Positions 1 to 64,000 of a stretch of DNA of 64,000 bases are shown here, piece by piece; the stretch's first letter is position 1, and each line of letters begins with the position of its first letter. Source of the stretch: Fulvivirga lutea. GTDB lineage: Bacteria; Bacteroidota; Bacteroidia; Cytophagales; Cyclobacteriaceae. Where the stretch lies: positions 3,904,501 through 3,968,500 of the forward strand of contig NZ_CP070608.1 in the NCBI RefSeq assembly GCF_017068455.1, given 5' to 3'. Made by a program: the position numbers and the translations under genes. The notes below the pieces were generated by a model. That model was given only the letters and a program-made list of their open reading frames with translations. It searched no databases and had not been told where the DNA came from.

Positions 1-911
1 GCTACGCTTGAAACTGTAAAATTCGGACTTTGTTTCAGTATTTCCTTAGCCTTTTCCACTCTGTAGCTATTCGTGAAATCAACAAAACTCATTTTTAACT
101 TACTACCGAAAATTAAAGAAAGCAGATGCTTAGGGATATTCAACTCTTCAGAAAGCTTGGAAAGCGAATACTCATTATCAAGGTAAGGCGACTCTTCTTC
201 ATAATACTTCAGAATCTTTGTCTTGTATCCTTCAGCCTGATCTTCATCTAAATTAATGTTCTTGTATTTCGATTCGACATTGAAAATAGCATTGCGTTTT
301 TTTATCAGGTAAAAACTAAGAAAATAGACTACCGCAGAATATACTATAGGTGCATAATAATACGGATTTAACCGTAGTTGATAATTGGAGAAGTAGATGA
401 ACACAAAAACCAATACACCAATTGTAAGTAACAAGCCCCAGGAAAATTGAAGCTTGTTAAAGCTGTTTCGTAAGTTGAGCAGTACTAGTAAAGATATAAT
501 CAGATAGATAATCGACTGAAACAATAACGCAGTATAACCACCCTGGTACCAGAAATCTTCTACAGAAAGCCAGGGAGCAGCCAGGAAAATTATTATCCCC
601 GGGATAAAATGAATCCAATTTAATGGCCTCCAAGAAACTGTATTCTTCATTGAAAGGATGTAGAATAGCAACAATGGGCCAACGAAGTAATGTGCGGTAA
701 AACCCACATTTAAGAACCATAATGGCACATCTTCGGTAAAAATGTACAGCGTTGATTTAATCACTCTTAACCCGAGCATCAGGAATAGAGCACCCAGAAG
801 CTTTGACGACACGCTCCTTTTATCAAAAAAGATTAGAAAGTCGACACCCAAAAATATACTTTGGATACCTCCTACACTGCACACTATTAGAATGATATCT
901 CTAATCGTCAT
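1..911 (-). CDS. Membrane-anchored AraC-family transcriptional regulator (C-terminus cut by window edge)
   Basis: 303 codons are visible and the gene runs off the left edge. Roughly the first 205 residues are about seven hydrophobic segments joined by short loops. From about residue 215 the chain becomes charged and soluble and turns into an AraC-type DNA-binding domain, recognisable at SLSKLSEELNIPKHLLS and FVDFTNSYRVEKAKEIL; the second helix-turn-helix is cut off. This layout (seven-helix membrane sensor plus C-terminal AraC domain) is common in Bacteroidota, and a second example lies at 49649-50743. The start chosen is an ATG (MTIRDIIL) that keeps the whole first helix; no clear Shine-Dalgarno is seen. 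The ligand and targets are unknown. It is co-directional with, but downstream of, the permease gene at 944-3364. Confidence 0.85.
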   Translation of the reverse strand, partial: MTIRDIILIVCSVGGIQSIFLGVDFLIFFDKRSVSSKLLGALFLMLGLRVIKSTLYIFTEDVPLWFLNVGFTAHYFVGPLLLFYILSMKNTVSWRPLNWIHFIPGIIIFLAAPWLSVEDFWYQGGYTALLFQSIIYLIISLLVLLNLRNSFNKLQFSWGLLLTIGVLVFVFIYFSNYQLRLNPYYYAPIVYSAVVYFLSFYLIKKRNAIFNVESKYKNINLDEDQAEGYKTKILKYYEEESPYLDNEYSLSKLSEELNIPKHLLSLIFGSKLKMSFVDFTNSYRVEKAKEILKQSPNFTVSSV

Positions 912-943
912 GAAACGAAAATAGAGAATTCTAATTAATTATA

Positions 944-3364
944 TCATTCATTTCGCAATACGGTTACCGGATTGAGCATGGCAGCGCGTATTACATGATA
1001 AACTGTAGAAGCAGCAGCAAAGAACACGGTTAATGATAAAGTAAAGAGTAAAATGAATGAATTGAATTCGATATGAAAGGCAAAGCCTGAAAGCCAGTCT
1101 TTACCAAAATAAATTACGAAGGGTATGGCTATTAAATTGCCAATTGCCACCAGCACAAGAATATCTTTAAAAATCAATTTCATTATTGATAAAACACTTG
1201 AGCCCAACACCTTACGAATCCCGATTTCTTTAAGTCTCTTTTCCACCATGAAAAAAGACAATGAAACCAATCCCAAAAATGAGATAAACAACGTGAGATA
1301 GGTAAATACTTTAAAAACCTCAAAAAATACACCTTCAGCATCATGTCTCCGGTTAAGCTGACTATCGAGCCAGTAGTAAGAGAATGGTAGTTCTGGAAAT
1401 GTTTGTTTGAATATAGATTCAATTCCTGCAATGTTTTGCTGATAATTGGTTGATTCCATTCTTATCATCATATCCGACAATTCCGTACTGATGTTAAAAT
1501 AGGCCGTTGGTTTAAAATCTTCTTTCAGCGACTCTTGAAAGTAATTATCAACCACTCCAATGATTTCAAACTCCCCCATGCCCATAAACTGCACGCGATT
1601 TCCTAAGGCCGCCTCAGCATTATTAAATTCATAAAGTTCTAAGGCCTTGCTATTAATAATTACCCTGTTGCTATCTGCTTCATTTAAGAAGTATCTTCCT
1701 GCTACTAACTTTGATTGTAGCATTGGAAAGTAATCTTTACCCACAACCATCTTAAAACAAACTGCACTGTTCGATCTTTCATCATCCTCCCCTATTCTGG
1801 CCGTACCTCCACGCCAACCTACTTGTTTTCCCGGCACATCTGAGGTAAAAGCGGCTTTTGATGCATAGCCAGAAGCAATTAACTGATTTTTGAAAAGTGT
1901 AAGCTTACGTTTGTGATCATCGGGGTTTTGAAACAGATCCGAAGCCTCTACTATTAAAGTTTGAGAGGTATCAATGCCTAAATCCTGCTCATTCATGAAC
2001 GAAAACTGGCCGTACACAATTAATGTCCATGAAACTAACCCGGCACTTGCTGCGAACTGCGCAGTTACCAACGCTTTTCTCAATCTGCCCGTAGTTGTGT
2101 TTCCTCCTTTTTGCTTTAAGCTCGCTATTGTTCCAAATCTCGAAATGACTAAAGCGGGGTAAAACCCGGTAATTAACGTACAGAATACCCAAAGAGCACA
2201 AACAAAAAGTATAAAATCATTTGTAATGATATTTGTAAATACCAGTTGAGCATTTGCCAGTTCATTGAACATAGGAATAGCCATCCATAGCAATACAATA
2301 CTCAAGACTATTGAGATAAGATTAACTAATGCAGATTCCAGAAAAAACTGTACAACTAATTGAGACTTCTTTGAACCCAGTGTTTTTCTAATGCCCACCT
2401 CTTTGATTCTTTCTGAGGCTTGAGAAATGTATAAATTGATGTAGTTAACCCAGGCAGTTATTAAAATTACCACCGCCACAATGATCAAAAATAGAATGGT
2501 ATCATAATCGCCATTGGCAGTCATCTCCTGATTTATGTTCGAATGCAGGTGAATGTCTGCTAGTGGTTGAAGTTCAAAATTCACCATTTTACTTCCCCTA
2601 CGCTCACCACCGTGCTTGTCAATAAATGCGGGGAATCTGGAAGTAAGTGACTCGATATCAGCAGAGGGATCAACCTGAATATAAGTGATGTAATCGAACC
2701 AGTTCCAGGCATAGGCATGCTCCTGACCAATAAGATTAACCAAGGAACTATATGAAACCAATATGTCGGCTGGCAAGTGAGTATCATTTCTTTTTTCAAA
2801 TACTCCAGTTATTGTGTATTCGGTAATGCCATCAATCGAATTTATGGAAATGGTTTTATCAATCGGGTCTTCCTCTGGAAAGTAAACTTGTGCTACCTCA
2901 TCAGAAATTACAGCAGTATGCACATCTATTAATGCTGTTTTCGAATTACCCTTGAGCATGTGAAATGAAAACAAATCGAAGTAAGAACTATCTACATAAT
3001 GAATGTGCTTAAATGTTTGAATATTCGATTTGTATTGAACGAAACCACCATCACCGAAACCCATGGGAATTATTCGGCAAAACTTAGTAACCTCTGGCAT
3101 ATCTTCCGTTAAACCGGGGCCAACAGCTGAGAAGGTAGCCGGTGTGTGATAAGGTTTTCTACCTTCAGGAGTGAACAACATTGAAACTCGATAGGTATTC
3201 TCAAAGTCTTTGTGAAAATGATCGTACGAAAGCTCTCGGTAAGCATGAGTTATAATGATTAGGAAGGAGGCTACGCCAACAGAAAGGCCTAAGATGTTAA
3301 TGATGGTAAGCTTCCAGTGCCGATTTAAATTCCTGAAGGAGGTGACCAAGTAGTTGCGAATCAT
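944..3364 (-). CDS. FtsX/MacB-type ABC transporter permease
   Basis: An 806-residue inner-membrane permease with the duplicated layout of the large Bacteroidota FtsX proteins. There is an N-terminal helix (about residues 19-40, in NILGLSVGVASFLIII), a periplasmic MacB_PCD-like domain, a block of three helices with the permease motif GIRKTLGSKKSQLVVQFF, then a fourth helix, a second periplasmic domain and a C-terminal FtsX block carrying EIGIRKVLGSSVLSIMKL. It ends in the family tail RAAMLNPVTVLRNE. Such permeases need a separate MacB-like ATPase, which is not in the window. They are thought to work mechanically on periplasmic lipoproteins, peptides or toxic compounds rather than as classical importers. 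Unlike the permease at 13518-16175 it has no N-terminal prefix domain and no adjacent PadR gene. Confidence 0.93.
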   Translation of the reverse strand: MIRNYLVTSFRNLNRHWKLTIINILGLSVGVASFLIIITHAYRELSYDHFHKDFENTYRVSMLFTPEGRKPYHTPATFSAVGPGLTEDMPEVTKFCRIIPMGFGDGGFVQYKSNIQTFKHIHYVDSSYFDLFSFHMLKGNSKTALIDVHTAVISDEVAQVYFPEEDPIDKTISINSIDGITEYTITGVFEKRNDTHLPADILVSYSSLVNLIGQEHAYAWNWFDYITYIQVDPSADIESLTSRFPAFIDKHGGERRGSKMVNFELQPLADIHLHSNINQEMTANGDYDTILFLIIVAVVILITAWVNYINLYISQASERIKEVGIRKTLGSKKSQLVVQFFLESALVNLISIVLSIVLLWMAIPMFNELANAQLVFTNIITNDFILFVCALWVFCTLITGFYPALVISRFGTIASLKQKGGNTTTGRLRKALVTAQFAASAGLVSWTLIVYGQFSFMNEQDLGIDTSQTLIVEASDLFQNPDDHKRKLTLFKNQLIASGYASKAAFTSDVPGKQVGWRGGTARIGEDDERSNSAVCFKMVVGKDYFPMLQSKLVAGRYFLNEADSNRVIINSKALELYEFNNAEAALGNRVQFMGMGEFEIIGVVDNYFQESLKEDFKPTAYFNISTELSDMMIRMESTNYQQNIAGIESIFKQTFPELPFSYYWLDSQLNRRHDAEGVFFEVFKVFTYLTLFISFLGLVSLSFFMVEKRLKEIGIRKVLGSSVLSIMKLIFKDILVLVAIGNLIAIPFVIYFGKDWLSGFAFHIEFNSFILLFTLSLTVFFAAASTVYHVIRAAMLNPVTVLRNE

Positions 3365-3519
3365 AGACTATATTTTTCACCTAAATTGTGGATTGCGCAA
3401 TTGCAGCTATGTTTAATTAATTAATTCGCAAGTCTGATAAATTAAATGACCGTATTTGTATATGGGTAAAAATGAATATTATTTAAATTCAACTACTTAA
3501 AACCCAAATTTATTGATCG

Positions 3520-3969
3520 ATGAAGAAGCTATTAATTTTAACCCTTTTAATTACGCTAGCATTAACGGAAGTATCCTATTCCCAATCCGAATTTAAAGTT
3601 ATCACCGTGGTAGAATCCATTGTTCCTGGAGGATTAGGAAGGTCACGACTTATTGAAAACACCAGTGATGTTGACATTGAAGAGTTCACTACTGAAAGAA
3701 CTGATGGTAAAAAAAGTGATCAGGGCAGTATTAAGAGAAAAGATGCTAAAGTAGACGAATTTGAAGAGTCAAAACTTTTAAACTTTTACTCTTTAACAGG
3801 TATAAACTTTCAAAATATAGCTTCGAATGATGCCCTCATAACCTCGAAAATAAATCAAATGCTAGCCGAGGGCTGGGATTTAGTATTTGTAACAAGTGCT
3901 GCGGAGAGTGATGCCGGTAAAGATGATGGCGATGGTATTTACATCACAAGGTTATTTTTTAAGAGATAA
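3520..3969 (+). CDS. Small secreted protein, DUF4177-like C-terminus
   Basis: 149 residues with a clear signal peptide (MKKLLILTLLITLALTEVSYSQ) and a mature domain of about 125 residues. The C-terminal stretch INQMLAEGWDLVFVTS followed by IYITRLFFKR has the form of DUF4177-type domains: a helix ending in a 'GWxLV' turn and a last strand ending in basic residues. The middle is charged and low in hydrophobicity. Function is unknown; the DUF4177 resemblance is by eye and not certain. It stands alone between a divergent permease gene and a lipoprotein gene, with its own upstream AT-rich region. Confidence 0.7.
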   Translation: MKKLLILTLLITLALTEVSYSQSEFKVITVVESIVPGGLGRSRLIENTSDVDIEEFTTERTDGKKSDQGSIKRKDAKVDEFEESKLLNFYSLTGINFQNIASNDALITSKINQMLAEGWDLVFVTSAAESDAGKDDGDGIYITRLFFKR

Positions 3970-4047
3970 TGAACAGTGGCTATTTGCTTGGTATTTTCTT
4001 ACCAAAAAGTCTTTTTGTAACTTCCATTGGAATTAACCGATTCAGCT

Positions 4048-4644
4048 ATGAGCACTTTTAAACTAACCTTATCATTATCCCTTATTGTTTTATCCCTGTC
4101 AAGCTGTGAAGCACAAATACCGAACAAAGAACAACAAATTGCCTCAGCTGTGATGGCTGCACCAGAAGAAAAGCGAGCAGATGCCACCGTCATGGGATAT
4201 AATGACAAAAATGAGTTGGTCATCATCAAACTAGGAACTAACGAATTAATTTGTCTTGCTGATGATCCTCAAAAAGAAGGCTACAATTCGTCTTGCTATC
4301 ACAAAGATTTAGAGCCTTTCATGGCACGAGGAAGAGAACTACAAGCTGAAGGGAAATCAAGGGAGGAAATTTTTGATATTCGTGCTAAGGAAGCTGAAGA
4401 AGGTAAATTAATTCTACCAAAGAACCCTGCAACACTTCACGTTTTATCAGGTGCGAATGGGTATTATGATGCCGAAAAAGGGGAAGTGGTTAACGCCAAT
4501 TTAAGGTATGTAGTTTATATTCCTTACGCCACTCAGGAGTCAACTGGTCTGCCAATCAGGCCGCTTGTGCCTGGCGGACCTTGGATTATGGACCCGGGAA
4601 CACATAGAGCACATATTATGGTTACACCGCCTGTAGATAATTAA
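4048..4644 (+). CDS. Uncharacterised lipoprotein
   Basis: The start at 4048 (MSTFKLTLSLSLIVLSLSSC) is preferred over an ATG at 4027 because it gives a compact signal peptide ending in a lipobox (LSSC), so the protein should be lipid-anchored in the outer membrane or periplasm. The mature part is about 178 residues, rich in charged residues. Landmarks are VMGYNDKNELVIIKLGTNEL, a cysteine pair region (LICLADDP, SSCYHKDLEPF), and a C-terminal segment with GGPWIMDPGTHRAHIMV. I do not recognise a named family. The gene is convergent with the response regulator at 4641 and overlaps its end by 4 bases. Confidence 0.7.
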   Translation: MSTFKLTLSLSLIVLSLSSCEAQIPNKEQQIASAVMAAPEEKRADATVMGYNDKNELVIIKLGTNELICLADDPQKEGYNSSCYHKDLEPFMARGRELQAEGKSREEIFDIRAKEAEEGKLILPKNPATLHVLSGANGYYDAEKGEVVNANLRYVVYIPYATQESTGLPIRPLVPGGPWIMDPGTHRAHIMVTPPVDN

Positions 4645-5408
4645 GATCCTAGCCAGTTCTTAAAATCGGTGGCTTTTTCCGCACTAATAGTAACGGGCTC
4701 TTCAGGTTTATGAGTTAACTCCACAAGCAACTTACCTTTGTGGTATTTATGAGTTGCCTGAATAGCAGTGAAACCAATTAAATATTGGCGATTGGCTCTA
4801 TAAAATCGCTCAGGATCCAGTTGGTTAACAAGCTCGTCCAGGTTATAATCCATCAAATACTTCTTATCGTCTAGTGTTACAAGGTAAACCACTCCATTTT
4901 TGGTGAAGAAATAAGCAATGTCACTGGTTTCTACTGAAAGAAGTTTCTCGCCTTGCTTCAACAAAAATCTTGACTTGAATTTCCTGTCATCCATTCTAAT
5001 TTTACCAATCAGTTCATTTAAATCAACAGCAGCATTGGTACTACCAAACGTATTTTTCAGGTCGTTATATTTTTGTAAGCTTTGAGCTAAATCTTCTTTT
5101 TTAATGGGTTTGAGTAGGTAATCGATGCTACTCACCTTAAAGGCCTTTAGCATATACTCATCAAATGCTGTGGTGAATATGACTGGTTTGGTGATCTTAA
5201 TTTTCTCGAAAATCTCGAAGCTAATTCCATCACTCAACTGAATATCCATGAAGATGAGGTCAGGCTCATTATGATTTCTCAACCACATCACGGATTCTTC
5301 CACACTGTCGATTACCTCTACAATCTCAATATCCGGATTGATTTCCTCCAGCACTTTCTGAAGCCTTCTGAATGCTGGCGCTTCATCTTCTATGATGAGT
5401 ATTTTCAT
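4641..5408 (-). CDS. LytTR-family response regulator
   Basis: 255 residues. An N-terminal receiver domain has the acidic pair in IIEDEAPAF, the phosphorylation aspartate D55 in LIFMDIQLSDG, and the conserved lysine in LLKPIKKED. A C-terminal LytTR DNA-binding domain (about 140-250) contains FLLKQGEKLLSVETSDIAYF and the signature FYRANRQYLIG. It is the partner of the upstream kinase gene, with a 4-base stop/start overlap, forming a LytS/LytR-like two-component system. Which genes it controls cannot be read from the window; the divergent TonB receptor at 6704 is a neighbour and a plausible but unproven target. Confidence 0.95.
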   Translation of the reverse strand: MKILIIEDEAPAFRRLQKVLEEINPDIEIVEVIDSVEESVMWLRNHNEPDLIFMDIQLSDGISFEIFEKIKITKPVIFTTAFDEYMLKAFKVSSIDYLLKPIKKEDLAQSLQKYNDLKNTFGSTNAAVDLNELIGKIRMDDRKFKSRFLLKQGEKLLSVETSDIAYFFTKNGVVYLVTLDDKKYLMDYNLDELVNQLDPERFYRANRQYLIGFTAIQATHKYHKGKLLVELTHKPEEPVTISAEKATDFKNWLGS

Positions 5409-6460
5409 GCTGAAACTAGACTTTTTTCGCTAACTACATTCAAAAGAGGAACGGCCACCATAAAATTGCCATGTGTGACAATCACGTCAATATTATAATC
5501 TCCAAAATAGGCATAGCGTTTTCTGATATTTTGCAAGCCGGTTTTTGTAGATTTTTCGATTGATTTCTTCTCCTGAAGGTTATTCTTCACAATAAGTGAT
5601 TTTCCATTTTCAGCGTATATTTCTATGTGTAGTGGATGCGCTTTTGATATCACATTATGCTTAATTGAATTTTCAACCAGCATCTGCAACGTGAGTGGAG
5701 CTATACTTTTTTCCATATAACTATCAGCCACTCGAATATCTACTGACAGGTTTTCAGGATAGCGCATCTGAAGAAGAAAAATATACGCTTTCACAAAAGC
5801 TAATTCATCTTCCAATGACACCAACTCTTTCTCTTTATTCTGCAAAATATAACGATACACCTCCGAGAGTTTCTCCGTGAAATTCACAGCCAAATTTTGG
5901 TCTTCAGCTATGAGAGTAGTTAAGGTATTCAGACTATTAAATAAAAAATGTGGACTCATCTGATTTTGTAATACCTCGAATTGTGTTCGAATCTGCTGAT
6001 TTTTAAGCTCCTCATTTAACCGGATTGAATTTTTCCACTGCTCAAAGAAGTATACGTTTTCATATACCGATCCTACAACTGAAGCGGTAATAACGTTAAT
6101 CACGGCATTTCCGGCTAAATAAGAGAAAGAGAAAATATCCTGATCTTGATTAAAGTTAAAGATTGAACATAAAATTGGATCTGCCACAGTCATAAAAGAA
6201 ACCAAAGAAACAAATGTGATCAATAATCTTTTGGGGGTTTGTCTAATCTGTGGAAATCTCCTTCTGAAGTACATGAACATGGCGAATGCCGCATTCCAAT
6301 AGGTAGCTGTAAATATGAATGAGGTAAAGTATTTCTCTAATGGTGTTTGTCCTTCGTCAATACCATGAATTAACATCATAATATAAGACAATATAAAGAT
6401 GCCTATCCAACGAACGTAAACCTCCTTAAAAGTAATTCCTGCTATTTTCATCAGCTTCAA
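5405..6460 (-). CDS. Sensor histidine kinase of the LytS/YehU (His_kinase) type
   Basis: 351 residues. The N-terminal half has four predicted membrane helices (around residues 15-33, 45-64, 78-98, 112-132). A His_kinase dimerisation segment follows with QMSPHFLFNSLNTL, where H171 is the phospho-acceptor. A HATPase_c domain carries the N-box LQMLVENSIKHN and the glycine motif TGLQNIRKRY. This family pairs with LytTR response regulators, and here the regulator gene follows with a 4-base overlap. There is no periplasmic sensor domain, so the signal is probably sensed in the membrane. The 243-base gap to the divergent TonB receptor holds the control regions of both. Confidence 0.95.
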   Translation of the reverse strand: MKLMKIAGITFKEVYVRWIGIFILSYIMMLIHGIDEGQTPLEKYFTSFIFTATYWNAAFAMFMYFRRRFPQIRQTPKRLLITFVSLVSFMTVADPILCSIFNFNQDQDIFSFSYLAGNAVINVITASVVGSVYENVYFFEQWKNSIRLNEELKNQQIRTQFEVLQNQMSPHFLFNSLNTLTTLIAEDQNLAVNFTEKLSEVYRYILQNKEKELVSLEDELAFVKAYIFLLQMRYPENLSVDIRVADSYMEKSIAPLTLQMLVENSIKHNVISKAHPLHIEIYAENGKSLIVKNNLQEKKSIEKSTKTGLQNIRKRYAYFGDYNIDVIVTHGNFMVAVPLLNVVSEKSLVSA

Positions 6461-6576
6461 ATTTGTACAAAATACGATTTTCTGGTAATAAGATGGAACA
6501 CAATCTCAACTCAAACCGGATAATTAACATTTGAAACCTAATTTATTTCATTTGAAGCAATACTTACTTCCCAATA

Positions 6577-6634
6577 GAAGCCATGCAGCGTAAATCATAA
6601 ATAATCCTGTCTCATTTTACTTATTTATGGCTTC
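6577..6634. other. Nested inverted repeats in the leader of the TonB receptor gene
   Basis: A perfect 8-base inverted pair (gaagccat at 6577-6584, atggcttc at 6627-6634) encloses a perfect 9-base pair (cataaataa at 6596-6604, ttatttatg at 6621-6629). The two right arms overlap, so only one of the two stems can form at a time. It lies 70 bases upstream of the receptor start and 117 upstream of the kinase start. It could be an alternating leader structure or an operator. No thymine tract follows, so it is not a classic terminator. Confidence 0.35.
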
Positions 6635-6703
6635 ACCTAAAAACTCATTTCTTAAAATTGATCAGCCTCATACATTGGTCTCAGATTCAAACAAAAAAAG
6701 AAA

Positions 6704-9124
6704 ATGAAAAATCTCAGACCTTTATTTTTAGTATGTCTTGGCTTTCTATCCTTTAATCTACAAGCTCAAACGCAAGTAGTAAAAGGCACAATCATAGATC
6801 AACAGGCAGAGTACCCAATTATTGGGGCATCAATTATAGTAGCTAACAGTGAACCTCTCATCGGAACCGTAACGGATTTAGAGGGTAATTTCCGTTTAGA
6901 AAAAGTACCCGTTGGCAGACAAACACTTATTGTCCAATATGTAGGTTACAAAAGTATCACTCTACCAAACGTTCTTGTCACATCAGGTAAAGAAGTAGTG
7001 CTAAATGTAAAACTGGAAGAGTCGGTTGAGAAGCTTGATGAAATTGTAATAACGGCAGATGCAAATAAGGACTTACCTCTAAATGATTTAGCCAAGGTAA
7101 GTGGCAGAACGTTTAACCTGGAAGAAACTCTTCGTTTTTCAGGTGGAAGAAATGATGTAGCTAGATTAGCCACTTCGTTCGCAGGTGTAAGTGCACCAGA
7201 TGATTCACGAAACGATATTGTGGTAAGAGGAAATTCTCCCACTGGGTTATTATGGAGAATTGAAGGTATTCCTATGCCAAACACCAATCACTTTGCTGCT
7301 TTTGGTACTACAGGTGGCCCTGTAAATGCATTGAATCCGAATTTATTGGCCACTTCCGATTTTCTTACCGGTGCTTTTCCTGCAGAATATGGTAATGCCA
7401 CTTCTGCTGTTTTTGATGTAGGCTTCAGAGATGGCAACAAAGATAAATTTGAATTTACCGGACAACTAGCTGCCTTTAGTGGATTGGAGTTTATGGCAGA
7501 AGGGCCCGTTTTTAAAGAAACAGGAGGTTCATTTATTGCTTCTTACAGATACGGTATAGCCAGTTTAGCCGCTACCGGCACAAGCGCTACACCATTTTTT
7601 CAGGACTTTTCTTTTAAACTGAATAGCGGCAACACGAAGAGTGGAAAATGGGAATTATTTGGCCTTGGAGGTATAAGCAACATCGATTTTCTTGGCGATG
7701 AAATTGAAGAAGATGATCTATTTGCCAACCCGAATGAGGATGCTTTTGTTGAAAACGGACTTGGACTCATTGGTTTGAGTAATACCATCAAACTCAACAA
7801 AACCACCTTTCTTAAAACTACAGTAGGTGTTAATTACAATTCTTCCGATTTCGATCAGGACAATTTATTTAGAAGTGAACCAAATGGTCCAATAACCGGA
7901 AAATATCGTGCAACAGAATCGGAGCAACAAGAAAATAGGCTTACTCTATCATCTACTTTAAACAAAAAGTTTAACGCGAAATGGAGTTTAACAACGGGTT
8001 TCTTAAATGAAACTTACGATTTGAAGATCGATACTAAAAATGCCGATAATAGAAACCTCGCTGATGAGGGCCTTGACAATAATAACGATGGTATTCCCGA
8101 TCTACTACCACAAGTATTGTTTGTAGATGACCAGTATAATTTAACACAAGTATTCGCACAGGCAGAAAATAACATCACTGATGATTTAAGCCTTACGTTT
8201 GGATTACATGGCCAGTATTTGGACTATACTGAAGATTTTATTGCTGAACCAAGAATTGGACTTAGCTGGCAAGCCAGACCTAACCAACGTTGGAGCGTAG
8301 GCTACGGACTGCATTCTCAGGTAGTGCCTGGCCCCGTTTTATTCTACACCGAATTTGACCCAGCGAACAACACATTTGAACGTACTAATGACGAGTTAGA
8401 CTTCATTAAAAGCCACCACTTTGTATTGGCTTACGATAGGAATTTAGGCACTGACTGGAGGTTAAAAGCTGAGGCGTATTATCAAAGCTTGTTCGATGTG
8501 CCAGTGGAGTCAACCCCTTCCAGCTATTCTGTTATCAATGAAGGTTCAGATTTTGAGTTCAGGGAAAAAGGCAACTTAGTGAATGATGGCACTGGCTTTA
8601 ATACTGGTGTAGAACTCACTATTGAAAAGTTCTTCAGCAAAGGTTACTACCTACTTTCAACAGCATCAGTGTTTAACTCCAAATACGAAGGTAGCGATGG
8701 CGTAGAAAGAAATACTGCTTATAATGGAAATTATGTATACAATTTACTGCTAGGAAAAGAATGGAAATTTGGTCCTGGGGGTAAAAACGCCTGGACTTTC
8801 GATACCAAATTCACCACTGCGGGTGGCAGACCGTATACGCAAATCAACCTTCAGGAAACTATCAATAATGGTGGGCGCGAAGTGTTTAACGAAAATAGGG
8901 CCTACGAAGAATCATTAGCTGATTACGTACGATGGGATGTAAAATTTGGAGTTCGATTAAATAGCAAAAACAAAAATATTTCACATCAATTTTTTGTAGA
9001 TCTTCAGAACGTTTTAGGAATTGAAAATGAGTTTACCAGAAGGTATAACGAAGTAACCGGCAGAGTGGACGTGGTAGAGCAAAATGGTTTCTTCCCAGAT
9101 GTGATGTATAGAATACAGTTTTAA
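6704..9124 (+). CDS. TonB-dependent outer-membrane receptor with carboxypeptidase-like N-terminal domain
   Basis: 806 residues. A signal peptide ends at LQAQ (residue 22), followed by a CarboxypepD_reg-like beta-sandwich (about 25-110, starting VVKGTIIDQQAEYPIIGASI). The plug domain (about 120-240) includes DIVVRGNSPTGLLWRIEGIP, and the rest is a beta-barrel ending in an aromatic residue (MYRIQF), as outer-membrane proteins do. It takes up an unknown large or chelated substrate using TonB/ExbBD energy. The stop codon overlaps the next gene's start by one base (TAATG), and four more co-directional genes follow to 10947, suggesting an operon. The leader holds the inverted repeats at 6577-6634. 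No SusD partner is present, so a glycan-uptake SusCD system is unlikely. Confidence 0.92.
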   Translation: MKNLRPLFLVCLGFLSFNLQAQTQVVKGTIIDQQAEYPIIGASIIVANSEPLIGTVTDLEGNFRLEKVPVGRQTLIVQYVGYKSITLPNVLVTSGKEVVLNVKLEESVEKLDEIVITADANKDLPLNDLAKVSGRTFNLEETLRFSGGRNDVARLATSFAGVSAPDDSRNDIVVRGNSPTGLLWRIEGIPMPNTNHFAAFGTTGGPVNALNPNLLATSDFLTGAFPAEYGNATSAVFDVGFRDGNKDKFEFTGQLAAFSGLEFMAEGPVFKETGGSFIASYRYGIASLAATGTSATPFFQDFSFKLNSGNTKSGKWELFGLGGISNIDFLGDEIEEDDLFANPNEDAFVENGLGLIGLSNTIKLNKTTFLKTTVGVNYNSSDFDQDNLFRSEPNGPITGKYRATESEQQENRLTLSSTLNKKFNAKWSLTTGFLNETYDLKIDTKNADNRNLADEGLDNNNDGIPDLLPQVLFVDDQYNLTQVFAQAENNITDDLSLTFGLHGQYLDYTEDFIAEPRIGLSWQARPNQRWSVGYGLHSQVVPGPVLFYTEFDPANNTFERTNDELDFIKSHHFVLAYDRNLGTDWRLKAEAYYQSLFDVPVESTPSSYSVINEGSDFEFREKGNLVNDGTGFNTGVELTIEKFFSKGYYLLSTASVFNSKYEGSDGVERNTAYNGNYVYNLLLGKEWKFGPGGKNAWTFDTKFTTAGGRPYTQINLQETINNGGREVFNENRAYEESLADYVRWDVKFGVRLNSKNKNISHQFFVDLQNVLGIENEFTRRYNEVTGRVDVVEQNGFFPDVMYRIQF

Positions 9125-9528
9125 TGATGGCTTTCGAAGTACGACTAAATGATCAGGCAAGGCTTCAATTAGGTGAAGAAATTAGATTTCTTCACCTGAA
9201 GTCTCAATTCACTTCAGATACTGGTTTTCAGCAACTTCTCATTAACAACTTAAAAAGTTATATATCTTCATTTGAACTGGAACGCCTATTAATTGAAGTG
9301 CCTACGTTAAACTCTGAAAGCAACGAACAACTTAAACTAGCTTTTGAAAATATAATTAAACCACGCATCAAAATTAAAGTTGCCTTGATTATAGGTGTGG
9401 CAACTGATGCAGAGAGCTTAACAGAGTTAAAATTGATTCTGGGCAATTTTATTAATGCCTTTACTTTTAAAATTTTAAATACTGTCGAAGCCGGAGTAGA
9501 CTGGCTAACGGAACAACCTAAACAATAA
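9124..9528 (+). CDS. Small cytoplasmic protein, possibly STAS/SpoIIAA-like
   Basis: 134 residues, no signal peptide or membrane segment. The alternation of strands and helices (LERLLIEVPTL, IKVALIIGVATD) and the C-terminal FKILNTVEAGVDWLTE resemble STAS/SpoIIAA-like single-domain proteins, in which the last helix often carries a similar 'ea..WL' ending. This assignment is by eye and weak. The gene starts inside the receptor's stop codon and is followed 4 bases later by another small gene, so it is translated as part of the receptor operon. Confidence 0.6.
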   Translation: MMAFEVRLNDQARLQLGEEIRFLHLKSQFTSDTGFQQLLINNLKSYISSFELERLLIEVPTLNSESNEQLKLAFENIIKPRIKIKVALIIGVATDAESLTELKLILGNFINAFTFKILNTVEAGVDWLTEQPKQ

Positions 9529-9532
9529 AATC

Positions 9533-9751
9533 ATGCAAGTCGAAATTTTCTCCACCAATATCAATTCATCAAAACAGGCAAATATTATCATCGGACTTAT
9601 CCATTTATGTTTTCCTCACTTAAGTGCGCATGTGGATTTATTTGATTCAGATCATGTATTACGAATTGAAACGAATCACGGTAGATTAAATCCCTATGAA
9701 ATAAGCCAATATATTCAGACCTTGGGTTTTAAAGCACAACTAATCAAATAA
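9533..9751 (+). CDS. 72-residue ferredoxin-fold protein resembling a heavy-metal-associated domain without its cysteines
   Basis: The chain reads as beta-alpha-beta-beta-alpha-beta: VEIFSTNI, a helix around QANIIIGLIHLCF, strands AHVDLF and VLRIET, a helix around YEISQYIQTLGF, and a last strand AQLIK. That order and length match HMA (copper-chaperone-like) domains, but the CxxC metal loop is absent and only one cysteine (in LIHLCFPHL) remains. A metal role is therefore not supported. It lies 4 bases after the STAS-like gene and 4 bases before the ABA4-like gene, in the receptor operon. Confidence 0.6.
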   Translation: MQVEIFSTNINSSKQANIIIGLIHLCFPHLSAHVDLFDSDHVLRIETNHGRLNPYEISQYIQTLGFKAQLIK

Positions 9752-9755
9752 ACTC

Positions 9756-10172
9756 ATGGATAGTTCAACCGTTTTTAGTCTCGTCAACATTTGGGTTCTT
9801 CCTTTTTGGATCCTACTTATAGTTACCCCTAAATGGAAGCACAGAAGCATTGCCATTCAACTAGCAGCTTCAATGCTGGCGTTCATTTATGCTTTCTATT
9901 TAATAACTGGCCCTTCCATTGACTATTCAGCTTTTGGAAGCCTTACAGGTGTGAAAGAACTTTTCACTTTAGACGATGCTATCTTAATAGGTTGGATACA
10001 TTATTTAGCTTTTGACCTTTTGGTTGGTAATTGGATTGTTAATCAAGCCGAGGATTTAGGAATTAAACATTGGTTTATCATACCGTGCCTCCTCTTTTGT
10101 TTTATGTTGGGTCCTGTTGGTTTTCTATTATTTCAACTACTAAAGTTCGCAAAAGTTGGAAGGGTTAATTAA
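9756..10172 (+). CDS. ABA4-like (DUF4281) integral membrane protein
   Basis: 138 residues with four membrane helices. The signature of ABA4-like proteins is visible: GWIHYLAFDLLVGNWIV, then GIKHWFIIPCLLFCFMLGPVGFLLF. In plants ABA4 is needed for neoxanthin synthesis; bacterial members are uncharacterised, so no reaction is assigned here. Its place in the receptor operon, between a small soluble protein and another membrane protein, gives no further clue. Its end overlaps the next coding region by 17 bases if that gene uses the TTG at 10156. Confidence 0.82.
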   Translation: MDSSTVFSLVNIWVLPFWILLIVTPKWKHRSIAIQLAASMLAFIYAFYLITGPSIDYSAFGSLTGVKELFTLDDAILIGWIHYLAFDLLVGNWIVNQAEDLGIKHWFIIPCLLFCFMLGPVGFLLFQLLKFAKVGRVN

Positions 10173-10947
10173 TTATTTACCTGGTAGAGTAAACAGTCTG
10201 CTAAGTCAGTTTGGCTTACTATTTATTATTCTGGCGGTAGTTTGCTTCGTTTTAATGATAGTTGATTCGCGAATGCTCATGGGCGTGAATATTTGGTTGA
10301 AGCCACTGAAGTTTGCCATCTCAATTAGCATTTTTCTAATAACGTCAGCCTATATCATTGAACTACTGCCCATTTCTATTAGCAGAAAGAATTTAGTGGT
10401 GTGGTTGCTAATAGTAACCATGCTTATTGAAATAATATGCATCATAATTCAGGCGGCTCGAGGTCAGTTGTCTCATTTTAATATAACTGATCCACTGGGA
10501 AGTATTCTTTTTCCACTCATGGGTATTGCAATTACCATCACTTATGTTGTTTATGCCTACTTACTTATTGAGTTCATAAAACAACCAATTGCAATTCCGC
10601 AAGCGCTACTCTGGGCTATTTGGTTGGGGTTAATCATTTTCCTTTTTGTAGGAATCTCCGGATTTATGATGGCCAGTAATCTTAAGCACAGTATCGGTAT
10701 TGCCGATGGAGGAATGGGACTGCCATTTACAAATTGGAGTACTGTAGGAGGCGACTTACGAGTTTCGCACTTTATCAGCCTGCATGCCATTCAAATTTTA
10801 CCTCTGCTAGCAATTCTAATAGCAAGAATCGATGTGACAAACGGTAAATCCATTGTAATTACAACTGGATTTTTATACCTGATTTTTGCCATACTCACTT
10901 TAATTCAGGCTTTATATGGCAAACCCTTTATAAAATTAAATAACTGA
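10156..10947 (+). CDS. Polytopic membrane protein of unknown function
   Basis: 263 residues, about seven membrane helices, with conserved-looking polar spots inside the hydrophobic context: NIWLKPLKFAISISIF, HFNITDPLGS, and HFISLHAIQILPLL (two histidines six residues apart in a helix, which could face a cofactor or ion). The start is taken as TTG at 10156 because the first in-frame ATG would delete the first helix. This puts a 17-base overlap on the ABA4-like gene, consistent with translational coupling. I do not recognise a named family. It is the last gene of the receptor operon; an imperfect dyad (10943-10955) sits across its stop codon. Confidence 0.75.
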   Translation: MEGLINYLPGRVNSLLSQFGLLFIILAVVCFVLMIVDSRMLMGVNIWLKPLKFAISISIFLITSAYIIELLPISISRKNLVVWLLIVTMLIEIICIIIQAARGQLSHFNITDPLGSILFPLMGIAITITYVVYAYLLIEFIKQPIAIPQALLWAIWLGLIIFLFVGISGFMMASNLKHSIGIADGGMGLPFTNWSTVGGDLRVSHFISLHAIQILPLLAILIARIDVTNGKSIVITTGFLYLIFAILTLIQALYGKPFIKLNN

Positions 10948-10971
10948 TTATCAGTAGATTAATATTTAATA

Positions 10972-11001
10972 TTGAACATTTTACTCTAGTCTGTAATTTT
11001 T
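10972..11001 (+). promoter_or_regulatory. Candidate promoter of the ECF sigma operon
   Basis: TTG (10972-10974), 19 bases, then TAATTTTT (10994-11001), seven of eight positions matching the Bacteroidota -7 element TAnnTTTG. It lies 45 bases upstream of the GTG start. By-eye match only. Confidence 0.4.
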
Positions 11002-11045
11002 ACTATACGTTTTATACATACTCGTTAAGTTGATCATTTCAATCA

Positions 11046-11525
11046 GTGAACGAAGAACTATTCTTATCAAAAGTTAAAGAGCACGAAGGCATCATTAACA
11101 AGATCCTTTATCTGTATGTGGACACACAGGAGGATAAAAAGGATATGTATCAGGAGATTGTGCTTCAGGCCTGGAAATCGATGAGCCGTTTTAGAGGTGA
11201 TTCTAAGTTTTCTACCTGGCTGTATCGTGTAGGCCTGAATACAGTAATGACCTTCAATCGGAAAGAATCGAGATTACAAAAGCAACCACTGGAAGATACT
11301 TTTGATATTGAACAACCATCTTCTGAAATGTCGGACAGATCGTTGAAATTAATGCAAGCTGTTAGGCTACTCAACGATATCGACAAATCAATTATAACAC
11401 TTCATCTGGAAGATTATAATAATGATGAAATCGCTGAGATGATAGGTATCACTAAGAATAATGTGGCCGTGCGAATACACCGCGTTAAAGAAGAGTTAAA
11501 ACGAAAATTACAAGCTAATGGATGA
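11046..11525 (+). CDS. ECF-type RNA polymerase sigma factor
   Basis: 159 residues with the two-domain layout of extracytoplasmic-function sigma factors. Region 2 contains DMYQEIVLQAWKSMSRF and WLYRVGLNTV; region 4 contains the helix-turn-helix DEIAEMIGITKNNVAVRIHR. The start is GTG (VNEELFLSKV), the only start that keeps all of region 2.1. The next gene starts inside its end (8-base overlap) and encodes a membrane protein, the usual position of an anti-sigma factor, although no classical zinc-binding anti-sigma motif is seen there. It probably redirects transcription in response to an envelope signal; its regulon is not visible. Confidence 0.93.
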   Translation: MNEELFLSKVKEHEGIINKILYLYVDTQEDKKDMYQEIVLQAWKSMSRFRGDSKFSTWLYRVGLNTVMTFNRKESRLQKQPLEDTFDIEQPSSEMSDRSLKLMQAVRLLNDIDKSIITLHLEDYNNDEIAEMIGITKNNVAVRIHRVKEELKRKLQANG

Positions 11526-12135
11526 GTTAAAAAAGGCTTGGGACGAACTTAAAGAAAATGAATCTAAAGATATCCAGTTTGATGTAAATCAGCTTAGAGA
11601 TAGCATACGCTCTAAAAGTATAGGCGTTATTGAAACATTAAACAAAAAACTAAAGTGGAAAACCTGGTTTGTTTGGGGTGGTATGCTACTTTTTATCCTG
11701 ATAATCTATCTTGAAACCAATCCGGTAACTGATATACTATTATACATAATCATAGCTGTTTACCTTGTAAGTGGCCTAATACTAATGAAGGAACGAAAGG
11801 TTATTAAAGATGAACTGGATCTTAGTAAAAACCTTAAGTCAACACTTGAAAATTATTATTTTAAAGTTAAAAGAATACTCAGATACGAAGAACTCATAGG
11901 CCTTACGCTATATCCTATCTCAGCCAGTGCAGGTTTTATTATTGGCCTTAATTTCGAACATGATAATTCTGATTTTTTTGACACTTGGAAAGGCTGGGCC
12001 GTTTGGGCAACGGTTATTGTTATTCTTACCCCTTTGTGCCATTGGTTTGCAAAATGGATGAATAAGTATGCTTTTGGAAAATATTTGAATCAGTTGGCAG
12101 AAGATATAAATGAACTAAATAAGAAGGGAGAATGA
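11518..12135 (+). CDS. Membrane protein translationally coupled to the ECF sigma factor (possible anti-sigma)
   Basis: 205 residues. A soluble, charged N-terminus of about 50 residues (MDELKKAWDELKENESKDIQ...) is followed by two helices (about 51-68 and 73-90), a charged middle and two more helices (about 127-145 and 160-177). The N-terminal part facing the cytoplasm would be the sigma-binding region if this is an anti-sigma factor; that role is inferred from the 8-base overlap with the sigma gene, not from a recognised domain. It overlaps the next gene by 4 bases (ATGA). Confidence 0.75.
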   Translation: MDELKKAWDELKENESKDIQFDVNQLRDSIRSKSIGVIETLNKKLKWKTWFVWGGMLLFILIIYLETNPVTDILLYIIIAVYLVSGLILMKERKVIKDELDLSKNLKSTLENYYFKVKRILRYEELIGLTLYPISASAGFIIGLNFEHDNSDFFDTWKGWAVWATVIVILTPLCHWFAKWMNKYAFGKYLNQLAEDINELNKKGE

Positions 12136-12434
12136 TAAAAGTTCAGAACAATATCAATCAAACTCTTTTCCAAATAATTGACAAGAAAATAAAGAATAGT
12201 CAGGGTCAGGTCTTGGCCCATTTAGATGGTAATAATATCATCAATAGTATGGGTCAGATAATTATGACAATCGATGGAAATAAAGGTTTATCTATCAATA
12301 ATGACACACCACTTGTGAGCCACTCAGATGGGCAGATTATTAATACTAATGGACAAATTATAGGCAAACTTATAGGACAAGGTAGTACGGAAGAGTATAC
12401 TCTTGGTGCCTGTGCATTTATATTATATGCCTAG
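12132..12434 (+). CDS. Small protein built of short GQ-type beta repeats
   Basis: 100 residues, no signal peptide. The sequence is a series of short strand-turn units: QGQVLAHLDGNNI, MGQIIMTIDGNKG, DGQIINTNGQIIGKLIG. Each unit is about 11-18 residues and has a Gly-Gln pair followed by alternating hydrophobic positions, suggesting a small solenoid or propeller-like sheet. I do not recognise the family. It begins inside the stop of the putative anti-sigma gene (ATGA overlap), so it is the third member of the sigma operon and may be involved in sensing or in the output. Confidence 0.7.
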   Translation: MIKVQNNINQTLFQIIDKKIKNSQGQVLAHLDGNNIINSMGQIIMTIDGNKGLSINNDTPLVSHSDGQIINTNGQIIGKLIGQGSTEEYTLGACAFILYA

Positions 12435-12487
12435 CAAATAATTTATTTCTCCCCTTTGTAATTTTCATCCGCTTATCAGCACTTACC

Positions 12488-12503
12488 AATTGAACGTTCA
12501 ATT
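12488..12503. promoter_or_regulatory. Perfect 16-bp palindrome upstream of the TraB/GumN gene
   Basis: AATTGAACGTTCAATT reads the same on both strands and lies 35 bases before the start codon at 12538, where an operator would be expected. No cognate regulator can be named. Confidence 0.45.
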
Positions 12504-12537
12504 TAAAGTTAATTATCACTATTAAATCGAATTTAAA

Positions 12538-13455
12538 ATGGCACTCACATTAGATAAAAAACGAATCAAAAACCTTTTAACAAAGACAGTAATATTTATT
12601 CTTTCATTTTTTATTGGAATGTTTCTGGCACGTGTTACTCGCGCCCAAGATGCTAAAACTCTTCTTTGGAAAATAGAAGGAAAAGAACTCAAAGAACCAT
12701 CATACCTCTACGGCACAATTCATATGATTTGTAAAGATGATTTCTTCTTTACCAAAACAATGCAGTCGAAGCTGAATGAAACGGAGCAAACCATTCTAGA
12801 ATTGGATATGGATGACCCGCAATTTATGGCGAAGATGCAGCAAGGTTCATTGAATAACGGAATGAAAAACATAGCATCTGAGTTTTCTGAAGAAGATAAA
12901 GAAGTAGTTGACACTTTCTTAAAAGCCAACTATGGAGCCGGGCTTGCTCAACTTGGAATTGTTAAGCCCTTCGGCCTTTTGTCTATGGTTATTCAGAAGT
13001 CAGTTACTTGTGAGGCGCAGGAAAGTTATGAACAGAATTTTGTAAAGAACGCTCAGGAAAGAGAAGTTGAGTTACTAGGCCTTGAAACGGTTGAATTTCA
13101 GACTTCACTCTTTGACAATGTTCCAATCAAAGATCAAATAAAACTCCTAGTAACGAGTATCAAAGAATTTGAAGAGGGACAAGAAGATTTTAAAAAGATG
13201 GTGGCTGCCTACAAAGCACAAGACTTAATCAAATTGAAAAAACTGATGGACGAGTCACCTGAATATACCCAATTTGAAGACCTGCTCATAAATAATAGAA
13301 ATACAGACTGGATAGCTAAAATTGAAAAGCATGCAAAAGAAAAACCTACCTTCTTTGCTGTAGGCGCTATGCATCTGGCAGGTGAGCAAGGAGTAATTAA
13401 CCTATTAAAGAAAGAAGGTTATCAACTAACTCCGGTCGCAAATAGTATTGATTAG
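12538..13455 (+). CDS. TraB/GumN family protein
   Basis: 305 residues. An N-terminal signal or anchor helix (about residues 14-33, FILSFFIGMFLARVTRAQ) is followed by a TraB/GumN domain. Its opening motif is LLWKIEGKELKEPSYLYGTIH, shown here in two pieces (LLWKIEGKEL and PSYLYGTIHM), with the GTIH histidine. Its closing motif is FFAVGAMHLAGEQGVINLL, where the family has a second histidine (GAxHL). The two histidines and nearby acidic residues are thought to form a Tiki-like metal site. Members are secreted or periplasmic and suspected peptidases or heavy-metal-linked proteins; the substrate is unknown. It ends just before a strong bidirectional terminator and has the 16-bp palindrome upstream. 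Confidence 0.9.
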   Translation: MALTLDKKRIKNLLTKTVIFILSFFIGMFLARVTRAQDAKTLLWKIEGKELKEPSYLYGTIHMICKDDFFFTKTMQSKLNETEQTILELDMDDPQFMAKMQQGSLNNGMKNIASEFSEEDKEVVDTFLKANYGAGLAQLGIVKPFGLLSMVIQKSVTCEAQESYEQNFVKNAQEREVELLGLETVEFQTSLFDNVPIKDQIKLLVTSIKEFEEGQEDFKKMVAAYKAQDLIKLKKLMDESPEYTQFEDLLINNRNTDWIAKIEKHAKEKPTFFAVGAMHLAGEQGVINLLKKEGYQLTPVANSID

Positions 13456-13464
13456 ACAGTTGAA

Positions 13465-13501
13465 AAAAGAGGGTTTTGATGATACATCAAAACCCTCTTT
13501 T
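13465..13501. terminator. Strong bidirectional intrinsic terminator
   Basis: A perfect 17-bp stem (13465-13481 with 13485-13501) and a 3-base loop. The stem opens with AAAA and closes with TTTT, so it can end transcripts from both sides: the TraB/GumN gene (stop at 13455) and the convergent permease gene (end at 13518). Confidence 0.93.
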
Positions 13502-13517
13502 CACTTATTTCCGCCAA

Positions 13518-16175
13518 TCACTCATACCGCAACGTACTCGTTGGATTTAACCTGGCCGCTCTAATACCATGGTAGGTAACTGTTAAAAGAGCTACTGTCA
13601 ACCCAATCAAAAAGGAAACAACATAAATTGGCCAGCCCATTTCAATTTTAAACTGAAAATCTCCCAGCCACCAGTTATTCATCAGGTAACTAGCCAATGG
13701 AGCTGCAATAATGAACGCAATCAAAGCCATAAGCACAAATTGCTTGTTCACCAAAATGAATATGGATGAAACAGGCGCTCCAAATACCTTCCTTATTCCA
13801 ATTTCTTTCATTCTGTTCACCACATTTATTCCTGCCAAACCAAATAATCCCAATCCAGAAATTAACAGTGCGAAGATGGTGGCAAGTCCCATAATGTTCA
13901 TCCAACGTTCAAAAGAGGCATATTGAGACTGTATATCTTCATCCAAAAATGTATACTCAAAAGGCTTATCGGGTATCGACTCATTAAATGCTTCTTCTAC
14001 CTTATCTAGCGCACCGGGAAGGCTCCCTGCTTTTAATTTGATGAGTAGTGTTGTATAGTAACCTATTTCATACTTATCCATAGACAAAAACATCGGCTCA
14101 ATTTCAGATTCCAATGATCTGAAATGATAGTCTTTTACCACGCCTATTACTTTGTAACCAAGACTAGCAGTATCTTCTCTCCAATTTAGGTATTCGTCTA
14201 ATGGGGTGTCCCAACCCATGTCTTTTACAAGTGCCTCATTTACAATTAGAGCAGTGGTGTCAGAAGGTATTGATGCACTGAAATTCCTCCCTTCAAGTAG
14301 TTCTATTCCCATGGCATTAATATAACTAGGGTCAACCGCCCATACATAGGCCTTTTTATTCTCGCCATTTATTTCATACCCATACCTTGACCAGCCTCTG
14401 TTAAAAGATGAAGTTGTTCCTGCCACACTTACAATATCAGGTTCATTTTGCAGATTATTTCGCACTCTTTCCACTGCCAGATTGGCCTCCTCAGTCCAGC
14501 CTAACTGAATGGGCACCACTAGTACCTGATCTTTTTTAAAACCAAGGTCTTTTGTTGTGATGTACTTCATCTGCTGGTACATCACAAAAGCAGAAATTAT
14601 CAACGTGGTAGATAGTGTAAATTGAAGTAACACCAATGGTCTTGCTATTCCTGCCCTTACCTTAGTTGAAGCGCCACCTTTTAACACTCTGGTTGGACTG
14701 AATGATGATAGAAAGAAGGCTGGATAAGCACCTGCCAATAGGCCAATAGCTAAAGAAATTAGTACAGCGAAACCGGCTATTTCTAATAAGTTGAGAAAGT
14801 TTAATTCAATTGCTTTACCTGTAAAGTCATTAAAAGTCGGCAGAAACAAATACATAAGAAGCACTCCTAAAATTAGCGATACAAATACGAGTACAACAGA
14901 CTCTACCGCAAACTGACTTATTAACTGGTTTTTACTCGCCCCTATCGATTTACGAACTCCGACTTCGGTACTTCTAAGTGTAGAAGTGGTTAATGCTAAT
15001 GATATATAATTGATTGCCGCAATAATGGTGATAAGCAAAGCCAATGCACCAAGTATGTAAGAGTATTGAGGATCGCTAACCTTATGCCAGTACATATTAT
15101 TGTTTAAATGAATGTTATCTAATCTGGTTGTGTGATACTCGAACTGGGTAACATCATCAGGGATTGAATAACGCTCTTTACTTCTGGCTAGTCGCTCAGA
15201 CATATACTTATCTCGAATGCCTTGTAAATTATCAAAGAACTGAGCATAATCTGCCCCCTTTCTCAGCTGCACAAAGGTAGGTGTGTTAAAGCTTGACCAA
15301 TTGGCCAATGAACGTTCATAATTAAACCTATGCGTTTGATTAACCAGAATATCAAAATATAAACTTGAATTCGCAGGTGGGTTTTGCATTACTCCAACAA
15401 CTTCAAATTCCTTTTCTCCATCAATATCAATGAGCAAAGTAGCACCTAAAGGATCAACATCATTAAAATACTTTTTGGCCATAGCTTCAGTAATAATGGC
15501 GTGATGTTTCTCCTTCAAAAACTCGTTTTGGTTCCCTGAAACGATAGGAAAAGAGAACATTTTAAAAAAGTCCGGATCGGTAAATGTGATAGGCTCGGTA
15601 AAAATCTTTTTACCGCTTTTTACAACATACTCTTCACCAGTGTCAAATCTTGCAGCAAATTCCACTTCTGCCAATTCTTCCTTAACGGTGGGAGCAAATG
15701 GAGTTTGTAGCCAGGGTGATTGTATATATGGATTTTCAGGATCAGGATCCCAGGCTCTGTATGCGTACTCTTCTACACGGTAGATTCTTTCAGCATTGGC
15801 ATGAAACTTATCAAAACTGTGTTCATCCTGAATATACAGATATATGAGCAATGCAAAGGCTAAACCAATGCTCAAACCGAAAGCATTAATGAATGTAAAT
15901 AGTTTTCTACGCGCCATGTGGCGACCCGCAATTTTAATGTAGTTAGTAATCATGATTGTGTTGTTTATTTTGAGTTTGAACTTGTTGCGTAATAATATTT
16001 CCGGACGTATAAATTTGACCGCATTCCAGAAATAATTTTGTTTGGCCCTTTTATAGCCTAATTCTTCAATGTCGTAATAGAATTGTTCCTCCAGATCACC
16101 TGCAATACCTTCCCATAGGTATTCAGGGCATATTTTTGCCAAAAGTGATTGAATAAATTTCGGAGGCTGATGCAT
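13518..16175 (-). CDS. FtsX-type ABC permease with N-terminal prefix domain
   Basis: 885 residues. Residues 1-65 are a cytoplasmic prefix domain (LLAKICPEYLWEGIAGDLEE and the NYFWNAVKFIRPE segment) found only in Bacteroidota permeases that sit beside PadR regulators. The rest repeats the MacB_PCD-FtsX layout twice: first helix at about 88-108, permease motif EVGVRKSIGASKNQLISQF, a second periplasmic domain, then KEIGIRKVFGAPVSSIF and the tail AARLNPTSTLRYE. The ATPase partner is not in the window. Its start overlaps the PadR stop by one base (TGATG), so the two are co-translated and controlled from the PadR promoter. Confidence 0.94.
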   Translation of the reverse strand: MHQPPKFIQSLLAKICPEYLWEGIAGDLEEQFYYDIEELGYKRAKQNYFWNAVKFIRPEILLRNKFKLKINNTIMITNYIKIAGRHMARRKLFTFINAFGLSIGLAFALLIYLYIQDEHSFDKFHANAERIYRVEEYAYRAWDPDPENPYIQSPWLQTPFAPTVKEELAEVEFAARFDTGEEYVVKSGKKIFTEPITFTDPDFFKMFSFPIVSGNQNEFLKEKHHAIITEAMAKKYFNDVDPLGATLLIDIDGEKEFEVVGVMQNPPANSSLYFDILVNQTHRFNYERSLANWSSFNTPTFVQLRKGADYAQFFDNLQGIRDKYMSERLARSKERYSIPDDVTQFEYHTTRLDNIHLNNNMYWHKVSDPQYSYILGALALLITIIAAINYISLALTTSTLRSTEVGVRKSIGASKNQLISQFAVESVVLVFVSLILGVLLMYLFLPTFNDFTGKAIELNFLNLLEIAGFAVLISLAIGLLAGAYPAFFLSSFSPTRVLKGGASTKVRAGIARPLVLLQFTLSTTLIISAFVMYQQMKYITTKDLGFKKDQVLVVPIQLGWTEEANLAVERVRNNLQNEPDIVSVAGTTSSFNRGWSRYGYEINGENKKAYVWAVDPSYINAMGIELLEGRNFSASIPSDTTALIVNEALVKDMGWDTPLDEYLNWREDTASLGYKVIGVVKDYHFRSLESEIEPMFLSMDKYEIGYYTTLLIKLKAGSLPGALDKVEEAFNESIPDKPFEYTFLDEDIQSQYASFERWMNIMGLATIFALLISGLGLFGLAGINVVNRMKEIGIRKVFGAPVSSIFILVNKQFVLMALIAFIIAAPLASYLMNNWWLGDFQFKIEMGWPIYVVSFLIGLTVALLTVTYHGIRAARLNPTSTLRYE

Positions 16176-16504
16176 CAGATACTGAATTTAAGTTCAGGTA
16201 CGAGTTTCCATAGCTTCATTCGTTGTTCTTGTAGCGATTGTAATACTTTTACCCCAGCTGATGTCAATTCAAAGTAGCGTTTTCTTCGCCCCCCTCTTTC
16301 ATTGGTAGCTCCACCCATGAATGATTTCAAAAGTCCCTTGTCCTCTAAGCGATAAAGAGTTACGTGAACAGCACTGAGGTTAACCTTTCTTTCCAGTTGG
16401 GCTTTTACTTCCTCTACAATGGCATTACCGTAAGCCTCCTCTTTCAAAATACCGACCATGGTAAGCATTAACTCTTCAAATTCGCCTAAATAAATAGTTG
16501 ACAT
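16175..16504 (-). CDS. PadR-family transcriptional repressor
   Basis: 109 residues forming a single winged-helix PadR domain: LGEFEELMLTMVGILKEEAYG at the start (only part quoted: EFEELMLTMVGIL), the recognition region VNLSAVHVTLYRLEDKGLL, and the wing GRRKRYFELTSAG. Short PadR proteins act as dimeric repressors that respond to drugs or envelope stress. The gene is first in a two-gene unit with the prefix-domain permease. Upstream, two near-identical 20-base direct repeats 32 bp apart cover the -7 element, strongly suggesting autorepression. Confidence 0.94.
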   Translation of the reverse strand: MSTIYLGEFEELMLTMVGILKEEAYGNAIVEEVKAQLERKVNLSAVHVTLYRLEDKGLLKSFMGGATNERGGRRKRYFELTSAGVKVLQSLQEQRMKLWKLVPELKFSI

Positions 16505-16513
16505 ATTGATTTA

Positions 16514-16565
16514 TATATAAATTGTAAAACAAATATATTTATTTCTATACGAATTGTAAAAGAAA
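16514..16565 (-). promoter_or_regulatory. PadR promoter with two direct-repeat operator candidates
   Basis: TATAtaAATTGTAAAAcAAA (16514-16533) and TATAcgAATTGTAAAAgAAA (16546-16565) match at 17 of 20 positions and are offset by exactly 32 bases, about three helical turns. A perfect -7 element for the PadR gene (TATATTTG on the minus strand, 16530-16537) overlaps the first copy, and the second covers the -33 area. Bound repressor would block the promoter. Confidence 0.6.
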
Positions 16566-16676
16566 TGGTTGAAGTTGGCTTAAACTATCTTGATTGTTGC
16601 GGCAAAAAGAAGGTTTCACCCATTAAGGGGGAACAATAAATACAAACAGCATCCTATCTTACAGAAAAATTAACGT

Positions 16677-17354
16677 ATGAAGCTAGCGCTCATTAATCTT
16701 CTTATAATTTGCTGTTTTCTCACAGCCTGCGCAGAAGATGATACAACTTCTCCAAATAACACCCAAAGTGGTTCTTCTAATCCGATTGATGACTCAAGTA
16801 ACCCATCAAAAGGTGAGCTCAAATTATTATTTATCGGCAACAGCCTTACCTACACTAACAACCTTCCTCAATTAGTGGAAAAATTAGGTGAAGATGATGA
16901 TTACAATTTGGTAACTTCTATGATCGCAGAACCCAACTACGCTTTAGAAGATCACATTAATGATGGTGAAATACAAGGATTGATTGAAACACAAGAGTTT
17001 GACTTTGTCATTATTCAACAAGGTCCTTCGTCTCAAGCCTATGGAAGAGAGTCATTGATTAGTTTTGGCGGCCAGATTAAAGAAATGTGTGACAATGGTG
17101 GCGCTCAGCTTATCTACTTTATGGTTTGGCCAGCAATTACGTACTATTATACATTTGATGGAGTGATAGCCAATTATACAAATGCTGCTACAATTAATAA
17201 TGCACTGCTGGCTCCGGTAGGCAAGGTTTGGAAAAAACACTTTGATCTTACCAATGACTTTAGTTATTACGGACCTGACTCTTTTCACCCCTCAGTAAAA
17301 GGAAGTGAAAAAGCAGCTGAAATTATTTGGAAAACAATAATGGAAAATAACTAA
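16677..17354 (+). CDS. SGNH/GDSL-type hydrolase lipoprotein
   Basis: 225 residues. A signal peptide ends in a lipobox (FLTAC), followed by a low-complexity Ser/Asn/Thr-rich linker (about 20-45) and an SGNH hydrolase fold. The fold has the nucleophile block LLFIGNSLTYTNNLP with serine in GNSL, a glycine/asparagine region (IIQQGPSS), and the Asp-His pair in GPDSFHPSVKGS. The family cleaves esters on lipids, glycans or peptides; the substrate is not predictable here. It stands alone on the plus strand between two minus-strand operons and ends 3 bases before the rhomboid operon's end. Confidence 0.88.
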   Translation: MKLALINLLIICCFLTACAEDDTTSPNNTQSGSSNPIDDSSNPSKGELKLLFIGNSLTYTNNLPQLVEKLGEDDDYNLVTSMIAEPNYALEDHINDGEIQGLIETQEFDFVIIQQGPSSQAYGRESLISFGGQIKEMCDNGGAQLIYFMVWPAITYYYTFDGVIANYTNAATINNALLAPVGKVWKKHFDLTNDFSYYGPDSFHPSVKGSEKAAEIIWKTIMENN

Positions 17355-17357
17355 CAG

Positions 17358-18284
17358 CTACTTACTTGCGTTGAAGAGCTTCTGCTTTTCTTCTTTGGTT
17401 AGGCTTTCGTAGCCCTTTTCAGAAATTTTGTCAAGTATAGCATCAATTTCATCCTGACTGGTGCTGGACTTAGACTTGCTCATTGATGCCCTAGAAGAAG
17501 AGCTTGACGAACTGGATTTCGATGAATCTGACCGTCTATGTGTTACTTTAATTTTAGGTGAGCTCACAAAAAAGCTTTTAAAGAAATTCATAGTTGAGAT
17601 AATCCAAAGACCCCAATCACTACCTTTTTGCAAACTATTAATATGCAAATAACCAATTAGCGCACCACCTAAATGGGCTATGTTACCGCCTGCATTGCCA
17701 CCAGTTGATCCTAAGAAGGACAATACAATGTAAAACCCGGCAATATATTTAATCTTAACAGGACCAATAAAAATCAAATGAAAAGTATAATTAGGAAGCA
17801 AAGTAGCCGCTGCTACTACCACAGCATAAACGGCAGCTGATGCCCCGACCATGCCGGAAAATCCTGACCGCTCAATGTAAAAAGGTACTAAATTATATAC
17901 CATCAAATAAGCGATACTTCCTGCTAAAGCACCTAAAACATAAAGTATTATTACTCGATCACTACCCAGATATTCAATGATTAACCTGGCAAACCAGTAG
18001 AATACAAGCATATTAAACAGGATATGAAAAATATCACTTAGGCTATGCGCAAAAGCATAGGTAATAAGTGTCCACGGTCGAGTGATAAATTCCGAAAATA
18101 CAGGTGGAATGCTAAACTGCTCATAGACAAATACAAATACACCTTCAAAACCAAATAGCGATGAAAACACATTTAGCACAGCAAGAAATAGAAACACCAC
18201 CACATTGATGATGATCAGCTGCGTGTGTGAGCTGTTCGGCCGGTTGAAGGCATTTTTAAAATCGTCTTTTATACTTCCGTACAT
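17358..18284 (-). CDS. Rhomboid-family intramembrane serine protease (second copy, Ser-rich tail)
   Basis: 308 residues with six membrane helices. The catalytic dyad is S149 in GMVGASAAVYA and H204 in NIAHLGGALIG; H87 and N91 in the HILFN motif complete the usual rhomboid features. After the membrane domain comes a basic region, a run of about 20 mostly serine residues and a conserved-looking tail (DEIDAILDKISEKGYESLT). It is the last gene of the operon with mutL and another rhomboid, 6 bases after its neighbour. Rhomboids cut single-helix membrane proteins; substrates are unknown. Confidence 0.93.
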   Translation of the reverse strand: MYGSIKDDFKNAFNRPNSSHTQLIIINVVVFLFLAVLNVFSSLFGFEGVFVFVYEQFSIPPVFSEFITRPWTLITYAFAHSLSDIFHILFNMLVFYWFARLIIEYLGSDRVIILYVLGALAGSIAYLMVYNLVPFYIERSGFSGMVGASAAVYAVVVAAATLLPNYTFHLIFIGPVKIKYIAGFYIVLSFLGSTGGNAGGNIAHLGGALIGYLHINSLQKGSDWGLWIISTMNFFKSFFVSSPKIKVTHRRSDSSKSSSSSSSSRASMSKSKSSTSQDEIDAILDKISEKGYESLTKEEKQKLFNASK

Positions 18285-18290
18285 GTTCTA

Positions 18291-19085
18291 TCAATAAAAA
18301 CGGTTGCGGTCATTCTTCCAAAACTGAATCATTATAAATGCAAAAACCATTCCGCCTAAATGGGCAAAATGTGCCGTTACATCACCCGTTTCTCTATTCA
18401 ACCCTGAATATAATGCTATTGCACCCAAAATCAACACTAAATATTTGGCTTTAATGGGTATTGGTGGAAACAGCAACATTAACTCTGTGTTTGGAAATAA
18501 CAAACCAAAGGCCATTAATATTCCATAAATAGCCCCAGATGCTCCAAGCATTGAACCAACGTTCATGTTAAAGTCGTAAATTTCTTTCGCTATAGAGATA
18601 CTCTCCCTTTCTAAATACTCACTATTCGGATTTTGCGCATATTTTTCTATCAAATCGTAAATCTTAGGCGTGCTATAGTCCCAATTTTCAACTACGAATG
18701 CGTTGAAAGCCTCAGGATCCGGATTAGCTACGTAATTTTCCACCTCACTTTTCAAATTTGATAGTTGCACATACTCAATGCCATTGTACAAGATGCCTGC
18801 GCCTATTCCTGTGACCAAATAAAATATTAAAAACCTTTTGGGTCCCCAGAATTGCTCTAACAATGGCCCAAGAAAAATTAGCCCGAGCATATTAAAAAGT
18901 ATATGCATAAAGCCTCCGTGAGCAAACATGTAGGTGAAGAACTGGTAGGGAGCAAAATTCACAGATCCGAACTTCCACAACGAGACCATCTCCGTAAAAT
19001 GAAGTCCTGTAAATAGGTTTTGGATCAGGAAAAAAACAACATTTATGATCAGTAGATTTTTAACTACTGGTGTAAGTCTCATCAT
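18291..19085 (-). CDS. Rhomboid-family intramembrane serine protease (first copy, long loop insertion)
   Basis: 264 residues. The catalytic serine is S183 in MLGASGAIYG, and the histidine is H242 in AHFAHLGG. H61 and N65 (HILFN) are present in the second helix. Between helices three and four there is an inserted hydrophilic segment of about 70 residues (105-178), rich in acidic and aromatic residues, longer than in the sister copy. It could act as a lid or substrate-binding loop. The gene lies 3 bases after mutL and 6 before the second rhomboid. Confidence 0.93.
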   Translation of the reverse strand: MMRLTPVVKNLLIINVVFFLIQNLFTGLHFTEMVSLWKFGSVNFAPYQFFTYMFAHGGFMHILFNMLGLIFLGPLLEQFWGPKRFLIFYLVTGIGAGILYNGIEYVQLSNLKSEVENYVANPDPEAFNAFVVENWDYSTPKIYDLIEKYAQNPNSEYLERESISIAKEIYDFNMNVGSMLGASGAIYGILMAFGLLFPNTELMLLFPPIPIKAKYLVLILGAIALYSGLNRETGDVTAHFAHLGGMVFAFIMIQFWKNDRNRFY

Positions 19086-19088
19086 CTG

Positions 19089-20906
19089 CTATACAAATAA
19101 GTTTTCAATCGCTTTTAAATCTAAAATATGATAGGTCTTCCGACCATTAGGAGCATAATTAGGATTACTACAGCCAAAAAGTTGATCGATCAATCGCTCC
19201 ATTTCTACTTCTGTTAACCTCGTGCCTGACTTTAAGCTGGTTCGCTTAGCCAACGATCTAGCCAAATTCTCGTTTTTCGGCATCGATAACTCAACATTCT
19301 TTTTAAACTGATCTAACAAGCCTTCAAAGATTTCCTTTTCATTGCCCGATGTCAAATCTACGGGCAATCCTTTAATTAAAATATCACTTTTACCAAAAGG
19401 CTCAATATCAAAACCCAGTGCTGCTATCTCCTCCTCCATCTCCATTACGAGACTAAAGTCAGAAGGGTTTAAAGAAATGGCCTGTGGGAATAGCGACTGC
19501 TGTGAGGCAGCGGAACCGCTCGACAGCGTTTCAATATATTTCTCATACAAAATACGCTCGTGAGCACTCTGTTGGTTAATCACCATCATTCCAGATTTTA
19601 CCTGGCTCACAATGTATTTATTATGAAGCTGAAAAATGGTAGACTCTATATGTTGCGCTGATTCCTGGGGTTCCTCCTCATTCATCTGGCTACCGAAGGT
19701 CATCGTCATTTCTTCGCTATCAGATTCATCAATCTGACTCATCGAAATTTTGCCACTATTCTCATCGAATAACCTGTCCCAGTTTTCCAGATTCGATTGC
19801 TCGCGGGGTGTAGCTGTTCTAAATTGAGAGTAATTTTTATCCTTAATACTCTCACGTTGAATTGCCATTTTCTCCCCCAAGTTAATATCGGCACTAAAGT
19901 CTAATGCTGGTGTAATGTTGTGCGTTGCCAAAGCCTGTTTAACAGCAGCCCGTACCACTGCATAAGCCGTACGTTCATCGTCAAACTTAATTTCTGTTTT
20001 GGTTGGATGCACGTTAATATCTATGTGCTTAGGGTCGATAGAAATAAAAAGTACATAAAAAGGAAAGCTGTTTTCTGATATTAACCCCTGAAAGGCGTTG
20101 GTTACAGCATGGTTCAGATAACTACTTTTAATAAAGCGGTTATTCACGAAGAAAAACTGCTCGCCTCTGGTCTTCTTAGCAAAATCCGGCTTACCCACAT
20201 ACCCTTTAATTTTTATGTGATCGATACTCTCTTCGCAAGCTACAAGCTGCTGCTGATAATTTTTACCGAAGAGATGTACAATGCGCTGGCTCAATTTGCC
20301 GGCTGGCAAATTGTAAGTCTCCATATCATTTTGATGGAGACTAAACCCGATTTCCGGGTTTGCCAGCGCCACACGCTGAAATTCCTCCACGATATGTTTC
20401 ATCTCCACCCCGTTAGATTTTAGAAAATTTCTACGGGCGGGCACATTGTAAAATAAGTTCTTAACAGAAATAGAAGTGCCCTTCTCACATGCAATAGGCT
20501 CTTGCTTTTTTACTTCAGAAGCTTCTACTATAATTACCGAGCCCAACTCCTGCCCTTCCTGCTTTGTTTTAATTTCCAACTGAGCAACGGCAGCCATTGA
20601 TGCTAGTGCCTCGCCTCTAAAACCCATCGTTCTGATTGAAAACAGATCTTCGCTCGTTCTCAATTTAGAGGTCGCATGGCGCTCCAGGCTCATCCGGGCA
20701 TCAGTTTCTGTCATGCCTTTTCCATCATCAATCACCTGAATAAGTACTTTGCCAGCATCCTTCACTATCAATTTCACAAAAGTAGCTTCGGCATCCACCG
20801 AATTTTCAAGCAGTTCTTTTACGGCAGAGGCCGGCCTTTGAACCACCTCGCCAGCGGCAATTTGGTTAGCTAAAGAATCCGGAAGTAGCTTAATGATATC
20901 TGGCAT
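19089..20906 (-). CDS. mutL: DNA mismatch repair protein MutL
   Basis: 605 residues. The N-terminal GHKL ATPase is intact: ENSVDAEA, DDGKGM and GFRGEAL motifs, then the family signature in NVHPTKTEIKF. A linker of about 100 residues joins it to the C-terminal dimerisation domain. Two motifs needed for the nicking activity of most non-enterobacterial MutL proteins are altered: the DQHAxxE-type motif reads NQQSAHERILYE (444-455), and the CPHGRP motif reads APNGRK (585-590). The protein may therefore bind and couple but not nick DNA. It is second in the operon, 2 bases after a small membrane protein gene. Confidence 0.96.
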   Translation of the reverse strand: MPDIIKLLPDSLANQIAAGEVVQRPASAVKELLENSVDAEATFVKLIVKDAGKVLIQVIDDGKGMTETDARMSLERHATSKLRTSEDLFSIRTMGFRGEALASMAAVAQLEIKTKQEGQELGSVIIVEASEVKKQEPIACEKGTSISVKNLFYNVPARRNFLKSNGVEMKHIVEEFQRVALANPEIGFSLHQNDMETYNLPAGKLSQRIVHLFGKNYQQQLVACEESIDHIKIKGYVGKPDFAKKTRGEQFFFVNNRFIKSSYLNHAVTNAFQGLISENSFPFYVLFISIDPKHIDINVHPTKTEIKFDDERTAYAVVRAAVKQALATHNITPALDFSADINLGEKMAIQRESIKDKNYSQFRTATPREQSNLENWDRLFDENSGKISMSQIDESDSEEMTMTFGSQMNEEEPQESAQHIESTIFQLHNKYIVSQVKSGMMVINQQSAHERILYEKYIETLSSGSAASQQSLFPQAISLNPSDFSLVMEMEEEIAALGFDIEPFGKSDILIKGLPVDLTSGNEKEIFEGLLDQFKKNVELSMPKNENLARSLAKRTSLKSGTRLTEVEMERLIDQLFGCSNPNYAPNGRKTYHILDLKAIENLFV

Positions 20907-20908
20907 GC

Positions 20909-21256
20909 TTAAATAATTCGCCTCATTTTTAAGTATAACAGAAGCGAAGCGGCAGCAGCAAATATGTATAATGCAATATTACCAAGGTAGATATAGCCAA
21001 ATACTGCGAAGGCAAGCAACATCATTATCACTAATTGAGTGAACGTTGCCGAACCAGATCCCCCGGATCTGCCTTTTTTAAACGCTCCGGCAATGCGTGA
21101 AGACCGGTAATCAACATCCCCTTCACCTTTGGCTTGCAGTTCGCGCTTAATTCTTTCGGTACGCTCATCTACTTCCTCCTTCACAGGATCATAATACCGT
21201 GGCTCAATGTTAAATCTTTGATATCTTGGTGTTCTAAATAGAGAAGGAATCTTCAT
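20909..21256 (-). CDS. Small membrane protein preceding mutL
   Basis: 115 residues. The N-terminal 75 residues are hydrophilic, rich in Arg, Glu and aromatic residues (TPRYQRFNIEPRYYDP), with a Gly/Ser-rich hinge. The C-terminal third holds two short helices (about 73-89 and 92-107). It ends in a basic tail. Family unknown; proteins of this look are frequent next to mutL in Cytophagales, so it is probably a conserved lineage gene. It is first in the mutL-rhomboid operon, and its -7 promoter element is at 21291-21298. Confidence 0.75.
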   Translation of the reverse strand: MKIPSLFRTPRYQRFNIEPRYYDPVKEEVDERTERIKRELQAKGEGDVDYRSSRIAGAFKKGRSGGSGSATFTQLVIMMLLAFAVFGYIYLGNIALYIFAAAASLLLYLKMRRII

Positions 21257-21290
21257 CCTTGCTGTTTATTCGTTTAACTTCGTAGTATTA

Positions 21291-21298
21291 CAAAACTA
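21291..21298 (-). promoter_or_regulatory. Candidate -7 element of the mutL operon
   Basis: TAGTTTTG on the minus strand, a perfect match to TAnnTTTG, 35 bases before the first start codon. No good -33 element is seen. The element lies within a small dyad (gtagt ... actac). Confidence 0.4.
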
Positions 21299-21335
21299 CT
21301 CATAATTAGCTGCAATCTGTAAAAATAACGACCGC

Positions 21336-24140
21336 ATGATTAGAAAAGTTTATCTGACTTTTTTACTACTCTTAACTACACTATTAATTCATGCTCAAAC
21401 TGAAAAGTCACAATGGGTGGATAGTGTTTATGCTTCGTTAACATTAGATCAGCGATTGGGTCAATTGATGATTTTTCCTGTGAACGGAAACGGAAATGGG
21501 GAACATAAAAATGCCATACTAAATACCATCGACCGATATACTTTGGGAGGGTTTGTTATTACTTCGGGTAACCCCAAGAATGTGGCCCAACTAAATAATG
21601 AGCTTCGAACCCATTCCCGTTTGCCGCTCTTATCTTTTGCTCATACTTCCAATGGTTTGGGTGATCTGCTCGATGATGCACAACCATTGGCCAATACATT
21701 AACGCTGGCATCAGTTCAAAATAAAGAATTGATAAAAAACAACGCTTACGCGCTTGTTAATCAACTTAAAAATCTTGGAATTAATGTAGCCCTGAATTCA
21801 TATGATACCCCGTTCAATTCACAAAATACTTCACAAGTATCCAACAAATTTATCGGTAACCTTTTAAAAGTTGACTCAGCCTATTTTGATGCATTCCAAT
21901 CAAAAAATGTCAGGCTTGGCAAAGCCGGATTTCCATCGATTAGCGGAAAATTGTCGAAAAAAGAATTGGAAGAATATCTCAATGTTTATAAACAGGCATT
22001 CGCCAATAGATTGGAATTCATATCTCTGAATCATCTAACATCATCTATTGATCAAAAATCCTCGGCAGCGGTTTCAAAAAGCACCTACGATTACCTTAGA
22101 AAGAACTTGGATTTCAAAGGATTTATATTGTCTGAAGACCTCGAAAATATTCCTAAATACAAACCAGGTAAAACAGAAGCTCAAGCTTTGTTACTGGGTA
22201 GCGATCTGCTGGTTTCTGCCAATATCAACAGCTCCATCAAGCAGATGAAAAAACTGATAAGAAAAGGTGATATTCCATTGAGCACTGTAGAGAAAAAGGT
22301 TAAAAAGCTTCTTTCCTATAAATATGACCTTTCAAATAATCACTTAGGCGTAATCTCTAAGACTAATGTAGTTTCTCGAATAAATAACCCTTGCGCTTCA
22401 TCCGCTTATGAAGCTGCGTTACTAGAGTCAATAACCTACCTTACCGGCAAGGATCACCTTCCAATAAAAGTATTGGAAGATAAAAATTTTGCCTCGCTCA
22501 GTATTGGTTCTAATCCCTACTTCCAAAAATACCTAAGCAGCTACTCAATCTTTAGTCATTACAACCACACGTATGCAACCGAAAAGTTAAAAGAAACGCT
22601 TGCACTTTTTGACCATATTGTTATTGGTTTATTTGATGAATCTATCGACACAAAGTGGATTGAATTGATCAATTCATTAGACCCTGCAAAAATAATTTTA
22701 TGCAGCCCTATAAGACCTGAATTAACAGCCTTCAATTCAGAAATATCAAAACTGATCTATTATACTTCTGACGATAAAATGGGCAAATTACTTCCACAAA
22801 GTATATTCGGAGCATCCAGCTCAAATGGAAGGTTGCCCATCACACTCGGTGATAAGCTAACGTTAGGGTCAGGTGAAAATATAACTTCTCTTGACAGACT
22901 AGCTTTTAAAATTCCTGAACAAACAAATGTTGATGGAATTACTTTATCGAAAATTGATGAAATAGCTAAAGAAGCAATAAAAAGCAAGGCCACACCTGGT
23001 TGTCAGGTTCTTGTAGCACGCAAAGGATCGGTAATTTATAATAAGTCTTTCGGTTATCATACCTACGATAGTTTAATGCGTGTTGATGATCAGAGCATTT
23101 ACGATTTGGCCTCCATTACTAAAGTTGCAGCCACTACTCAGGCCATCATGTTCCTTGAAGAACGTCAAGTGATTGATCTCGACAAGAAGGTATCTGTTTA
23201 TTTGGAAGATTTAAAGGGTACAAATAAGGAAAACATGACCATTAGAGATATTCTAACACATCAGGCCGGGCTTTGGCCTTTTCTACCATTCTGGAAGGAA
23301 ACACTCACTGATGACACTTATGCCAGTATTTACTATAGCAACCACCCTGATGACAACTACCCATACCAGCTATCGGAAGGTGTTTACATATCGAATATTA
23401 CTAAAGACAGTGTATGGCAATGGGTCAAAGCATCTAAACTCCGTAGCAAAGCAGCCACAGCCACATACGACTATAAATATAGTGACATGGGCTATTATAT
23501 TATGCAGAGACTTATAGAGAAATCGGTCAATCAGCCCATGGAGGAGTTTCTACAGCAAAACTTCTACGACCCAATGGGCCTGAGTACACTTAGCTATCTG
23601 CCACTTTGTAAGTTCCCTCAAAACCTGATTGTGCCAACTGAAAACGACAACTATTTTAGAAAAACTCTTGTTAATGGAATGGTGCATGATCAAGGTGCTG
23701 CTTTAGTTGGTGGTGTGGCTGGTCATGCAGGGTTGTTTAGTAATGCGTTGGATTTGGCCAAACTGGCTCAAATGAACTTGCAAGGTGGGTATTATGGCGG
23801 TCATGAGTATTTTATGAAAGGAACGTTAGACCGTTTTACATCTGTGCAGTATGAAAGCAATCGTAGGGGCATTGGCTGGGATAAGCCTGTGGTAGCAGAG
23901 TGGAACAGCCCCACTTCAGTGTATGCATCCAAAAAAAGTTTTGGACATACTGGTTTTACTGGAACTGCAGTATGGGTTGATCCTGAGTTTGACTTAGTCT
24001 ATGTATTTCTGTCGAACCGAATTTATCCTGATGCGGATAATGTAAAACTTATTAAAAATAATATCCGTACAAGGATTCAGGATTTGATTTATCAGGCCAT
24101 TTGGAAATATGAAGAATCTCCAGGTGCCAGATGTAACTAA
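21336..24140 (+). CDS. Pseudo-GH3 domain fused to a beta-lactamase-type serine hydrolase
   Basis: 934 residues. A signal peptide (ends at IHAQ) is followed by a GH3-like TIM-barrel region (about 25-335), a GH3 C-terminal-like region (about 355-510) and a class C beta-lactamase/transpeptidase-like domain (about 530-930). The fusion itself is common in Bacteroidota. In this copy the GH3 site is lost: the nucleophile SDD reads SED (266-268), the KHFPGHG loop reads GKAGFPS (195-201), and the substrate-binding acidic loop is replaced. The hydrolase site is intact: S593-ITK, YSD (715-717) and GHTG. It probably acts on peptidoglycan or a D-amino-acid ester, with the GH3 part as a binding module. Confidence 0.88.
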   Translation: MIRKVYLTFLLLLTTLLIHAQTEKSQWVDSVYASLTLDQRLGQLMIFPVNGNGNGEHKNAILNTIDRYTLGGFVITSGNPKNVAQLNNELRTHSRLPLLSFAHTSNGLGDLLDDAQPLANTLTLASVQNKELIKNNAYALVNQLKNLGINVALNSYDTPFNSQNTSQVSNKFIGNLLKVDSAYFDAFQSKNVRLGKAGFPSISGKLSKKELEEYLNVYKQAFANRLEFISLNHLTSSIDQKSSAAVSKSTYDYLRKNLDFKGFILSEDLENIPKYKPGKTEAQALLLGSDLLVSANINSSIKQMKKLIRKGDIPLSTVEKKVKKLLSYKYDLSNNHLGVISKTNVVSRINNPCASSAYEAALLESITYLTGKDHLPIKVLEDKNFASLSIGSNPYFQKYLSSYSIFSHYNHTYATEKLKETLALFDHIVIGLFDESIDTKWIELINSLDPAKIILCSPIRPELTAFNSEISKLIYYTSDDKMGKLLPQSIFGASSSNGRLPITLGDKLTLGSGENITSLDRLAFKIPEQTNVDGITLSKIDEIAKEAIKSKATPGCQVLVARKGSVIYNKSFGYHTYDSLMRVDDQSIYDLASITKVAATTQAIMFLEERQVIDLDKKVSVYLEDLKGTNKENMTIRDILTHQAGLWPFLPFWKETLTDDTYASIYYSNHPDDNYPYQLSEGVYISNITKDSVWQWVKASKLRSKAATATYDYKYSDMGYYIMQRLIEKSVNQPMEEFLQQNFYDPMGLSTLSYLPLCKFPQNLIVPTENDNYFRKTLVNGMVHDQGAALVGGVAGHAGLFSNALDLAKLAQMNLQGGYYGGHEYFMKGTLDRFTSVQYESNRRGIGWDKPVVAEWNSPTSVYASKKSFGHTGFTGTAVWVDPEFDLVYVFLSNRIYPDADNVKLIKNNIRTRIQDLIYQAIWKYEESPGARCN

Positions 24141-24247
24141 AAAATATATGAAATCGACATTAAAAATTCAGGCTCGAAGTTTACGAGCACCTAGAATGAA
24201 TTCTTAATTGAAGATTCCATGTGACCATCGAAAATTAATATAGACAC

Positions 24248-25399
24248 ATGAAAATAGGTATTGTTTGTTATCCAACATTTGGCGGTAGTGGTGTTGTAGC
24301 TACTGAGCTTGGCAAAGCGTTGGCAAAAGAAGGCCATCAGATACACTTTATTACCTATTCACAACCAACGAGGCTTGATTTCTTTAACCAGAATTTATTT
24401 TACCACGAGGTAACAATACGCAATTATCCTTTATTTGATTATGCGCCCTATGAGTTGGCCTTAGCCAGTAAAATGGTGGATGTGGTTAAATATGAAAAGC
24501 TGGATTTACTGCATGTTCATTACGCCATTCCACATGCTTCTGCCGCTTACATGGCCAAGCAAATACTTAAAACACATGGCATTAATATTCCTGTAATCAC
24601 CACCTTGCATGGTACTGACATCACACTCGTAGGTAAAGATGCCTCTTACGAGCCGGTAGTAACATTTAGCATTAATGCTTCAGATGGCGTTACTGCTGTT
24701 TCTGAAGATTTAAGAAAAGACACTTACGAGCATTTTGATATAACAAAAGACATTGAGGTGATTCCTAACTTCATTGACTTAGAGCGCTTTAAAAAGCAGA
24801 AAAAAGAACATTTCAAAAAAGCCATTTGCCCTAATGATGAGAAGCTTTTAGTGCACACCTCTAACTTTAGAAAAGTAAAGCGAGTTGACGATGTAGTGAA
24901 AGTATTTCACAACATTAGGAAGATTATTCCGGCCAAACTTCTATTGGTTGGCGATGGCCCTGAAAGAACACATATCGAAGCACTTTGTAGAGAATTGGGC
25001 GATTGCGATGACATCCGTTTTCTTGGTAAGTTGGAGCAAGTAGAAGAAGTACTTTCAGTTGCCGACTTATTTATTATGCCTTCGGAGAAAGAGAGCTTTG
25101 GACTTGCTGCTCTTGAGGCTATGGCCTGTGAAGTGCCCGTTATATCTACCAAAGCCGGTGGAATACCTGAACTTAACATCCAAGGTAAGACCGGATTTTT
25201 AAGTAAAGTAGGTGATGTGGAAGATATGACTAAGAACGCACTCTATATCTTAGATCCAGCCAACCTGCCTGAATTCAAGAAAAATGCATTAAACCGTGCA
25301 AAAGAATTTGATATCTCACGGATACTGCCACTGTATGAAAACCTATATGAAAAAGTGGTAGCTAATACCAAAAAAATGCAGTTAAACGAACTGTTATAA
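24248..25399 (+). CDS. bshA: N-acetyl-alpha-D-glucosaminyl L-malate synthase BshA (bacillithiol synthesis, step 1)
   Basis: 383 residues, a GT4 glycosyltransferase. It begins with the BshA-typical MKIGIVCYPTFGGSGVVATE, followed by HVHYAIPHASAA, TTLHGTDITLVG, the donor-binding EKESFGLAALEAMACEVPVI and GGIPEL. It transfers GlcNAc from UDP-GlcNAc to L-malate, the first step of bacillithiol synthesis. The other steps (bshB, bshC) are not in the window. The length equals that of known BshA proteins. It stands alone in the same direction as the preceding fused hydrolase gene, 107 bases downstream. Confidence 0.95.
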   Translation: MKIGIVCYPTFGGSGVVATELGKALAKEGHQIHFITYSQPTRLDFFNQNLFYHEVTIRNYPLFDYAPYELALASKMVDVVKYEKLDLLHVHYAIPHASAAYMAKQILKTHGINIPVITTLHGTDITLVGKDASYEPVVTFSINASDGVTAVSEDLRKDTYEHFDITKDIEVIPNFIDLERFKKQKKEHFKKAICPNDEKLLVHTSNFRKVKRVDDVVKVFHNIRKIIPAKLLLVGDGPERTHIEALCRELGDCDDIRFLGKLEQVEEVLSVADLFIMPSEKESFGLAALEAMACEVPVISTKAGGIPELNIQGKTGFLSKVGDVEDMTKNALYILDPANLPEFKKNALNRAKEFDISRILPLYENLYEKVVANTKKMQLNELL

Positions 25400-25439
25400 A
25401 CTATATCGCATTACACTATTAAATTATCTAACCTTATTA

Positions 25440-25447
25440 TATTTTTG
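25440..25447 (+). promoter_or_regulatory. Candidate -7 element of the fatty acid hydroxylase gene
   Basis: TATTTTTG, a perfect TAnnTTTG match 21 bases before the ATG at 25469. A small dyad (GTTCTAAGAAC, 25447-25457) sits over the expected transcription start. No clear -33 element. Confidence 0.4.
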
Positions 25448-25468
25448 TTCTAAGAACGGTCAGTAAAA

Positions 25469-26080
25469 ATGAGTATTAAGGATATAAAACCTAACAACAA
25501 AGGCACGAAACAACTTTCTGACAATCCATGGATTGAACGATTGACAAGAACACATATATCTATTCCCATCACATTATTTCTGGGGTATTCAGGTGCTTTA
25601 TTGTATTACAGTGCTACTAACACTTCACTTTCTTTGGGAATAACGGTTGCTTTATTTTTTACAGGATTATTAGTATTCTCGTTGGTAGAGTATTTGATGC
25701 ATCGCTATCTGTTCCATATGGAAGTGTATACAAAAACCAGAGAAAAGATGCAGTACATCATGCATGGCGTACATCATGAGTTTCCTAAGGATAAGGATAG
25801 ATTAGCTATGCCACCTTTGGCAAGTTTGACCATTGCTACCGTGCTGTTATTCTTGTTCAGACTTATTATGGATGATTATGTATTCGGCTTTTTACCTGGC
25901 TTTTTAACGGGTTATGCCGGTTACTTATTCGTGCACTATATCGTGCATGCATTCCAACCTCCAAAGAACTTTTTCAAAGCACTTTGGGTACATCACGGAA
26001 TACATCACTATAAAGACAATGAAAAGGCCTTTGGTGTTAGTTCACCATTGTGGGATTACGTGTTTCGCACTATGCCCTAA
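25469..26080 (+). CDS. Fatty acid hydroxylase (FA2H-like, di-iron membrane enzyme)
   Basis: 203 residues with about four membrane helices and the eight-histidine pattern of the fatty acid hydroxylase superfamily: HRYLFH, HGVHHEFP, HYIVHAF and HHGIHH, then WDYVFRTMP at the end. The closest described members are fatty acid 2-hydroxylases, which hydroxylate the acyl chain of sphingolipids; Bacteroidota make sulfonolipids and sphingolipids, which would be natural substrates. That is inference. The N-terminal 40 residues are polar. The stop overlaps by 4 bases the end of a tiny convergent gene. Confidence 0.9.
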   Translation: MSIKDIKPNNKGTKQLSDNPWIERLTRTHISIPITLFLGYSGALLYYSATNTSLSLGITVALFFTGLLVFSLVEYLMHRYLFHMEVYTKTREKMQYIMHGVHHEFPKDKDRLAMPPLASLTIATVLLFLFRLIMDDYVFGFLPGFLTGYAGYLFVHYIVHAFQPPKNFFKALWVHHGIHHYKDNEKAFGVSSPLWDYVFRTMP

Positions 26081-26184
26081 GACTGCTGGCTGTTCTGCAG
26101 TTTCTTTTTCATCTTATAGTGCATCGCACGATACCTTCTTAGCCGATAATCTAAGAGATCTTCGAGAATTTTAATTAAGTTCAT
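26077..26184 (-). CDS. 35-residue basic helical protein
   Basis: ATG to TAG, 36 codons: MNLIKILEDLLDYRLRRY, then a strongly basic stretch (MHYKMKKKLQ) and a polar tail. It reads as one amphipathic helix with an acidic-hydrophobic first half and a basic second half. It starts 23 bases after a tiny lipoprotein gene on the same strand and its end overlaps the hydroxylase stop by 4 bases. No family is recognised. The support is the open frame, tight spacing and plausible composition, so it could also be chance. Confidence 0.4.
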   Translation of the reverse strand: MNLIKILEDLLDYRLRRYRAMHYKMKKKLQNSQQS

Positions 26185-26207
26185 GTCTTTGAGCTTTTTA
26201 AACATTC

Positions 26208-26342
26208 TTAAATCCTTTCATCCTGGCTTTGCTGAATTTCCTTTTTGGGTTCCTCTTTTTTAGCATATGTAGGGCAAGAGTAAAAACCGCAGGCTGAGAA
26301 GATAAAACCCATTAATAAAATAGCAACTATAGACTTTCTCAT
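26208..26342 (-). CDS. 44-residue lipoprotein
   Basis: MRKSIVAILLMGFIFSAC is a full lipoprotein signal peptide with lipobox FSAC. The mature peptide is only about 27 residues: a cysteine-proline-tyrosine patch (SCPTYAKK) and a charged tail. Very short lipoproteins with a CPTY-like patch are widespread in Bacteroidota, and this is probably one of them; their role is unknown. It is the first of two tiny genes on this strand and lies in an otherwise empty intergenic region. Confidence 0.75.
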   Translation of the reverse strand: MRKSIVAILLMGFIFSACGFYSCPTYAKKEEPKKEIQQSQDERI

Positions 26343-26547
26343 CGTTTGAAATTGTAGTGGTTAAAGAAACGGTGGTCTTACTTTATTAACTTCAATTTAA
26401 AATTTAAGTTGCTCTTTATTTGTGTTTGTTAGAGCCAAAACATACATCAGTGATTGAAAATAGCAATTATTAAAAATTGCAGATTTGAACAGAAAATGGG
26501 CTAATTTGGTTAAGTAATTCGTACCAGTTATCTACGTAATTTCTACT

Positions 26548-27645
26548 ATGCTTGGACACCGATTCACCGATTTCATCCCAGATCCCAAAGAAAACAAAAG
26601 TGATTTTGATAAACTTTTAGATATTTTCTTACAACTGCTAGTTATAACATCGGGCGATGTATCTGAAGCTTTGAGCTGGCTGAGCAATGTAGACAAGCAA
26701 TATAACCTCACTAGCGATGCCTATGGCATTGGAGATTTTATAGAAGATTTAAAGGATAAAGGTTACATCACAGATGAAAATCCTGAAGGAAAATTTGAGG
26801 TAACGGCCAAAAGTGAACAGAAGATGCGCAGCAGCGCGTTGGAAGAAATTTTTGGCAAACTAAAGAAGTCCAAACGGGGCGATCATAAAACAAATTATGG
26901 TGGCCTGGGTGATGAGCAAAGCACAGATAAGAGGGACTACCAATTTGGTGACACACTCGAACAAATCTCCATGACAGATTCATTAAGAAATGCCCAAATT
27001 AATCATGGTTTAGATAGCTTTATGATGACCGAGGGCGATCTGGAAATCATGGAGAACGAGTATAAAACCCAAACCTCCACGGTACTAATGATCGACATCT
27101 CCCACTCGATGATCTTATATGGTGAAGACAGAATTACACCAGCTAAAAAGGTAGCCATGGCATTGGCCGAGTTAATCACCAAAAAATACCCAAAAGACAC
27201 ACTAGATATTATCGTTTTTGGTAATGATGCCTGGCAAATAGAAATCAAAGACCTTCCTTACTTACAGGTTGGCCCATATCATACCAATACTGTTGCTGGT
27301 CTTGAGTTGGCACTCGATCTACTCAGAAAAAGAAAGAACGCCAACAAACAGATATTTATGATCACTGATGGCAAACCCACTTGTCTGAAAGAGGGAATAA
27401 AATATTACAAAAACAGCTTTGGTTTAGATAGCAAAATTTTAAATAGAACGTTAAATCTGGCCAAGCAATGCCGCAAACTGCGAATACCGGTAACTACATT
27501 TATGATAGCATCTGACCCCTATTTAAAAGAATTTGTAAAGGAATTTACCAAAGTAAATGACGGCAACGCCTATTATAGTAGTTTGCAGGGGCTCGGTCAT
27601 TTGATATTCGAAGATTACAGAAGAAACAGACGCAAAAAGTTCTAA
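26548..27645 (+). CDS. von Willebrand factor A domain protein paired with a MoxR-like ATPase
   Basis: 365 residues, soluble. An N-terminal helical region of about 170 residues is followed by a vWA domain with the metal-ion site DISHS (183-187), the threonine/aspartate-containing loops (NTVAGLELALDLL and FMITDGKPT) and a basic C-terminus. In MoxR-vWA systems the ATPase and the vWA protein form a chaperone-like complex that loads or remodels a partner, often a metal centre. The next gene, 10 bases on, is the ATPase. The whole chain to 29812 looks like one transcription unit. Confidence 0.9.
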   Translation: MLGHRFTDFIPDPKENKSDFDKLLDIFLQLLVITSGDVSEALSWLSNVDKQYNLTSDAYGIGDFIEDLKDKGYITDENPEGKFEVTAKSEQKMRSSALEEIFGKLKKSKRGDHKTNYGGLGDEQSTDKRDYQFGDTLEQISMTDSLRNAQINHGLDSFMMTEGDLEIMENEYKTQTSTVLMIDISHSMILYGEDRITPAKKVAMALAELITKKYPKDTLDIIVFGNDAWQIEIKDLPYLQVGPYHTNTVAGLELALDLLRKRKNANKQIFMITDGKPTCLKEGIKYYKNSFGLDSKILNRTLNLAKQCRKLRIPVTTFMIASDPYLKEFVKEFTKVNDGNAYYSSLQGLGHLIFEDYRRNRRKKF

Positions 27646-27655
27646 GCTTAACTTT

Positions 27656-29152
27656 ATGAATCATACAAAAATTAAAACTTTAGGAGAGTTAAAGAAGGCA
27701 GGTTATGTGCCAAAATCAGTAAAACAAGAACTGAGGGATAACCTAATTCAAAATCTTAAAAAGAAAGTAAATGTCTTTGAAGGCATTTGGGGTTATGAAG
27801 AATCAGTGATTCCTGATTTGGAAAGAGCTATTCTTTCTAAGCACGACATTAATTTTTTAGGCTTAAGAGGCCAGGCCAAAACCCGCATGGCCCGTATGAT
27901 GGTAAAGTTGCTGGATGAATACATTCCTGTCATAGAAGGCAGTGAAATGAATGACGATCCGCTGCAACCGATATCCAGATTTGGTAAAGACATGGTTGCC
28001 GAAAAGGGGGATGACACACCCGTTTCATGGCTATCGCGAGATGAACGATATACCGAGAAGCTGGCTACCCCTGATGTTTCCATTGCTGACCTTATAGGTG
28101 ATGTAGACCCTATCAAAGCTGCCACCATGAAACTCCCCTACTCTGATGAGCGAGTCATACATTTCGGTTTGATTCCAAGATCTCATAGAGGCATATTTGT
28201 GATTAACGAACTACCGGATTTGCAAGCCAGAATTCAGGTAGCCTTATTCAATATCTTACAAGAAGGCGATATTCAAATAAGAGGTTTTAAAGTACGTATG
28301 CCTTTAGAAATACAATTCGTTTTTACTGCTAACCCAGAAGATTATACCAACAGAGGTAGCATTGTTACCCCATTAAAAGATAGAATCGATAGCCAGATAA
28401 TTACTCACTATCCTAAATCTATAGCAATTGGCAGGAAGATTACTGAGCAAGAGGCAGATATAAAGCCTGAGCAGCAGGAGTTGGTAACCGTTAATGATGT
28501 GGCCAAAGACCTCATAGAACAAATAGCTTTTGAGGCCAGACATAGCGAATATGTAGATGCCAAAAGTGGTGTATCTGCCCGATTGACTATCTCGGCATTA
28601 GAAAACCTAATGAGTGCAGCGGAACGTAGGGCGCTTATCAATAATGAAAAGACTTACATCCGGGTTTCTGACTTTTATGGCGTAATACCTTCGATTACCG
28701 GTAAGGTGGAATTAGTGTATGAAGGTGAACAGGAAGGCCCCGGAATTGTAGCGCACAATTTAGTAGGCAAAGCTATCCGTACAAAATTTACTGAGTTCTT
28801 CCCTGATCCTGATAAGATCAGAAAACAAAAGGCCAATAATCCTTATAAAAAAATTACCGACTGGTTTGGAAATGAAAACACGGTGGACATTCTGAATGAC
28901 TTCAAAGGTAAGGAGTATGAAAAAGCATTGAACAGCATACCGGGTTTAAAGGAGCTTGTCTCTGATTTACATGGCCATGCCGACAAAGAACTAAAGATCT
29001 TTTTGATGGAATTTGCTTTGCATGGGCTTTCAGAATACAGTATGCTAAGTAAGCATCAACTTACGAGTGGCTTACAGTTTAAAGACCTGCTAAGCAGTAT
29101 GTTTACTATGCCAGGCCCGGAGGGTGATGAAGACGAAGAAAACTTCCAGTAA
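27656..29152 (+). CDS. MoxR/magnesium-chelatase-like AAA+ ATPase
   Basis: 498 residues. The Walker A is GLRGQAKTR (69-77). The Walker B position reads FVINEL (181-186), with Asn-Glu in place of Asp-Glu; from memory the NELPDL form is typical of this Bacteroidota branch, so it is likely functional. Sensor-like elements are FTANPEDYTNRG and TPLKDRIDSQ. The C-terminal 150 residues form a helical domain ending in an acidic tail. It lies 10 bases after the vWA gene and 9 bases before an AlbA_2 gene, so the three probably act together. Substrate unknown. Confidence 0.92.
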   Translation: MNHTKIKTLGELKKAGYVPKSVKQELRDNLIQNLKKKVNVFEGIWGYEESVIPDLERAILSKHDINFLGLRGQAKTRMARMMVKLLDEYIPVIEGSEMNDDPLQPISRFGKDMVAEKGDDTPVSWLSRDERYTEKLATPDVSIADLIGDVDPIKAATMKLPYSDERVIHFGLIPRSHRGIFVINELPDLQARIQVALFNILQEGDIQIRGFKVRMPLEIQFVFTANPEDYTNRGSIVTPLKDRIDSQIITHYPKSIAIGRKITEQEADIKPEQQELVTVNDVAKDLIEQIAFEARHSEYVDAKSGVSARLTISALENLMSAAERRALINNEKTYIRVSDFYGVIPSITGKVELVYEGEQEGPGIVAHNLVGKAIRTKFTEFFPDPDKIRKQKANNPYKKITDWFGNENTVDILNDFKGKEYEKALNSIPGLKELVSDLHGHADKELKIFLMEFALHGLSEYSMLSKHQLTSGLQFKDLLSSMFTMPGPEGDEDEENFQ

Positions 29153-29161
29153 TATTGAGGC

Positions 29162-29812
29162 ATGACTTACAGAGACCTGAGAAAGTTAGTAGCTCAGGGT
29201 GAATCAGAGTTTTTGGAATTTAAACGTAAAGTAGCTCACCCTGAAAAAATTGTGAGGGAGCTGGTGGCTTTTGCCAATACCAATGGCGGTCAGTTGCTCA
29301 TTGGTGTGAGTGATAATGGCGATATTCCGGGAGTAAAATTTCCTGAGGACGAAATTTATGCCCTCAATAAATCTATTGAAGAATTATGTAAGCCAGCTTT
29401 CGAGTACAATATTGAAGAAATAGAGCTCAGTGAAAAAGCTACAGCTATTGTGTATCACATTCCACAAAGCAAAAGACGACCACATGCCGTAAAGGAAGAT
29501 ATTCAAAGTAAATGGGGTCAGGTATATGTACGTCATGAAGACAAGAGCGTAAAGGCTAGCAGAGAAATGCGTGAAATCATTAAGCGCAAAAGAAAAAACA
29601 AAGACATCCGTTTTAACTACGGAGAAAAAGAACAAAAATTAATGGCCTACTTGGAAGAACAAAAATCCATTACGCTAGAAGAATTTAAAGAATTGGCTGG
29701 CCTAAATAACTACATGGCATCCAGAACTTTAGTGCTTTTGGTATTGGCCAATGTACTTGCAATTCGGCCCACCGAAAAAGGCGATATCTATACCCTAAAA
29801 AATATTTCTTAA
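29162..29812 (+). CDS. AlbA_2 (Schlafen-like) domain protein with C-terminal winged helix
   Basis: 216 residues. The N-terminal 125 residues carry the AlbA_2 signature: ESEFLEFKRKV, ELVAFANTNGGQLLIGVSDNG, and a strand ending in GQVYVRHEDKS. The C-terminal part (about 155-212) is a winged-helix-like domain (YLEEQKSITLEEFKELAG). The family binds nucleic acid and is often a regulator; a few members are nucleases, but no nuclease acidic triad is obvious here. It follows the MoxR gene by 9 bases, an unusual companion for a MoxR-vWA pair. Confidence 0.88.
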   Translation: MTYRDLRKLVAQGESEFLEFKRKVAHPEKIVRELVAFANTNGGQLLIGVSDNGDIPGVKFPEDEIYALNKSIEELCKPAFEYNIEEIELSEKATAIVYHIPQSKRRPHAVKEDIQSKWGQVYVRHEDKSVKASREMREIIKRKRKNKDIRFNYGEKEQKLMAYLEEQKSITLEEFKELAGLNNYMASRTLVLLVLANVLAIRPTEKGDIYTLKNIS

Positions 29813-29829
29813 AATAATTCACAACTTCT

Positions 29830-29859
29830 TTTGCCTTATTGAGCAGTTGTCTATTTTTA
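29830..29859 (+). promoter_or_regulatory. Candidate promoter of the PhoH/PIN gene
   Basis: TTTG (29830-29833), 18 bases, TATTTTTA (29852-29859), seven of eight -7 positions. It lies 34 bases before the start codon at 29894 and would separate phoH from the vWA-MoxR-AlbA_2 unit. Confidence 0.4.
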
Positions 29860-29893
29860 GCTATACTTCAACCACTACTAAAAACCTACCGGC

Positions 29894-31234
29894 ATGGCAA
29901 AAGCGGAGAATAAAGACAAAAAGGTTTTCGTTCTAGACACATCAGTTATCATTTTCGAACACAACTCTATCATGAACTTCGCAGAGCATGATATTGGCAT
30001 TCCGATAACTGTATTAGAGGAACTAGACAACTTTAAAAAAGGAAACGATACGAAGAACTTTGAAGCACGGGAGTTCATTCGGTTATTAAATAAACTTGCC
30101 GATGGCAAGATGCTGCACGACTGGAATCCGTTAAACGGTAAAACTAGAGGCAACTTTAAAGTGCTTATGGATCAGAACAGCAAAGTAGATGCTACCAAAG
30201 TTTTTGACGAAGAAAAGGCAGACCATCGAATTTTAAATACAGCCCTTCAACTGCAGGAGGAGATGAAAGGACGCAAGGTTATTCTTGTTTCTAAGGATAT
30301 CAACCTTCGCTTGAAGGCAAAGTCATTGGGGCTGCCTGCCGAAGATTATAATACCGGAAAAGTTAAGAATGTAAGTTCGCTCTACTCGGGCAAATCGGTG
30401 CAGGATAAAACTGATCCTGAAAAAATTAACGAGCTCTACGAAAAAGGAAGTTGTGAACCCCAAGATGTGTTGGGCAAGAAAAAGCCATCTCGCAATGGCT
30501 ATTACATTCTGAAGAGCGGAAAGAAATCTGCCCTGGCCTATTATAACCCAGCTACTGAACTGATAGAGCATGTAGAAAAGCGCTCTGTTTATGGCATTAA
30601 GCCAAGGAATGCAGAACAAGCTTTTGCCATTCATGCTATTATGAACCCCAACATAAAATTAGTGAGTATGCAAGGTGTGGCCGGTACGGGTAAAACATTA
30701 ATTGCCCTTGCTGCGGCTATGGAACAAAAGCGTGAGTTTAAGCAGATCTATTTAGCCAGACCAATCGTGCCATTGAGTAATAAAGACATCGGCTATTTAC
30801 CCGGTGATATCAAATCGAAATTGAACCCTTACATGGAGCCGCTTTGGGACAACCTGAAGTTTATCCAAAACCAGTATCACGAATCTGACAAAGAGTATTC
30901 TAAGATTACCGAGATGGTGAATCAGGAAAAACTGGTAATTACACCTTTGGCCTATATCAGAGGAAGAAGCTTGTCAAACATCTGTTTTATTGTTGATGAG
31001 GCTCAAAACCTGACGCCACATGAGGTGAAAACAATTATCACTCGTGCAGGTGAGAATACTAAGATTATCTTTACGGGAGATATTTATCAAATAGATACCC
31101 CATATCTGGATTCTCAAAGTAACGGCCTCTCTTATTTAATTGACAGAGTAAAAGACCATGAGCTTTATGCGCACGTAACCCTTGAAAAAGGAGAACGTTC
31201 TGAGCTGGCGAATTTGGCGAATGAGTTGTTGTAA
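29894..31234 (+). CDS. PhoH-family ATPase with N-terminal PIN domain (PIN-PhoH)
   Basis: 446 residues. The PIN RNase domain covers about 10-155, with acidic residues in VLDTSVI (D15), TVLEELD and VSKDINLRLKA. The PhoH P-loop domain follows from about 235, with Walker A GVAGTGKT (261-268), Walker B FIVDEAQNL and the downstream TGDIYQIDTPYLD. PIN-PhoH proteins are RNA helicase/RNase enzymes linked to RNA quality control; in mycobacteria PhoH2 unwinds and cuts RNA. The middle 80 residues join the two domains. It is followed by a strong terminator. Confidence 0.94.
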   Translation: MAKAENKDKKVFVLDTSVIIFEHNSIMNFAEHDIGIPITVLEELDNFKKGNDTKNFEAREFIRLLNKLADGKMLHDWNPLNGKTRGNFKVLMDQNSKVDATKVFDEEKADHRILNTALQLQEEMKGRKVILVSKDINLRLKAKSLGLPAEDYNTGKVKNVSSLYSGKSVQDKTDPEKINELYEKGSCEPQDVLGKKKPSRNGYYILKSGKKSALAYYNPATELIEHVEKRSVYGIKPRNAEQAFAIHAIMNPNIKLVSMQGVAGTGKTLIALAAAMEQKREFKQIYLARPIVPLSNKDIGYLPGDIKSKLNPYMEPLWDNLKFIQNQYHESDKEYSKITEMVNQEKLVITPLAYIRGRSLSNICFIVDEAQNLTPHEVKTIITRAGENTKIIFTGDIYQIDTPYLDSQSNGLSYLIDRVKDHELYAHVTLEKGERSELANLANELL

Positions 31235-31303
31235 TTAATACAATATTTTACTGACCTACAGTATTTACAAAAAGAAGAAAGAATCTTTATCTGGTTAGTG
31301 CCT

Positions 31304-31337
31304 ACAAAAAGGGAATGAGCAAACATTCCCTTTTTGT
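31304..31337 (+). terminator. Intrinsic terminator after the PhoH/PIN gene
   Basis: A perfect 14-bp stem (31304-31317 with 31324-31337) around a 6-base loop, with A5 before and T5 inside the closing arm. It lies 70 bases after the phoH stop and 128 bases before hpf. Being symmetrical it would work in both directions. Confidence 0.85.
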
Positions 31338-31465
31338 GTATAATACCGATGCACTCATCATAAAGATGATCAAGAACATATTATTTACTGACACAGTAGA
31401 TAGAAGCAAAAAGTAAGGCACGGTAGATTACAGTGAAATTAATGTTGGAAATAAATTGAAATAAG

Positions 31466-31780
31466 ATGAACGTACAAATTAACACCGACCATAATATTAA
31501 GGGTACCGAGAAGCTCCAGGCATTTGTTTCTGATAAAATTAATACTACCCTTAAGCACTTTACTGATAGAATAACACGCATAGAAGTACACCTTTCTGAT
31601 GAAAATGCTACTAAAGGTGGGCCAGATGATATTCAATGTAAAATTGAAGCTCGTTTAAAGGGCCTGCAACCAATGGTTGTTACCAGTAAAAATAGTTCTA
31701 AAGAAAAGGCCCTGAGCATGGCAGTTGATAAAATGAAAGGCGCGTTAGATTCTGCCATTGGCAAGTTAAAGGCTCATTAA
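31466..31780 (+). CDS. hpf: Ribosome hibernation-promoting factor, short HPF/RaiA type
   Basis: 104 residues with the whole HPF/RaiA fold: MNVQINTDHNIKGTEKLQAF, the strand RITRIEVHLSDE, the strand IQCKIEARLKG and a C-terminal helix KALSMAVDKMKGAL. It binds the 30S decoding region in stationary phase to keep ribosomes inactive. The length fits the short HPF class, without the long dimerisation domain. It is monocistronic, between the PhoH terminator and a structured intergenic element at 31791-31870. Confidence 0.92.
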   Translation: MNVQINTDHNIKGTEKLQAFVSDKINTTLKHFTDRITRIEVHLSDENATKGGPDDIQCKIEARLKGLQPMVVTSKNSSKEKALSMAVDKMKGALDSAIGKLKAH

Positions 31781-31790
31781 AAAGTGGTTT

Positions 31791-31870
31791 GATTATTTAT
31801 GTAAATAACAAGCACAGGGTATTTGAAAATACCTACAATGAAACAAGGCTCTAAAGCCCTGTAAATAATC
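31791..31870 (+). other. Nested inverted-repeat element after hpf (possible structured RNA or small repeat)
   Basis: An outer pair GATTATTTA (31791-31799) / TAAATAATC (31862-31870) is perfect over 9 bases. A second pair ACAGGG (31814-31819) / CCCTGT (31857-31862) continues the right arm directly. Inside are two small hairpins, GGTATT-tgaa-AATACC (31818-31833, overlapping the second pair by two bases) and GGCT-ctaa-AGCC (31847-31858). No open frame and no thymine tract. The arrangement suggests a three-way junction RNA in the hpf 3' region or a decayed miniature repeat. Confidence 0.45.
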
Positions 31871-32016
31871 AATAAAATTATCATAATCTCATTCAAGCTC
31901 ATTTCAGTTAATTCATTTGTGTAAGTGAACTGGCAATATCCAACCTCGTACTATTAAAATCGCTCAATTAAATATTAGATGGTATATTTAACTACTCTCT
32001 ACCAATACCAAAAAGT

Positions 32017-32160
32017 ATGAAATTAAGAAACAGAGAAATTTTTCTTATCCTATTAGGGCTTATTACTCTTGGTGTAATAATTTATCAAGCTTCAAAAACT
32101 GAGGAAGCCCAGAATTTCAAGGAGGGATTTAAAGAAGGTTATGAAGAAAATTCGAACTAG
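32017..32160 (+). CDS. 47-residue single-helix membrane protein
   Basis: ATG to TAG, 48 codons. A basic start (MKLRNREI) leads into one membrane helix (about residues 8-24, IFLILLGLITLGVIIYQ), followed by a charged tail with the near-repeat FKEGFKEGYEE. The topology would be N-terminus inside with an acidic tail outside. It lies 36 bases before a DUF3185-like small membrane gene. A near-match -7 sequence (TATATTTA, 31983-31990) lies 26 bases upstream. No family recognised. Confidence 0.6.
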   Translation: MKLRNREIFLILLGLITLGVIIYQASKTEEAQNFKEGFKEGYEENSN

Positions 32161-32196
32161 TAAAGCACCATGCTAATCATCAAAAACTAAATAAAA

Positions 32197-32388
32197 ATGA
32201 CTAAGAAAATAATTGGAGTAGTACTTATTGTAGCTGGTATAGCATTGGCCAAATGGGGCTATGATATATATGACTCTGCAAGTTCACAAATTACCAGAGC
32301 TCTTATTGGCGATACTCCGTTTGAGGCTTGGGCTGGCATGGTAGCTGGCGGAGTTTGCATTTTACTTGGAATTCGTCAACTCAAATAA
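32197..32388 (+). CDS. DUF3185-like small membrane protein
   Basis: 63 residues with two membrane helices (about 3-19 and 44-60) separated by a polar loop (YDSASSQITRALIGDTP). The pattern 'GVVLIVAGIALAKWG ... FEAWAGMVAGGVCILLGI' (quoted in part: GMVAGGVCILLGI) fits the DUF3185 family of unknown function. It follows a 47-residue membrane protein gene and is 3 bases before a cupin gene, so they may share a transcript. Confidence 0.78.
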   Translation: MTKKIIGVVLIVAGIALAKWGYDIYDSASSQITRALIGDTPFEAWAGMVAGGVCILLGIRQLK

Positions 32389-32391
32389 TCA

Positions 32392-32763
32392 ATGGTTTTT
32401 CATAATTATACTGTTGCAATACTATTGTTGATTTTTGCCAGGTGTTCTACCAAGCAAAACTTACCCGACCCATTAGAAGCTGGCTGGAATGGCGAGGCTG
32501 TTTGCGAAGTTTTAGAAGATAATGCTGAGTTGAGAGTGCTTAAATGCACATTTCCGCCCGGTGTAGGGCATGAAAAACACTACCATCAGAGGCACTTTGG
32601 TTATACAATTGCAGGTGGCACATTTCGCATAACAGATGCCACTGGTACAAGGGAAATTAATGTACCCACAGGCACCCACTTCTCAAATGAAGGAATAGAA
32701 TGGCATGAAGTACTGAATGTTGGCGACAGTACTGCAGTATTTCTAATAGTAGAGCCTAAATAG
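32392..32763 (+). CDS. Cupin-domain protein with N-terminal signal or anchor
   Basis: 123 residues. The first 20 residues are hydrophobic (ILLLIFARC), either a signal peptide or a poor lipobox. The single cupin barrel follows, with the metal-binding motif in FPPGVGHEKHYHQRHFG (histidines and the downstream GTHFSNEGIEWHEV histidine). Single-domain cupins bind a metal and act as isomerases, dioxygenases or sensors; nothing decides between these. It is followed 20 bases later by an NTF2-like gene, a frequent neighbour combination. Confidence 0.85.
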   Translation: MVFHNYTVAILLLIFARCSTKQNLPDPLEAGWNGEAVCEVLEDNAELRVLKCTFPPGVGHEKHYHQRHFGYTIAGGTFRITDATGTREINVPTGTHFSNEGIEWHEVLNVGDSTAVFLIVEPK

Positions 32764-32783
32764 ACAACTTGAAAACATTCGAG

Positions 32784-33161
32784 ATGGATTCAGAAAAAAA
32801 CAAAGAGAATGCCATTGCTTTTTATAAATTGGCATACCAGGGCAATCCGCGAAAGGCAGTGGAGTTATATGTTGGTAATGAGTATATTCAACATAATCCT
32901 GATGTAGAAAATGGAACAGAGGGCTTTATTCGCTATTTTGAGCGGATGCATAATGAGTACCCCGATAAAAGCCTCAAATTTGTTCGAAGTATTGCAGAAG
33001 GTGATTTGGTAGCATTACACACCCACCAAGTTTGGCCAGGTAATGATGAATACGTAACTATGGATTTCTTTCGTTTTGATGCGAATGGAAAAATCTGTGA
33101 GCACTGGGATGCCATTCAACAAATACCAGAGAAATCTAAAAACCCTAATACCATGTATTAA
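32784..33161 (+). CDS. NTF2-like / SnoaL-like small protein
   Basis: 125 residues from the ATG at 32784; a TTG at 32769 would add five residues. It is a cone-shaped alpha+beta fold of the SnoaL-like group: ENAIAFYKLAYQGNP, YIQHNPDVENGTEGFIRYF, DLVALHTHQVW and DFFRFDANGKICEHWDA. Members with the pattern 'YIQHNP ... GKI.EHWD' are annotated as predicted aldol-condensation-type enzymes, but no reaction has been shown. No signal peptide, so it is cytoplasmic. It closes the small run that begins with the DUF3185-like gene. Confidence 0.88.
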   Translation: MDSEKNKENAIAFYKLAYQGNPRKAVELYVGNEYIQHNPDVENGTEGFIRYFERMHNEYPDKSLKFVRSIAEGDLVALHTHQVWPGNDEYVTMDFFRFDANGKICEHWDAIQQIPEKSKNPNTMY

Positions 33162-33226
33162 GGTTCTTTTATCTGAGATTAGTCCATCCATAAAATAATT
33201 ATAAATCTAAACTCTAGCCTTGATTA

Positions 33227-33892
33227 TTATTTTGATGTCCTTAAAATATCCGAAGGCTTGAGAATATTTTTCTCATAACCTGAGCGAGTAACATTTATCA
33301 TTGATTGCCCTAGCTGAGTTGTATTTACTATCGATTTAGGGAATAAAAACTTTAGCAGCTTTATCAGCCACATAAAGTAATCGTAGAAGAACTGGTACAA
33401 TCGGGTGCCGGACTTAATTCCTTTGAGCGGGATAATTGCACCGGGCCTGTACATAAATGCTTGTTTGAAACCCATATTGAGTAGGTCATTTTCAGTTTTA
33501 CCCTTTACTCGTGCCCACATAGTTCTGCCTTTCTCAGAGCTATCAGTACCTTGACCTGACACATATGTAATTGTCATATTGGCATTATGATTATATAAGA
33601 CTTTGGCCAAGGCTAATGTGTAATCATAGGTTATTTCTTTGTACTTGGCTTCACTCAACCCCGCTGCACTAATACCCATGCAAAGATATGCTGCATCATA
33701 TCCAGCTAATTGATCTTTTATAGAATCATAGTTTCCGAAATCCTGGTGGATGATCTCCTTGATCTTTTCGTGTTTTATACTTATCTGCCTACGGTTTATT
33801 AGCAACACTTCGGAGATTTCAGGGTGATCAAGACATTCTAAAAGAACCCCTTTACCTACCATACCTGTTGCACCTGTTATAATAACTTTCAT
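33227..33892 (-). CDS. NAD(P)-binding Rossmann protein (HTATIP2/YwnB-like oxidoreductase)
   Basis: 221 residues. It opens with the dinucleotide-binding loop TGATGMVGKGVLLECL and has LLINRRQIS, DAAYLCMGISAAG, and YVSGQGTD where extended SDR proteins place their active-site serine. A C-terminal lobe (FMYRPGAIIPLKG) follows. It belongs to the atypical short-chain NAD(P)-binding proteins. It follows a classical SDR gene by 5 bases and so is controlled with it by the TetR twin operator upstream. Substrate unknown. Confidence 0.87.
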   Translation of the reverse strand: MKVIITGATGMVGKGVLLECLDHPEISEVLLINRRQISIKHEKIKEIIHQDFGNYDSIKDQLAGYDAAYLCMGISAAGLSEAKYKEITYDYTLALAKVLYNHNANMTITYVSGQGTDSSEKGRTMWARVKGKTENDLLNMGFKQAFMYRPGAIIPLKGIKSGTRLYQFFYDYFMWLIKLLKFLFPKSIVNTTQLGQSMINVTRSGYEKNILKPSDILRTSK

Positions 33893-33897
33893 AGTTT

Positions 33898-34719
33898 CTA
33901 TTTTATATTTTTCTCGGTTACCATCCTAACCATTGCAAAAAACCAATTGTTGGGTAGCACTCGCTTTAAGAATAAAAGAAATGGTGCTCCACTACCTACA
34001 GGATATCTCATCTTATAGCCACTGTCTGTTGCTGCTTTATAAATCTTTTTAGCTACGACAATAGGTCCTGGTGCATTTGCCCCAACCTTTTGCATGGTAT
34101 TAAAGGTACCATTTACATATTTGTCATATTCCTCAAGATTCTCCGCTTTCATTAAATCCATTGACCTGTCATAAAAATCTGTTTTTATGGCGCCTGGTTC
34201 TATCAATTTAACTTTAATGCCAAACTGTTTCAATTCATAATGCAACGATTCGGAAAATCCTTCAACGGCCCATTTTGTGCCATGATACAAACTATAAAGA
34301 GGGAAGGTAATTCTGCCACCAACTGACGCTATATTGATTACAATTCCGGCCTTATTCTTTCTAAAATGAGGTAGTATCGCCCTGGTCACGTTCATTAAAC
34401 CAAATACATTGGTATCGAACTGTCTTCTAATCTGTTCGTTTGTTGATGCCTCGAAAGCACCTACCAAACCATAACCTGCATTGTTCACTAATACATCAAT
34501 TTGTCCAAAGTCAGAAATGGCCGCATCGATCGCGCTATCGATAGATTGTTGATCAGTTACATCCAATTTGTACAAATGAACATTTTCCATTTTGGCCAGA
34601 TCCTCATACTTCTCCGGACTACGCATGGTGGCGGCTACATTCCAGCCCTTTTTCTGGAAATATTCTGTTGTACTTCTTCCAATTCCTGATGATGCACCTG
34701 TAATAAATATTGTTTTCAT
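33898..34719 (-). CDS. Short-chain dehydrogenase/reductase (classical SDR)
   Basis: 273 residues with all classical SDR landmarks: TGASSGIGRST, NNAGYGLVG, the serine in NIASVGGRI, and the catalytic YHGTK. After the fold come about 85 residues ending in a weakly hydrophobic, basic tail (FLLFLKRVLPNNWFFAMVR) that could touch the membrane. It is the first gene of the unit downstream of the TetR gene. A copy of the TetR operator sits 9 bases upstream of its start codon. The substrate is unknown, perhaps a lipid or a toxic carbonyl. Confidence 0.92.
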   Translation of the reverse strand: MKTIFITGASSGIGRSTTEYFQKKGWNVAATMRSPEKYEDLAKMENVHLYKLDVTDQQSIDSAIDAAISDFGQIDVLVNNAGYGLVGAFEASTNEQIRRQFDTNVFGLMNVTRAILPHFRKNKAGIVINIASVGGRITFPLYSLYHGTKWAVEGFSESLHYELKQFGIKVKLIEPGAIKTDFYDRSMDLMKAENLEEYDKYVNGTFNTMQKVGANAPGPIVVAKKIYKAATDSGYKMRYPVGSGAPFLLFLKRVLPNNWFFAMVRMVTEKNIK

Positions 34720-34727
34720 AATTTTAT

Positions 34728-34743
34728 GTGAGTACTTACTTAC
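34728..34743. promoter_or_regulatory. Predicted TetR operator, copy 2 (before the SDR gene)
   Basis: GTGAGTACTTACTTAC differs by one base from the copy at 35292-35307, an imperfect inverted repeat with half-site GTnAGTA. It lies 8 bases upstream of the SDR start codon, where bound repressor would block initiation of the SDR unit. Confidence 0.65.
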
Positions 34744-34759
34744 TTGTTCTTTAAATTTT

Positions 34760-35287
34760 TTATTCCTGATATTTTATTAATAAAAATTCGATCATATTTT
34801 CCATATCAAAATTGTCTGATAAGAAATAGCGAGTAGCTAAGCCATCTAATAACAATAGTAAAATATCAGCTTCCTGTTCTGGGTTCTGATAGCCTAGTTT
34901 TTCAAACGCAGTAGTTAAAGCATTTCTGATGGGCTCCATTTTTTTTTCATCATACAATTCTGTTTCCCACTTTAATTTGTATTGTAATTTCCAGAAATGT
35001 GATTGCTCACTATCCATAGCAATTTCTGAAGCAATTCTAAACGTTTTGTTGATTACTTCCTGTGGGTCTGATTCCATTACTATATTGGCAAAAAGCACCT
35101 TAAGTCTTGATTCGCCTTCTTTAGAAATTGCTTCTAAAAGACCCTCCTTATTAGTAAAATGCCTGAAAATCAACCCTTCCGAAACACCTGCCTTTTTAGC
35201 TATTTTACTGGTAGAGGTTGATCCATACCCTTCTTCAGCAAACAGCTCTAATGCTGCATTTAATATTTTTTCTTGTTTCTCAGTCAT
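34760..35287 (-). CDS. TetR/AcrR-family transcriptional repressor
   Basis: 175 residues. The N-terminal helix-turn-helix is typical: LFAEEGYGSTSTSKIAKKAG then SEGLIFRHFTNKEGLLEAI. The C-terminal 110 residues form the helical ligand-binding and dimerisation domain. It lies 40 bases upstream of the SDR gene on the same strand, and near-identical 16-base operators precede both itself and the SDR gene. This gives a simple model in which it represses itself and the SDR/NAD-binding pair until an unknown ligand appears. Confidence 0.94.
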   Translation of the reverse strand: MTEKQEKILNAALELFAEEGYGSTSTSKIAKKAGVSEGLIFRHFTNKEGLLEAISKEGESRLKVLFANIVMESDPQEVINKTFRIASEIAMDSEQSHFWKLQYKLKWETELYDEKKMEPIRNALTTAFEKLGYQNPEQEADILLLLLDGLATRYFLSDNFDMENMIEFLLIKYQE

Positions 35288-35291
35288 GTTA

Positions 35292-35307
35292 GTGAGTAAT
35301 TACTTAC
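35292..35307. promoter_or_regulatory. Predicted TetR operator, copy 1 (autoregulation)
   Basis: GTGAGTAATTACTTAC is a 16-bp palindrome with only two mismatched base pairs. It sits between the TetR start codon (35287) and its -7 element, touching the latter by one base, the position at which a repressor shuts off its own promoter. Confidence 0.7.
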
Positions 35308-35338
35308 AAAGTAATAACAAGAATGGTTCATTTCCAAA
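35307..35338 (-). promoter_or_regulatory. Promoter of the TetR gene
   Basis: On the minus strand: TTTG (35335-35338), 20 bases, then TTACTTTG (35307-35314), matching the Bacteroidota consensus in all but one position. The operator copy 1 begins at its downstream edge. Confidence 0.55.
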
Positions 35339-35358
35339 TTTGTCAATAAAAATAGTGG

Positions 35359-36630
35359 TTACTCATCAAGGATTTCAATCTCCACACGCACATTCTGTTT
35401 GGCCTTGGTGCTGTGTTTATCGTGGAGCATTCTATTACCGCCCCAGGCTTTTATCTCCATCCGATCTTCTGAAATTCCTTTACTTACTAAGTAATCTCGA
35501 ATGGTTTCTGCTCGCTCTTTCGACAGCTTCTTCGCACTTCCAAAACCTTTAGGGTTGTCATTGCTCAAGTTAAAAAACTGATCATCGATCACAGAAATTA
35601 TAGGTCCGGCATGTTTACCATTTACATGGCCATGTATTTTAATACGCATGTTTTTGTTCTCTTGCAGCATATCGAGCAAGCTATTAACTTCATACTTAGA
35701 TTCTGGTCGCATAACTGCTGCATCTTTATAGTAAAAAACATTATACATAGTTATGATGTCGCCTTTACGGTAGCGCACCAAATCAAAATTGAGCACTAAT
35801 CCATTTTCCGTTGAATCTATTTCTGCATTGGTTGTGCCATTTATTGGATCGTAATAGTTGAACTCTTTCTGTACTTTCCTAAACCCAAATACATCAACTA
35901 TGACGGTAATCTGACCAGAGCCATTCTTAGGATCGTCTACATGAACATGATGACCTGACTCTACAACGTCCATTAGCTTCGAACGTTCTGTATCTATTAT
36001 TTGAAGCTCTCCTTTTACTTCACTTCCGTCAGTTGAATTTGTCAGCTCGAACTTAACTTCCAGTCGATCATCTTTTTCAACAGCAATTTCCTCTTTCTCT
36101 ACTTCTGATATACTCTCCTCTTCAGCTTTAGGTTTTTCAGTTACTTCTTCTTTCTTTTTCTTAGGTACTTCTTCCTCTTCTGGCTCATCCTTTTCTACAT
36201 TCTTGAATCGCTCGGCATATAGATCACCCAGTGGATTAACCACTTCCTTCTTTAGTGCTTGAGTTGTTTCTTCAGCTCTTTTTTGTTCTTCAGGAGATAG
36301 TTGCAATCGGGCTTCTGAAGTCTTAACATGCACCCAGGAATCTCCAAAGCCTTCCTTTGTTCTCATCTCCTTCATTTTAGCTATGGCTTCCTTAAAACTC
36401 TCAGTATGATCTACATAAACATAAATCAACGAACCTCGCTCATTTAGACCAAAACGAGCATCATAACCTTCATTACTTACCTGTTTCGTAAATTTAACAG
36501 CTAATTCAACCTGGCTTTTGGCGTAGGCCCCAACAACGATGGCATAGCCTTGGGGAATATCTTTGGTTTGTGAGTATAAACTCTGGGCTAGTGATGTAAA
36601 AACTATAAGAAAAAGTGAAAGGAGTCTCAT
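35359..36630 (-). CDS. SPOR-like/OmpA-family outer-membrane protein (copy 2)
   Basis: 423 residues. A signal peptide (ends at SLYSQ) is followed by a SPOR-like repeat (about 25-105, GYAIVVGAYAKSQVELAVKF) and a Glu/Lys-rich linker (about 115-195). A beta-rich region comes next, then a C-terminal OmpA/MotB domain (about 300-423) with MRIKIHGHVNG and SKERAETIRDYLVSKGI, ending KQNVRVEIEILDE. The OmpA part binds peptidoglycan non-covalently and the SPOR-like part may bind denuded glycan strands. It is a paralogue of the adjacent upstream gene, 16 bases away. Confidence 0.88.
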   Translation of the reverse strand: MRLLSLFLIVFTSLAQSLYSQTKDIPQGYAIVVGAYAKSQVELAVKFTKQVSNEGYDARFGLNERGSLIYVYVDHTESFKEAIAKMKEMRTKEGFGDSWVHVKTSEARLQLSPEEQKRAEETTQALKKEVVNPLGDLYAERFKNVEKDEPEEEEVPKKKKEEVTEKPKAEEESISEVEKEEIAVEKDDRLEVKFELTNSTDGSEVKGELQIIDTERSKLMDVVESGHHVHVDDPKNGSGQITVIVDVFGFRKVQKEFNYYDPINGTTNAEIDSTENGLVLNFDLVRYRKGDIITMYNVFYYKDAAVMRPESKYEVNSLLDMLQENKNMRIKIHGHVNGKHAGPIISVIDDQFFNLSNDNPKGFGSAKKLSKERAETIRDYLVSKGISEDRMEIKAWGGNRMLHDKHSTKAKQNVRVEIEILDE

Positions 36631-36646
36631 TTATCAAATATGGTAA

Positions 36647-37873
36647 TTATTCTTCCAAAATTTCAATCTCAACTCGCACATTCTTCTCAGCCGATGAACT
36701 ATGCTTATCATAAAGCATCTTTTTACCACCCCATCCTTTTATCTCCATACGATCTTCTTCAATGCCTTGATCCATTAACCAATGCTGGATAGTGTAAGCT
36801 CTATACTCTGACAGTTTCTTCGCACTGGCTTTAGTTTCTAAGTGTGAACCATTTAAACTAAAGAACTTCTTATCGTCTAAATCCAAATGCTTAACCACAC
36901 CATGCGAATTACCATTAGTATGACCATGAATCGCTATTCTCATATTGTCATTTTCCTGCATCATATTGAGTAATTGGTTCAATTCAGTAATTGATTCTTC
37001 TCTCATGATAGCCGCATCTATATAGAAATATACATTCCACATAGTCATATAATCACCTTTATTATAACGCCTTAAGGGCATATCAACGATAATACTGTCA
37101 CCAATGGTTGTTACGTGCTCTTTGTCTTTTGAAGTTTCAGGCTCATCCAGGTCCACCTGCCTGTTCACTATTCTGTATCCGAAAATGTCCGTTTCAAAAT
37201 TGACTTTTCGTGTACCATTATTAGGGTCATCCATTTCCACCAATTCCTGTGTTGGCAGTTTTCCTAAATCCTTCTGTCTTTCAATATCAGTGGTTTTAAC
37301 ACTTCCTTTTACTTCGTGTAAGTCAGTTACATCATAGGTATTAAAATAGACCCAAAACTTATCGTCAGGCTTTACTCTTACTGGTTCCTCATTCTGAGCC
37401 ACCATCTCCTCAGTCATTTCATTTTGCATATTGGCCTGACGTGCTTCCCGCTCTAATTCAGCCTCTTCAACATCATGCACAAGTTTCTCCAAATCATTTC
37501 CTCCAGAATTTGAAGCGACATTTTGCTGCTTTAATTGATCGGACGGTATGTGAAGGCAATTGAAATTACCATTATACAACCATGTTTTTCCTAACGCAGA
37601 AAATTGCTCGCGTATAGATAATACCCTACTTCTGGCTTCTTCTACATCGCTGGACTCATGCACGTATACATAGTGAAGGTTATTGAAATTATTTTCACGT
37701 ACACTTGTCTTTAAGCCTTTAGTTGCATAAAAATCGGCAAACCTTTGGGCATTCGATTCCAAATTAAAGACACCTATTACTGCATAACTTTTTACATTGT
37801 CAGGAATCTGTGCAAGAGCTGTAGTAACAGTGAAAAATAAAATAACAATTAATGATTTTCGGAAAGTATTCAT
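36647..37873 (-). CDS. SPOR-like/OmpA-family outer-membrane protein (copy 1)
   Basis: 408 residues from the ATG at 37873, chosen over upstream starts because MNTFRKSLIVILFF begins a proper signal peptide (ending LAQ). The order matches its neighbour: SPOR-like region (VKSYAVIGVFNLESNAQRF), acidic linker, a beta-rich middle (RKVNFETDIFGYRIVNRQ) and an OmpA domain (MRIAIHGHTNG, SEYRAYTIQHWLMDQGI, EKNVRVEIEILEE). The two copies are colinear along their length and share the KAWGG/KGWGG and KMLYDKHSS-type motifs, so they arose by tandem duplication. Confidence 0.88.
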   Translation of the reverse strand: MNTFRKSLIVILFFTVTTALAQIPDNVKSYAVIGVFNLESNAQRFADFYATKGLKTSVRENNFNNLHYVYVHESSDVEEARSRVLSIREQFSALGKTWLYNGNFNCLHIPSDQLKQQNVASNSGGNDLEKLVHDVEEAELEREARQANMQNEMTEEMVAQNEEPVRVKPDDKFWVYFNTYDVTDLHEVKGSVKTTDIERQKDLGKLPTQELVEMDDPNNGTRKVNFETDIFGYRIVNRQVDLDEPETSKDKEHVTTIGDSIIVDMPLRRYNKGDYMTMWNVYFYIDAAIMREESITELNQLLNMMQENDNMRIAIHGHTNGNSHGVVKHLDLDDKKFFSLNGSHLETKASAKKLSEYRAYTIQHWLMDQGIEEDRMEIKGWGGKKMLYDKHSSSAEKNVRVEIEILEE

Positions 37874-38262
37874 GGCGTTAAAGTCTAAAAAATTGATGGT
37901 GTTGAGCCTGTTGAATACACAGCCTTGGCAAATTAAAATAGTTACCAACCCAACAAAAAAACCAAATTATTCCCCTGAGCCTGAATGGAATCAAGCACTG
38001 GTAAGTTGATCTCACTATGCTATAATCAGCTAGCATATTAAAAAAATGATAGTAAAAGTTTAAAAAATTAACTCCGAAATGTAAATATTTAAAGTAATCA
38101 AAACAAAGAAAATATAGTAAGTTCTTCAATTTCAGCTATTTAGGTGTTTTAAATATTATTTTATTTAGAATTTTTTTAATTATATAAATCAATAAATAAT
38201 TAAAATGAGCCTTTTTAGACCATAATACCTTTCCTTAACTTTGATAAATTTTAATCAGCTCT
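37874..38262. other. AT-rich intergenic region, no gene seen
   Basis: 389 bases between the divergent OmpA-type gene and a lipoprotein gene. The right half is almost pure A/T. A perfect -7 match (TAACTTTG, 38236-38243) lies 19 bases before the lipoprotein start, with no -33 partner. A weaker minus-strand element (TTAATTTG, 37929-37936) could serve the OmpA-type genes. I see no RNA gene or repeat. Confidence 0.6.
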
Positions 38263-38727
38263 ATGAACCATCTAATAAAATTCTTTACCCTATCTATTTG
38301 CCTGTTAGCCATATCTTGTGCTGGAAATAAAACGCAGGAAGAAGCTAATTCAACAGAAGAGTCTGAGCTTCCTAAAGAAGAACAAATTGAAAAGTCGTTG
38401 TATGATGAGGTAATGGCAGTGCATGACGAAATGATGCCTAAAATGGAAAGTATGATGGAGATCAAAGGCAGGTTAATAGAAATGTCTGATTCGCTAAGGG
38501 AAGCAGGTAAAGCAACTGAATCAAGTGTGTATGTTTCTGCGGTAGACAAAATTGAAGGAGCAGATGAAGCTATGATGGGCTGGATGCGCCAATTTAAGCC
38601 AAATATGGAGGGTATGTCTCACCAGGAAAAAGTCGATTACCTGACAACTCAAAAAAACAAAATGGACAGTGTTAAAGTGGTGATGCAGGTAGCTATATCT
38701 AACGGAGATTCGCTTTTATCCAATTAA
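38263..38727 (+). CDS. Helical lipoprotein
   Basis: 154 residues. The signal peptide ends with a lipobox (LAISC). An acidic linker (Glu/Ser-rich, about 22-45) precedes a mainly helical, Met-rich domain (DEVMAVHDEMMPKMESMMEI; SHQEKVDYLTTQKNKMD). Similar Bacteroidota lipoproteins are often labelled 'viral A-type inclusion protein' only because of coiled-coil likeness; their function is unknown. The end overlaps by 4 bases the end of the convergent DUF3820 gene. Confidence 0.75.
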   Translation: MNHLIKFFTLSICLLAISCAGNKTQEEANSTEESELPKEEQIEKSLYDEVMAVHDEMMPKMESMMEIKGRLIEMSDSLREAGKATESSVYVSAVDKIEGADEAMMGWMRQFKPNMEGMSHQEKVDYLTTQKNKMDSVKVVMQVAISNGDSLLSN

Positions 38728-38924
38728 CCCCCTTTTTGACTTAAGACTATTTGAAGGTATCTGCCTAATTTTCCCGCAGGAAAGCCTTTACGCTTAAACC
38801 ATATTAAATATTCTACCGGTAGCTCTACTAAACGGGTATTTTTGAATTTACCGAAGGGCATTCGATACCTCATCAATTCTTCAAGCTCTTGTCGCGCTTT
38901 TACAGGATCAAATGCATCTTCCAA
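38724..38924 (-). CDS. DUF3820 family protein
   Basis: 66 residues. The DUF3820 core is unmistakable: MPFGKFKNTRLVELPVEYLIWF followed by GKLGRYL (first part quoted in pieces: MPFGKFKNTRLVELP, EYLIWF). The start is TTG, since no earlier ATG keeps the N-terminal helix (EDAFDPVKARQELEEL). The family is small, cytoplasmic and of unknown function, sometimes called a putative quorum-sensing-regulated factor. It lies 6 bases after the TonB receptor gene on the same strand and may be co-transcribed with it. Confidence 0.85.
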   Translation of the reverse strand: MEDAFDPVKARQELEELMRYRMPFGKFKNTRLVELPVEYLIWFKRKGFPAGKLGRYLQIVLSQKGG

Positions 38925-38930
38925 ATTATA

Positions 38931-41219
38931 TTAGTTAAGGTTCCAACGAACTCCTAAATATAGCTCTCTTCCATGAATTGGCGCAAAGGCATAGGATGTA
39001 TCAAATGATTCGCTGAATCCAATATTTGCATTAGGATCGTTAAAACCTACTAAAGGTGATATAGGTTGTCTATAATCAAATATATTTTGAAGACCTCCAT
39101 ACACACTCCAACCCTTGTTAAATGATTTTGTCACCTGAAAGTTATGAATGTAAAATGGGTCCGATTCGGTAGGTCTTGCATTAGGTAAAGGGTTGCCAGA
39201 CTCATCCAAATCAAATACCTCCGGCAGGGCCATTGGTCCGGAAAGCCGTGCTGTATAGCCAAGTGTTATTCCCGCCCTTTTAAATTCGTAATTAGCCGTT
39301 ATCACACCCGAATACTGTTGGGCAAATTCAATATCTGAAGTAACAAGTTCTTCAAACTCATTCGGTTCTGTTTGAGTAACGTCTTGCCAGTTGAAACCTA
39401 CGCTAATTGCCAGTGGTCCTTGAAAATCGTGATTTACGTTAAACCCTAACCCTTTGGTAATGGCATGCCCTTCTGTATTCGCATAAATGATTTTATTTGG
39501 AGTATCATAGTCAGGTATAATCTTATTAGTAAAGTAAGTATAATAGGCATCTATATCTATCATACCCTGGCTTTCACCAATGGTATACACATGATTTATA
39601 TTGATGGATGCATTATAAGATTGTTCAGGTTTTAAATCTCCTTGTATTTCTACCTCTCGTTGACCGGATACAAATGCATGATCTTCAGTAAATAGATTCA
39701 CAACACGAAAACCTGTTCCTAAATTAGTTCTTACAGATGTCCATGGTCCGAGCTTATATTTAAGGTTAAGCCTTGGGGAAAGTATAGGTCCGTGCAAATT
39801 ATAATGGTCTAATCTCACACCCGTTAACATCATAAATTTTTTAGATATCTGCCATTCATCCTGTACAAATACACCGGGTATATATTGATTGTCTGGTTTA
39901 TTAACGATTCCATTTGAGGTAGAATCTCTCGTAGCCACAGTATTATCATCATAGCTTTGATACCTGTTGGTTAGTCCAACTATCAAATTGTGGCTATCCA
40001 ATGGCTTATCCCACACTAAATTGGCAAAACCGATATGTTGTTCTGCTTTATAATGGTCGGCTCCGTAATAGCTATCCTGATTATGGGTTGAAAAAGAATA
40101 ATCCAATCGTATGTTCTCCAAGGAGTTTAACTGGTATGTACCAAAAAGCTCTGCTCTCTCCGTATAAATACTTTCGCCATACACTTCATCACTCCCGCGT
40201 AATTCTTTATAATTTCTATTCACTAAAAATTCTTCAACGCCATTGCGCCTGTCTTCATAATACACTTTACCGGCTATTGTAAATCGTTTTTTGCTAGGCC
40301 TTTTTATATCCCATTTAGTAAATAATGAGTATCTGTCAAGATTAATATTATCTCCAAAGCCATCTTTATTATCGTCATCAAAATCATTAATATATGCATA
40401 GTTGAGACCCAGAAAACCACTGGCTTTTTCTCCCTTTATTGTTCCTGCAATATTGCCAAAAGACTCTAAGTGCGAAGTACCCATAACATCTACAGAAAAA
40501 GAAGGTTGCTTATCCGGATCTTTAGTAATCACATTGATAACACCGGCAACTGCTTCAGAACCATAAAGAGTAGAGCTTGGGCCTTTAATTACCTCAAATC
40601 GATCGATTATCATTGATGGTATGCCATTTAAACCATACACCGATGCAAGACTTCCGTAAATAGGCGTACCGTCCATTAAAATGGCTGTATATGGGCCTGG
40701 CAAGCCATTTATACTAATACTATTTGTAAAGCAAACGCCACAGGCTGTAACTTGCTGAATGCCATTAACCAGTTTAATACCTTCAACGATAGAAGAAGCT
40801 GCTGCGGGAGTAAACGTGTTCATGTAGTTAGAAGTAACTACTTCAACTTTTACGGGAGAGTCTGTTATATACTTTGGTTGCATGGTGCCTGTTATCACCA
40901 CTTCATCAAGTCCCAGGTTGCTTATTTCTAAATTTATATTCAATTGTTGGTTCTCACCTGATGAGATTTTAACTGTTTTTGTTGTGGGCTTATAACCAAT
41001 CGCCCGTATTTCGAGCGACACTTCATTTGATTCTACATTCTCTATTTTAAAATAACCGTTAACGTCAGCCACCGCTCCGGTCTTTGTGCCTACTATTTGG
41101 ACTGTTGCACCAACGATAGGCTCACCCTCATGCAAGACCTTACCGGAGATGCTTGTTTGCGCCTGAACAATACTATTAAATACAATTAAAAAATATGCTA
41201 TGCAGTATTTGAAACTCAT
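38931..41219 (-). CDS. TonB-dependent receptor of the FepA/BtuB type with carboxypeptidase-like N-terminus
   Basis: 762 residues. A signal peptide (ends VQAQ) precedes a CarboxypepD_reg-like domain (about 23-105) with a TonB-box-like region near DEVVITGT. The plug contains a cysteine pair (ACGVCFTNSISINGLPG) and YGSEAVAGVINVITKDP. A 22-strand-type barrel ends in GVRWNLN. The CxxC in the plug is family-typical of one Bacteroidota branch. The ligand is probably an iron chelate, haem or corrinoid, but nothing in the context decides. Its promoter is one of the best in the window (41239-41271). Two more small genes lie downstream. Confidence 0.93.
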   Translation of the reverse strand: MSFKYCIAYFLIVFNSIVQAQTSISGKVLHEGEPIVGATVQIVGTKTGAVADVNGYFKIENVESNEVSLEIRAIGYKPTTKTVKISSGENQQLNINLEISNLGLDEVVITGTMQPKYITDSPVKVEVVTSNYMNTFTPAAASSIVEGIKLVNGIQQVTACGVCFTNSISINGLPGPYTAILMDGTPIYGSLASVYGLNGIPSMIIDRFEVIKGPSSTLYGSEAVAGVINVITKDPDKQPSFSVDVMGTSHLESFGNIAGTIKGEKASGFLGLNYAYINDFDDDNKDGFGDNINLDRYSLFTKWDIKRPSKKRFTIAGKVYYEDRRNGVEEFLVNRNYKELRGSDEVYGESIYTERAELFGTYQLNSLENIRLDYSFSTHNQDSYYGADHYKAEQHIGFANLVWDKPLDSHNLIVGLTNRYQSYDDNTVATRDSTSNGIVNKPDNQYIPGVFVQDEWQISKKFMMLTGVRLDHYNLHGPILSPRLNLKYKLGPWTSVRTNLGTGFRVVNLFTEDHAFVSGQREVEIQGDLKPEQSYNASININHVYTIGESQGMIDIDAYYTYFTNKIIPDYDTPNKIIYANTEGHAITKGLGFNVNHDFQGPLAISVGFNWQDVTQTEPNEFEELVTSDIEFAQQYSGVITANYEFKRAGITLGYTARLSGPMALPEVFDLDESGNPLPNARPTESDPFYIHNFQVTKSFNKGWSVYGGLQNIFDYRQPISPLVGFNDPNANIGFSESFDTSYAFAPIHGRELYLGVRWNLN

Positions 41220-41238
41220 TAATGCCTATTTATTTACA

Positions 41239-41271
41239 CAAAGCTAATTCAATTATAATTATATATCAAAA
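41239..41271 (-). promoter_or_regulatory. Promoter of the TonB receptor gene
   Basis: On the minus strand: TTTTG (41267-41271), 20 bases, TAGCTTTG (41239-41246), a full match to the Bacteroidota consensus. The transcription start would be near 41234, about 15 bases before the ATG. Confidence 0.7.
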
Positions 41272-41352
41272 TTTATTTTTAGGCTTATCTAAATTTAAAC
41301 ATGACCTCGCTCATACAGACCATCATTACTAATATTCTTTATATTTAAAGGA

Positions 41353-42537
41353 ATGGATCAGCCTACAGCTATACTCAAAAAAACCGAAAACTATCTCCAC
41401 AAGAAATTTAAAGAGAATGACAGTAGTTCTCTGAATTACCACAATTGGTCTCACACTCAAAGTATTGTTTCAATTGCAAAAGAGTTATGTAATGAAGCAG
41501 GATTAACGATAAATGAATGTGAGCAGGTGTTGCTCGCAGCGTGGTTTGTAAATAGTGGTTATTTATACGACTATGAAAATTTCATTTCTCACAGCATTAA
41601 GGAGGCAAGAGATTTTCTATCTCAGAATGATTTTAATAAGGAAAGAGCAAATCAGATTGTTGATCTTATTGAGGGTTCTGGCGAAGCAGGTGCTAAAAGA
41701 TCTAAACTGCACGAAATATTGCATGATGCTATTATCTCAGATATTGGTAAGAAAAGATTTTTTAGAAGAAGTGAGCTATTGAGAATAGAGCGAAAACAAG
41801 TACTAGATGAAGAGTATACCGAACAAGATTGGGAACAAAGAAGGTATGATTATCTAGTAGAAACGAACTTCTTAACAAAAGAGGCCAAATCACTCTATGG
41901 TAGTAGAAGATCTAAGAATATTAAGAGGCAGAGAAAAAATATTATAACTGCTCAAAAAATAACAACCAGAACAAATACTGGAAAGGATTTGGGAAGAGGC
42001 ATTGATACACTCTACCGGTCTAGCTACAGAACACATATTAATTTAAGTGCTATTGCCGATGGCAAGGCGAACATGATGATTAGTATCAATACTATTCTAA
42101 TATCGGTAATTGTTACCCTTTCTGGTGCCAGCTTGAGTATTAGAGAATCTTATATTATTGAAAACCTCAGATTCACTGTACCTATATTTACGCTTCTTAT
42201 CAGTTCTCTCTTATCTGTGGTGTTTGCAGTTTTATCTGCCAGACCAAAGCTTACCCAAAAAGATATTGATTGGGATAAATTAAATAACAACGACATGAGC
42301 TTGCTTTACTTTGGTAACTTTTTGGGAGTAACTAAAAAACAATTCAAATCATACCTTCAACGTCTGAAAGAAAATCAGGAAGATTTATATGATAGCATGT
42401 CAATGGATTTATATAACCTTGGCAAGGTTCTTAAGGAGAAGTACCGACTTCTTAAAATATCCTATAATGTCTTTATGATTGGCCTATCGCTAACTGTGGT
42501 TGCCTTTATATTGATCTTTATTTATACCAATTCATAA
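41353..42537 (+). CDS. Pycsar-effector-type transmembrane protein fused to a degenerate HD domain
   Basis: 394 residues. Residues 1-140 have the sequence order of an HD phosphohydrolase: YHNWSHT (29-35), LLAAWFVNSGY (60-70), SHSIKEARDFL, then DAIISDIG (125-132). At 66-67, where active HD proteins have His-Asp, this one has Val-Asn. Residues 214-394 are a Pycsar-effector-type domain: GRGIDTLYRSSYRTHINLS, DGKANMMISIN, then three membrane helices (244-262, 274-294, 374-391). In anti-phage Pycsar systems such domains are triggered by cCMP or cUMP and damage the membrane. No cyclase gene is adjacent. A kinase-fold gene follows after 14 bases. Confidence 0.85.
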   Translation: MDQPTAILKKTENYLHKKFKENDSSSLNYHNWSHTQSIVSIAKELCNEAGLTINECEQVLLAAWFVNSGYLYDYENFISHSIKEARDFLSQNDFNKERANQIVDLIEGSGEAGAKRSKLHEILHDAIISDIGKKRFFRRSELLRIERKQVLDEEYTEQDWEQRRYDYLVETNFLTKEAKSLYGSRRSKNIKRQRKNIITAQKITTRTNTGKDLGRGIDTLYRSSYRTHINLSAIADGKANMMISINTILISVIVTLSGASLSIRESYIIENLRFTVPIFTLLISSLLSVVFAVLSARPKLTQKDIDWDKLNNNDMSLLYFGNFLGVTKKQFKSYLQRLKENQEDLYDSMSMDLYNLGKVLKEKYRLLKISYNVFMIGLSLTVVAFILIFIYTNS

Positions 42538-42551
42538 TTCGATTTTGTTTT

Positions 42552-43595
42552 ATGGCCATAATCAGCAAGAAAAAGAACATTTATAAGATCAGTAAAGCTC
42601 TTAGAGGCTACCTGCTCAAATACGATCGTGAGATTGAGTTACCCATTAATTATCAGGACCTCCTCCGTTATAATAATTCGATTGCTCTGATCGATAATAA
42701 GGGAAAAGATACACTTTGGGAAACGGTTTTTTACCCTCAAGATGAGATGAAGGACATCCACCATAGTGTGAAAACCATTTACGCCATATTAAAAGCCGAT
42801 GGCGATTTATCTGTGATGGAGCATCTTTTTGTTGACCGTATTGATTTATGTGTATTTGGCAATACTCAGCCTTTTAGAATTCGAATTGTCAATCGTATTA
42901 ACGATAACTTCGATTACTTCTACATAAAAAATGCCGATGCATCGCGCGTATATGGTTTAGAGCTTGAGCATTTGCTTTCACCAAACAGGATAAGTTATGT
43001 AGTAAATAAGGAAACCCTTATTGAGGAACACATTGTGGGTATACCGGGCGACCAGTTTATGAAATATCATTTGAATGATAAGAATTTGAATGAAATTCGA
43101 ATCGCTAAAGAGTTTGTAAAATTTAATGAACGCTGTTTTGTTCGCCTATTAGGAGATATGCACTCTAGCAATTTTGTCATTGACATTACGCCAGATTTTG
43201 AAGAAGTAGATTACAGAATTAGGGCCATTGATTTCGATCAGCAATCCTATGAAGGAAGAAAGGCCATTTATCTGCCACAATATTTTAAACAAAACAACCC
43301 ACTCATAAAAATTGGACTTAAATGCATGACACCAGAAACCGTGAAGCAATACCAAAAAGAAGAAAGGTCGTTAATTGCACACAGGTATAAAGCCAGTAAA
43401 GAAAAAACGATTGAGCTTTTACACGCTATGTCGTCAGATAACTTATCTACACCTAAAAATGTGAAATCGCTAGCCAAAGATTTAGCCAAACACTATAAGA
43501 ACGACTCTTTTCTGGAATGCAAAACTATGGGCGAGCTTGTACAGCGAAGTCTTGAAACGGTATTAAATCAAAAGCCTACTTATCAGTTTCCTTAA
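42552..43595 (+). CDS. Kinase-fold protein (aminoglycoside-phosphotransferase/protein-kinase-like)
   Basis: 347 residues, soluble, not a named family to me. Kinase landmarks are in order: a lysine strand DYFYIKNADAS (K126), a helix with glutamates (GLELEHLL, 135-142), a hinge-like LIEEHIVGIPGDQF (156-169), a catalytic-loop form RLLGDMHSSNFVID (198-211; D202, H204, N207), and a metal-site motif RAIDFDQ (224-230). The first 100 residues precede the kinase core and are mixed alpha/beta. It lies 14 bases after the Pycsar-effector-type gene and on the same strand, so they are probably co-transcribed. Substrate unknown. Confidence 0.7.
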   Translation: MAIISKKKNIYKISKALRGYLLKYDREIELPINYQDLLRYNNSIALIDNKGKDTLWETVFYPQDEMKDIHHSVKTIYAILKADGDLSVMEHLFVDRIDLCVFGNTQPFRIRIVNRINDNFDYFYIKNADASRVYGLELEHLLSPNRISYVVNKETLIEEHIVGIPGDQFMKYHLNDKNLNEIRIAKEFVKFNERCFVRLLGDMHSSNFVIDITPDFEEVDYRIRAIDFDQQSYEGRKAIYLPQYFKQNNPLIKIGLKCMTPETVKQYQKEERSLIAHRYKASKEKTIELLHAMSSDNLSTPKNVKSLAKDLAKHYKNDSFLECKTMGELVQRSLETVLNQKPTYQFP

Positions 43596-43609
43596 TATGA
43601 AATATTAAG
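43591..43609 (+). other. AT-rich hairpin over the stop codon of the kinase-fold gene
   Basis: CTTAATAT-gaa-ATATTAAG, a perfect 8-bp stem containing the TAA stop at 43593-43595. No thymine tract follows, so it is a weak terminator at best, but may mark the end of the unit. Confidence 0.35.
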
Positions 43610-43681
43610 TGAAGGTCAGCTCAGAATCTGATTTAGTTCGAGATTCCTGCTCACGGCCTGAATGACAAAAAGAGATTTGGC

Positions 43682-43713
43682 TTGTTTCAAGTAGTATTAT
43701 TCTTCTATTTTTG
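43682..43713 (+). promoter_or_regulatory. Candidate promoter of the PH-like/crcB pair
   Basis: TTG (43682-43684), 21 bases, TATTTTTG (43706-43713), a perfect -7 match. The transcription start would fall at or just before the ATG at 43719, implying a nearly leaderless message. Confidence 0.4.
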
Positions 43714-43718
43714 AATTT

Positions 43719-44162
43719 ATGATCATCGTTAAACCCAAAGTAGGAACACTATTTTCGTTAGGAGTTTTTGTGGCTGCCTGTCTTTCTGTGAGTGGCTATT
43801 CTGTAGGATATGTATTTGGCGCTGAGAAACCAGAATGGTACCACTATGCCCTTTTTCTCATTTTCGGGCCTATAGGGTTAGGTCTTCTTTTTCGTATGAT
43901 TTTCAAATACAAGGTGGTTCGATTTGGTAAAGGGAATGTGATTATCAATTTTCCTACGCGCTTCAATGAAAAAATATACGACTTGAATGATGTGAAAATG
44001 TGGCATGAGACCACCATTAAAACTGCCGGTGGAAAATATAAGGAACTCGAAATATTGTTTGAGGATCAAAAACGGCTCAGCCTTTCTATGCAGGAGCACA
44101 CCGAATACCCTAAAGTGATTACCTATCTAAAAAAGAAAATCGCTAAAAGAGAGAAGAAATGA
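43719..44162 (+). CDS. Small membrane protein with bacterial PH-like domain
   Basis: 147 residues. Two membrane helices (about 10-28 and 42-62) are followed by a beta-rich soluble domain of about 80 residues (VVRFGKGNVIINFPTRFNEK, DVKMWHETTIKTAG, LEILFEDQKRLSLS, then a C-terminal helix). This order resembles bacterial PH (bPH2-like) domains behind a membrane anchor. Function unknown. Its stop overlaps the crcB start by 4 bases (ATGA), so the two are co-translated. Confidence 0.7.
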   Translation: MIIVKPKVGTLFSLGVFVAACLSVSGYSVGYVFGAEKPEWYHYALFLIFGPIGLGLLFRMIFKYKVVRFGKGNVIINFPTRFNEKIYDLNDVKMWHETTIKTAGGKYKELEILFEDQKRLSLSMQEHTEYPKVITYLKKKIAKREKK

Positions 44163-44527
44163 TAAAGAATATTCTGTTGGTTGGATTAGGCGGTTTTATT
44201 GGAAGCACCTTGCGCTACGTTACTTATTTATTCATTGATAAGCGCTTTGAACTGACATTCCCTCTCTCCACTTTTACAGTAAATATTATTGGCAGTTTTT
44301 TACTAGGAATAATTATGAGTTTAGCTGCCAAAGATCTTCTTAACGAACCTATGAGATTATTACTGGCTGTAGGTATCTGCGGAAGCTTTACTACTTTCTC
44401 TACCTTCGCCTTGGAAAACCTTAACCTTTTGTCTGGTAAAGAAGTGTTTACCTCATTTCTTTACATTGCTGCGAGTGTTGTTCTTGGAATTGGAGCTGCG
44501 TTTGCCGGACAGCTGATTGTGAAGTAA
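44159..44527 (+). CDS. crcB: Fluoride efflux channel CrcB/FluC
   Basis: 122 residues and four membrane helices, the full length of a Fluc subunit. Family motifs are present: GGFIGSTLRYVTYLF, the pore helix with TFTVNIIGSFLLGI (Asn of the fluoride path), and GICGSFTTFSTFALE, including the phenylalanine/serine/threonine track and the central sodium-site region. Fluc channels are dual-topology dimers that let fluoride leave the cell. No fluoride riboswitch is seen upstream; it follows a PH-like membrane gene with a 4-base overlap. Confidence 0.94.
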   Translation: MIKNILLVGLGGFIGSTLRYVTYLFIDKRFELTFPLSTFTVNIIGSFLLGIIMSLAAKDLLNEPMRLLLAVGICGSFTTFSTFALENLNLLSGKEVFTSFLYIAASVVLGIGAAFAGQLIVK

Positions 44528-44596
44528 CAAGCTTTTAGTTCCAAGCTACAAGCTAAAATTTTGAATGAAAACTTGAAGCTTGAAGCTTGTTACTTG
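44521..44596. repeat. Long imperfect inverted repeat between crcB and the M42 peptidase gene
   Basis: GAAGTAACAAGCTT (44521-44534) pairs with AAGCTTGTTACTTG (44583-44596) at 13 of 14 positions, and the space between holds further CAAGCT/AAGCTTG copies that can pair inside. The unit is built on the word AAGCTT/CTTGAAG. It straddles the crcB stop and lies between convergent genes, so it may serve as terminator. It also looks like the dispersed palindromic repeats known from Bacteroidota. Confidence 0.55.
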
Positions 44597-44611
44597 CGCC
44601 TTGAAGCTTAA

Positions 44612-45661
44612 TTACCTATGCTCCCAATCGTATTTATCTAATTCCTCCAGGCATACTTTTAGCAACTTAATACCACCATCAATATCTTCTTTATGTGCCA
44701 TTTCAATTACCTGATGCAAATGTCTTGTTGGGATGGATACTGCTCCGGAAATAGCTCCATCTTTACCCATTCTTTGAATGCCTGCTGTATCTGTTCCACC
44801 AGCAGTAAGTAACTCTGGTTGCCATTTTATCTTCTTCTTATCAGCAGTCTTTTTCATGTAGTCAATCATTCGGTAATCGCAAATGGTACTTGCATCCATA
44901 ATTTTGATAGCTGCCCCCTCACCTAAAGATGTTACTTTTTCATGCGCTGCCGCTCCTGGTAAATCAAAGGCGATTGTAGTATCTAAACCAAAACCAAAAG
45001 TTGGATTTATACTGTGGGCTGCCACATTAGCTCCTCGAATGCCCACCTCCTCCTGCACTGTAAATACTCCATATACATCATAAGGTACATTTTTAAGCTT
45101 TCTTAACGTCTCGATTAATATAAATACAGAAACGCGGTTATCAATCGATTTACAGTTCACACAGTCGCCCATTTCTATCAGCTCACGCTCTCTGGTAATC
45201 GGATCGCCAACTCCAACAATCTTCTCGACCTCCTCCTTTTTCATCCCCAGATCAATGTAATAATCTTTAATCTTCGGCATTCTATTACGCTCTTCTGGAC
45301 TCATCACATGAATAGGTTTGGTACCCATAACACCTATTACATCTTTCTTACCGTGAATTACCACGCGTTGTGCCGTGAGGGTTTTGGGATCGAAACCACC
45401 CAATGTTGTGAATCGCACAAAGCCCTTATCATCTACATGTGTAACTATAAAACCTATTTCATCCATGTGCGCACCTACCATGGCAGATTTTTCAGAAGAT
45501 TTTCCTTTTTTCAAAGCAATCACATTACCCATATTGTCCACCTTTACTGAGTCAACTAATGGAGTAACTTCATCGATGATAATCTTTCTGATTTTGCTCT
45601 CATATCCGGGCACACCGGGCGCTTCACATATTTTCTTAAGTAGTTTTACGTTAATAGCCAT
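44612..45661 (-). CDS. M42-family zinc aminopeptidase (glutamyl aminopeptidase/FrvX type)
   Basis: 349 residues, soluble. The dinuclear metal site and catalytic residues are intact: VGAHMDEIGF (His, Asp), NCKSIDNRV, VFTVQEEVGIRGANVA (catalytic and metal glutamates), GLDTTIA, and the C-terminal PTRHLHQVIEM histidine. The inserted domain that makes the tetrahedral dodecamer lies at about 68-165. M42 enzymes trim the N-terminal residue of peptides and are called TET peptidases or, mistakenly, endoglucanases. It is monocistronic. Confidence 0.93.
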   Translation of the reverse strand: MAINVKLLKKICEAPGVPGYESKIRKIIIDEVTPLVDSVKVDNMGNVIALKKGKSSEKSAMVGAHMDEIGFIVTHVDDKGFVRFTTLGGFDPKTLTAQRVVIHGKKDVIGVMGTKPIHVMSPEERNRMPKIKDYYIDLGMKKEEVEKIVGVGDPITRERELIEMGDCVNCKSIDNRVSVFILIETLRKLKNVPYDVYGVFTVQEEVGIRGANVAAHSINPTFGFGLDTTIAFDLPGAAAHEKVTSLGEGAAIKIMDASTICDYRMIDYMKKTADKKKIKWQPELLTAGGTDTAGIQRMGKDGAISGAVSIPTRHLHQVIEMAHKEDIDGGIKLLKVCLEELDKYDWEHR

Positions 45662-45755
45662 ATAGATTCGATTAATGAATGTCGAAGATAAGTATAATGA
45701 GTAAAATTATTCGATTTTTGCCCCACAACTAAAACATCAGTATTAAATCAGTTCT

Positions 45756-48077
45756 ATGGCTAAAAAAGGAAAAGAAAAGAAACGCTCACTTCTCTCCTAT
45801 CTCTTACGTTTTATTGGTGTTATAGTATTCTCCGGGCTGAGTCTGGCTATCATTTTTGTACTATTAATTAAGGCTGGGTATTTCGGTGCACTGCCTTCAG
45901 AATCATCCTTACAAAACATTAAGAACAACATTGCTACAGAAGTGTACAGCTCTGATGGCGTTTTGCTTGGGCGATTTTTTGTTCAGGAGCGTAATCCTAC
46001 CTCTTATGAAAATATTTCACCCCATGTGATTAATGCGCTGGTGGCCACTGAAGATGCCCGCTTTTATGAGCATAAAGGTGTTGACCCGCGCAGCCTTTTG
46101 CGTGTAGTAATAAAGACTGTAATTCTACAAGACAGAAGCGGTGGTGGTGGAAGCACCATTAGTCAGCAGCTGGCAAAAAACATGTTTCCAAGAGAAATCA
46201 ATACGAAATTTGATATTGCTGTTACTAAAATTAAAGAAGCCCTCATCGCATTTCAGCTTGAAAGCAGCTACAGTAAAGAAGAAATTCTTGAGTTGTATTT
46301 AAATACTGTTCCATTTGGAGAAAATATTTATGGTATTGAACTCGCGGCTCAGCGATTTTTCAACAAAAAGGCAAAAGAGCTGGAAATTCAAGAGGCTGCA
46401 GTTTTGGTTGGTATGCTTAAGGCAAACCACACGTATAACCCACGACTTTTTCCTGATAAATCACAGCAGCGCAGAAATGTAGTGATGAGTCAGATGGTGA
46501 AATACGACTATTTATCTGAAGAGAAATATGATTCACTAAAAACCCTTCCTGTTGAAATTGATTACAATCGAATTTCACCACAAAGTGGATTGGCCACTTA
46601 TTTTAGGGCCTTCATTAGACCTGAACTGGAGAAGTGGGCCGAGGAGAACGAAAAACCGGACGGAACGAATTACAATATTTATGCTGATGGGCTAAAGATT
46701 TACACCACCATTGATTCTCGTATTCAGGAAGCAGCTGAAGCCTCGATGAGTCGTAATATGGCCTACTTGCAAGAACAGTTTGATAATCATTGGTCTACTA
46801 GTAAGCCTTGGAGTTCTGAGAAAAGTATTTTGGATGATGCCATTAAAAGATCCTCGACATATAAAAACTTAAAGAAAAAAGGTCTCAATCATTCTGAGAT
46901 ACTAAAAACATTGAAAGCAAAGCATCCAACGGATGTATTTACCCATGACGGAATGCAAGAGAAGAACCTATCTTCTATTGATTCATTGGCTCACTATTTA
47001 ATGATTTTACAATCTGGCTTAGTGGCAATGGACCCTACGAATGGACATATAAAAGCATGGGTAGGCGGTATTGACTTCAGCCAGTTTCAGTATGACCATG
47101 TTCTCAAAGCCAAAAGACAAGTAGGCTCTACCTTTAAACCTTTCGTATATGCTGCCGCTCTCGAAAAAGGTATAGATCCTTGTGACCATATATCTGCATC
47201 GAGAACTGTTTACAAAAATTTGGAAGATTGGACGCCCGGTAATGCTGATGACAGTGAAAATGTGATGAAATATTCATTTACGGGTGCATTAGCAAAATCA
47301 GTAAATACAGTAACAATAAAATTAGTTGAAAAAGTAGGCGTAGATGAAGTAGTTGAAACAGCTCAGCGAATGGGTATTGATGAAAAATTGCCTTCAGTAC
47401 CTTCGGTGGCTTTAGGAACTGCCAGCATACCCTTGCTAGAAATGACCAAGGCGTATTGCACATTCGCTAATGGTGGTTTAACTGTACAACCTGTATTCTT
47501 AAAAGAAATTAAGGACTATAACGGAACTAGCTTGTACAAAGTAGAAACTCCAAGCCCACAGCGAGCGATTCAGCAACAAACTGCACAATTGATGAATCAT
47601 ATGCTTAAAGCAGTGGTGGATGAAGGAACTGCTTCCTCTGCAAGATGGAAGTACAATTTAACGAATGACGTTGCAGGTAAAACTGGCACCACACAATCGA
47701 ATGCCGATGGTTGGTTTATTGGCTATAACCCTAAGTTGGTCGTTGGTGTATGGGTGGGGGCTGATGATCCCAGAATAAGATTTCGTACTACCGCTCTGGG
47801 CAGCGGTGGTCACATGGCGCTACCCATTTTTGTAGGCATGTTTAAAGACATGAATAAAGTATCTGCGTTAAACTCAATTACATCTGCCAAGTTCCCGACA
47901 TTATCTGATGACCTGCTATCTGTAGTTGAATGTGAGAGTGAGAAAGAGGATAAGAACTTTTTACAAAAAGTGTTGGGTATTGACAAAAAAGACAAAGCAA
48001 AGACCAAAGAATTTGGTGAAGAAAAGAAAGGTTTCTTTAAGAAGTTGAAAGACGTTTTTAAGAAGAAGAATGAGTAG
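45756..48077 (+). CDS. Class A penicillin-binding protein (PBP1A type)
   Basis: 773 residues. A short cytoplasmic tail and one membrane helix (about 14-38) are followed by a GT51 glycosyltransferase domain with EDARFYEHKGVDPRSLLRV and GGSTISQQLAKN. The transpeptidase domain has STFKPFVY (active serine), SVNT and KTGTTQSNADGW. A Lys/Glu-rich tail ends the protein. It polymerises lipid II and cross-links peptides in the periplasm. Length and motif order are normal. It stands alone, convergent with the membrane protein gene at 48078. Confidence 0.96.
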   Translation: MAKKGKEKKRSLLSYLLRFIGVIVFSGLSLAIIFVLLIKAGYFGALPSESSLQNIKNNIATEVYSSDGVLLGRFFVQERNPTSYENISPHVINALVATEDARFYEHKGVDPRSLLRVVIKTVILQDRSGGGGSTISQQLAKNMFPREINTKFDIAVTKIKEALIAFQLESSYSKEEILELYLNTVPFGENIYGIELAAQRFFNKKAKELEIQEAAVLVGMLKANHTYNPRLFPDKSQQRRNVVMSQMVKYDYLSEEKYDSLKTLPVEIDYNRISPQSGLATYFRAFIRPELEKWAEENEKPDGTNYNIYADGLKIYTTIDSRIQEAAEASMSRNMAYLQEQFDNHWSTSKPWSSEKSILDDAIKRSSTYKNLKKKGLNHSEILKTLKAKHPTDVFTHDGMQEKNLSSIDSLAHYLMILQSGLVAMDPTNGHIKAWVGGIDFSQFQYDHVLKAKRQVGSTFKPFVYAAALEKGIDPCDHISASRTVYKNLEDWTPGNADDSENVMKYSFTGALAKSVNTVTIKLVEKVGVDEVVETAQRMGIDEKLPSVPSVALGTASIPLLEMTKAYCTFANGGLTVQPVFLKEIKDYNGTSLYKVETPSPQRAIQQQTAQLMNHMLKAVVDEGTASSARWKYNLTNDVAGKTGTTQSNADGWFIGYNPKLVVGVWVGADDPRIRFRTTALGSGGHMALPIFVGMFKDMNKVSALNSITSAKFPTLSDDLLSVVECESEKEDKNFLQKVLGIDKKDKAKTKEFGEEKKGFFKKLKDVFKKKNE

Positions 48078-49511
48078 TTACCTCCAATATCTTTCTTTAA
48101 ATTCTTTCTCGATATCTACCAAAATTTCATTTTCCTTTAATGGCTGCCCTCCATATACCTCGACCCTAACATTTTCTCTGATTTTCTCATCCAGGGCCAT
48201 TTTAACAATAGGAATTGGCACCCAATCTGAAGAAGTTGAAAATCTTCCAAATTCATCAGTCACAACTCGTTTGATATAGCCCATCTCCGCCAATGAGTTC
48301 ATTGAGGCTGGTTTGATATAAACCATAGATTTATCATCAGAAATTTTAGATACTTCAGATTTCACTATTTCAAATTCAGCTGTTTGAATAGAAATAAACC
48401 CATGATTTATATTGTAGTAAGCTGAAAAAATAGAGCCAATCATGAGAAGACTAATGGATACGAGTTGAAGCTTAAATGAACAATTCTTCAACCCATTACT
48501 TAAAGCAAATATGATATGAATGATCACGAGCAAAAACAGCGTACTCATTGATCGAAACGAAATCCATTTATCTAATGAAATAACATTAGGCAACATAGAA
48601 AACACAAAGAATACAGATGCAATGGTTATTGTTATTGCTACATTTTTGGATCTCAATTTTGATGAAAATGTTTTGATGTCTATATAGTTGATTATGATAA
48701 CTATTAAAGAAAATGCCGCAATAACTTTCATCCAGGTTCTTGATACGAAAATAAGGTTATAACTGAGTGACTTCTTTAATGGACCGGCTATAAAATGTAG
48801 AACGTCATAGACTATATTATACTCAATCCCACCTCTTTCTAATGGTTTTAAATCAAGACCGAATAGGTAAAATTTGTATGTAATAAAGTAAAATACATAT
48901 GTGACTACATGCACGATAAGAGGCTTCAAAAGAATTTGTGAATCACGGTTAGTTAACCACTTTATAAAAACTGGGATTATAAAAAAAGTAAAAGCAGGCT
49001 GATAGAGGTTCAACGCTACAATTCCAAGAGTTATGCTAACGAAAACTGAAGTATTACTCTTAAACTCAACAGCTATATATCCGGCAATTAATGCAATAAG
49101 CAAAGCCCATGATACCTGAAAGGTGGCCGCCCAAATAATGATAATATTGAATGACGGACTGCAGGCAAACAAAACAGTGATGGCTAACGCATAAATATTC
49201 TCAACTTTGTAAAACCTTAAAACTTGGTATAAGACTGTTAATAATATAAAGCCCCCAAACAATGAAAAAAGACGAACATATTTTAGATGTTCTACTAGAC
49301 TGAGTTGGCTAAATATTGATTTTATTAAAACTCCGTAAAGCAGTCTTCCTCCTTGTATGAATACATTGATGAAGTTGTCATTTTTAGCGTTTAAAATGAA
49401 CTCATACACATCAGTATAAGCATAGGTATTCAGGATGCCCCAGAAAAGGACCAGAATTAGAATAAAGAGGATAAATATTGAAAAAAGGTAATCTTTATTG
49501 ATTGCTTTCAT
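48078..49511 (-). CDS. Polytopic membrane protein, GT-C glycosyltransferase-like
   Basis: 477 residues with about eleven membrane helices and a C-terminal soluble tail of about 95 residues (VYIKPASMNSLAEMGYIKRV). The first periplasmic loop has acidic and arginine residues (YTDVYEFILNAKN, GGRLLYG) as in GT-C enzymes that use polyprenyl-phosphate sugars; the resemblance to phage GtrII-like glucosyltransferases is by eye. It could modify a lipid or surface glycan. There is no glycan cluster around it. Base composition is a little more A/T-rich than its neighbours. Confidence 0.6.
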   Translation of the reverse strand: MKAINKDYLFSIFILFILILVLFWGILNTYAYTDVYEFILNAKNDNFINVFIQGGRLLYGVLIKSIFSQLSLVEHLKYVRLFSLFGGFILLTVLYQVLRFYKVENIYALAITVLFACSPSFNIIIIWAATFQVSWALLIALIAGYIAVEFKSNTSVFVSITLGIVALNLYQPAFTFFIIPVFIKWLTNRDSQILLKPLIVHVVTYVFYFITYKFYLFGLDLKPLERGGIEYNIVYDVLHFIAGPLKKSLSYNLIFVSRTWMKVIAAFSLIVIIINYIDIKTFSSKLRSKNVAITITIASVFFVFSMLPNVISLDKWISFRSMSTLFLLVIIHIIFALSNGLKNCSFKLQLVSISLLMIGSIFSAYYNINHGFISIQTAEFEIVKSEVSKISDDKSMVYIKPASMNSLAEMGYIKRVVTDEFGRFSTSSDWVPIPIVKMALDEKIRENVRVEVYGGQPLKENEILVDIEKEFKERYWR

Positions 49512-49648
49512 TCAGGATTGAGTGTATTGCGAGTGTAGGGTCGAAGGTATTAATTGTTGGTTTTATTTATATCATATCCATTGTATAATATCTACATTAA
49601 TCTCGTGTGGTCCCACTTTTACTCGTAGTAGTTCTTCATAATTAAACG

Positions 49649-50743
49649 CTATTCATTAATTGATTTCAAATACTCCTTTGGAGTTAGACCCGCTATCTTT
49701 TTAAAAATCCTGAAGAATGAACTTGAACTCTTAAAACCAAACTCTTCTGCTACAGCAACCAGAGTTAAGTGCTTATATTCTTCTTTACCAATATTGGCCT
49801 TCAATGCCTCTACACGATGAGTATTGACCAAATCAAAAAATGATTGGTTGAGCTTATGATTTATAGATTGCGAAATGTGATGAGATGGTATCCTCAATTC
49901 ATTAGAAACGTCTTTCAATCTCAAGTCTGCATTCTTATAAACACTTTCTTTCGCGATATGTAAAACCACCTGATCTACTATTTCAGACATACGAGCATCG
50001 GTAAGGCCACTTGAAATGTATTTTTCAATAGTGTCCGTTCCTTCAATTGGCTTTTCTGACCATGAGTAATAAGTTGTGAGGTGAATGAGCATTGAGAGTG
50101 TAATGTAAATGATTGGCGAGTAATTCCACCCGGGAACAATCACTTTCAAATCAACTAACAAATAATAGATTAGTCCTACAAAACAGAAAATCAGCATCAG
50201 CTGAATAACCTTACCTATATACTCATAATTGATAATATTAGAATCTGAGGAGAACTCTTTAAGCTCTTTTTGACCCGACCTCAAGATTCTTAGTGACAAC
50301 ATAGCATAGAATAAGAAATGCAACTGGTATAAGTAATGATGCGGATCAATTGTGTAAACCTCTGGTTCCCAAAAATTGATAAAAGTATGAATCCGCTCTT
50401 GTGCTGGTCTTAAATAGAATGGGAACAGGTAAATGTAAAAAACTACAAAAGGAAATAAGTGAAACCAATCTATGCGCTCTAAACGTCTGCCAATATGCCT
50501 CTTGATGAAAAGATAAAACGCAGGCCCAATAACATACCAAACCGGTGGAAAGGCCCAAATAAACTGCGGATAGTCATAAAACCAACCATAGTGTTCATAC
50601 ATGTAAACCAGAATAAGCAAAGAGATAGCAGCCAGTGCAATTCCTAAAAAAGGCCTTCGGATTTTCATAAAAGCATATAACGCACTTAGAAAACCCTGTA
50701 CAACACTATAGGACAATATGATGGCAATCAAATTGGGATTCAC
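49649..50743 (-). CDS. Membrane-anchored AraC-family transcriptional regulator
   Basis: 364 residues. Seven hydrophobic helices fill the first 230 residues (LIAIILSYSVVQGFLSALY to YIGKVIQLMLIFCFVGLIYY and onward). A soluble AraC domain follows: LRLKDVSNELRIPSHHIS, HRVEALKANIGKE, VAVAEEFGFKSSSSFFRIFK and the ending TPKEYLKSINE. The layout is the same as in the partial gene at 1-911. It lies divergently from a small secreted protein gene (50854), which may be its target. The membrane ligand is unknown. Confidence 0.92.
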   Translation of the reverse strand: MNPNLIAIILSYSVVQGFLSALYAFMKIRRPFLGIALAAISLLILVYMYEHYGWFYDYPQFIWAFPPVWYVIGPAFYLFIKRHIGRRLERIDWFHLFPFVVFYIYLFPFYLRPAQERIHTFINFWEPEVYTIDPHHYLYQLHFLFYAMLSLRILRSGQKELKEFSSDSNIINYEYIGKVIQLMLIFCFVGLIYYLLVDLKVIVPGWNYSPIIYITLSMLIHLTTYYSWSEKPIEGTDTIEKYISSGLTDARMSEIVDQVVLHIAKESVYKNADLRLKDVSNELRIPSHHISQSINHKLNQSFFDLVNTHRVEALKANIGKEEYKHLTLVAVAEEFGFKSSSSFFRIFKKIAGLTPKEYLKSINE

Positions 50744-50853
50744 AGGCCAATCTTAGCATTTTCTCCTATTTAATCAAATGGGATTAGTTACAATCAATTA
50801 AAAATCACCCATTTAGGGAAGAGCCATATCATTGTTAAAAAACGAAATTAACG

Positions 50854-51357
50854 ATGAAGAAATCTTTAGTAATAGTACTACTTGTAATCAGTTGTGATGC
50901 TCTTCAGGCACAAGAGAATCTATGGATATTAGGAGAGTGGAAAGGCACTAATAAATCACTCCGACTGGATGGTAGTGGCGAGTATGATGTATTAGAAGAT
51001 CTAACCTTAAAAGTAACTCCAACATTGGAAGGTTTTGGACATAATGCCTTATGGTACAAACAAGACGGCTCATTCTTAGGAGCATCAATCAGAACCTACC
51101 AAAATGATTCTATTTGGACTAACCATTGGTTGAATATGCCTGATCAGTTATTAGGTGATTCCATTCTCTGGCATGTGGAAAAAAATGCTTTTAGATACGA
51201 ATCATCCGGTGAAGATAATTTTGGCGTATTTGAGATAAAACGAGTCCACGAATATGATCCTAAGTCAGAAGTTTATACCTACAAGCACACTCGCAAATAT
51301 GAAGGCCGTAGTTCGTGGTTAATCATTGATGAATTCGAAATGAAACGAATAAAGTAA
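50854..51357 (+). CDS. Small secreted protein, lipocalin-like
   Basis: 167 residues with a signal peptide (ends LQAQ). The mature part is almost all beta: LWILGEWKGTNKSLR, VLEDLTLKVTPTLEGFGHN, NAFRYESSGED, and a last strand DEFEMKRIK. The start WxxGxW with antiparallel strands and the Trp-Gly pattern recalls DUF6265/DUF1579-like calycin barrels that bind small hydrophobic molecules. Function unknown. It is divergent from the membrane AraC regulator with a 110-base gap. Confidence 0.72.
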   Translation: MKKSLVIVLLVISCDALQAQENLWILGEWKGTNKSLRLDGSGEYDVLEDLTLKVTPTLEGFGHNALWYKQDGSFLGASIRTYQNDSIWTNHWLNMPDQLLGDSILWHVEKNAFRYESSGEDNFGVFEIKRVHEYDPKSEVYTYKHTRKYEGRSSWLIIDEFEMKRIK

Positions 51358-51395
51358 ATCCTTTAAAAGCTGAACGGATAAAAATATAGATTTAC

Positions 51396-52457
51396 CTAAT
51401 CAATCAACTCATCCAATAATGGCTTGAATATAGCTGTTAAGAACTTTTCAGAATGGGTGTTAGCTACATTAGGATTCAATTCAAAATTATGATTGGCTAC
51501 TACAACCAGGTCTAAAGAAGGAACACATAACAGGAGTTGTCCGCCATAACCCAAACCAAAATAAACGGACAACTCCCTATATTCACCTATCCACCATAAA
51601 TTGTTATATGCCAATGAAGTAATCGGACCCATACTTCCACTTAATCTTATTTTAGGGTTCCATGACTCTGCTATCCACTGAGAGTCAAGAACTTGGTTAT
51701 CATCAAACCTTCCCTGATTCATAACGACAAGTCCTATCTTAGCCAGGTTCAGCGCTTTTAATTGTAAACCTGCATCCGTTCTTATATTACCCAAACCATC
51801 GCGCTCCCAGGTGTATTCTTCTATTTCAAGTGGAGTAAACAATACCTGATCAGCATACTTCAGACAATCCATTTGAGCAGTTTCACCTATAACTTTTGCT
51901 AAAAGAGACACTCCACCAGAGTTATAATTCCAATAGGTATTTGGTGGGTAAGCAGTGGCATGATCAAAGAAAAAGCCCCAAGTATCAGAAATTTGAGTAT
52001 ACCATTGAATGGCATTGGCAGATTCATCCCATTCAAAGCCACTGGTCATATCAAGTAGATGTCTCAGTTGTATTTGATCTGAATAAGGATGTTTGGAATC
52101 TTGCCAATAATTAGTGAAATAAGGCTCGATATAATCATCTTCTGACAATTTGGTAGTACTAATTAGCTGGCCAATCAATAAAGAAGAAACACTCTTAGTT
52201 ATTGACCTAATATGAAGCAACGAGTTTCTATTCTTACCATTAAAGTAATTTTCGGTTAATAACTTACCATTCTTCAGCACTACAAAACTGTAGATGTTAG
52301 GTAATTCTGCTGCATCATTTACCAGTCCATCGACAAACTGGTGAGTAAGCCCTGCCTCTTCGGGTGAAATTACTTCAAAACTGCTAGGCTCAATTTCTGA
52401 ATCTGAATTAGTGCAGGATAATAAAAAAGTGAGTGCTAAAAGCTGGTATATTTTCAT
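51396..52457 (-). CDS. Beta-lactamase-type serine hydrolase lipoprotein
   Basis: 353 residues from the ATG at 52457, chosen because it gives a tight lipoprotein signal (MKIYQLLALTFLLSC). A class C beta-lactamase fold follows with the active site RSITKSVSSLL (Ser-Ile-Thr-Lys) and the second motif WNYNSGGVSLL (Tyr-Asn-Ser). The third motif (usually His/Lys-x-Gly) is replaced by FGLGYGGQ, so it is probably an esterase or peptidase rather than an antibiotic-degrading enzyme. It is monocistronic with a plausible minus-strand promoter. Confidence 0.88.
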   Translation of the reverse strand: MKIYQLLALTFLLSCTNSDSEIEPSSFEVISPEEAGLTHQFVDGLVNDAAELPNIYSFVVLKNGKLLTENYFNGKNRNSLLHIRSITKSVSSLLIGQLISTTKLSEDDYIEPYFTNYWQDSKHPYSDQIQLRHLLDMTSGFEWDESANAIQWYTQISDTWGFFFDHATAYPPNTYWNYNSGGVSLLAKVIGETAQMDCLKYADQVLFTPLEIEEYTWERDGLGNIRTDAGLQLKALNLAKIGLVVMNQGRFDDNQVLDSQWIAESWNPKIRLSGSMGPITSLAYNNLWWIGEYRELSVYFGLGYGGQLLLCVPSLDLVVVANHNFELNPNVANTHSEKFLTAIFKPLLDELID

Positions 52458-52472
52458 TGTTGTTTTTAAGCA

Positions 52473-52501
52473 CAAAACTGACGGCCTTATGCTTAAAACA
52501 A
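52473..52501 (-). promoter_or_regulatory. Candidate promoter of the serine hydrolase gene
   Basis: On the minus strand: TTG (52499-52501), 18 bases, CAGTTTTG (52473-52480), seven of eight -7 positions. It lies 15 bases before the ATG at 52457. Confidence 0.35.
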
Positions 52502-52551
52502 GTGTCTATTGAAAAATATGAACTACCATTTGATTAAATGAGAGTTGAAAG

Positions 52552-52636
52552 TGCGCACGAGAGGAGTCGAACCTCCACGACCTAAACGGTCACCAGCCCC
52601 TCAAGCTGGCGTGTCTACCAATTCCACCACGTGCGC
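52552..52636 (-). tRNA. tRNA-Leu (anticodon GAG)
   Basis: 85 bases with the acceptor stem GCGCACG/CGTGCGC (7 bp, perfect), discriminator A, D-arm TGGTGGAATTGGTAGACA, anticodon stem CCAGC/GCTGG with loop TTGAGGG (anticodon GAG at 52600-52602), a long variable arm typical of class II tRNAs and T-arm GGAGGTTCGACTCCT. It reads CUC and CUU leucine codons. The 3' CCA is not encoded and must be added enzymatically. Confidence 0.97.
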
Positions 52637-52818
52637 ATTTGGGGAGGGCAAATGTAATGAGGTTTTTGGTTATTTGGTAAAGTTTGGGTTTGAAATAAGC
52701 ACTGAACGTAAATATTAGCTAAAAGTAAGGCCGTTTTGAATTCTGAGATGTATCTTGGGTAAGAATCGATCTTAAAGAACTAGTTAATTTGTTTATTTTT
52801 AACTTAATCTGATTTATC

Positions 52819-54165
52819 ATGGATCGATTTTTTCTCTCTCAAACCCCCTGGGTTAGTTGTTCAATAATTCTTCTGAGTTTATTTATTTCAAGTTGTAAAG
52901 ATGACGAAGAAATAATTCTTGACACTCAAACTAAAGCCCTGGTGGAAACTCTTGACCAGGAGCTTAAACCACTTACTATCAACCCGTTGGATTGGAGTGA
53001 TGAAGAATTGAGTTTTTTAGATCCGCTGGCGAATAAAAAGATCATTGCCTTGGGTGAATCCACACATGGAACAGCCGAATTCTTTGATTCTAAACATAGA
53101 ATTTTCAAATATTTTGTAGAGAACCATGATTTCAAAGTATTTGCATTTGAAGCAGATTTTGGAGAATCGTTATTAATAAACGATGCTGTGCAGAGGGGTG
53201 CATCGAATGAAATTGAGGAATTAATGAAATCCAAAATGCACTTTTGGACTTGGAGAACCGAGGAAGTGAAAAATCTTCTTGTTTGGATGAGTAACTACAA
53301 TCAAAGCAAATCAGAAGAAGACAAATTGCAGTATGTTGGAGTTGATTGTCAATTTAACACCTTTCACCCAGGCATGGTAAGAAGTTATTTAAATAAAACT
53401 GATGCTACATTCTTCGCAAGTGCTGATGAGATTCTTATTGAAGCCAAAAGTGCCTCTGAAGGTTATTTTGCTGCCTATTCATTAGAACAATTTGAAACCT
53501 ATTTAGAAAAAATCGATGAGCTTAAAGCTTTAATGACCAATTATAAAGAAGAGTTAATTGAAGTAAGCTCTGAGCGAGAATTTAAGCTCCATGTAAGAAT
53601 ATTAGAAGTAATCAAACAAGTATCAATTGTAAGATATTACCGTGGAGACTATACAATCAACTATCGTGATAAATACATGGCTGAAAACACAGTTTGGTTT
53701 AATGATTATTTCGATGGAAATAAAATTGTATTGTGGGCGCATAACAGGCATATTGCCGATGAGCCTAATTATGGTGGGGGCGGCTCCATGGGACATAGAC
53801 TCAAACAAGATTTAACCACCGACTACACAACCATCGGCTTTCTTTTTTCGAGAGGTTCGTTCACTGCTGTAACACAACGCGGTGATCAATTTAGGGAGCT
53901 TCAGACTCAAACTATTAATGCAAATCCTAAAACCAATTCAATCAACTTCGTAATGTCTCAAGGTAAACAATCTGTATTTGCACTAAAGACAATAGACTTG
54001 CAAAAATATGGAGAATGGAATGATGCATTTGCCAATAGTATTGAAATTTTCGAAATCGGTGCAGCCTTTAACAATAATCCGAGTGATTATTACTTCAAGT
54101 TTGACCCTGCATTCTATGAATATATAATATACTTTGATACAACTACAGCATCAGTTTTATTATAG
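52819..54165 (+). CDS. Erythromycin-esterase-family lipoprotein
   Basis: 448 residues. A signal peptide ends in a lipobox (LFISSC). The erythromycin esterase-like domain follows with all its landmarks: IIALGESTHGTAEFFD, FAFEADFGESLLIN, YVGVDCQFNTF, and IVLWAHNRHIAD with the conserved catalytic histidines. Ere enzymes open the macrolide lactone ring, but most homologues like this one are lipid-anchored, of unknown substrate and not proven to give resistance. No resistance context is seen; it lies downstream of a tRNA-Leu gene on the other strand. Confidence 0.9.
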   Translation: MDRFFLSQTPWVSCSIILLSLFISSCKDDEEIILDTQTKALVETLDQELKPLTINPLDWSDEELSFLDPLANKKIIALGESTHGTAEFFDSKHRIFKYFVENHDFKVFAFEADFGESLLINDAVQRGASNEIEELMKSKMHFWTWRTEEVKNLLVWMSNYNQSKSEEDKLQYVGVDCQFNTFHPGMVRSYLNKTDATFFASADEILIEAKSASEGYFAAYSLEQFETYLEKIDELKALMTNYKEELIEVSSEREFKLHVRILEVIKQVSIVRYYRGDYTINYRDKYMAENTVWFNDYFDGNKIVLWAHNRHIADEPNYGGGGSMGHRLKQDLTTDYTTIGFLFSRGSFTAVTQRGDQFRELQTQTINANPKTNSINFVMSQGKQSVFALKTIDLQKYGEWNDAFANSIEIFEIGAAFNNNPSDYYFKFDPAFYEYIIYFDTTTASVLL

Positions 54166-54228
54166 TTAACTCGGTAAATTCTAACAAATTAAAGAAAATG
54201 ATTATCGGGAGTAATTCTTTCTGCAGTA

Positions 54229-55179
54229 TTAACCCTTCCTCCAAACGGAATTCAAAAAGTACTTCTTATCATCGGTAAAGCCACCAACAATCTCAAAGCC
54301 TGAGTCAGCGGCCAACTGTTCAATCATAGGTTGGTCATACTTTTGGGAGATTTCCATGTGAATAGCTTCCCAGGCTTCGAAGTGGAATGTTTCATCCACG
54401 ACAGACACAGACTGTTTCTCCGTGCTTACCAAAAATGACGAAGTAGTGCCCGTCATGGGGTTATAAATGGGCTTATGTAAAAATTTGCTCCGGTCGAAAT
54501 GACCATCTAATTCATGATTGATCCTGTCTAACAAATTCATGTTAAACTCTTTCGTAACCCCTTTTGAGTCGTTATAAGCAGCCAAAATAACGTCCGGATT
54601 CTTCTTTAAATCAAAACCAATGAACAATAGATCGCCCGGGTTTAGTGAATCATTTAACTCCTTTAAGAATTTATTGGCCTGGTCACCGGTAAAATTACCA
54701 ATGTTAGAGCCTAGAAATAACACTACATTTCTATTGGGGCTATCCTGCAAGTCTTTCAGTGCCTTGAAATAGTCGTTTTGCTTAGGCTGCACATGCAAAT
54801 CAGGCATTTCATCTTTCAGAGCCTCTTCCAATATTCGTAGTACGTTGCCTGAAATATCAATGGGCATATAAGTAAAATGAGCACCCTCTTCTTGAAAATG
54901 GCGAAGCAATACCTTGGTTTTATAACCATCGCCTGCGCCAAACTCTATGAGATTAAATTCATTAACACCATTGGAAAAAGCTGCTAAAATTCCTTGCTTA
55001 TTCGATTCGAAGATTGAGTACTCTGTGCGCGTGAGATAGTACTCATCCAGCTTCATAATATCTTGAAAGAGCTTATCCCCTTTCTTATCATAAAAATACT
55101 TGCTTGGCAGCCTTTTGGGTGTCTCTTTCAGTCCGTTAAGCACATCAATTGCAAACTGACTCGTTTTTGTTTCAATCAT
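54229..55179 (-). CDS. egtD: L-histidine N-alpha-methyltransferase EgtD (ergothioneine synthesis)
   Basis: 316 residues from the ATG at 55179 (MIETKTSQF), preferred over an upstream ATG because it gives a 4-base stop/start overlap (ATGA) with egtB. The SAM-binding motif is LIEFGAGDGYKTKVLLRHF, with further family blocks LPSKYFYDKKGDKLFQDI, YMPIDISGNVL, LFLGSNIGNF and LFIGFDLKKNP. EgtD trimethylates histidine to hercynine, the substrate of EgtB. The two genes form an ergothioneine unit. Confidence 0.92.
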   Translation of the reverse strand: MIETKTSQFAIDVLNGLKETPKRLPSKYFYDKKGDKLFQDIMKLDEYYLTRTEYSIFESNKQGILAAFSNGVNEFNLIEFGAGDGYKTKVLLRHFQEEGAHFTYMPIDISGNVLRILEEALKDEMPDLHVQPKQNDYFKALKDLQDSPNRNVVLFLGSNIGNFTGDQANKFLKELNDSLNPGDLLFIGFDLKKNPDVILAAYNDSKGVTKEFNMNLLDRINHELDGHFDRSKFLHKPIYNPMTGTTSSFLVSTEKQSVSVVDETFHFEAWEAIHMEISQKYDQPMIEQLAADSGFEIVGGFTDDKKYFLNSVWRKG

Positions 55180-56423
55180 ATATCTTTTGCTAATCGAATG
55201 CCCGAGAACATCCATCGTAAATGTGGGTGAAAAAAGTTTCTATAGGTTGGCCTTATATGATCTCTAGGCGTTGCGCACGACCCACCTCTCAGCACCATTT
55301 GGTTAACCATAAATTTACCGTTGTACTCGCCAACCGCTCCTTCCGGGGCTTTGTAGTATGGGTAAGGTCGGTAAGCACTGGCCGTCCACTCCCAACAATC
55401 ACCATTCAACTGATTATTGTTTTGTGATGGTACAGGCTCATATTGTCCACTCTCACTAAAATTTGAATTTGAATCTATCAACCCAAAGTTGAGGCACGCT
55501 ACTTCCCATTCTTGCTCAGTAGGCAATCTTAATCCCTTCCATTTTGCAAAGGCATCGGCTTCAAAAAAACTGATATGCGTTACCGGTGCATCCATATTAA
55601 TGGCTGTTAAGCCGCCATTAAGATTATAATGATGCCATTGCCCGTCTACTCTATGCCAGTGCTCAGGGGCTTCAATTTCATTTTCTTTCACCCATTCCCA
55701 AGCCTCAGAAAGCCAATGTCTAAAATTTTCGTATCCACCAGCTTCCATAAACTCAAGATATTCTCTGTTTGTCACCAACCTGTTAGCAATAGCAAAGTCA
55801 TTCAAATAGGTTTTATGATAACCGTGCTCATTATCGAAGCTAAATCCTGCGTCATTATACCCTATCTCATAAATTCCTTCTTTTATTTCTAACCATTCTA
55901 ATGGAGTTTTGTCAGATGACTCTGCCCTTGGATTGTTTGAATAAGCCGGGAAAAGAGGATTCTTACCTAAAATATATTTGATATCATATATCAATAGTTC
56001 CTGATGCTGTTGCTCGTGTTGTAGCCCTAATTCAATTAAGCTTTCTAACCTCTCATCATAGTTCGTGTTTAGAAACTCGCGCATGTGCTCGTTTACATAA
56101 GCACGATACTGCATCACCTCTTCAACTCCAGGTCTGGTGATATTACCCCTATCGGTGCGAATAACACGGGCACCGGCAGATTCATAATAACTATTAAACA
56201 AGTAGTTATAATTGGAATCAAACTCCTGATAACCTTTATGATTTGGCTTTAAAACGAACGTTTCGAAAAACCAGGTAGTATGACCTAAATGCCACTTCGG
56301 AGGACTAACATCCACGATGGGTTGAACCACATAATCTTCGATTTTAAGTGGTTCGCAAATTTTTTCTGTTTGAGAACGAACGGCCAGAAACCGCTCCGAT
56401 ATATGTATTTTATCTGCAATCAT
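55176..56423 (-). CDS. egtB: Hercynine oxygenase EgtB (sulfoxide synthase)
   Basis: 415 residues. An N-terminal DinB-like domain carries the iron-binding histidines (WHLGHTTWFFETF; LGLQHEQQHQELLIYD, an HxxxH). A C-terminal formylglycine-generating-enzyme-like domain follows (VTNREYLEFMEAGGYENF, LRLPTEQEWEVAC, DCWEWTASAYRPYP, VLRGGSCATPRDH). It is a non-haem iron enzyme that joins hercynine with cysteine or gamma-glutamylcysteine to a sulfoxide. It is upstream of egtD in a two-gene unit. No egtA, egtC or egtE gene is nearby, so the last C-S lyase step must be encoded elsewhere. Confidence 0.94.
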   Translation of the reverse strand: MIADKIHISERFLAVRSQTEKICEPLKIEDYVVQPIVDVSPPKWHLGHTTWFFETFVLKPNHKGYQEFDSNYNYLFNSYYESAGARVIRTDRGNITRPGVEEVMQYRAYVNEHMREFLNTNYDERLESLIELGLQHEQQHQELLIYDIKYILGKNPLFPAYSNNPRAESSDKTPLEWLEIKEGIYEIGYNDAGFSFDNEHGYHKTYLNDFAIANRLVTNREYLEFMEAGGYENFRHWLSEAWEWVKENEIEAPEHWHRVDGQWHHYNLNGGLTAINMDAPVTHISFFEADAFAKWKGLRLPTEQEWEVACLNFGLIDSNSNFSESGQYEPVPSQNNNQLNGDCWEWTASAYRPYPYYKAPEGAVGEYNGKFMVNQMVLRGGSCATPRDHIRPTYRNFFHPHLRWMFSGIRLAKDI

Positions 56424-56527
56424 CTTCTAGTATACAACATCTTAAAGTAACAGATGTTCTGGAAAAATAAGAAGCGATTAAAGGATTATCCCGGAATTAA
56501 ATGAGGAATTGTAAGCTAAGCGCTATA

Positions 56528-56620
56528 TCATTTGATGCTAATACCCGCTTCCTTAGCAACCGCCCAAAAGAATGTACCGAAAAACAAAGCCAAAGACAAT
56601 AAGCAGATATAATACATCAT
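56528..56620 (-). CDS. 30-residue single-helix membrane miniprotein
   Basis: Two adjacent ATG codons begin MMYYICLLSLALFFGT, a helix of about 20 hydrophobic residues (residues 3-22), followed by a short charged end with EAGIS and IK. It is the only open frame of note in the 409-base gap between egtB and the subtilase gene. Its composition is that of a single-pass membrane peptide such as a small respiratory-complex subunit. Chance cannot be excluded. Confidence 0.4.
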   Translation of the reverse strand: MMYYICLLSLALFFGTFFWAVAKEAGISIK

Positions 56621-56832
56621 TCTAAGAATACGTTAACTTATTACACTACAAATGTAGCAGGATGTTAGTGCACCACTAAATCACAATAAGTGCATAGCCT
56701 ACTGAAGTAAGATTTTCTTAGAATTCGTCTATTTTCCGGAATTTAGGAACCTTCATGTTATCTGCATGTTACTATAAGTTGAAAAATCGGCTACATTTAC
56801 AGTTTAAGCTAAATTTTGAAAGCATATAATTT

Positions 56833-58455
56833 ATGGATATGAGGGGATTGATCGTCACTTTATTTGCGATTCTGATTTCATTACAAAATATAATTGCACA
56901 AAACACCTCTGATGGTAATTCTGCAACTAATGATTGGTTTCTGTTAGACTCCAAACACGATAAGGTAGAAGGCACAAGTACAGAAAAAGCCTATAATTCC
57001 ATATTAAAGAATAAAAAATCCACAACGGTACTGGTAGCGGTCATAGACTCAGGTGTAGACATCTATCATGAAGATTTGGCCGACATTATTTGGGTAAATG
57101 AAGATGAAATTCCGGGCAATGGTATTGATGATGATGATAATGGCTATGTGGATGATATAAATGGCTGGAATTTTTTAGGCGGAGAGAAAGGAAATGTACA
57201 TTTCGAGACCTACGAGTATGCACGGATCTATCAATTGTTGGATAAGAAATATGGTATTGATTCAATTAGCTCAGATACTATCAATAACTCTGAGTATTTG
57301 CTTTATAAAGAGGTAAAAGACTTATATAATAAAGAATATGCCGAGGCAGTTGAAAATTTGGATTACTTCAAACAACTGGATTACAATTACAATGTTTATT
57401 CATCACTTCTCAAAAGAAAGCTGAATCAAGATACACTGGCATTGGAAAATATTCTTGCGCTGGCAGATGAAGATTCATCGGTTTATAATGCCAAGCGATT
57501 CATGAAAATCGTGAACCAATATTATGGTTCTGTTGATAACATTTTTGCTGAAGCTGTTGAACTGTATGAAGAACAACTCAAGAACTTAGATCTTGATGCA
57601 GATTACCGCTCTGTTGTGGGGGATGATCTCACTAACCTTACCGAGGTTGGCTATGGTAATAATGATGTCTTAGGGCCAGACCCCTCTCATGGAACTCATG
57701 TTTCAGGGATCATTGGCGCAATCAGAACAAATGATATTGGCATCAAAGGCATTGCCGACAATGTTCGAATAATGCCCATTCGTGCTGTGCCAGACGGTGA
57801 TGAGCGAGATAAAGACGTAGCCAATGCTATCTTCTATGCGGTTGATAATGGCGCACAGATAATTAATATGAGTTTTGGCAAACAATATTCGCTCAATAAA
57901 CATTTGGTGGACAGTGCAGCGCTGTATGCCGAAAAAAATGGAGTTCTCATTGTGCATGGCGCTGGTAATGAAGAAACAAGCATTGATTCAGTAACACATT
58001 ACCCCTCTCGTATTCTTACCAATGGAGATGAAATAACTACATGGATTGAAGTAGGAGCCTCGGCATCAAAAACCAACAAAGATTTTGCGAGTGATTTTTC
58101 TAACTATGGTAAAAAAGGGGTTGACTTGTTTGCTCCCGGAGTAGGCATCTACAGTACTACTCCTGATAATACGTATGAAGAATTTGACGGAACGAGTATG
58201 GCAGCTCCAATGGTGACAGGTGTGGCAGCATTACTTAAATCCTACTATCCGGAACTGACACCAAAAGAGCTAAAAGAAATTATTTTAGCTTCTGTGGTGA
58301 GCCATGGTAAAAGAAAAGTTTATTTACCAGGCACATCTGAGTTAATATCCTTTTCTGAGTTATCAAATACCGGAGGCGTTGTTAATACATATGAGGCAGT
58401 AAAGATGGCCGAAGAATATGTAAGTGATAAGACAAAAATTGATATTTTGAAGTAG
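56833..58455 (+). CDS. Secreted subtilisin-like serine protease (S8) with long insertion
   Basis: 540 residues with a signal peptide (ends IIAQ). The catalytic triad is D72 (VAVIDSGVDIYHED), H286 (DPSHGTHVSG) and S455 (DGTSMAAPMVTG), with the oxyanion asparagine in IVHGAGNE. Between Asp and His are about 210 residues rather than the usual 35-40, the extra part (about 125-275) being helical and rich in Tyr, Glu and Leu. It ends soon after the catalytic domain, with no secretion-tail domain. Subtilases of this type occur widely in Bacteroidota; the insertion may be a regulatory domain. Confidence 0.93.
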   Translation: MDMRGLIVTLFAILISLQNIIAQNTSDGNSATNDWFLLDSKHDKVEGTSTEKAYNSILKNKKSTTVLVAVIDSGVDIYHEDLADIIWVNEDEIPGNGIDDDDNGYVDDINGWNFLGGEKGNVHFETYEYARIYQLLDKKYGIDSISSDTINNSEYLLYKEVKDLYNKEYAEAVENLDYFKQLDYNYNVYSSLLKRKLNQDTLALENILALADEDSSVYNAKRFMKIVNQYYGSVDNIFAEAVELYEEQLKNLDLDADYRSVVGDDLTNLTEVGYGNNDVLGPDPSHGTHVSGIIGAIRTNDIGIKGIADNVRIMPIRAVPDGDERDKDVANAIFYAVDNGAQIINMSFGKQYSLNKHLVDSAALYAEKNGVLIVHGAGNEETSIDSVTHYPSRILTNGDEITTWIEVGASASKTNKDFASDFSNYGKKGVDLFAPGVGIYSTTPDNTYEEFDGTSMAAPMVTGVAALLKSYYPELTPKELKEIILASVVSHGKRKVYLPGTSELISFSELSNTGGVVNTYEAVKMAEEYVSDKTKIDILK

Positions 58456-58476
58456 AATTTTTCCAAAGTATCTTTA
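58445..58476 (+). promoter_or_regulatory. Candidate promoter of the cytochrome-like membrane gene
   Basis: TTTTG (58445-58449), 19 bases, TATCTTTA (58469-58476), seven of eight -7 positions. It starts inside the end of the subtilase gene and lies 22 bases before the ATG at 58499. Confidence 0.45.
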
Positions 58477-58498
58477 ATCGAAAATAATACGATTTACT

Positions 58499-58939
58499 AT
58501 GTATGAGATTTTGCAAAGTGCACATTCTGGTTTAAGATGGTTAGTTCTAGCCACATTAATAATAGCCATTGTAAACAGTTTTGGAAAAACAAAAGGTGGC
58601 GTTACATTTTCTTCTAAAGACAAGAAAAAGGCACTTTTCGCACTTATTTTCACTCATATACAATTCCTTCTTGGTGTGGTATTATATTTTATAAGCCCTA
58701 AAGTAGTATTTGCTGCTTCTTCGATGAAATCGGACGTTCTACGTTTCTTTCTTGTAGAGCATGTTATAATGATGGTGCTGGCTGTAATTCTAATTACTGT
58801 TGGTTATAGTAAGGCTAAAAGAACTGCAATGGATGGTAAAAAATTCAAGTCCATCATGCTTTTCTATTTACTGGGTTTGTTACTTATTCTAGCGGCCATT
58901 CCATGGCCATTCAGAGATTTAGGCGGAAGCTGGTTTTAA
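58499..58939 (+). CDS. Four-helix membrane protein of the cytochrome-b-like group
   Basis: 146 residues, four membrane helices (about 10-27, 45-66, 84-104, 119-137). Histidines are at the helix edges: HSGLRW (H9), ALIFTHIQFLLG and FLVEHVIMMVL, consistent with a haem-binding bundle like the proteins labelled 'cytochrome B' in Bacteroidota. The haem role is inferred from histidine placement. It has its own promoter and stands alone between the subtilase and a repeat lipoprotein. Confidence 0.75.
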   Translation: MYEILQSAHSGLRWLVLATLIIAIVNSFGKTKGGVTFSSKDKKKALFALIFTHIQFLLGVVLYFISPKVVFAASSMKSDVLRFFLVEHVIMMVLAVILITVGYSKAKRTAMDGKKFKSIMLFYLLGLLLILAAIPWPFRDLGGSWF

Positions 58940-59089
58940 AAATTATCACTTAATAAGTTGTCTCTGAACTCCATTGAATATCAGTGGTATAGATAAATTA
59001 TTAGTTAATTTTATCGTATAGCTTACATGCCAGGTTACATGTTCGCCATGGCCGGTAATACATGGTTATCTACAATCAAATTTGAATTT

Positions 59090-60376
59090 ATGAAAATCAA
59101 CATAGTTTATAGTCTATTAGCTTTATTAGTCATTTTTTCTTCATGCGATGATGGAGATGACGGTGCTCCTGCCACTGGAACGTTGAGTGGCACTATTACA
59201 GATGGGGCCGATGGTACTGGCTTGCTAGATGCCAGCATTATCGTTTTCAATTCAGATACCAATACACCTATAAACACAGTTGTTTCTGATGCTGATGGCA
59301 ACTATGCTGTAAATCTGGAACCCGGAACTTACTTTACCAAAGTCACCAAACAGGGATATTTCAGTGTTCCTGCTCAAGGAGTTTCTGGTATTCCTTTTAC
59401 AATTGAGGCCGGAGTAACAATCACACAAGATATAACCCTTTTTGAGTCAAATGATAATAATCTGGGTTTGATAAGCGGTGAGGTAACCAGCGGAGGCACT
59501 GGTATTGGAGGTGTTTTAATAGTTGCTCAAGGTGGTGGCGAAGCTTATTCGTCAGTTAGTAACTCTGAAGGTGTATATAAAATGTTTAATGTGGGAACAG
59601 GAAACTATTTAGTTGAAGGTTTTATTGCAGGTTATAATTCTGGTAATGCTTCTGCTACCGTGGCATTAGATATTGAAACTGAAAATGTAGATATAGAGCT
59701 TAACGAAGGAGCCGGTGGAAGCTTGACCGGTCAACTACAATTTTTAGCTACAGAAAATGCTGAAGTTGATGTAGCATTAGTTCACCCTAAAACCAAAGAA
59801 ACTATTCCAGGGCTCTCAACTTTTACTAATGGTGGCGCTTATATACTATCAAATATTCCTGATGGAACGTACATTGCACGAGCTACATTTGCCAATGATA
59901 ACCTGGTAATGGACCCCAATAACATATTTAAATTTGGCGAGCCTCAAGTAAGCATTGTTGGTACTGCAGAAGAGCAAGATTTTGCTGTAACAGGTTCTGT
60001 TGAATTAATTGCACCTACCAATACACTTAGTTCAGTTACTCCCTTTGAGACTACTGATACTGCGCCAGTATTTAATTGGGTAGCCTATCCATCTACCAGT
60101 GATTATGTGATAGAGGTTACTGATGCCACTACAGGCGAAGTTATTTGGGGTGGAATTCAACAAGATGGCACGGCTTCTGTCAAAAACATTGAGATACCAA
60201 GCAGTCAAACTTCAATTCAGTATAATGAAGACGGCAATGCGACAGTTGCAGCTCTTGAAGTTGGTAAAGTATATAGATGGAGAATTATGGCGAGTAAGGA
60301 TGCTCAAGCTGCGCCAGGCTGGAATTTAATTTCAGCAAGTGAAGATCAAGTTGGACTGATAAAAATTGTGGAGTAA
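59090..60376 (+). CDS. Lipoprotein with carboxypeptidase regulatory-like repeats
   Basis: 428 residues from the ATG at 59090 (MKINIVYSLLALLVIFSSC), chosen because it gives a lipoprotein signal with lipobox FSSC; an upstream ATG would put 21 unnatural residues before it. Three to four CarboxypepD_reg-like beta-sandwich repeats follow (GTLSGTITDGADG..., LISGEVTSGGTGIGGVLIV, GGSLTGQLQFLATENAEVDV), each with a 'DG/EGxY' strand near the end, then a fibronectin-like end part (VFNWVAYPSTSDYVIEV). It is a surface lipoprotein for binding or adhesion. A strong terminator follows directly. Confidence 0.82.
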   Translation: MKINIVYSLLALLVIFSSCDDGDDGAPATGTLSGTITDGADGTGLLDASIIVFNSDTNTPINTVVSDADGNYAVNLEPGTYFTKVTKQGYFSVPAQGVSGIPFTIEAGVTITQDITLFESNDNNLGLISGEVTSGGTGIGGVLIVAQGGGEAYSSVSNSEGVYKMFNVGTGNYLVEGFIAGYNSGNASATVALDIETENVDIELNEGAGGSLTGQLQFLATENAEVDVALVHPKTKETIPGLSTFTNGGAYILSNIPDGTYIARATFANDNLVMDPNNIFKFGEPQVSIVGTAEEQDFAVTGSVELIAPTNTLSSVTPFETTDTAPVFNWVAYPSTSDYVIEVTDATTGEVIWGGIQQDGTASVKNIEIPSSQTSIQYNEDGNATVAALEVGKVYRWRIMASKDAQAAPGWNLISASEDQVGLIKIVE

Positions 60377-60410
60377 GAAAAATCCCTGACCAATTGGTCA
60401 GGGATTTTTC
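60377..60410. terminator. Strong bidirectional intrinsic terminator
   Basis: A perfect 15-bp stem (60377-60391 with 60396-60410), loop AATT, A-rich before and T5 in the closing arm. It serves the repeat lipoprotein (stop at 60376) and the convergent phosphatase gene, whose stop codon is entered by the stem's last base. Confidence 0.92.
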
Positions 60411-61201
60411 TATCTGATTAACTTCTCTTTCCGCAATTCCAACTTCATAGAATCACTCTTAGAGTAATCGTTATCATAGATTGCTTTTTCCCATTCGCCA
60501 TACATAGGGTTAGGTAACATCACAAAGTTATTGAGCAGCTCGTGCCTCTTTTCGTCAACGAGTTTTTTGCCCATATCAGCTTCTCTATCTCCAAACGCCT
60601 CAGAATAATCTGTTAGATTATCCCCAACATAAACAAGAACTTCATATCTGTCTGTCACATTCTTTCTGCGTTCGGTCTTATCACTCGTCTCTTCCTTTAA
60701 TTGAATGAATTTCTCCTCCGCATTCGGGAATCCTATGGCTTTTAAGTTCTCAACGGTTGCTTCAAGTTCATCAACATTTCTGTTAGAAATATAGAATACT
60801 TCTACCCCTTTATCTTTTGCATATTTCACAAAATCCAACGCCCCTGGAAGAGCTTCGGCACGGGCTTGATCTGTCCATTGCTTCCATGTTTTATTATTGT
60901 ACGTCCAGCCACTATCAATTAACAAAACTTCGTAGGGGCTATTGTCCAGAACTGTCTCATCAATATCCAAAATAACGGCCGTTGGTCTTTTCGTTTTTAT
61001 AGTTTCTAACTTATTATCTACCAGCATTTTAGCGTAATTATAGGCTTGATAATAGGCTTGCCTCATCTCAGCCGACTGCTGGTACCATAGTACCGACATA
61101 GTAAGTTGGTCTGACATCTGAGCCTTTTCGGAAGTTTTACTCTGCCCAAAACAAGAAAAGCTAACTGCTATTAATAGTGTAAAAAGAATTTGCTTTTTCA
61201 T
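60410..61201 (-). CDS. HAD-family 5'-nucleotidase / acid phosphatase of the lipoprotein e(P4) type
   Basis: 263 residues from the ATG at 61201; a TTG three codons upstream is possible. The signal peptide ends near SFSCFG, with an imperfect lipobox, so anchoring is uncertain. The class C (e(P4)-like) phosphatase follows: AVILDIDETVLDNSPY (catalytic Asp pair), FYISNRNVDE, the lysine region KTERRKNV and LVYVGDNLTDYSE (acidic metal ligands). It dephosphorylates nucleotides in the periplasm or at the surface, feeding nucleoside uptake. A perfect -7 element (TAATTTTG, 61208-61215) overlaps the TTG start, favouring the ATG. Confidence 0.91.
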   Translation of the reverse strand: MKKQILFTLLIAVSFSCFGQSKTSEKAQMSDQLTMSVLWYQQSAEMRQAYYQAYNYAKMLVDNKLETIKTKRPTAVILDIDETVLDNSPYEVLLIDSGWTYNNKTWKQWTDQARAEALPGALDFVKYAKDKGVEVFYISNRNVDELEATVENLKAIGFPNAEEKFIQLKEETSDKTERRKNVTDRYEVLVYVGDNLTDYSEAFGDREADMGKKLVDEKRHELLNNFVMLPNPMYGEWEKAIYDNDYSKSDSMKLELRKEKLIR

Positions 61202-61256
61202 TAATTTCAAAATTAAGTATCAAACTAAGCAATGAGTAAAATTACTATCTTTAATC

Positions 61257-61634
61257 ATGCCAACTTCAAATCTAATGATATTGGGATTAGCACTAACGCT
61301 TTCTTTACAAGCTTTTGGACAAGTGGAGCATAATTTTGAGATGGGTCCGGAAAATACAGATTGCCATGAGTTACAACTGACCGGGGAGTTTCAGAATGAT
61401 ATATCGCTGATAAGAAAATCTACTTTTAGAGTACATGAAGAAATGAAAGTTTCAAGATACCATATTCCATCTAAAGTAGAATATTTTTCATGCGATGGAG
61501 CTGTTGGCTATCTAATAGCCACCGAAAAAGATTCTTTAAAAGTATATTCAAGCATTAGAAAAACACTTTGGGATTCCTTAACAAACACTCCCGATCCTAT
61601 ACAATTTTACAAAGACTATTTTATCGATGAATAA
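61257..61634 (+). CDS. Small secreted protein of unknown function
   Basis: 125 residues with a signal-like start (MILGLALTLSLQAFGQ, from the internal ATG at 61275, or six residues earlier from 61257). A near-match -7 element (TATCTTTA, 61246-61253) is only 4 bases before the first ATG, so the message may be leaderless or the later start may be the true one. The mature part has two cysteines (NTDCHELQL and YFSCDGAVGYL) that may form a disulfide. Family not recognised. Its end overlaps the next gene by 8 bases. Confidence 0.65.
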   Translation: MPTSNLMILGLALTLSLQAFGQVEHNFEMGPENTDCHELQLTGEFQNDISLIRKSTFRVHEEMKVSRYHIPSKVEYFSCDGAVGYLIATEKDSLKVYSSIRKTLWDSLTNTPDPIQFYKDYFIDE

Positions 61635-62076
61635 ACTATATGTAATTGCCTTAACGGTGCTAATTGCCTGCCAATCGCAGTCAGAAACGTCAGTAGACTC
61701 AAGTATTCTCATGGAAGTTGATACTGAGTTTTCAGCTATGTCGGAAGAGAATGGAATGGTGGAGGCATTTCTGTTCTATGCTGACCCTGAAGTTGTTAAA
61801 CTGAGCCAAGGTTCTTATCCCATCATTGGCAAATCCAATTTATCAGAATCCTTTTCTAAAATTGATGATTCCAACATTGAGCTTACCTGGAAACCGTTAA
61901 AAGCAGAAATTGCCAAATCGGGAGAATTAGGCTATACCTATGGAAAATACTATTTCACAACGCGCGATTCTGTAGAACAAACAAGTACCGGATATTATAT
62001 ATCAGTTTGGAAACAGCAAGCTGATGGATCATGGAAATATGTTTTGGATGGTGGAGCTGAAGGGCCTATTGAATAA
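61627..62076 (+). CDS. DUF4440/NTF2-like lipoprotein
   Basis: 149 residues. The signal peptide ends in a lipobox (LIAC). The mature part is an NTF2-like cone: DTEFSAMSEENGMVEAFLFY, DPEVVKLSQGSYPIIGKSN, GYTYGKYYF, and YYISVWKQQADGSWKYVLDG. The last motif is the usual DUF4440 ending. Function unknown, possibly binding of a small hydrophobic molecule. It overlaps the preceding gene by 8 bases and is followed 6 bases later by a DUF2157-like gene. Confidence 0.85.
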   Translation: MNKLYVIALTVLIACQSQSETSVDSSILMEVDTEFSAMSEENGMVEAFLFYADPEVVKLSQGSYPIIGKSNLSESFSKIDDSNIELTWKPLKAEIAKSGELGYTYGKYYFTTRDSVEQTSTGYYISVWKQQADGSWKYVLDGGAEGPIE

Positions 62077-62082
62077 TGATCA

Positions 62083-63066
62083 ATGAAAAGAACCTTAAAA
62101 TATCTGTTGGATCAAGGCTTTATTGACAACGATAATTTCAGTAAACTAAATTCATTTATTGAGGAAAGACCCCTTTCAATTTTTTGGCATATAAGAATAC
62201 TACTCTATTTAGGAGTAACGCTAATAGCAACTTCTTTTGGTATTCTTATTTATGAAAATATTGATACCATCGGCCACCTTTCTATTGTAAGTATTATTGG
62301 TCTCACTTCTATTGCCTGTTTTGTTTATGCCTTTAAAAAGGTTCCTGAATTCAGTGTAGAGAAAATAGAATCATCCAACCCCTGGTTTGATTACATAGTG
62401 CTGCTTGGCACATTGCTATTCTTAACTTTCGAAGGGTATTTGCAATTTCAATACTCAATTTTTGGAGAGCGTTACGGATTGGCCACCTTATTACCGGCCA
62501 TTGTATTATTTGGTATTGCGTATCGTTTCGATCATTTGGGTGTACTATCATTAGGCATTACTTTATTTTGCTCGTGGCTAGGAATCTCGCTCACACCAAA
62601 ATCATTATTTACAGAAAATGATTTTTCTACAACTAGTCTGGTCATCACTGGAATATTGTTAAGTGTTATACTCATTGGCGCAGGCTACTTTACAATCAGA
62701 AAGGGTTTCAAACGACATTTTCATTTTACCTATTATAATTTTGGATTACACCTAGGTGCTGTAGCCATTTTGGCAGCAGGTTTTAATTTTAATTACGGCT
62801 GGTCATGGATGTTATTAATTTCTCCACTCATCTTATTCGCCTATTGGTACGCCCAAACCTATAAATCCTTTTACTTTTTACTTTTTGGCCTTGGCTATGC
62901 CTACATAGCCGTCAGCTACATTGTTGTTGAAGCATTTATTGGATTAGACTCAGATTATATTTTTTCTGCCTACTTGCTGATGGCTTATTTCATAGGAACA
63001 TCCATATATGCCATAAAATTTCTAAGAAGTTCACATAAACAAATGACTGAAGATGCTGGGGTATGA
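62083..63066 (+). CDS. DUF2157-like polytopic membrane protein
   Basis: 327 residues. A short soluble N-terminus (MKRTLKYLLDQGFIDNDN, then IEERPLS) is followed by about nine membrane helices. The start 'L...G.I......L' before the first helix is the DUF2157 signature, and the body is featureless hydrophobic. Function unknown. It overlaps the next gene by 14 bases, and the two are of the same general design, as in DUF2157-DUF4401 pairs that are often adjacent. Confidence 0.75.
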   Translation: MKRTLKYLLDQGFIDNDNFSKLNSFIEERPLSIFWHIRILLYLGVTLIATSFGILIYENIDTIGHLSIVSIIGLTSIACFVYAFKKVPEFSVEKIESSNPWFDYIVLLGTLLFLTFEGYLQFQYSIFGERYGLATLLPAIVLFGIAYRFDHLGVLSLGITLFCSWLGISLTPKSLFTENDFSTTSLVITGILLSVILIGAGYFTIRKGFKRHFHFTYYNFGLHLGAVAILAAGFNFNYGWSWMLLISPLILFAYWYAQTYKSFYFLLFGLGYAYIAVSYIVVEAFIGLDSDYIFSAYLLMAYFIGTSIYAIKFLRSSHKQMTEDAGV

Positions 63067-64000
63067 TAAAATAAAGCAAGCCAACTACTTTCATAAAGTT
63101 CATTTAAAAGAGCTGAAAAATGAAGGTTTCATTTCTAATGAAGAACATGCAGCTATTGATTATAATATTGGGCCTTCTTATAGCACGACCAACATTTTCA
63201 TAAACATTGGGCTTTTTGTACTTACCTACGTCATTGTTTCTTCAGTTCTAGGTCTCTTAGGCCTGATCTTCTCTAATGTAATTAATGAGCAGAATGGCTG
63301 GTTTTTTAGCTTAGCAGTGGCCATTGGGTTGCTACTATTTATGCAAAAGATCATAATCGATGAACGAAACAACTTCAGAAGCGGCATAGATGATGCACTT
63401 CTTTATGGAGCCATCGGCTTTCTGTTTTTAGCGTTCTTTTTACTGTTTGAAACTTCAATCTTTAATGACCCACTAGCAACATCTCTGTTCTTCATTCCAC
63501 TTTTAGGAGTGCCAGCCAAAATTTATCAGGATCGATTGCTTTATGGCCTTACGCTTATCGCTATTTTTTCAGTTTTTTTTCTTGCATTCCATAAGCTGGG
63601 AGGAATCTTTCTGTTACTAATTCCATTTGTATTGATGCTGTTATCATTTATTTCTTATCGGTTGTCAACAACTAAAGTTAAGACTGTTGTATTAGAGGTA
63701 GATCAGGAATGTTGGGAAGTTATTCAATGGATTTCGATTGTTACTTTTTATTTAGCAGGAAACATATTTGTAGTAACAGAACTTAGTACAGAATTGGGTT
63801 TAGCAGACGCCTTTCCAAGTATTGTAAGGGCCCTTTTTTACGGATTCACGATCATAGTACCATTATTTTATATCTACCATGGATTGAAAAACAAACAACT
63901 TCTTTTTCTAAACATTGGTTTGATTTTAATAGCCGTTGGCGTATTCTCAATAAAATATTATCACAACTTGATGAGCCTGGAGGTTGCTTTGCTGCTAGGT
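63053..64000 (+). CDS. DUF2157/DUF4401-like polytopic membrane protein (cut by window edge)
   Basis: 316 codons are visible. It begins inside the end of the previous gene (ATG at 63053, 14-base overlap). The N-terminus LKELKNEGFISNEEHAAID parallels the start of its neighbour, and about eight hydrophobic helices follow before the window ends. It may be the second partner of a DUF2157-DUF4401-type pair; the name is tentative because the end is missing. Function unknown. Confidence 0.7.
   Translation, partial: MLGYDKIKQANYFHKVHLKELKNEGFISNEEHAAIDYNIGPSYSTTNIFINIGLFVLTYVIVSSVLGLLGLIFSNVINEQNGWFFSLAVAIGLLLFMQKIIIDERNNFRSGIDDALLYGAIGFLFLAFFLLFETSIFNDPLATSLFFIPLLGVPAKIYQDRLLYGLTLIAIFSVFFLAFHKLGGIFLLLIPFVLMLLSFISYRLSTTKVKTVVLEVDQECWEVIQWISIVTFYLAGNIFVVTELSTELGLADAFPSIVRALFYGFTIIVPLFYIYHGLKNKQLLFLNIGLILIAVGVFSIKYYHNLMSLEVALLLG

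What the first reader, a model, noticed from the sequence alone, without database searches (positions are those of the whole stretch)
34728..35338. TetR regulator with near-identical twin operators
GTGAGTAATTACTTAC (before the TetR gene) and GTGAGTACTTACTTAC (before the SDR gene) agree at 15 of 16 bases and are palindromic apart from two mismatched pairs. The first lies directly downstream of the -7 element of a good TetR promoter; the second lies 8 bases before the SDR start. Together they predict autoregulation plus control of the SDR/NAD-binding pair.
Basis: partly seen in the sequence, partly recalled or inferred. Interest (0 to 1): 0.6.

Follow-up and report, generated by a model that had tools for sequence, protein, structure and literature searches.

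The report
Self-flanked TetR repressor with twin operators
A bacterial repressor gene is bracketed by two nearly identical DNA sites, one on its own promoter and one in the gap before the enzyme genes behind it, and the same pair recurs around its close relatives in other Bacteroidota, so the sites are very probably its real binding sites.

Summary
GTGAGTAATTACTTAC (35292-35307) and GTGAGTACTTACTTAC (34728-34743) are the only exact copies of GTGAGTAMTTACTTAC in the 4.14 Mb genome. The pair is conserved: of the 80 closest relatives kept (of 324) from named genomes, 79 carry the 16-mer (at least 14 of 16 positions) within 60 bp before the TetR start and 74 (at least 13 of 16) within 100 bp after the TetR stop. 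Of 22 hand-picked genomes without a close orthologue, none has a perfect match.

Site 1 begins on the last G of a TAnnTTTG promoter box (exact box in 78 of 95 distinct loci; 84 of 102 with repeats, 6.0 expected by shuffling), so autorepression is well supported. Site 2 lies at no recognisable promoter (1 of 95). Its spacing follows the TetR stop codon (16-18 bp in 56 of 74) while the gene behind it varies. A new variant of a known kind: a local TetR autorepressor.

The parts
35292..35307 (-). Operator 1 (GTAAGTAATTACTCAC on the minus strand), predicted to cover about -5 to +11 of the tetR transcript
   Evidence: conserved upstream in 79 of 80 named loci; -12 to -5 place of the promoter box from PMC9723704 passages
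34728..34743 (-). Operator 2 (GTAAGTAAGTACTCAC on the minus strand), in the tetR-SDR intercistronic gap
   Evidence: present after the TetR stop in 74 of 80 named loci at >=13/16; no TAnnTTTG box above chance
35307..35314 (-). -7 element TTACTTTG (TAnnTTTG, one mismatch), sharing its last G with operator 1
   Evidence: logo over 95 loci
35335..35338 (-). -33 element TTTG, 20 bp before the -7 box
   Evidence: T, T, G are the commonest letters at about this place in the logo
34760..35287 (-). tetR: 175-aa TetR-family regulator
   Evidence: Pfam TetR_N 1.6e-20; all-helical AlphaFold2 model, pLDDT 91.5
34753..34759 (-). AAAATTT tract directly after the TetR stop; a similar tract recurs in relatives, role unknown
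   Evidence: AAATTT within 25 nt of the stop in 55 of 80 loci
33898..34719 (-). Short-chain dehydrogenase (SDR), first gene after operator 2
   Evidence: Pfam adh_short 6e-51
33227..33892 (-). NAD(P)-binding Epimerase-fold protein, second gene
   Evidence: Pfam Epimerase 1.4e-6; homologue downstream on the same strand in 41 of 80 loci

Best explanation
The TetR protein represses its own operon (tetR-SDR-NAD-binding) by binding two copies of a GTRAGTRA-TYACTYAC-type operator. At site 1 the dimer covers the last base of the -7 box and the start of the transcript and blocks initiation (position shown; binding inferred). At site 2, between the tetR stop and the enzyme genes, the same protein blocks polymerase that has escaped and already copied tetR, so leak transcription refills the repressor but seldom reaches the enzymes (roadblock inferred). 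An unknown ligand releases it from both sites (inferred from the family). The regulator is local: in this genome the sites occur only at its own gene.
For: Two exact sites in the genome. Site 1 in 79 of 80 and site 2 in 74 of 80 of the nearest named relatives, labelled Cytophagales, Bacteroidales, Marinilabiliales, Flavobacteriales, Saprospirales, Chitinophagales and one Balneolaceae MAG, some without an order label. In 20 of 21 orthologue-bearing genomes every perfect match lies at the tetR locus; 0 of 22 genomes without a close orthologue have one. None of 21 more distant TetR loci (L016-L036) has a site of >=14/16 (best 13). Site 1 lies on a TTG-N19-TAnnTTTG promoter; site 2 does not. Stop-to-site-2 spacing is 16-18 bp in 56 of 74 while the cargo varies: short-chain dehydrogenase in 52 of 77 first downstream genes, epimerase/HSD-like, metallo-hydrolase-fold or other in the rest. 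L067, sister of the window's TetR in the tree, has a homologue of the NAD-binding gene directly behind site 2 without the SDR, at the same 16-bp spacing. Precedents in passages: QacR at -6 to +21, RolR and AtsR roadblocks (PMC9210681), Bm3R1 roadblock (PMC3814354).
Against: No binding, transcript or ligand data. A roadblock and a DNA loop both fit. Promoters that do not match TAnnTTTG would escape. At least five relatives show no clear site 2 (L015, L051, L052; L112, L133), so it is not needed everywhere. Of 15 TetRs at 36-43% identity (L049, L050, L053-L065), 7 have no site >=14/16 and 8 have sites only well upstream of TetR, some 360-550 bp where measured. In G090 a near-copy of the site stands before an ArsR-type gene and one more lies elsewhere.
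Confidence: 0.55

Rival explanations
1. Site 2 is the operator of a separate SDR promoter lying in the 3' end of tetR or the gap.
For: Site 2 lies 8 bases before the SDR ATG; an A/T tract often precedes it.
Against: Perfect TAnnTTTG in 1 of 102 regions of 60 bp after the stop (2.2 expected) and 1 of 102 regions of 63 bp around the stop (3.6 expected), against 84 of 102 at site 1 (6.0 expected; base shuffles); TTG plus box in 6 of 102 against 5 of 102 in a coding control. The 102 include 7 repeats; 95 distinct loci give 78 at site 1, and 1 in each of the two site-2 regions.
Confidence: 0.15
2. The two operators, about 560 bp apart, are bridged by a pair of TetR dimers into a repression loop.
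For: Both sites are kept together in most of the relatives examined; spacing is 555-572 bp in 75 of 85 loci.
Against: No helical phasing of the spacing in 85 loci: mean vector 0.09-0.12 for periods 10.3-10.7, Rayleigh p 0.28-0.52; a near-constant distance already follows from the near-constant gene length; looping is not usual for TetR-family dimers (recalled).
Confidence: 0.15
3. Site 2 acts in the mRNA (hairpin or translation control of the downstream gene), not as DNA.
For: If tetR and SDR are one transcript, it is transcribed and lies near the start codon.
Against: The commonest letters at pair 3/14 are A and C and at pair 8/9 A and G, which do not pair; it shares its letters with site 1, which would be only partly transcribed.
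Confidence: 0.04
4. The sites belong to a different regulator and only happen to flank tetR.
For: In one genome (G090, L146) two similar repeats precede an ArsR-type gene rather than a tetR.
Against: Presence tracks this TetR clade: 0 of 22 hand-picked genomes without a close orthologue have a perfect site, and 21 more distant TetR loci lack it.
Confidence: 0.05

Closest known systems
TetR of the tetracycline-resistance systems
   Same: A TetR repressor with two identical operators that controls its own gene and a neighbour (PMC9210681 passage).
   Different: There the two operators are 11 bp apart at the tetA and tetR promoters (same passage); here they flank the regulator gene, about 560 bp apart, and the second has no recognisable promoter.
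QacR, RolR, AtsR, Bm3R1
   Same: TetR-family repressors acting at or behind the transcription start; roadblock stated or proposed for RolR, AtsR and Bm3R1 (passages).
   Different: In those passages one operator or motif is named for each; here a second copy sits behind the regulator gene.
FadR of Bacillus and relatives (TetR family, fatty-acyl-CoA)
   Same: FadR-type chains fill many of the 50 listed best PDB fold matches, TM-score 0.65-0.76 on the query.
   Different: 19-24% identity in those rows; NCBIfam FadR model 46.5 bits against a cut-off of 200; ligand unknown here.
SlmA (nucleoid occlusion factor)
   Same: Similar half-site: SlmA consensus GTGAGTACTCAC (PMC3116907 passage); profile match to SlmA chains at E 3.4e-12.
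   Different: 16-bp site with a 4-bp longer centre; no exact SlmA 12-mer in this genome against 50 in E. coli K-12; SlmA model 29 bits against a cut-off of 120.
LacI O3 roadblock on lacI
   Same: A repressor that roadblocks its own transcription at an operator (start of the abstract of PMC3711431 in a search listing).
   Different: Different family (recalled); there the block limits the repressor, here site 2 would limit the genes behind the repressor.

Membership tests
TetR/AcrR family regulator | N-terminal TetR_N helix-turn-helix domain | tested here: met
   PF00440 1.6e-20, 73 bits against cut-off 24, residues 8-54
TetR/AcrR family regulator | All-helical fold with helical C-terminal domain | tested here: met
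   Nine helices, pLDDT 91.5; TetR-family regulators fill the best PDB matches listed
TetR/AcrR family regulator | Palindromic operator overlapping its own promoter | tested here: met
   (position and conservation, not binding)
TetR/AcrR family regulator | Dimeric binding released by a ligand | not testable with these tools
   needs protein
SlmA | Reaches the curated SlmA score | tested here: not met
   NF007015 29 bits against 120
SlmA | Many dispersed GTGAGTACTCAC sites (50 in E. coli K-12) | tested here: not met
   0 exact copies of GTGAGTACTCAC in the genome
Bacillus FadR | Reaches the curated FadR score | tested here: not met
   NF053878 46.5 bits against 200
Bacillus FadR | Binds long-chain acyl-CoA | not testable with these tools
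   needs protein
Roadblock repressor (works like RolR/AtsR) | Operator behind the transcription start, away from a promoter | tested here: met
   site 2: TAnnTTTG in 1 of 102 after the stop, 2.2 expected
Roadblock repressor (works like RolR/AtsR) | Bound repressor stops elongating polymerase | not testable with these tools
   needs transcript measurements

The most novel reading that the evidence does not exclude
A widespread, exchangeable control module of Bacteroidota: a repressor gene that carries both of its operators, one on its promoter and one tied at a near-fixed distance to its own stop codon, so that whatever oxidoreductase genes come to lie behind it fall under two-gate control (initiation plus elongation roadblock) that keeps the repressor topped up while the cargo stays off.
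Probability: 0.4. Interest if true: 0.6.

Novelty: new variant of a known kind. Interest (0 to 1): 0.45.

Why it matters
It gives a TetR that matches no NCBIfam model above its cut-off, and dozens of its relatives, a binding site that can be predicted from sequence, with a promoter architecture (operator fused to TAnnTTTG) that can be used directly for reporters in a phylum with few regulator-operator pairs (recalled). The promoterless second operator poses a clean, testable question: does a native TetR family use a built-in roadblock to separate repressor expression from cargo expression?

Tried and rejected
Looping by helical phasing: no signal. Internal promoter at site 2: no box above chance. 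SlmA or FadR membership: below curated scores, although fold and half-site are close. Print: GTAAGTGATTACTCAC and five related strings gave 6 papers, all on animal-cell or animal-host subjects by their listed titles and abstract starts; topic searches showed no listed title or abstract start on this regulator. One search listed 10 of 37 papers and 10 of 39. Passages were read in PMC3116907, PMC9723704, PMC9210681, PMC3814354 and PMC9953421; no paper was read whole. Most subscription journals are not held.

Selection to bear in mind. The 80 named loci are the best 80 of 324 relatives, so the rates hold for the nearest kin. The consensus letters came from the window plus hand-picked loci; 7 of the 80 are the same loci as ones in that set. 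After removing repeats 96 loci remain of 103, 95 with site 1 at >=14/16 and 86 with site 2 at >=13/16. One search scanned 59 loci L007-L065 with a slightly narrower consensus; rescored with the final one: the 23 kept for all have a site >=15; L016-L036 (21) have none >=14 (three reach 13); of the other 15, L054-L058 and L062-L064 (8) have one at 14-16 well upstream of TetR and 7 have none >=14. In one search the 21 positive genomes were chosen because their tetR locus was known to carry a site, so only the absence elsewhere in them, and 0 of 22 in the others, is evidence; the 22 were hand-picked as lacking a close hit; the backward control pattern gave 4 matches in 3 of the 43 genomes. Misses: site 1 L091; site 2 L104, L107, L112, L127, L133, L139. 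Read by eye, L104, L107 and L127 have a site-like stretch overlapping the TetR stop codon, L139 has a broken TetR frame, L112 and L133 show none. The first-gene cargo scan used 76 of 80 loci plus the window (L104 dropped by me; L105, L134, L138 had no same-strand ORF of 80 aa next in line); the second-gene scan used 55 of the 58 loci available plus the window (L104, L123, L126 dropped). ORFs were called mechanically. In one search, 10 of 80 loci had under 3 kb of downstream flank.

Full report
What is there. On the minus strand the window holds tetR (34760-35287, 175 aa), an SDR gene (33898-34719) and an NAD(P)-binding Epimerase-fold gene (33227-33892), in that order and direction. The 16-mers of the finding lie 4 bases before the tetR ATG (35292-35307) and between the tetR stop and the SDR ATG (34728-34743), 8 bases before the latter. 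They differ at one base. Site 1 has one unpaired palindrome position pair, site 2 has two.

Chance. In the window the pair is the only one at one mismatch among 350 palindromic 16-mers. In the 4,137,993-base genome GTGAGTAMTTACTTAC has exactly two exact matches; the other rows have two mismatches, where a backward-read control is as frequent. The wider GTRAGTRAKYACTYAC with one mismatch allowed still hits only these two places, although the control pattern also gives three matches at that laxity and none at zero mismatches.

Conservation. Relatives (about 38-66% identical) were found in the family and order and, by profile, in named genomes (324 relatives, best 80 kept). Of these 80, 79 have the 16-mer at >=14 of 16 positions within 60 bp before the TetR start, and 67 at >=14 (74 at >=13) within 100 bp after the TetR stop; three of the six misses have a site-like stretch overlapping the stop codon (by eye). 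In 43 hand-picked genomes, perfect matches occur in 21 of 21 with the orthologue (chosen for that) and in 0 of 22 without a close one; in 20 of the 21 all perfect matches lie at the tetR locus, the exception being G090 with two further places. More distant TetR loci L016-L036 have none at >=14 of 16 (21 loci). The operator thus travels with this TetR clade; its edge, at about 36-43% identity, is ragged. The TetR tree mixes orders (19 label changes where 7 is the least possible; shuffled mean 35.4), and the window's two congeners in the samples lack a close orthologue, which suggests transfer or repeated loss but does not prove it.

Promoter anatomy. Over 95 loci site 1 is preceded by TTG, about 19 bp, and TAnnTTTG whose G is the first base of the operator. 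Exact TAnnTTTG is present in 84 of 102 site-1 regions against 6.0 expected from base shuffles, 78 of 95 after removing repeats. In Flavobacterium psychrophilum this box spans -12 to -5 (PMC9723704 passages), so operator 1 would cover roughly -5 to +11. In the window the box is TTACTTTG, one mismatch, with TTTG 20 bp upstream. The site-2 regions show no such box above chance (1 of 102; 2.2 and 3.6 expected in the two regions tried; 1 of 95 distinct). Site 2 has its own letter preferences (G at position 9 in 65% of the loci in the logo) and often an A/T tract between stop and site (AAATTT in 55 of 80). The G at position 9 creates an overlapping 12-mer of SlmA type, GTRAGTACTYAC (read from the logo); whether this means a second binding register is open.

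Cargo. The first gene behind site 2 is a short-chain dehydrogenase in 52 of 77 scanned (76 loci plus the window); others match Epimerase/3-beta-HSD, metallo-beta-lactamase-fold, metallophosphatase and single other families. Homologues of the window's SDR lie downstream on the same strand in 56 of 80 loci, of its NAD-binding protein in 41, of both in 31 (SDR homology is broad and 10 loci have short flanks). Stop-to-site-2 spacing is 16-18 bp in 56 of 74 loci, whereas the distance from site 2 to the first mechanical ORF start varies widely. L067 (Fulvivirga lutimaris), the sister row in the tree, has a homologue of the NAD-binding gene directly behind site 2 at the same spacing. Site 2 thus looks attached to the regulator rather than to one cargo.

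Mechanism. Shown: position, rarity, conservation, co-occurrence, promoter overlap at site 1, lack of a standard box at site 2. Inferred: binding by this TetR, single operon, roadblock at site 2, ligand release. Looping is not excluded but gets no support from phasing. The roadblock has precedents in the family (RolR, AtsR: PMC9210681 passages; Bm3R1: PMC3814354 passages), and operators at the start have QacR. The predicted fold is a normal TetR fold with many FadR-type chains among its nearest PDB matches, which hints at, but does not show, a lipid-like ligand.

Verdict. A correct and well-chosen observation. The autoregulation half is well supported by comparison; the second site is real but probably not a promoter operator. 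Ordinary in kind (TetR autorepressor), unusual in its conserved, regulator-bound second operator.

Noticed in passing
   Followed up: partly
L054, L055, L057, L058, L062-L064: In one related family 36-39% identical TetRs have a tandem pair of similar sites 24-25 bp apart, some 360-550 bp upstream of the TetR start instead of next to it; the gene they control is unclear.
   Followed up: partly
window 34753-34759 and the same place in relatives: An A/T tract directly after the TetR stop recurs (AAATTT in 55 of 80 loci) at a near-fixed distance from site 2; role unknown.
   Followed up: partly
window 35359-37948: Two adjacent OmpA-domain genes of similar length (423 and 433 aa) lie upstream of tetR on the same strand and may be a tandem duplication; not compared with each other.
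   Followed up: no
L081: A contig filed under Thalassobius (Pseudomonadota) carries a TetR that falls among Bacteroidota in the tree, with both sites, and its tetR locus is identical to L037 from a genome of the window's order; a binning or labelling error is likely.
   Followed up: partly
L139:4001-4318: The TetR reading frame is cut by a stop at 105 aa while site 1 is intact.
   Followed up: no
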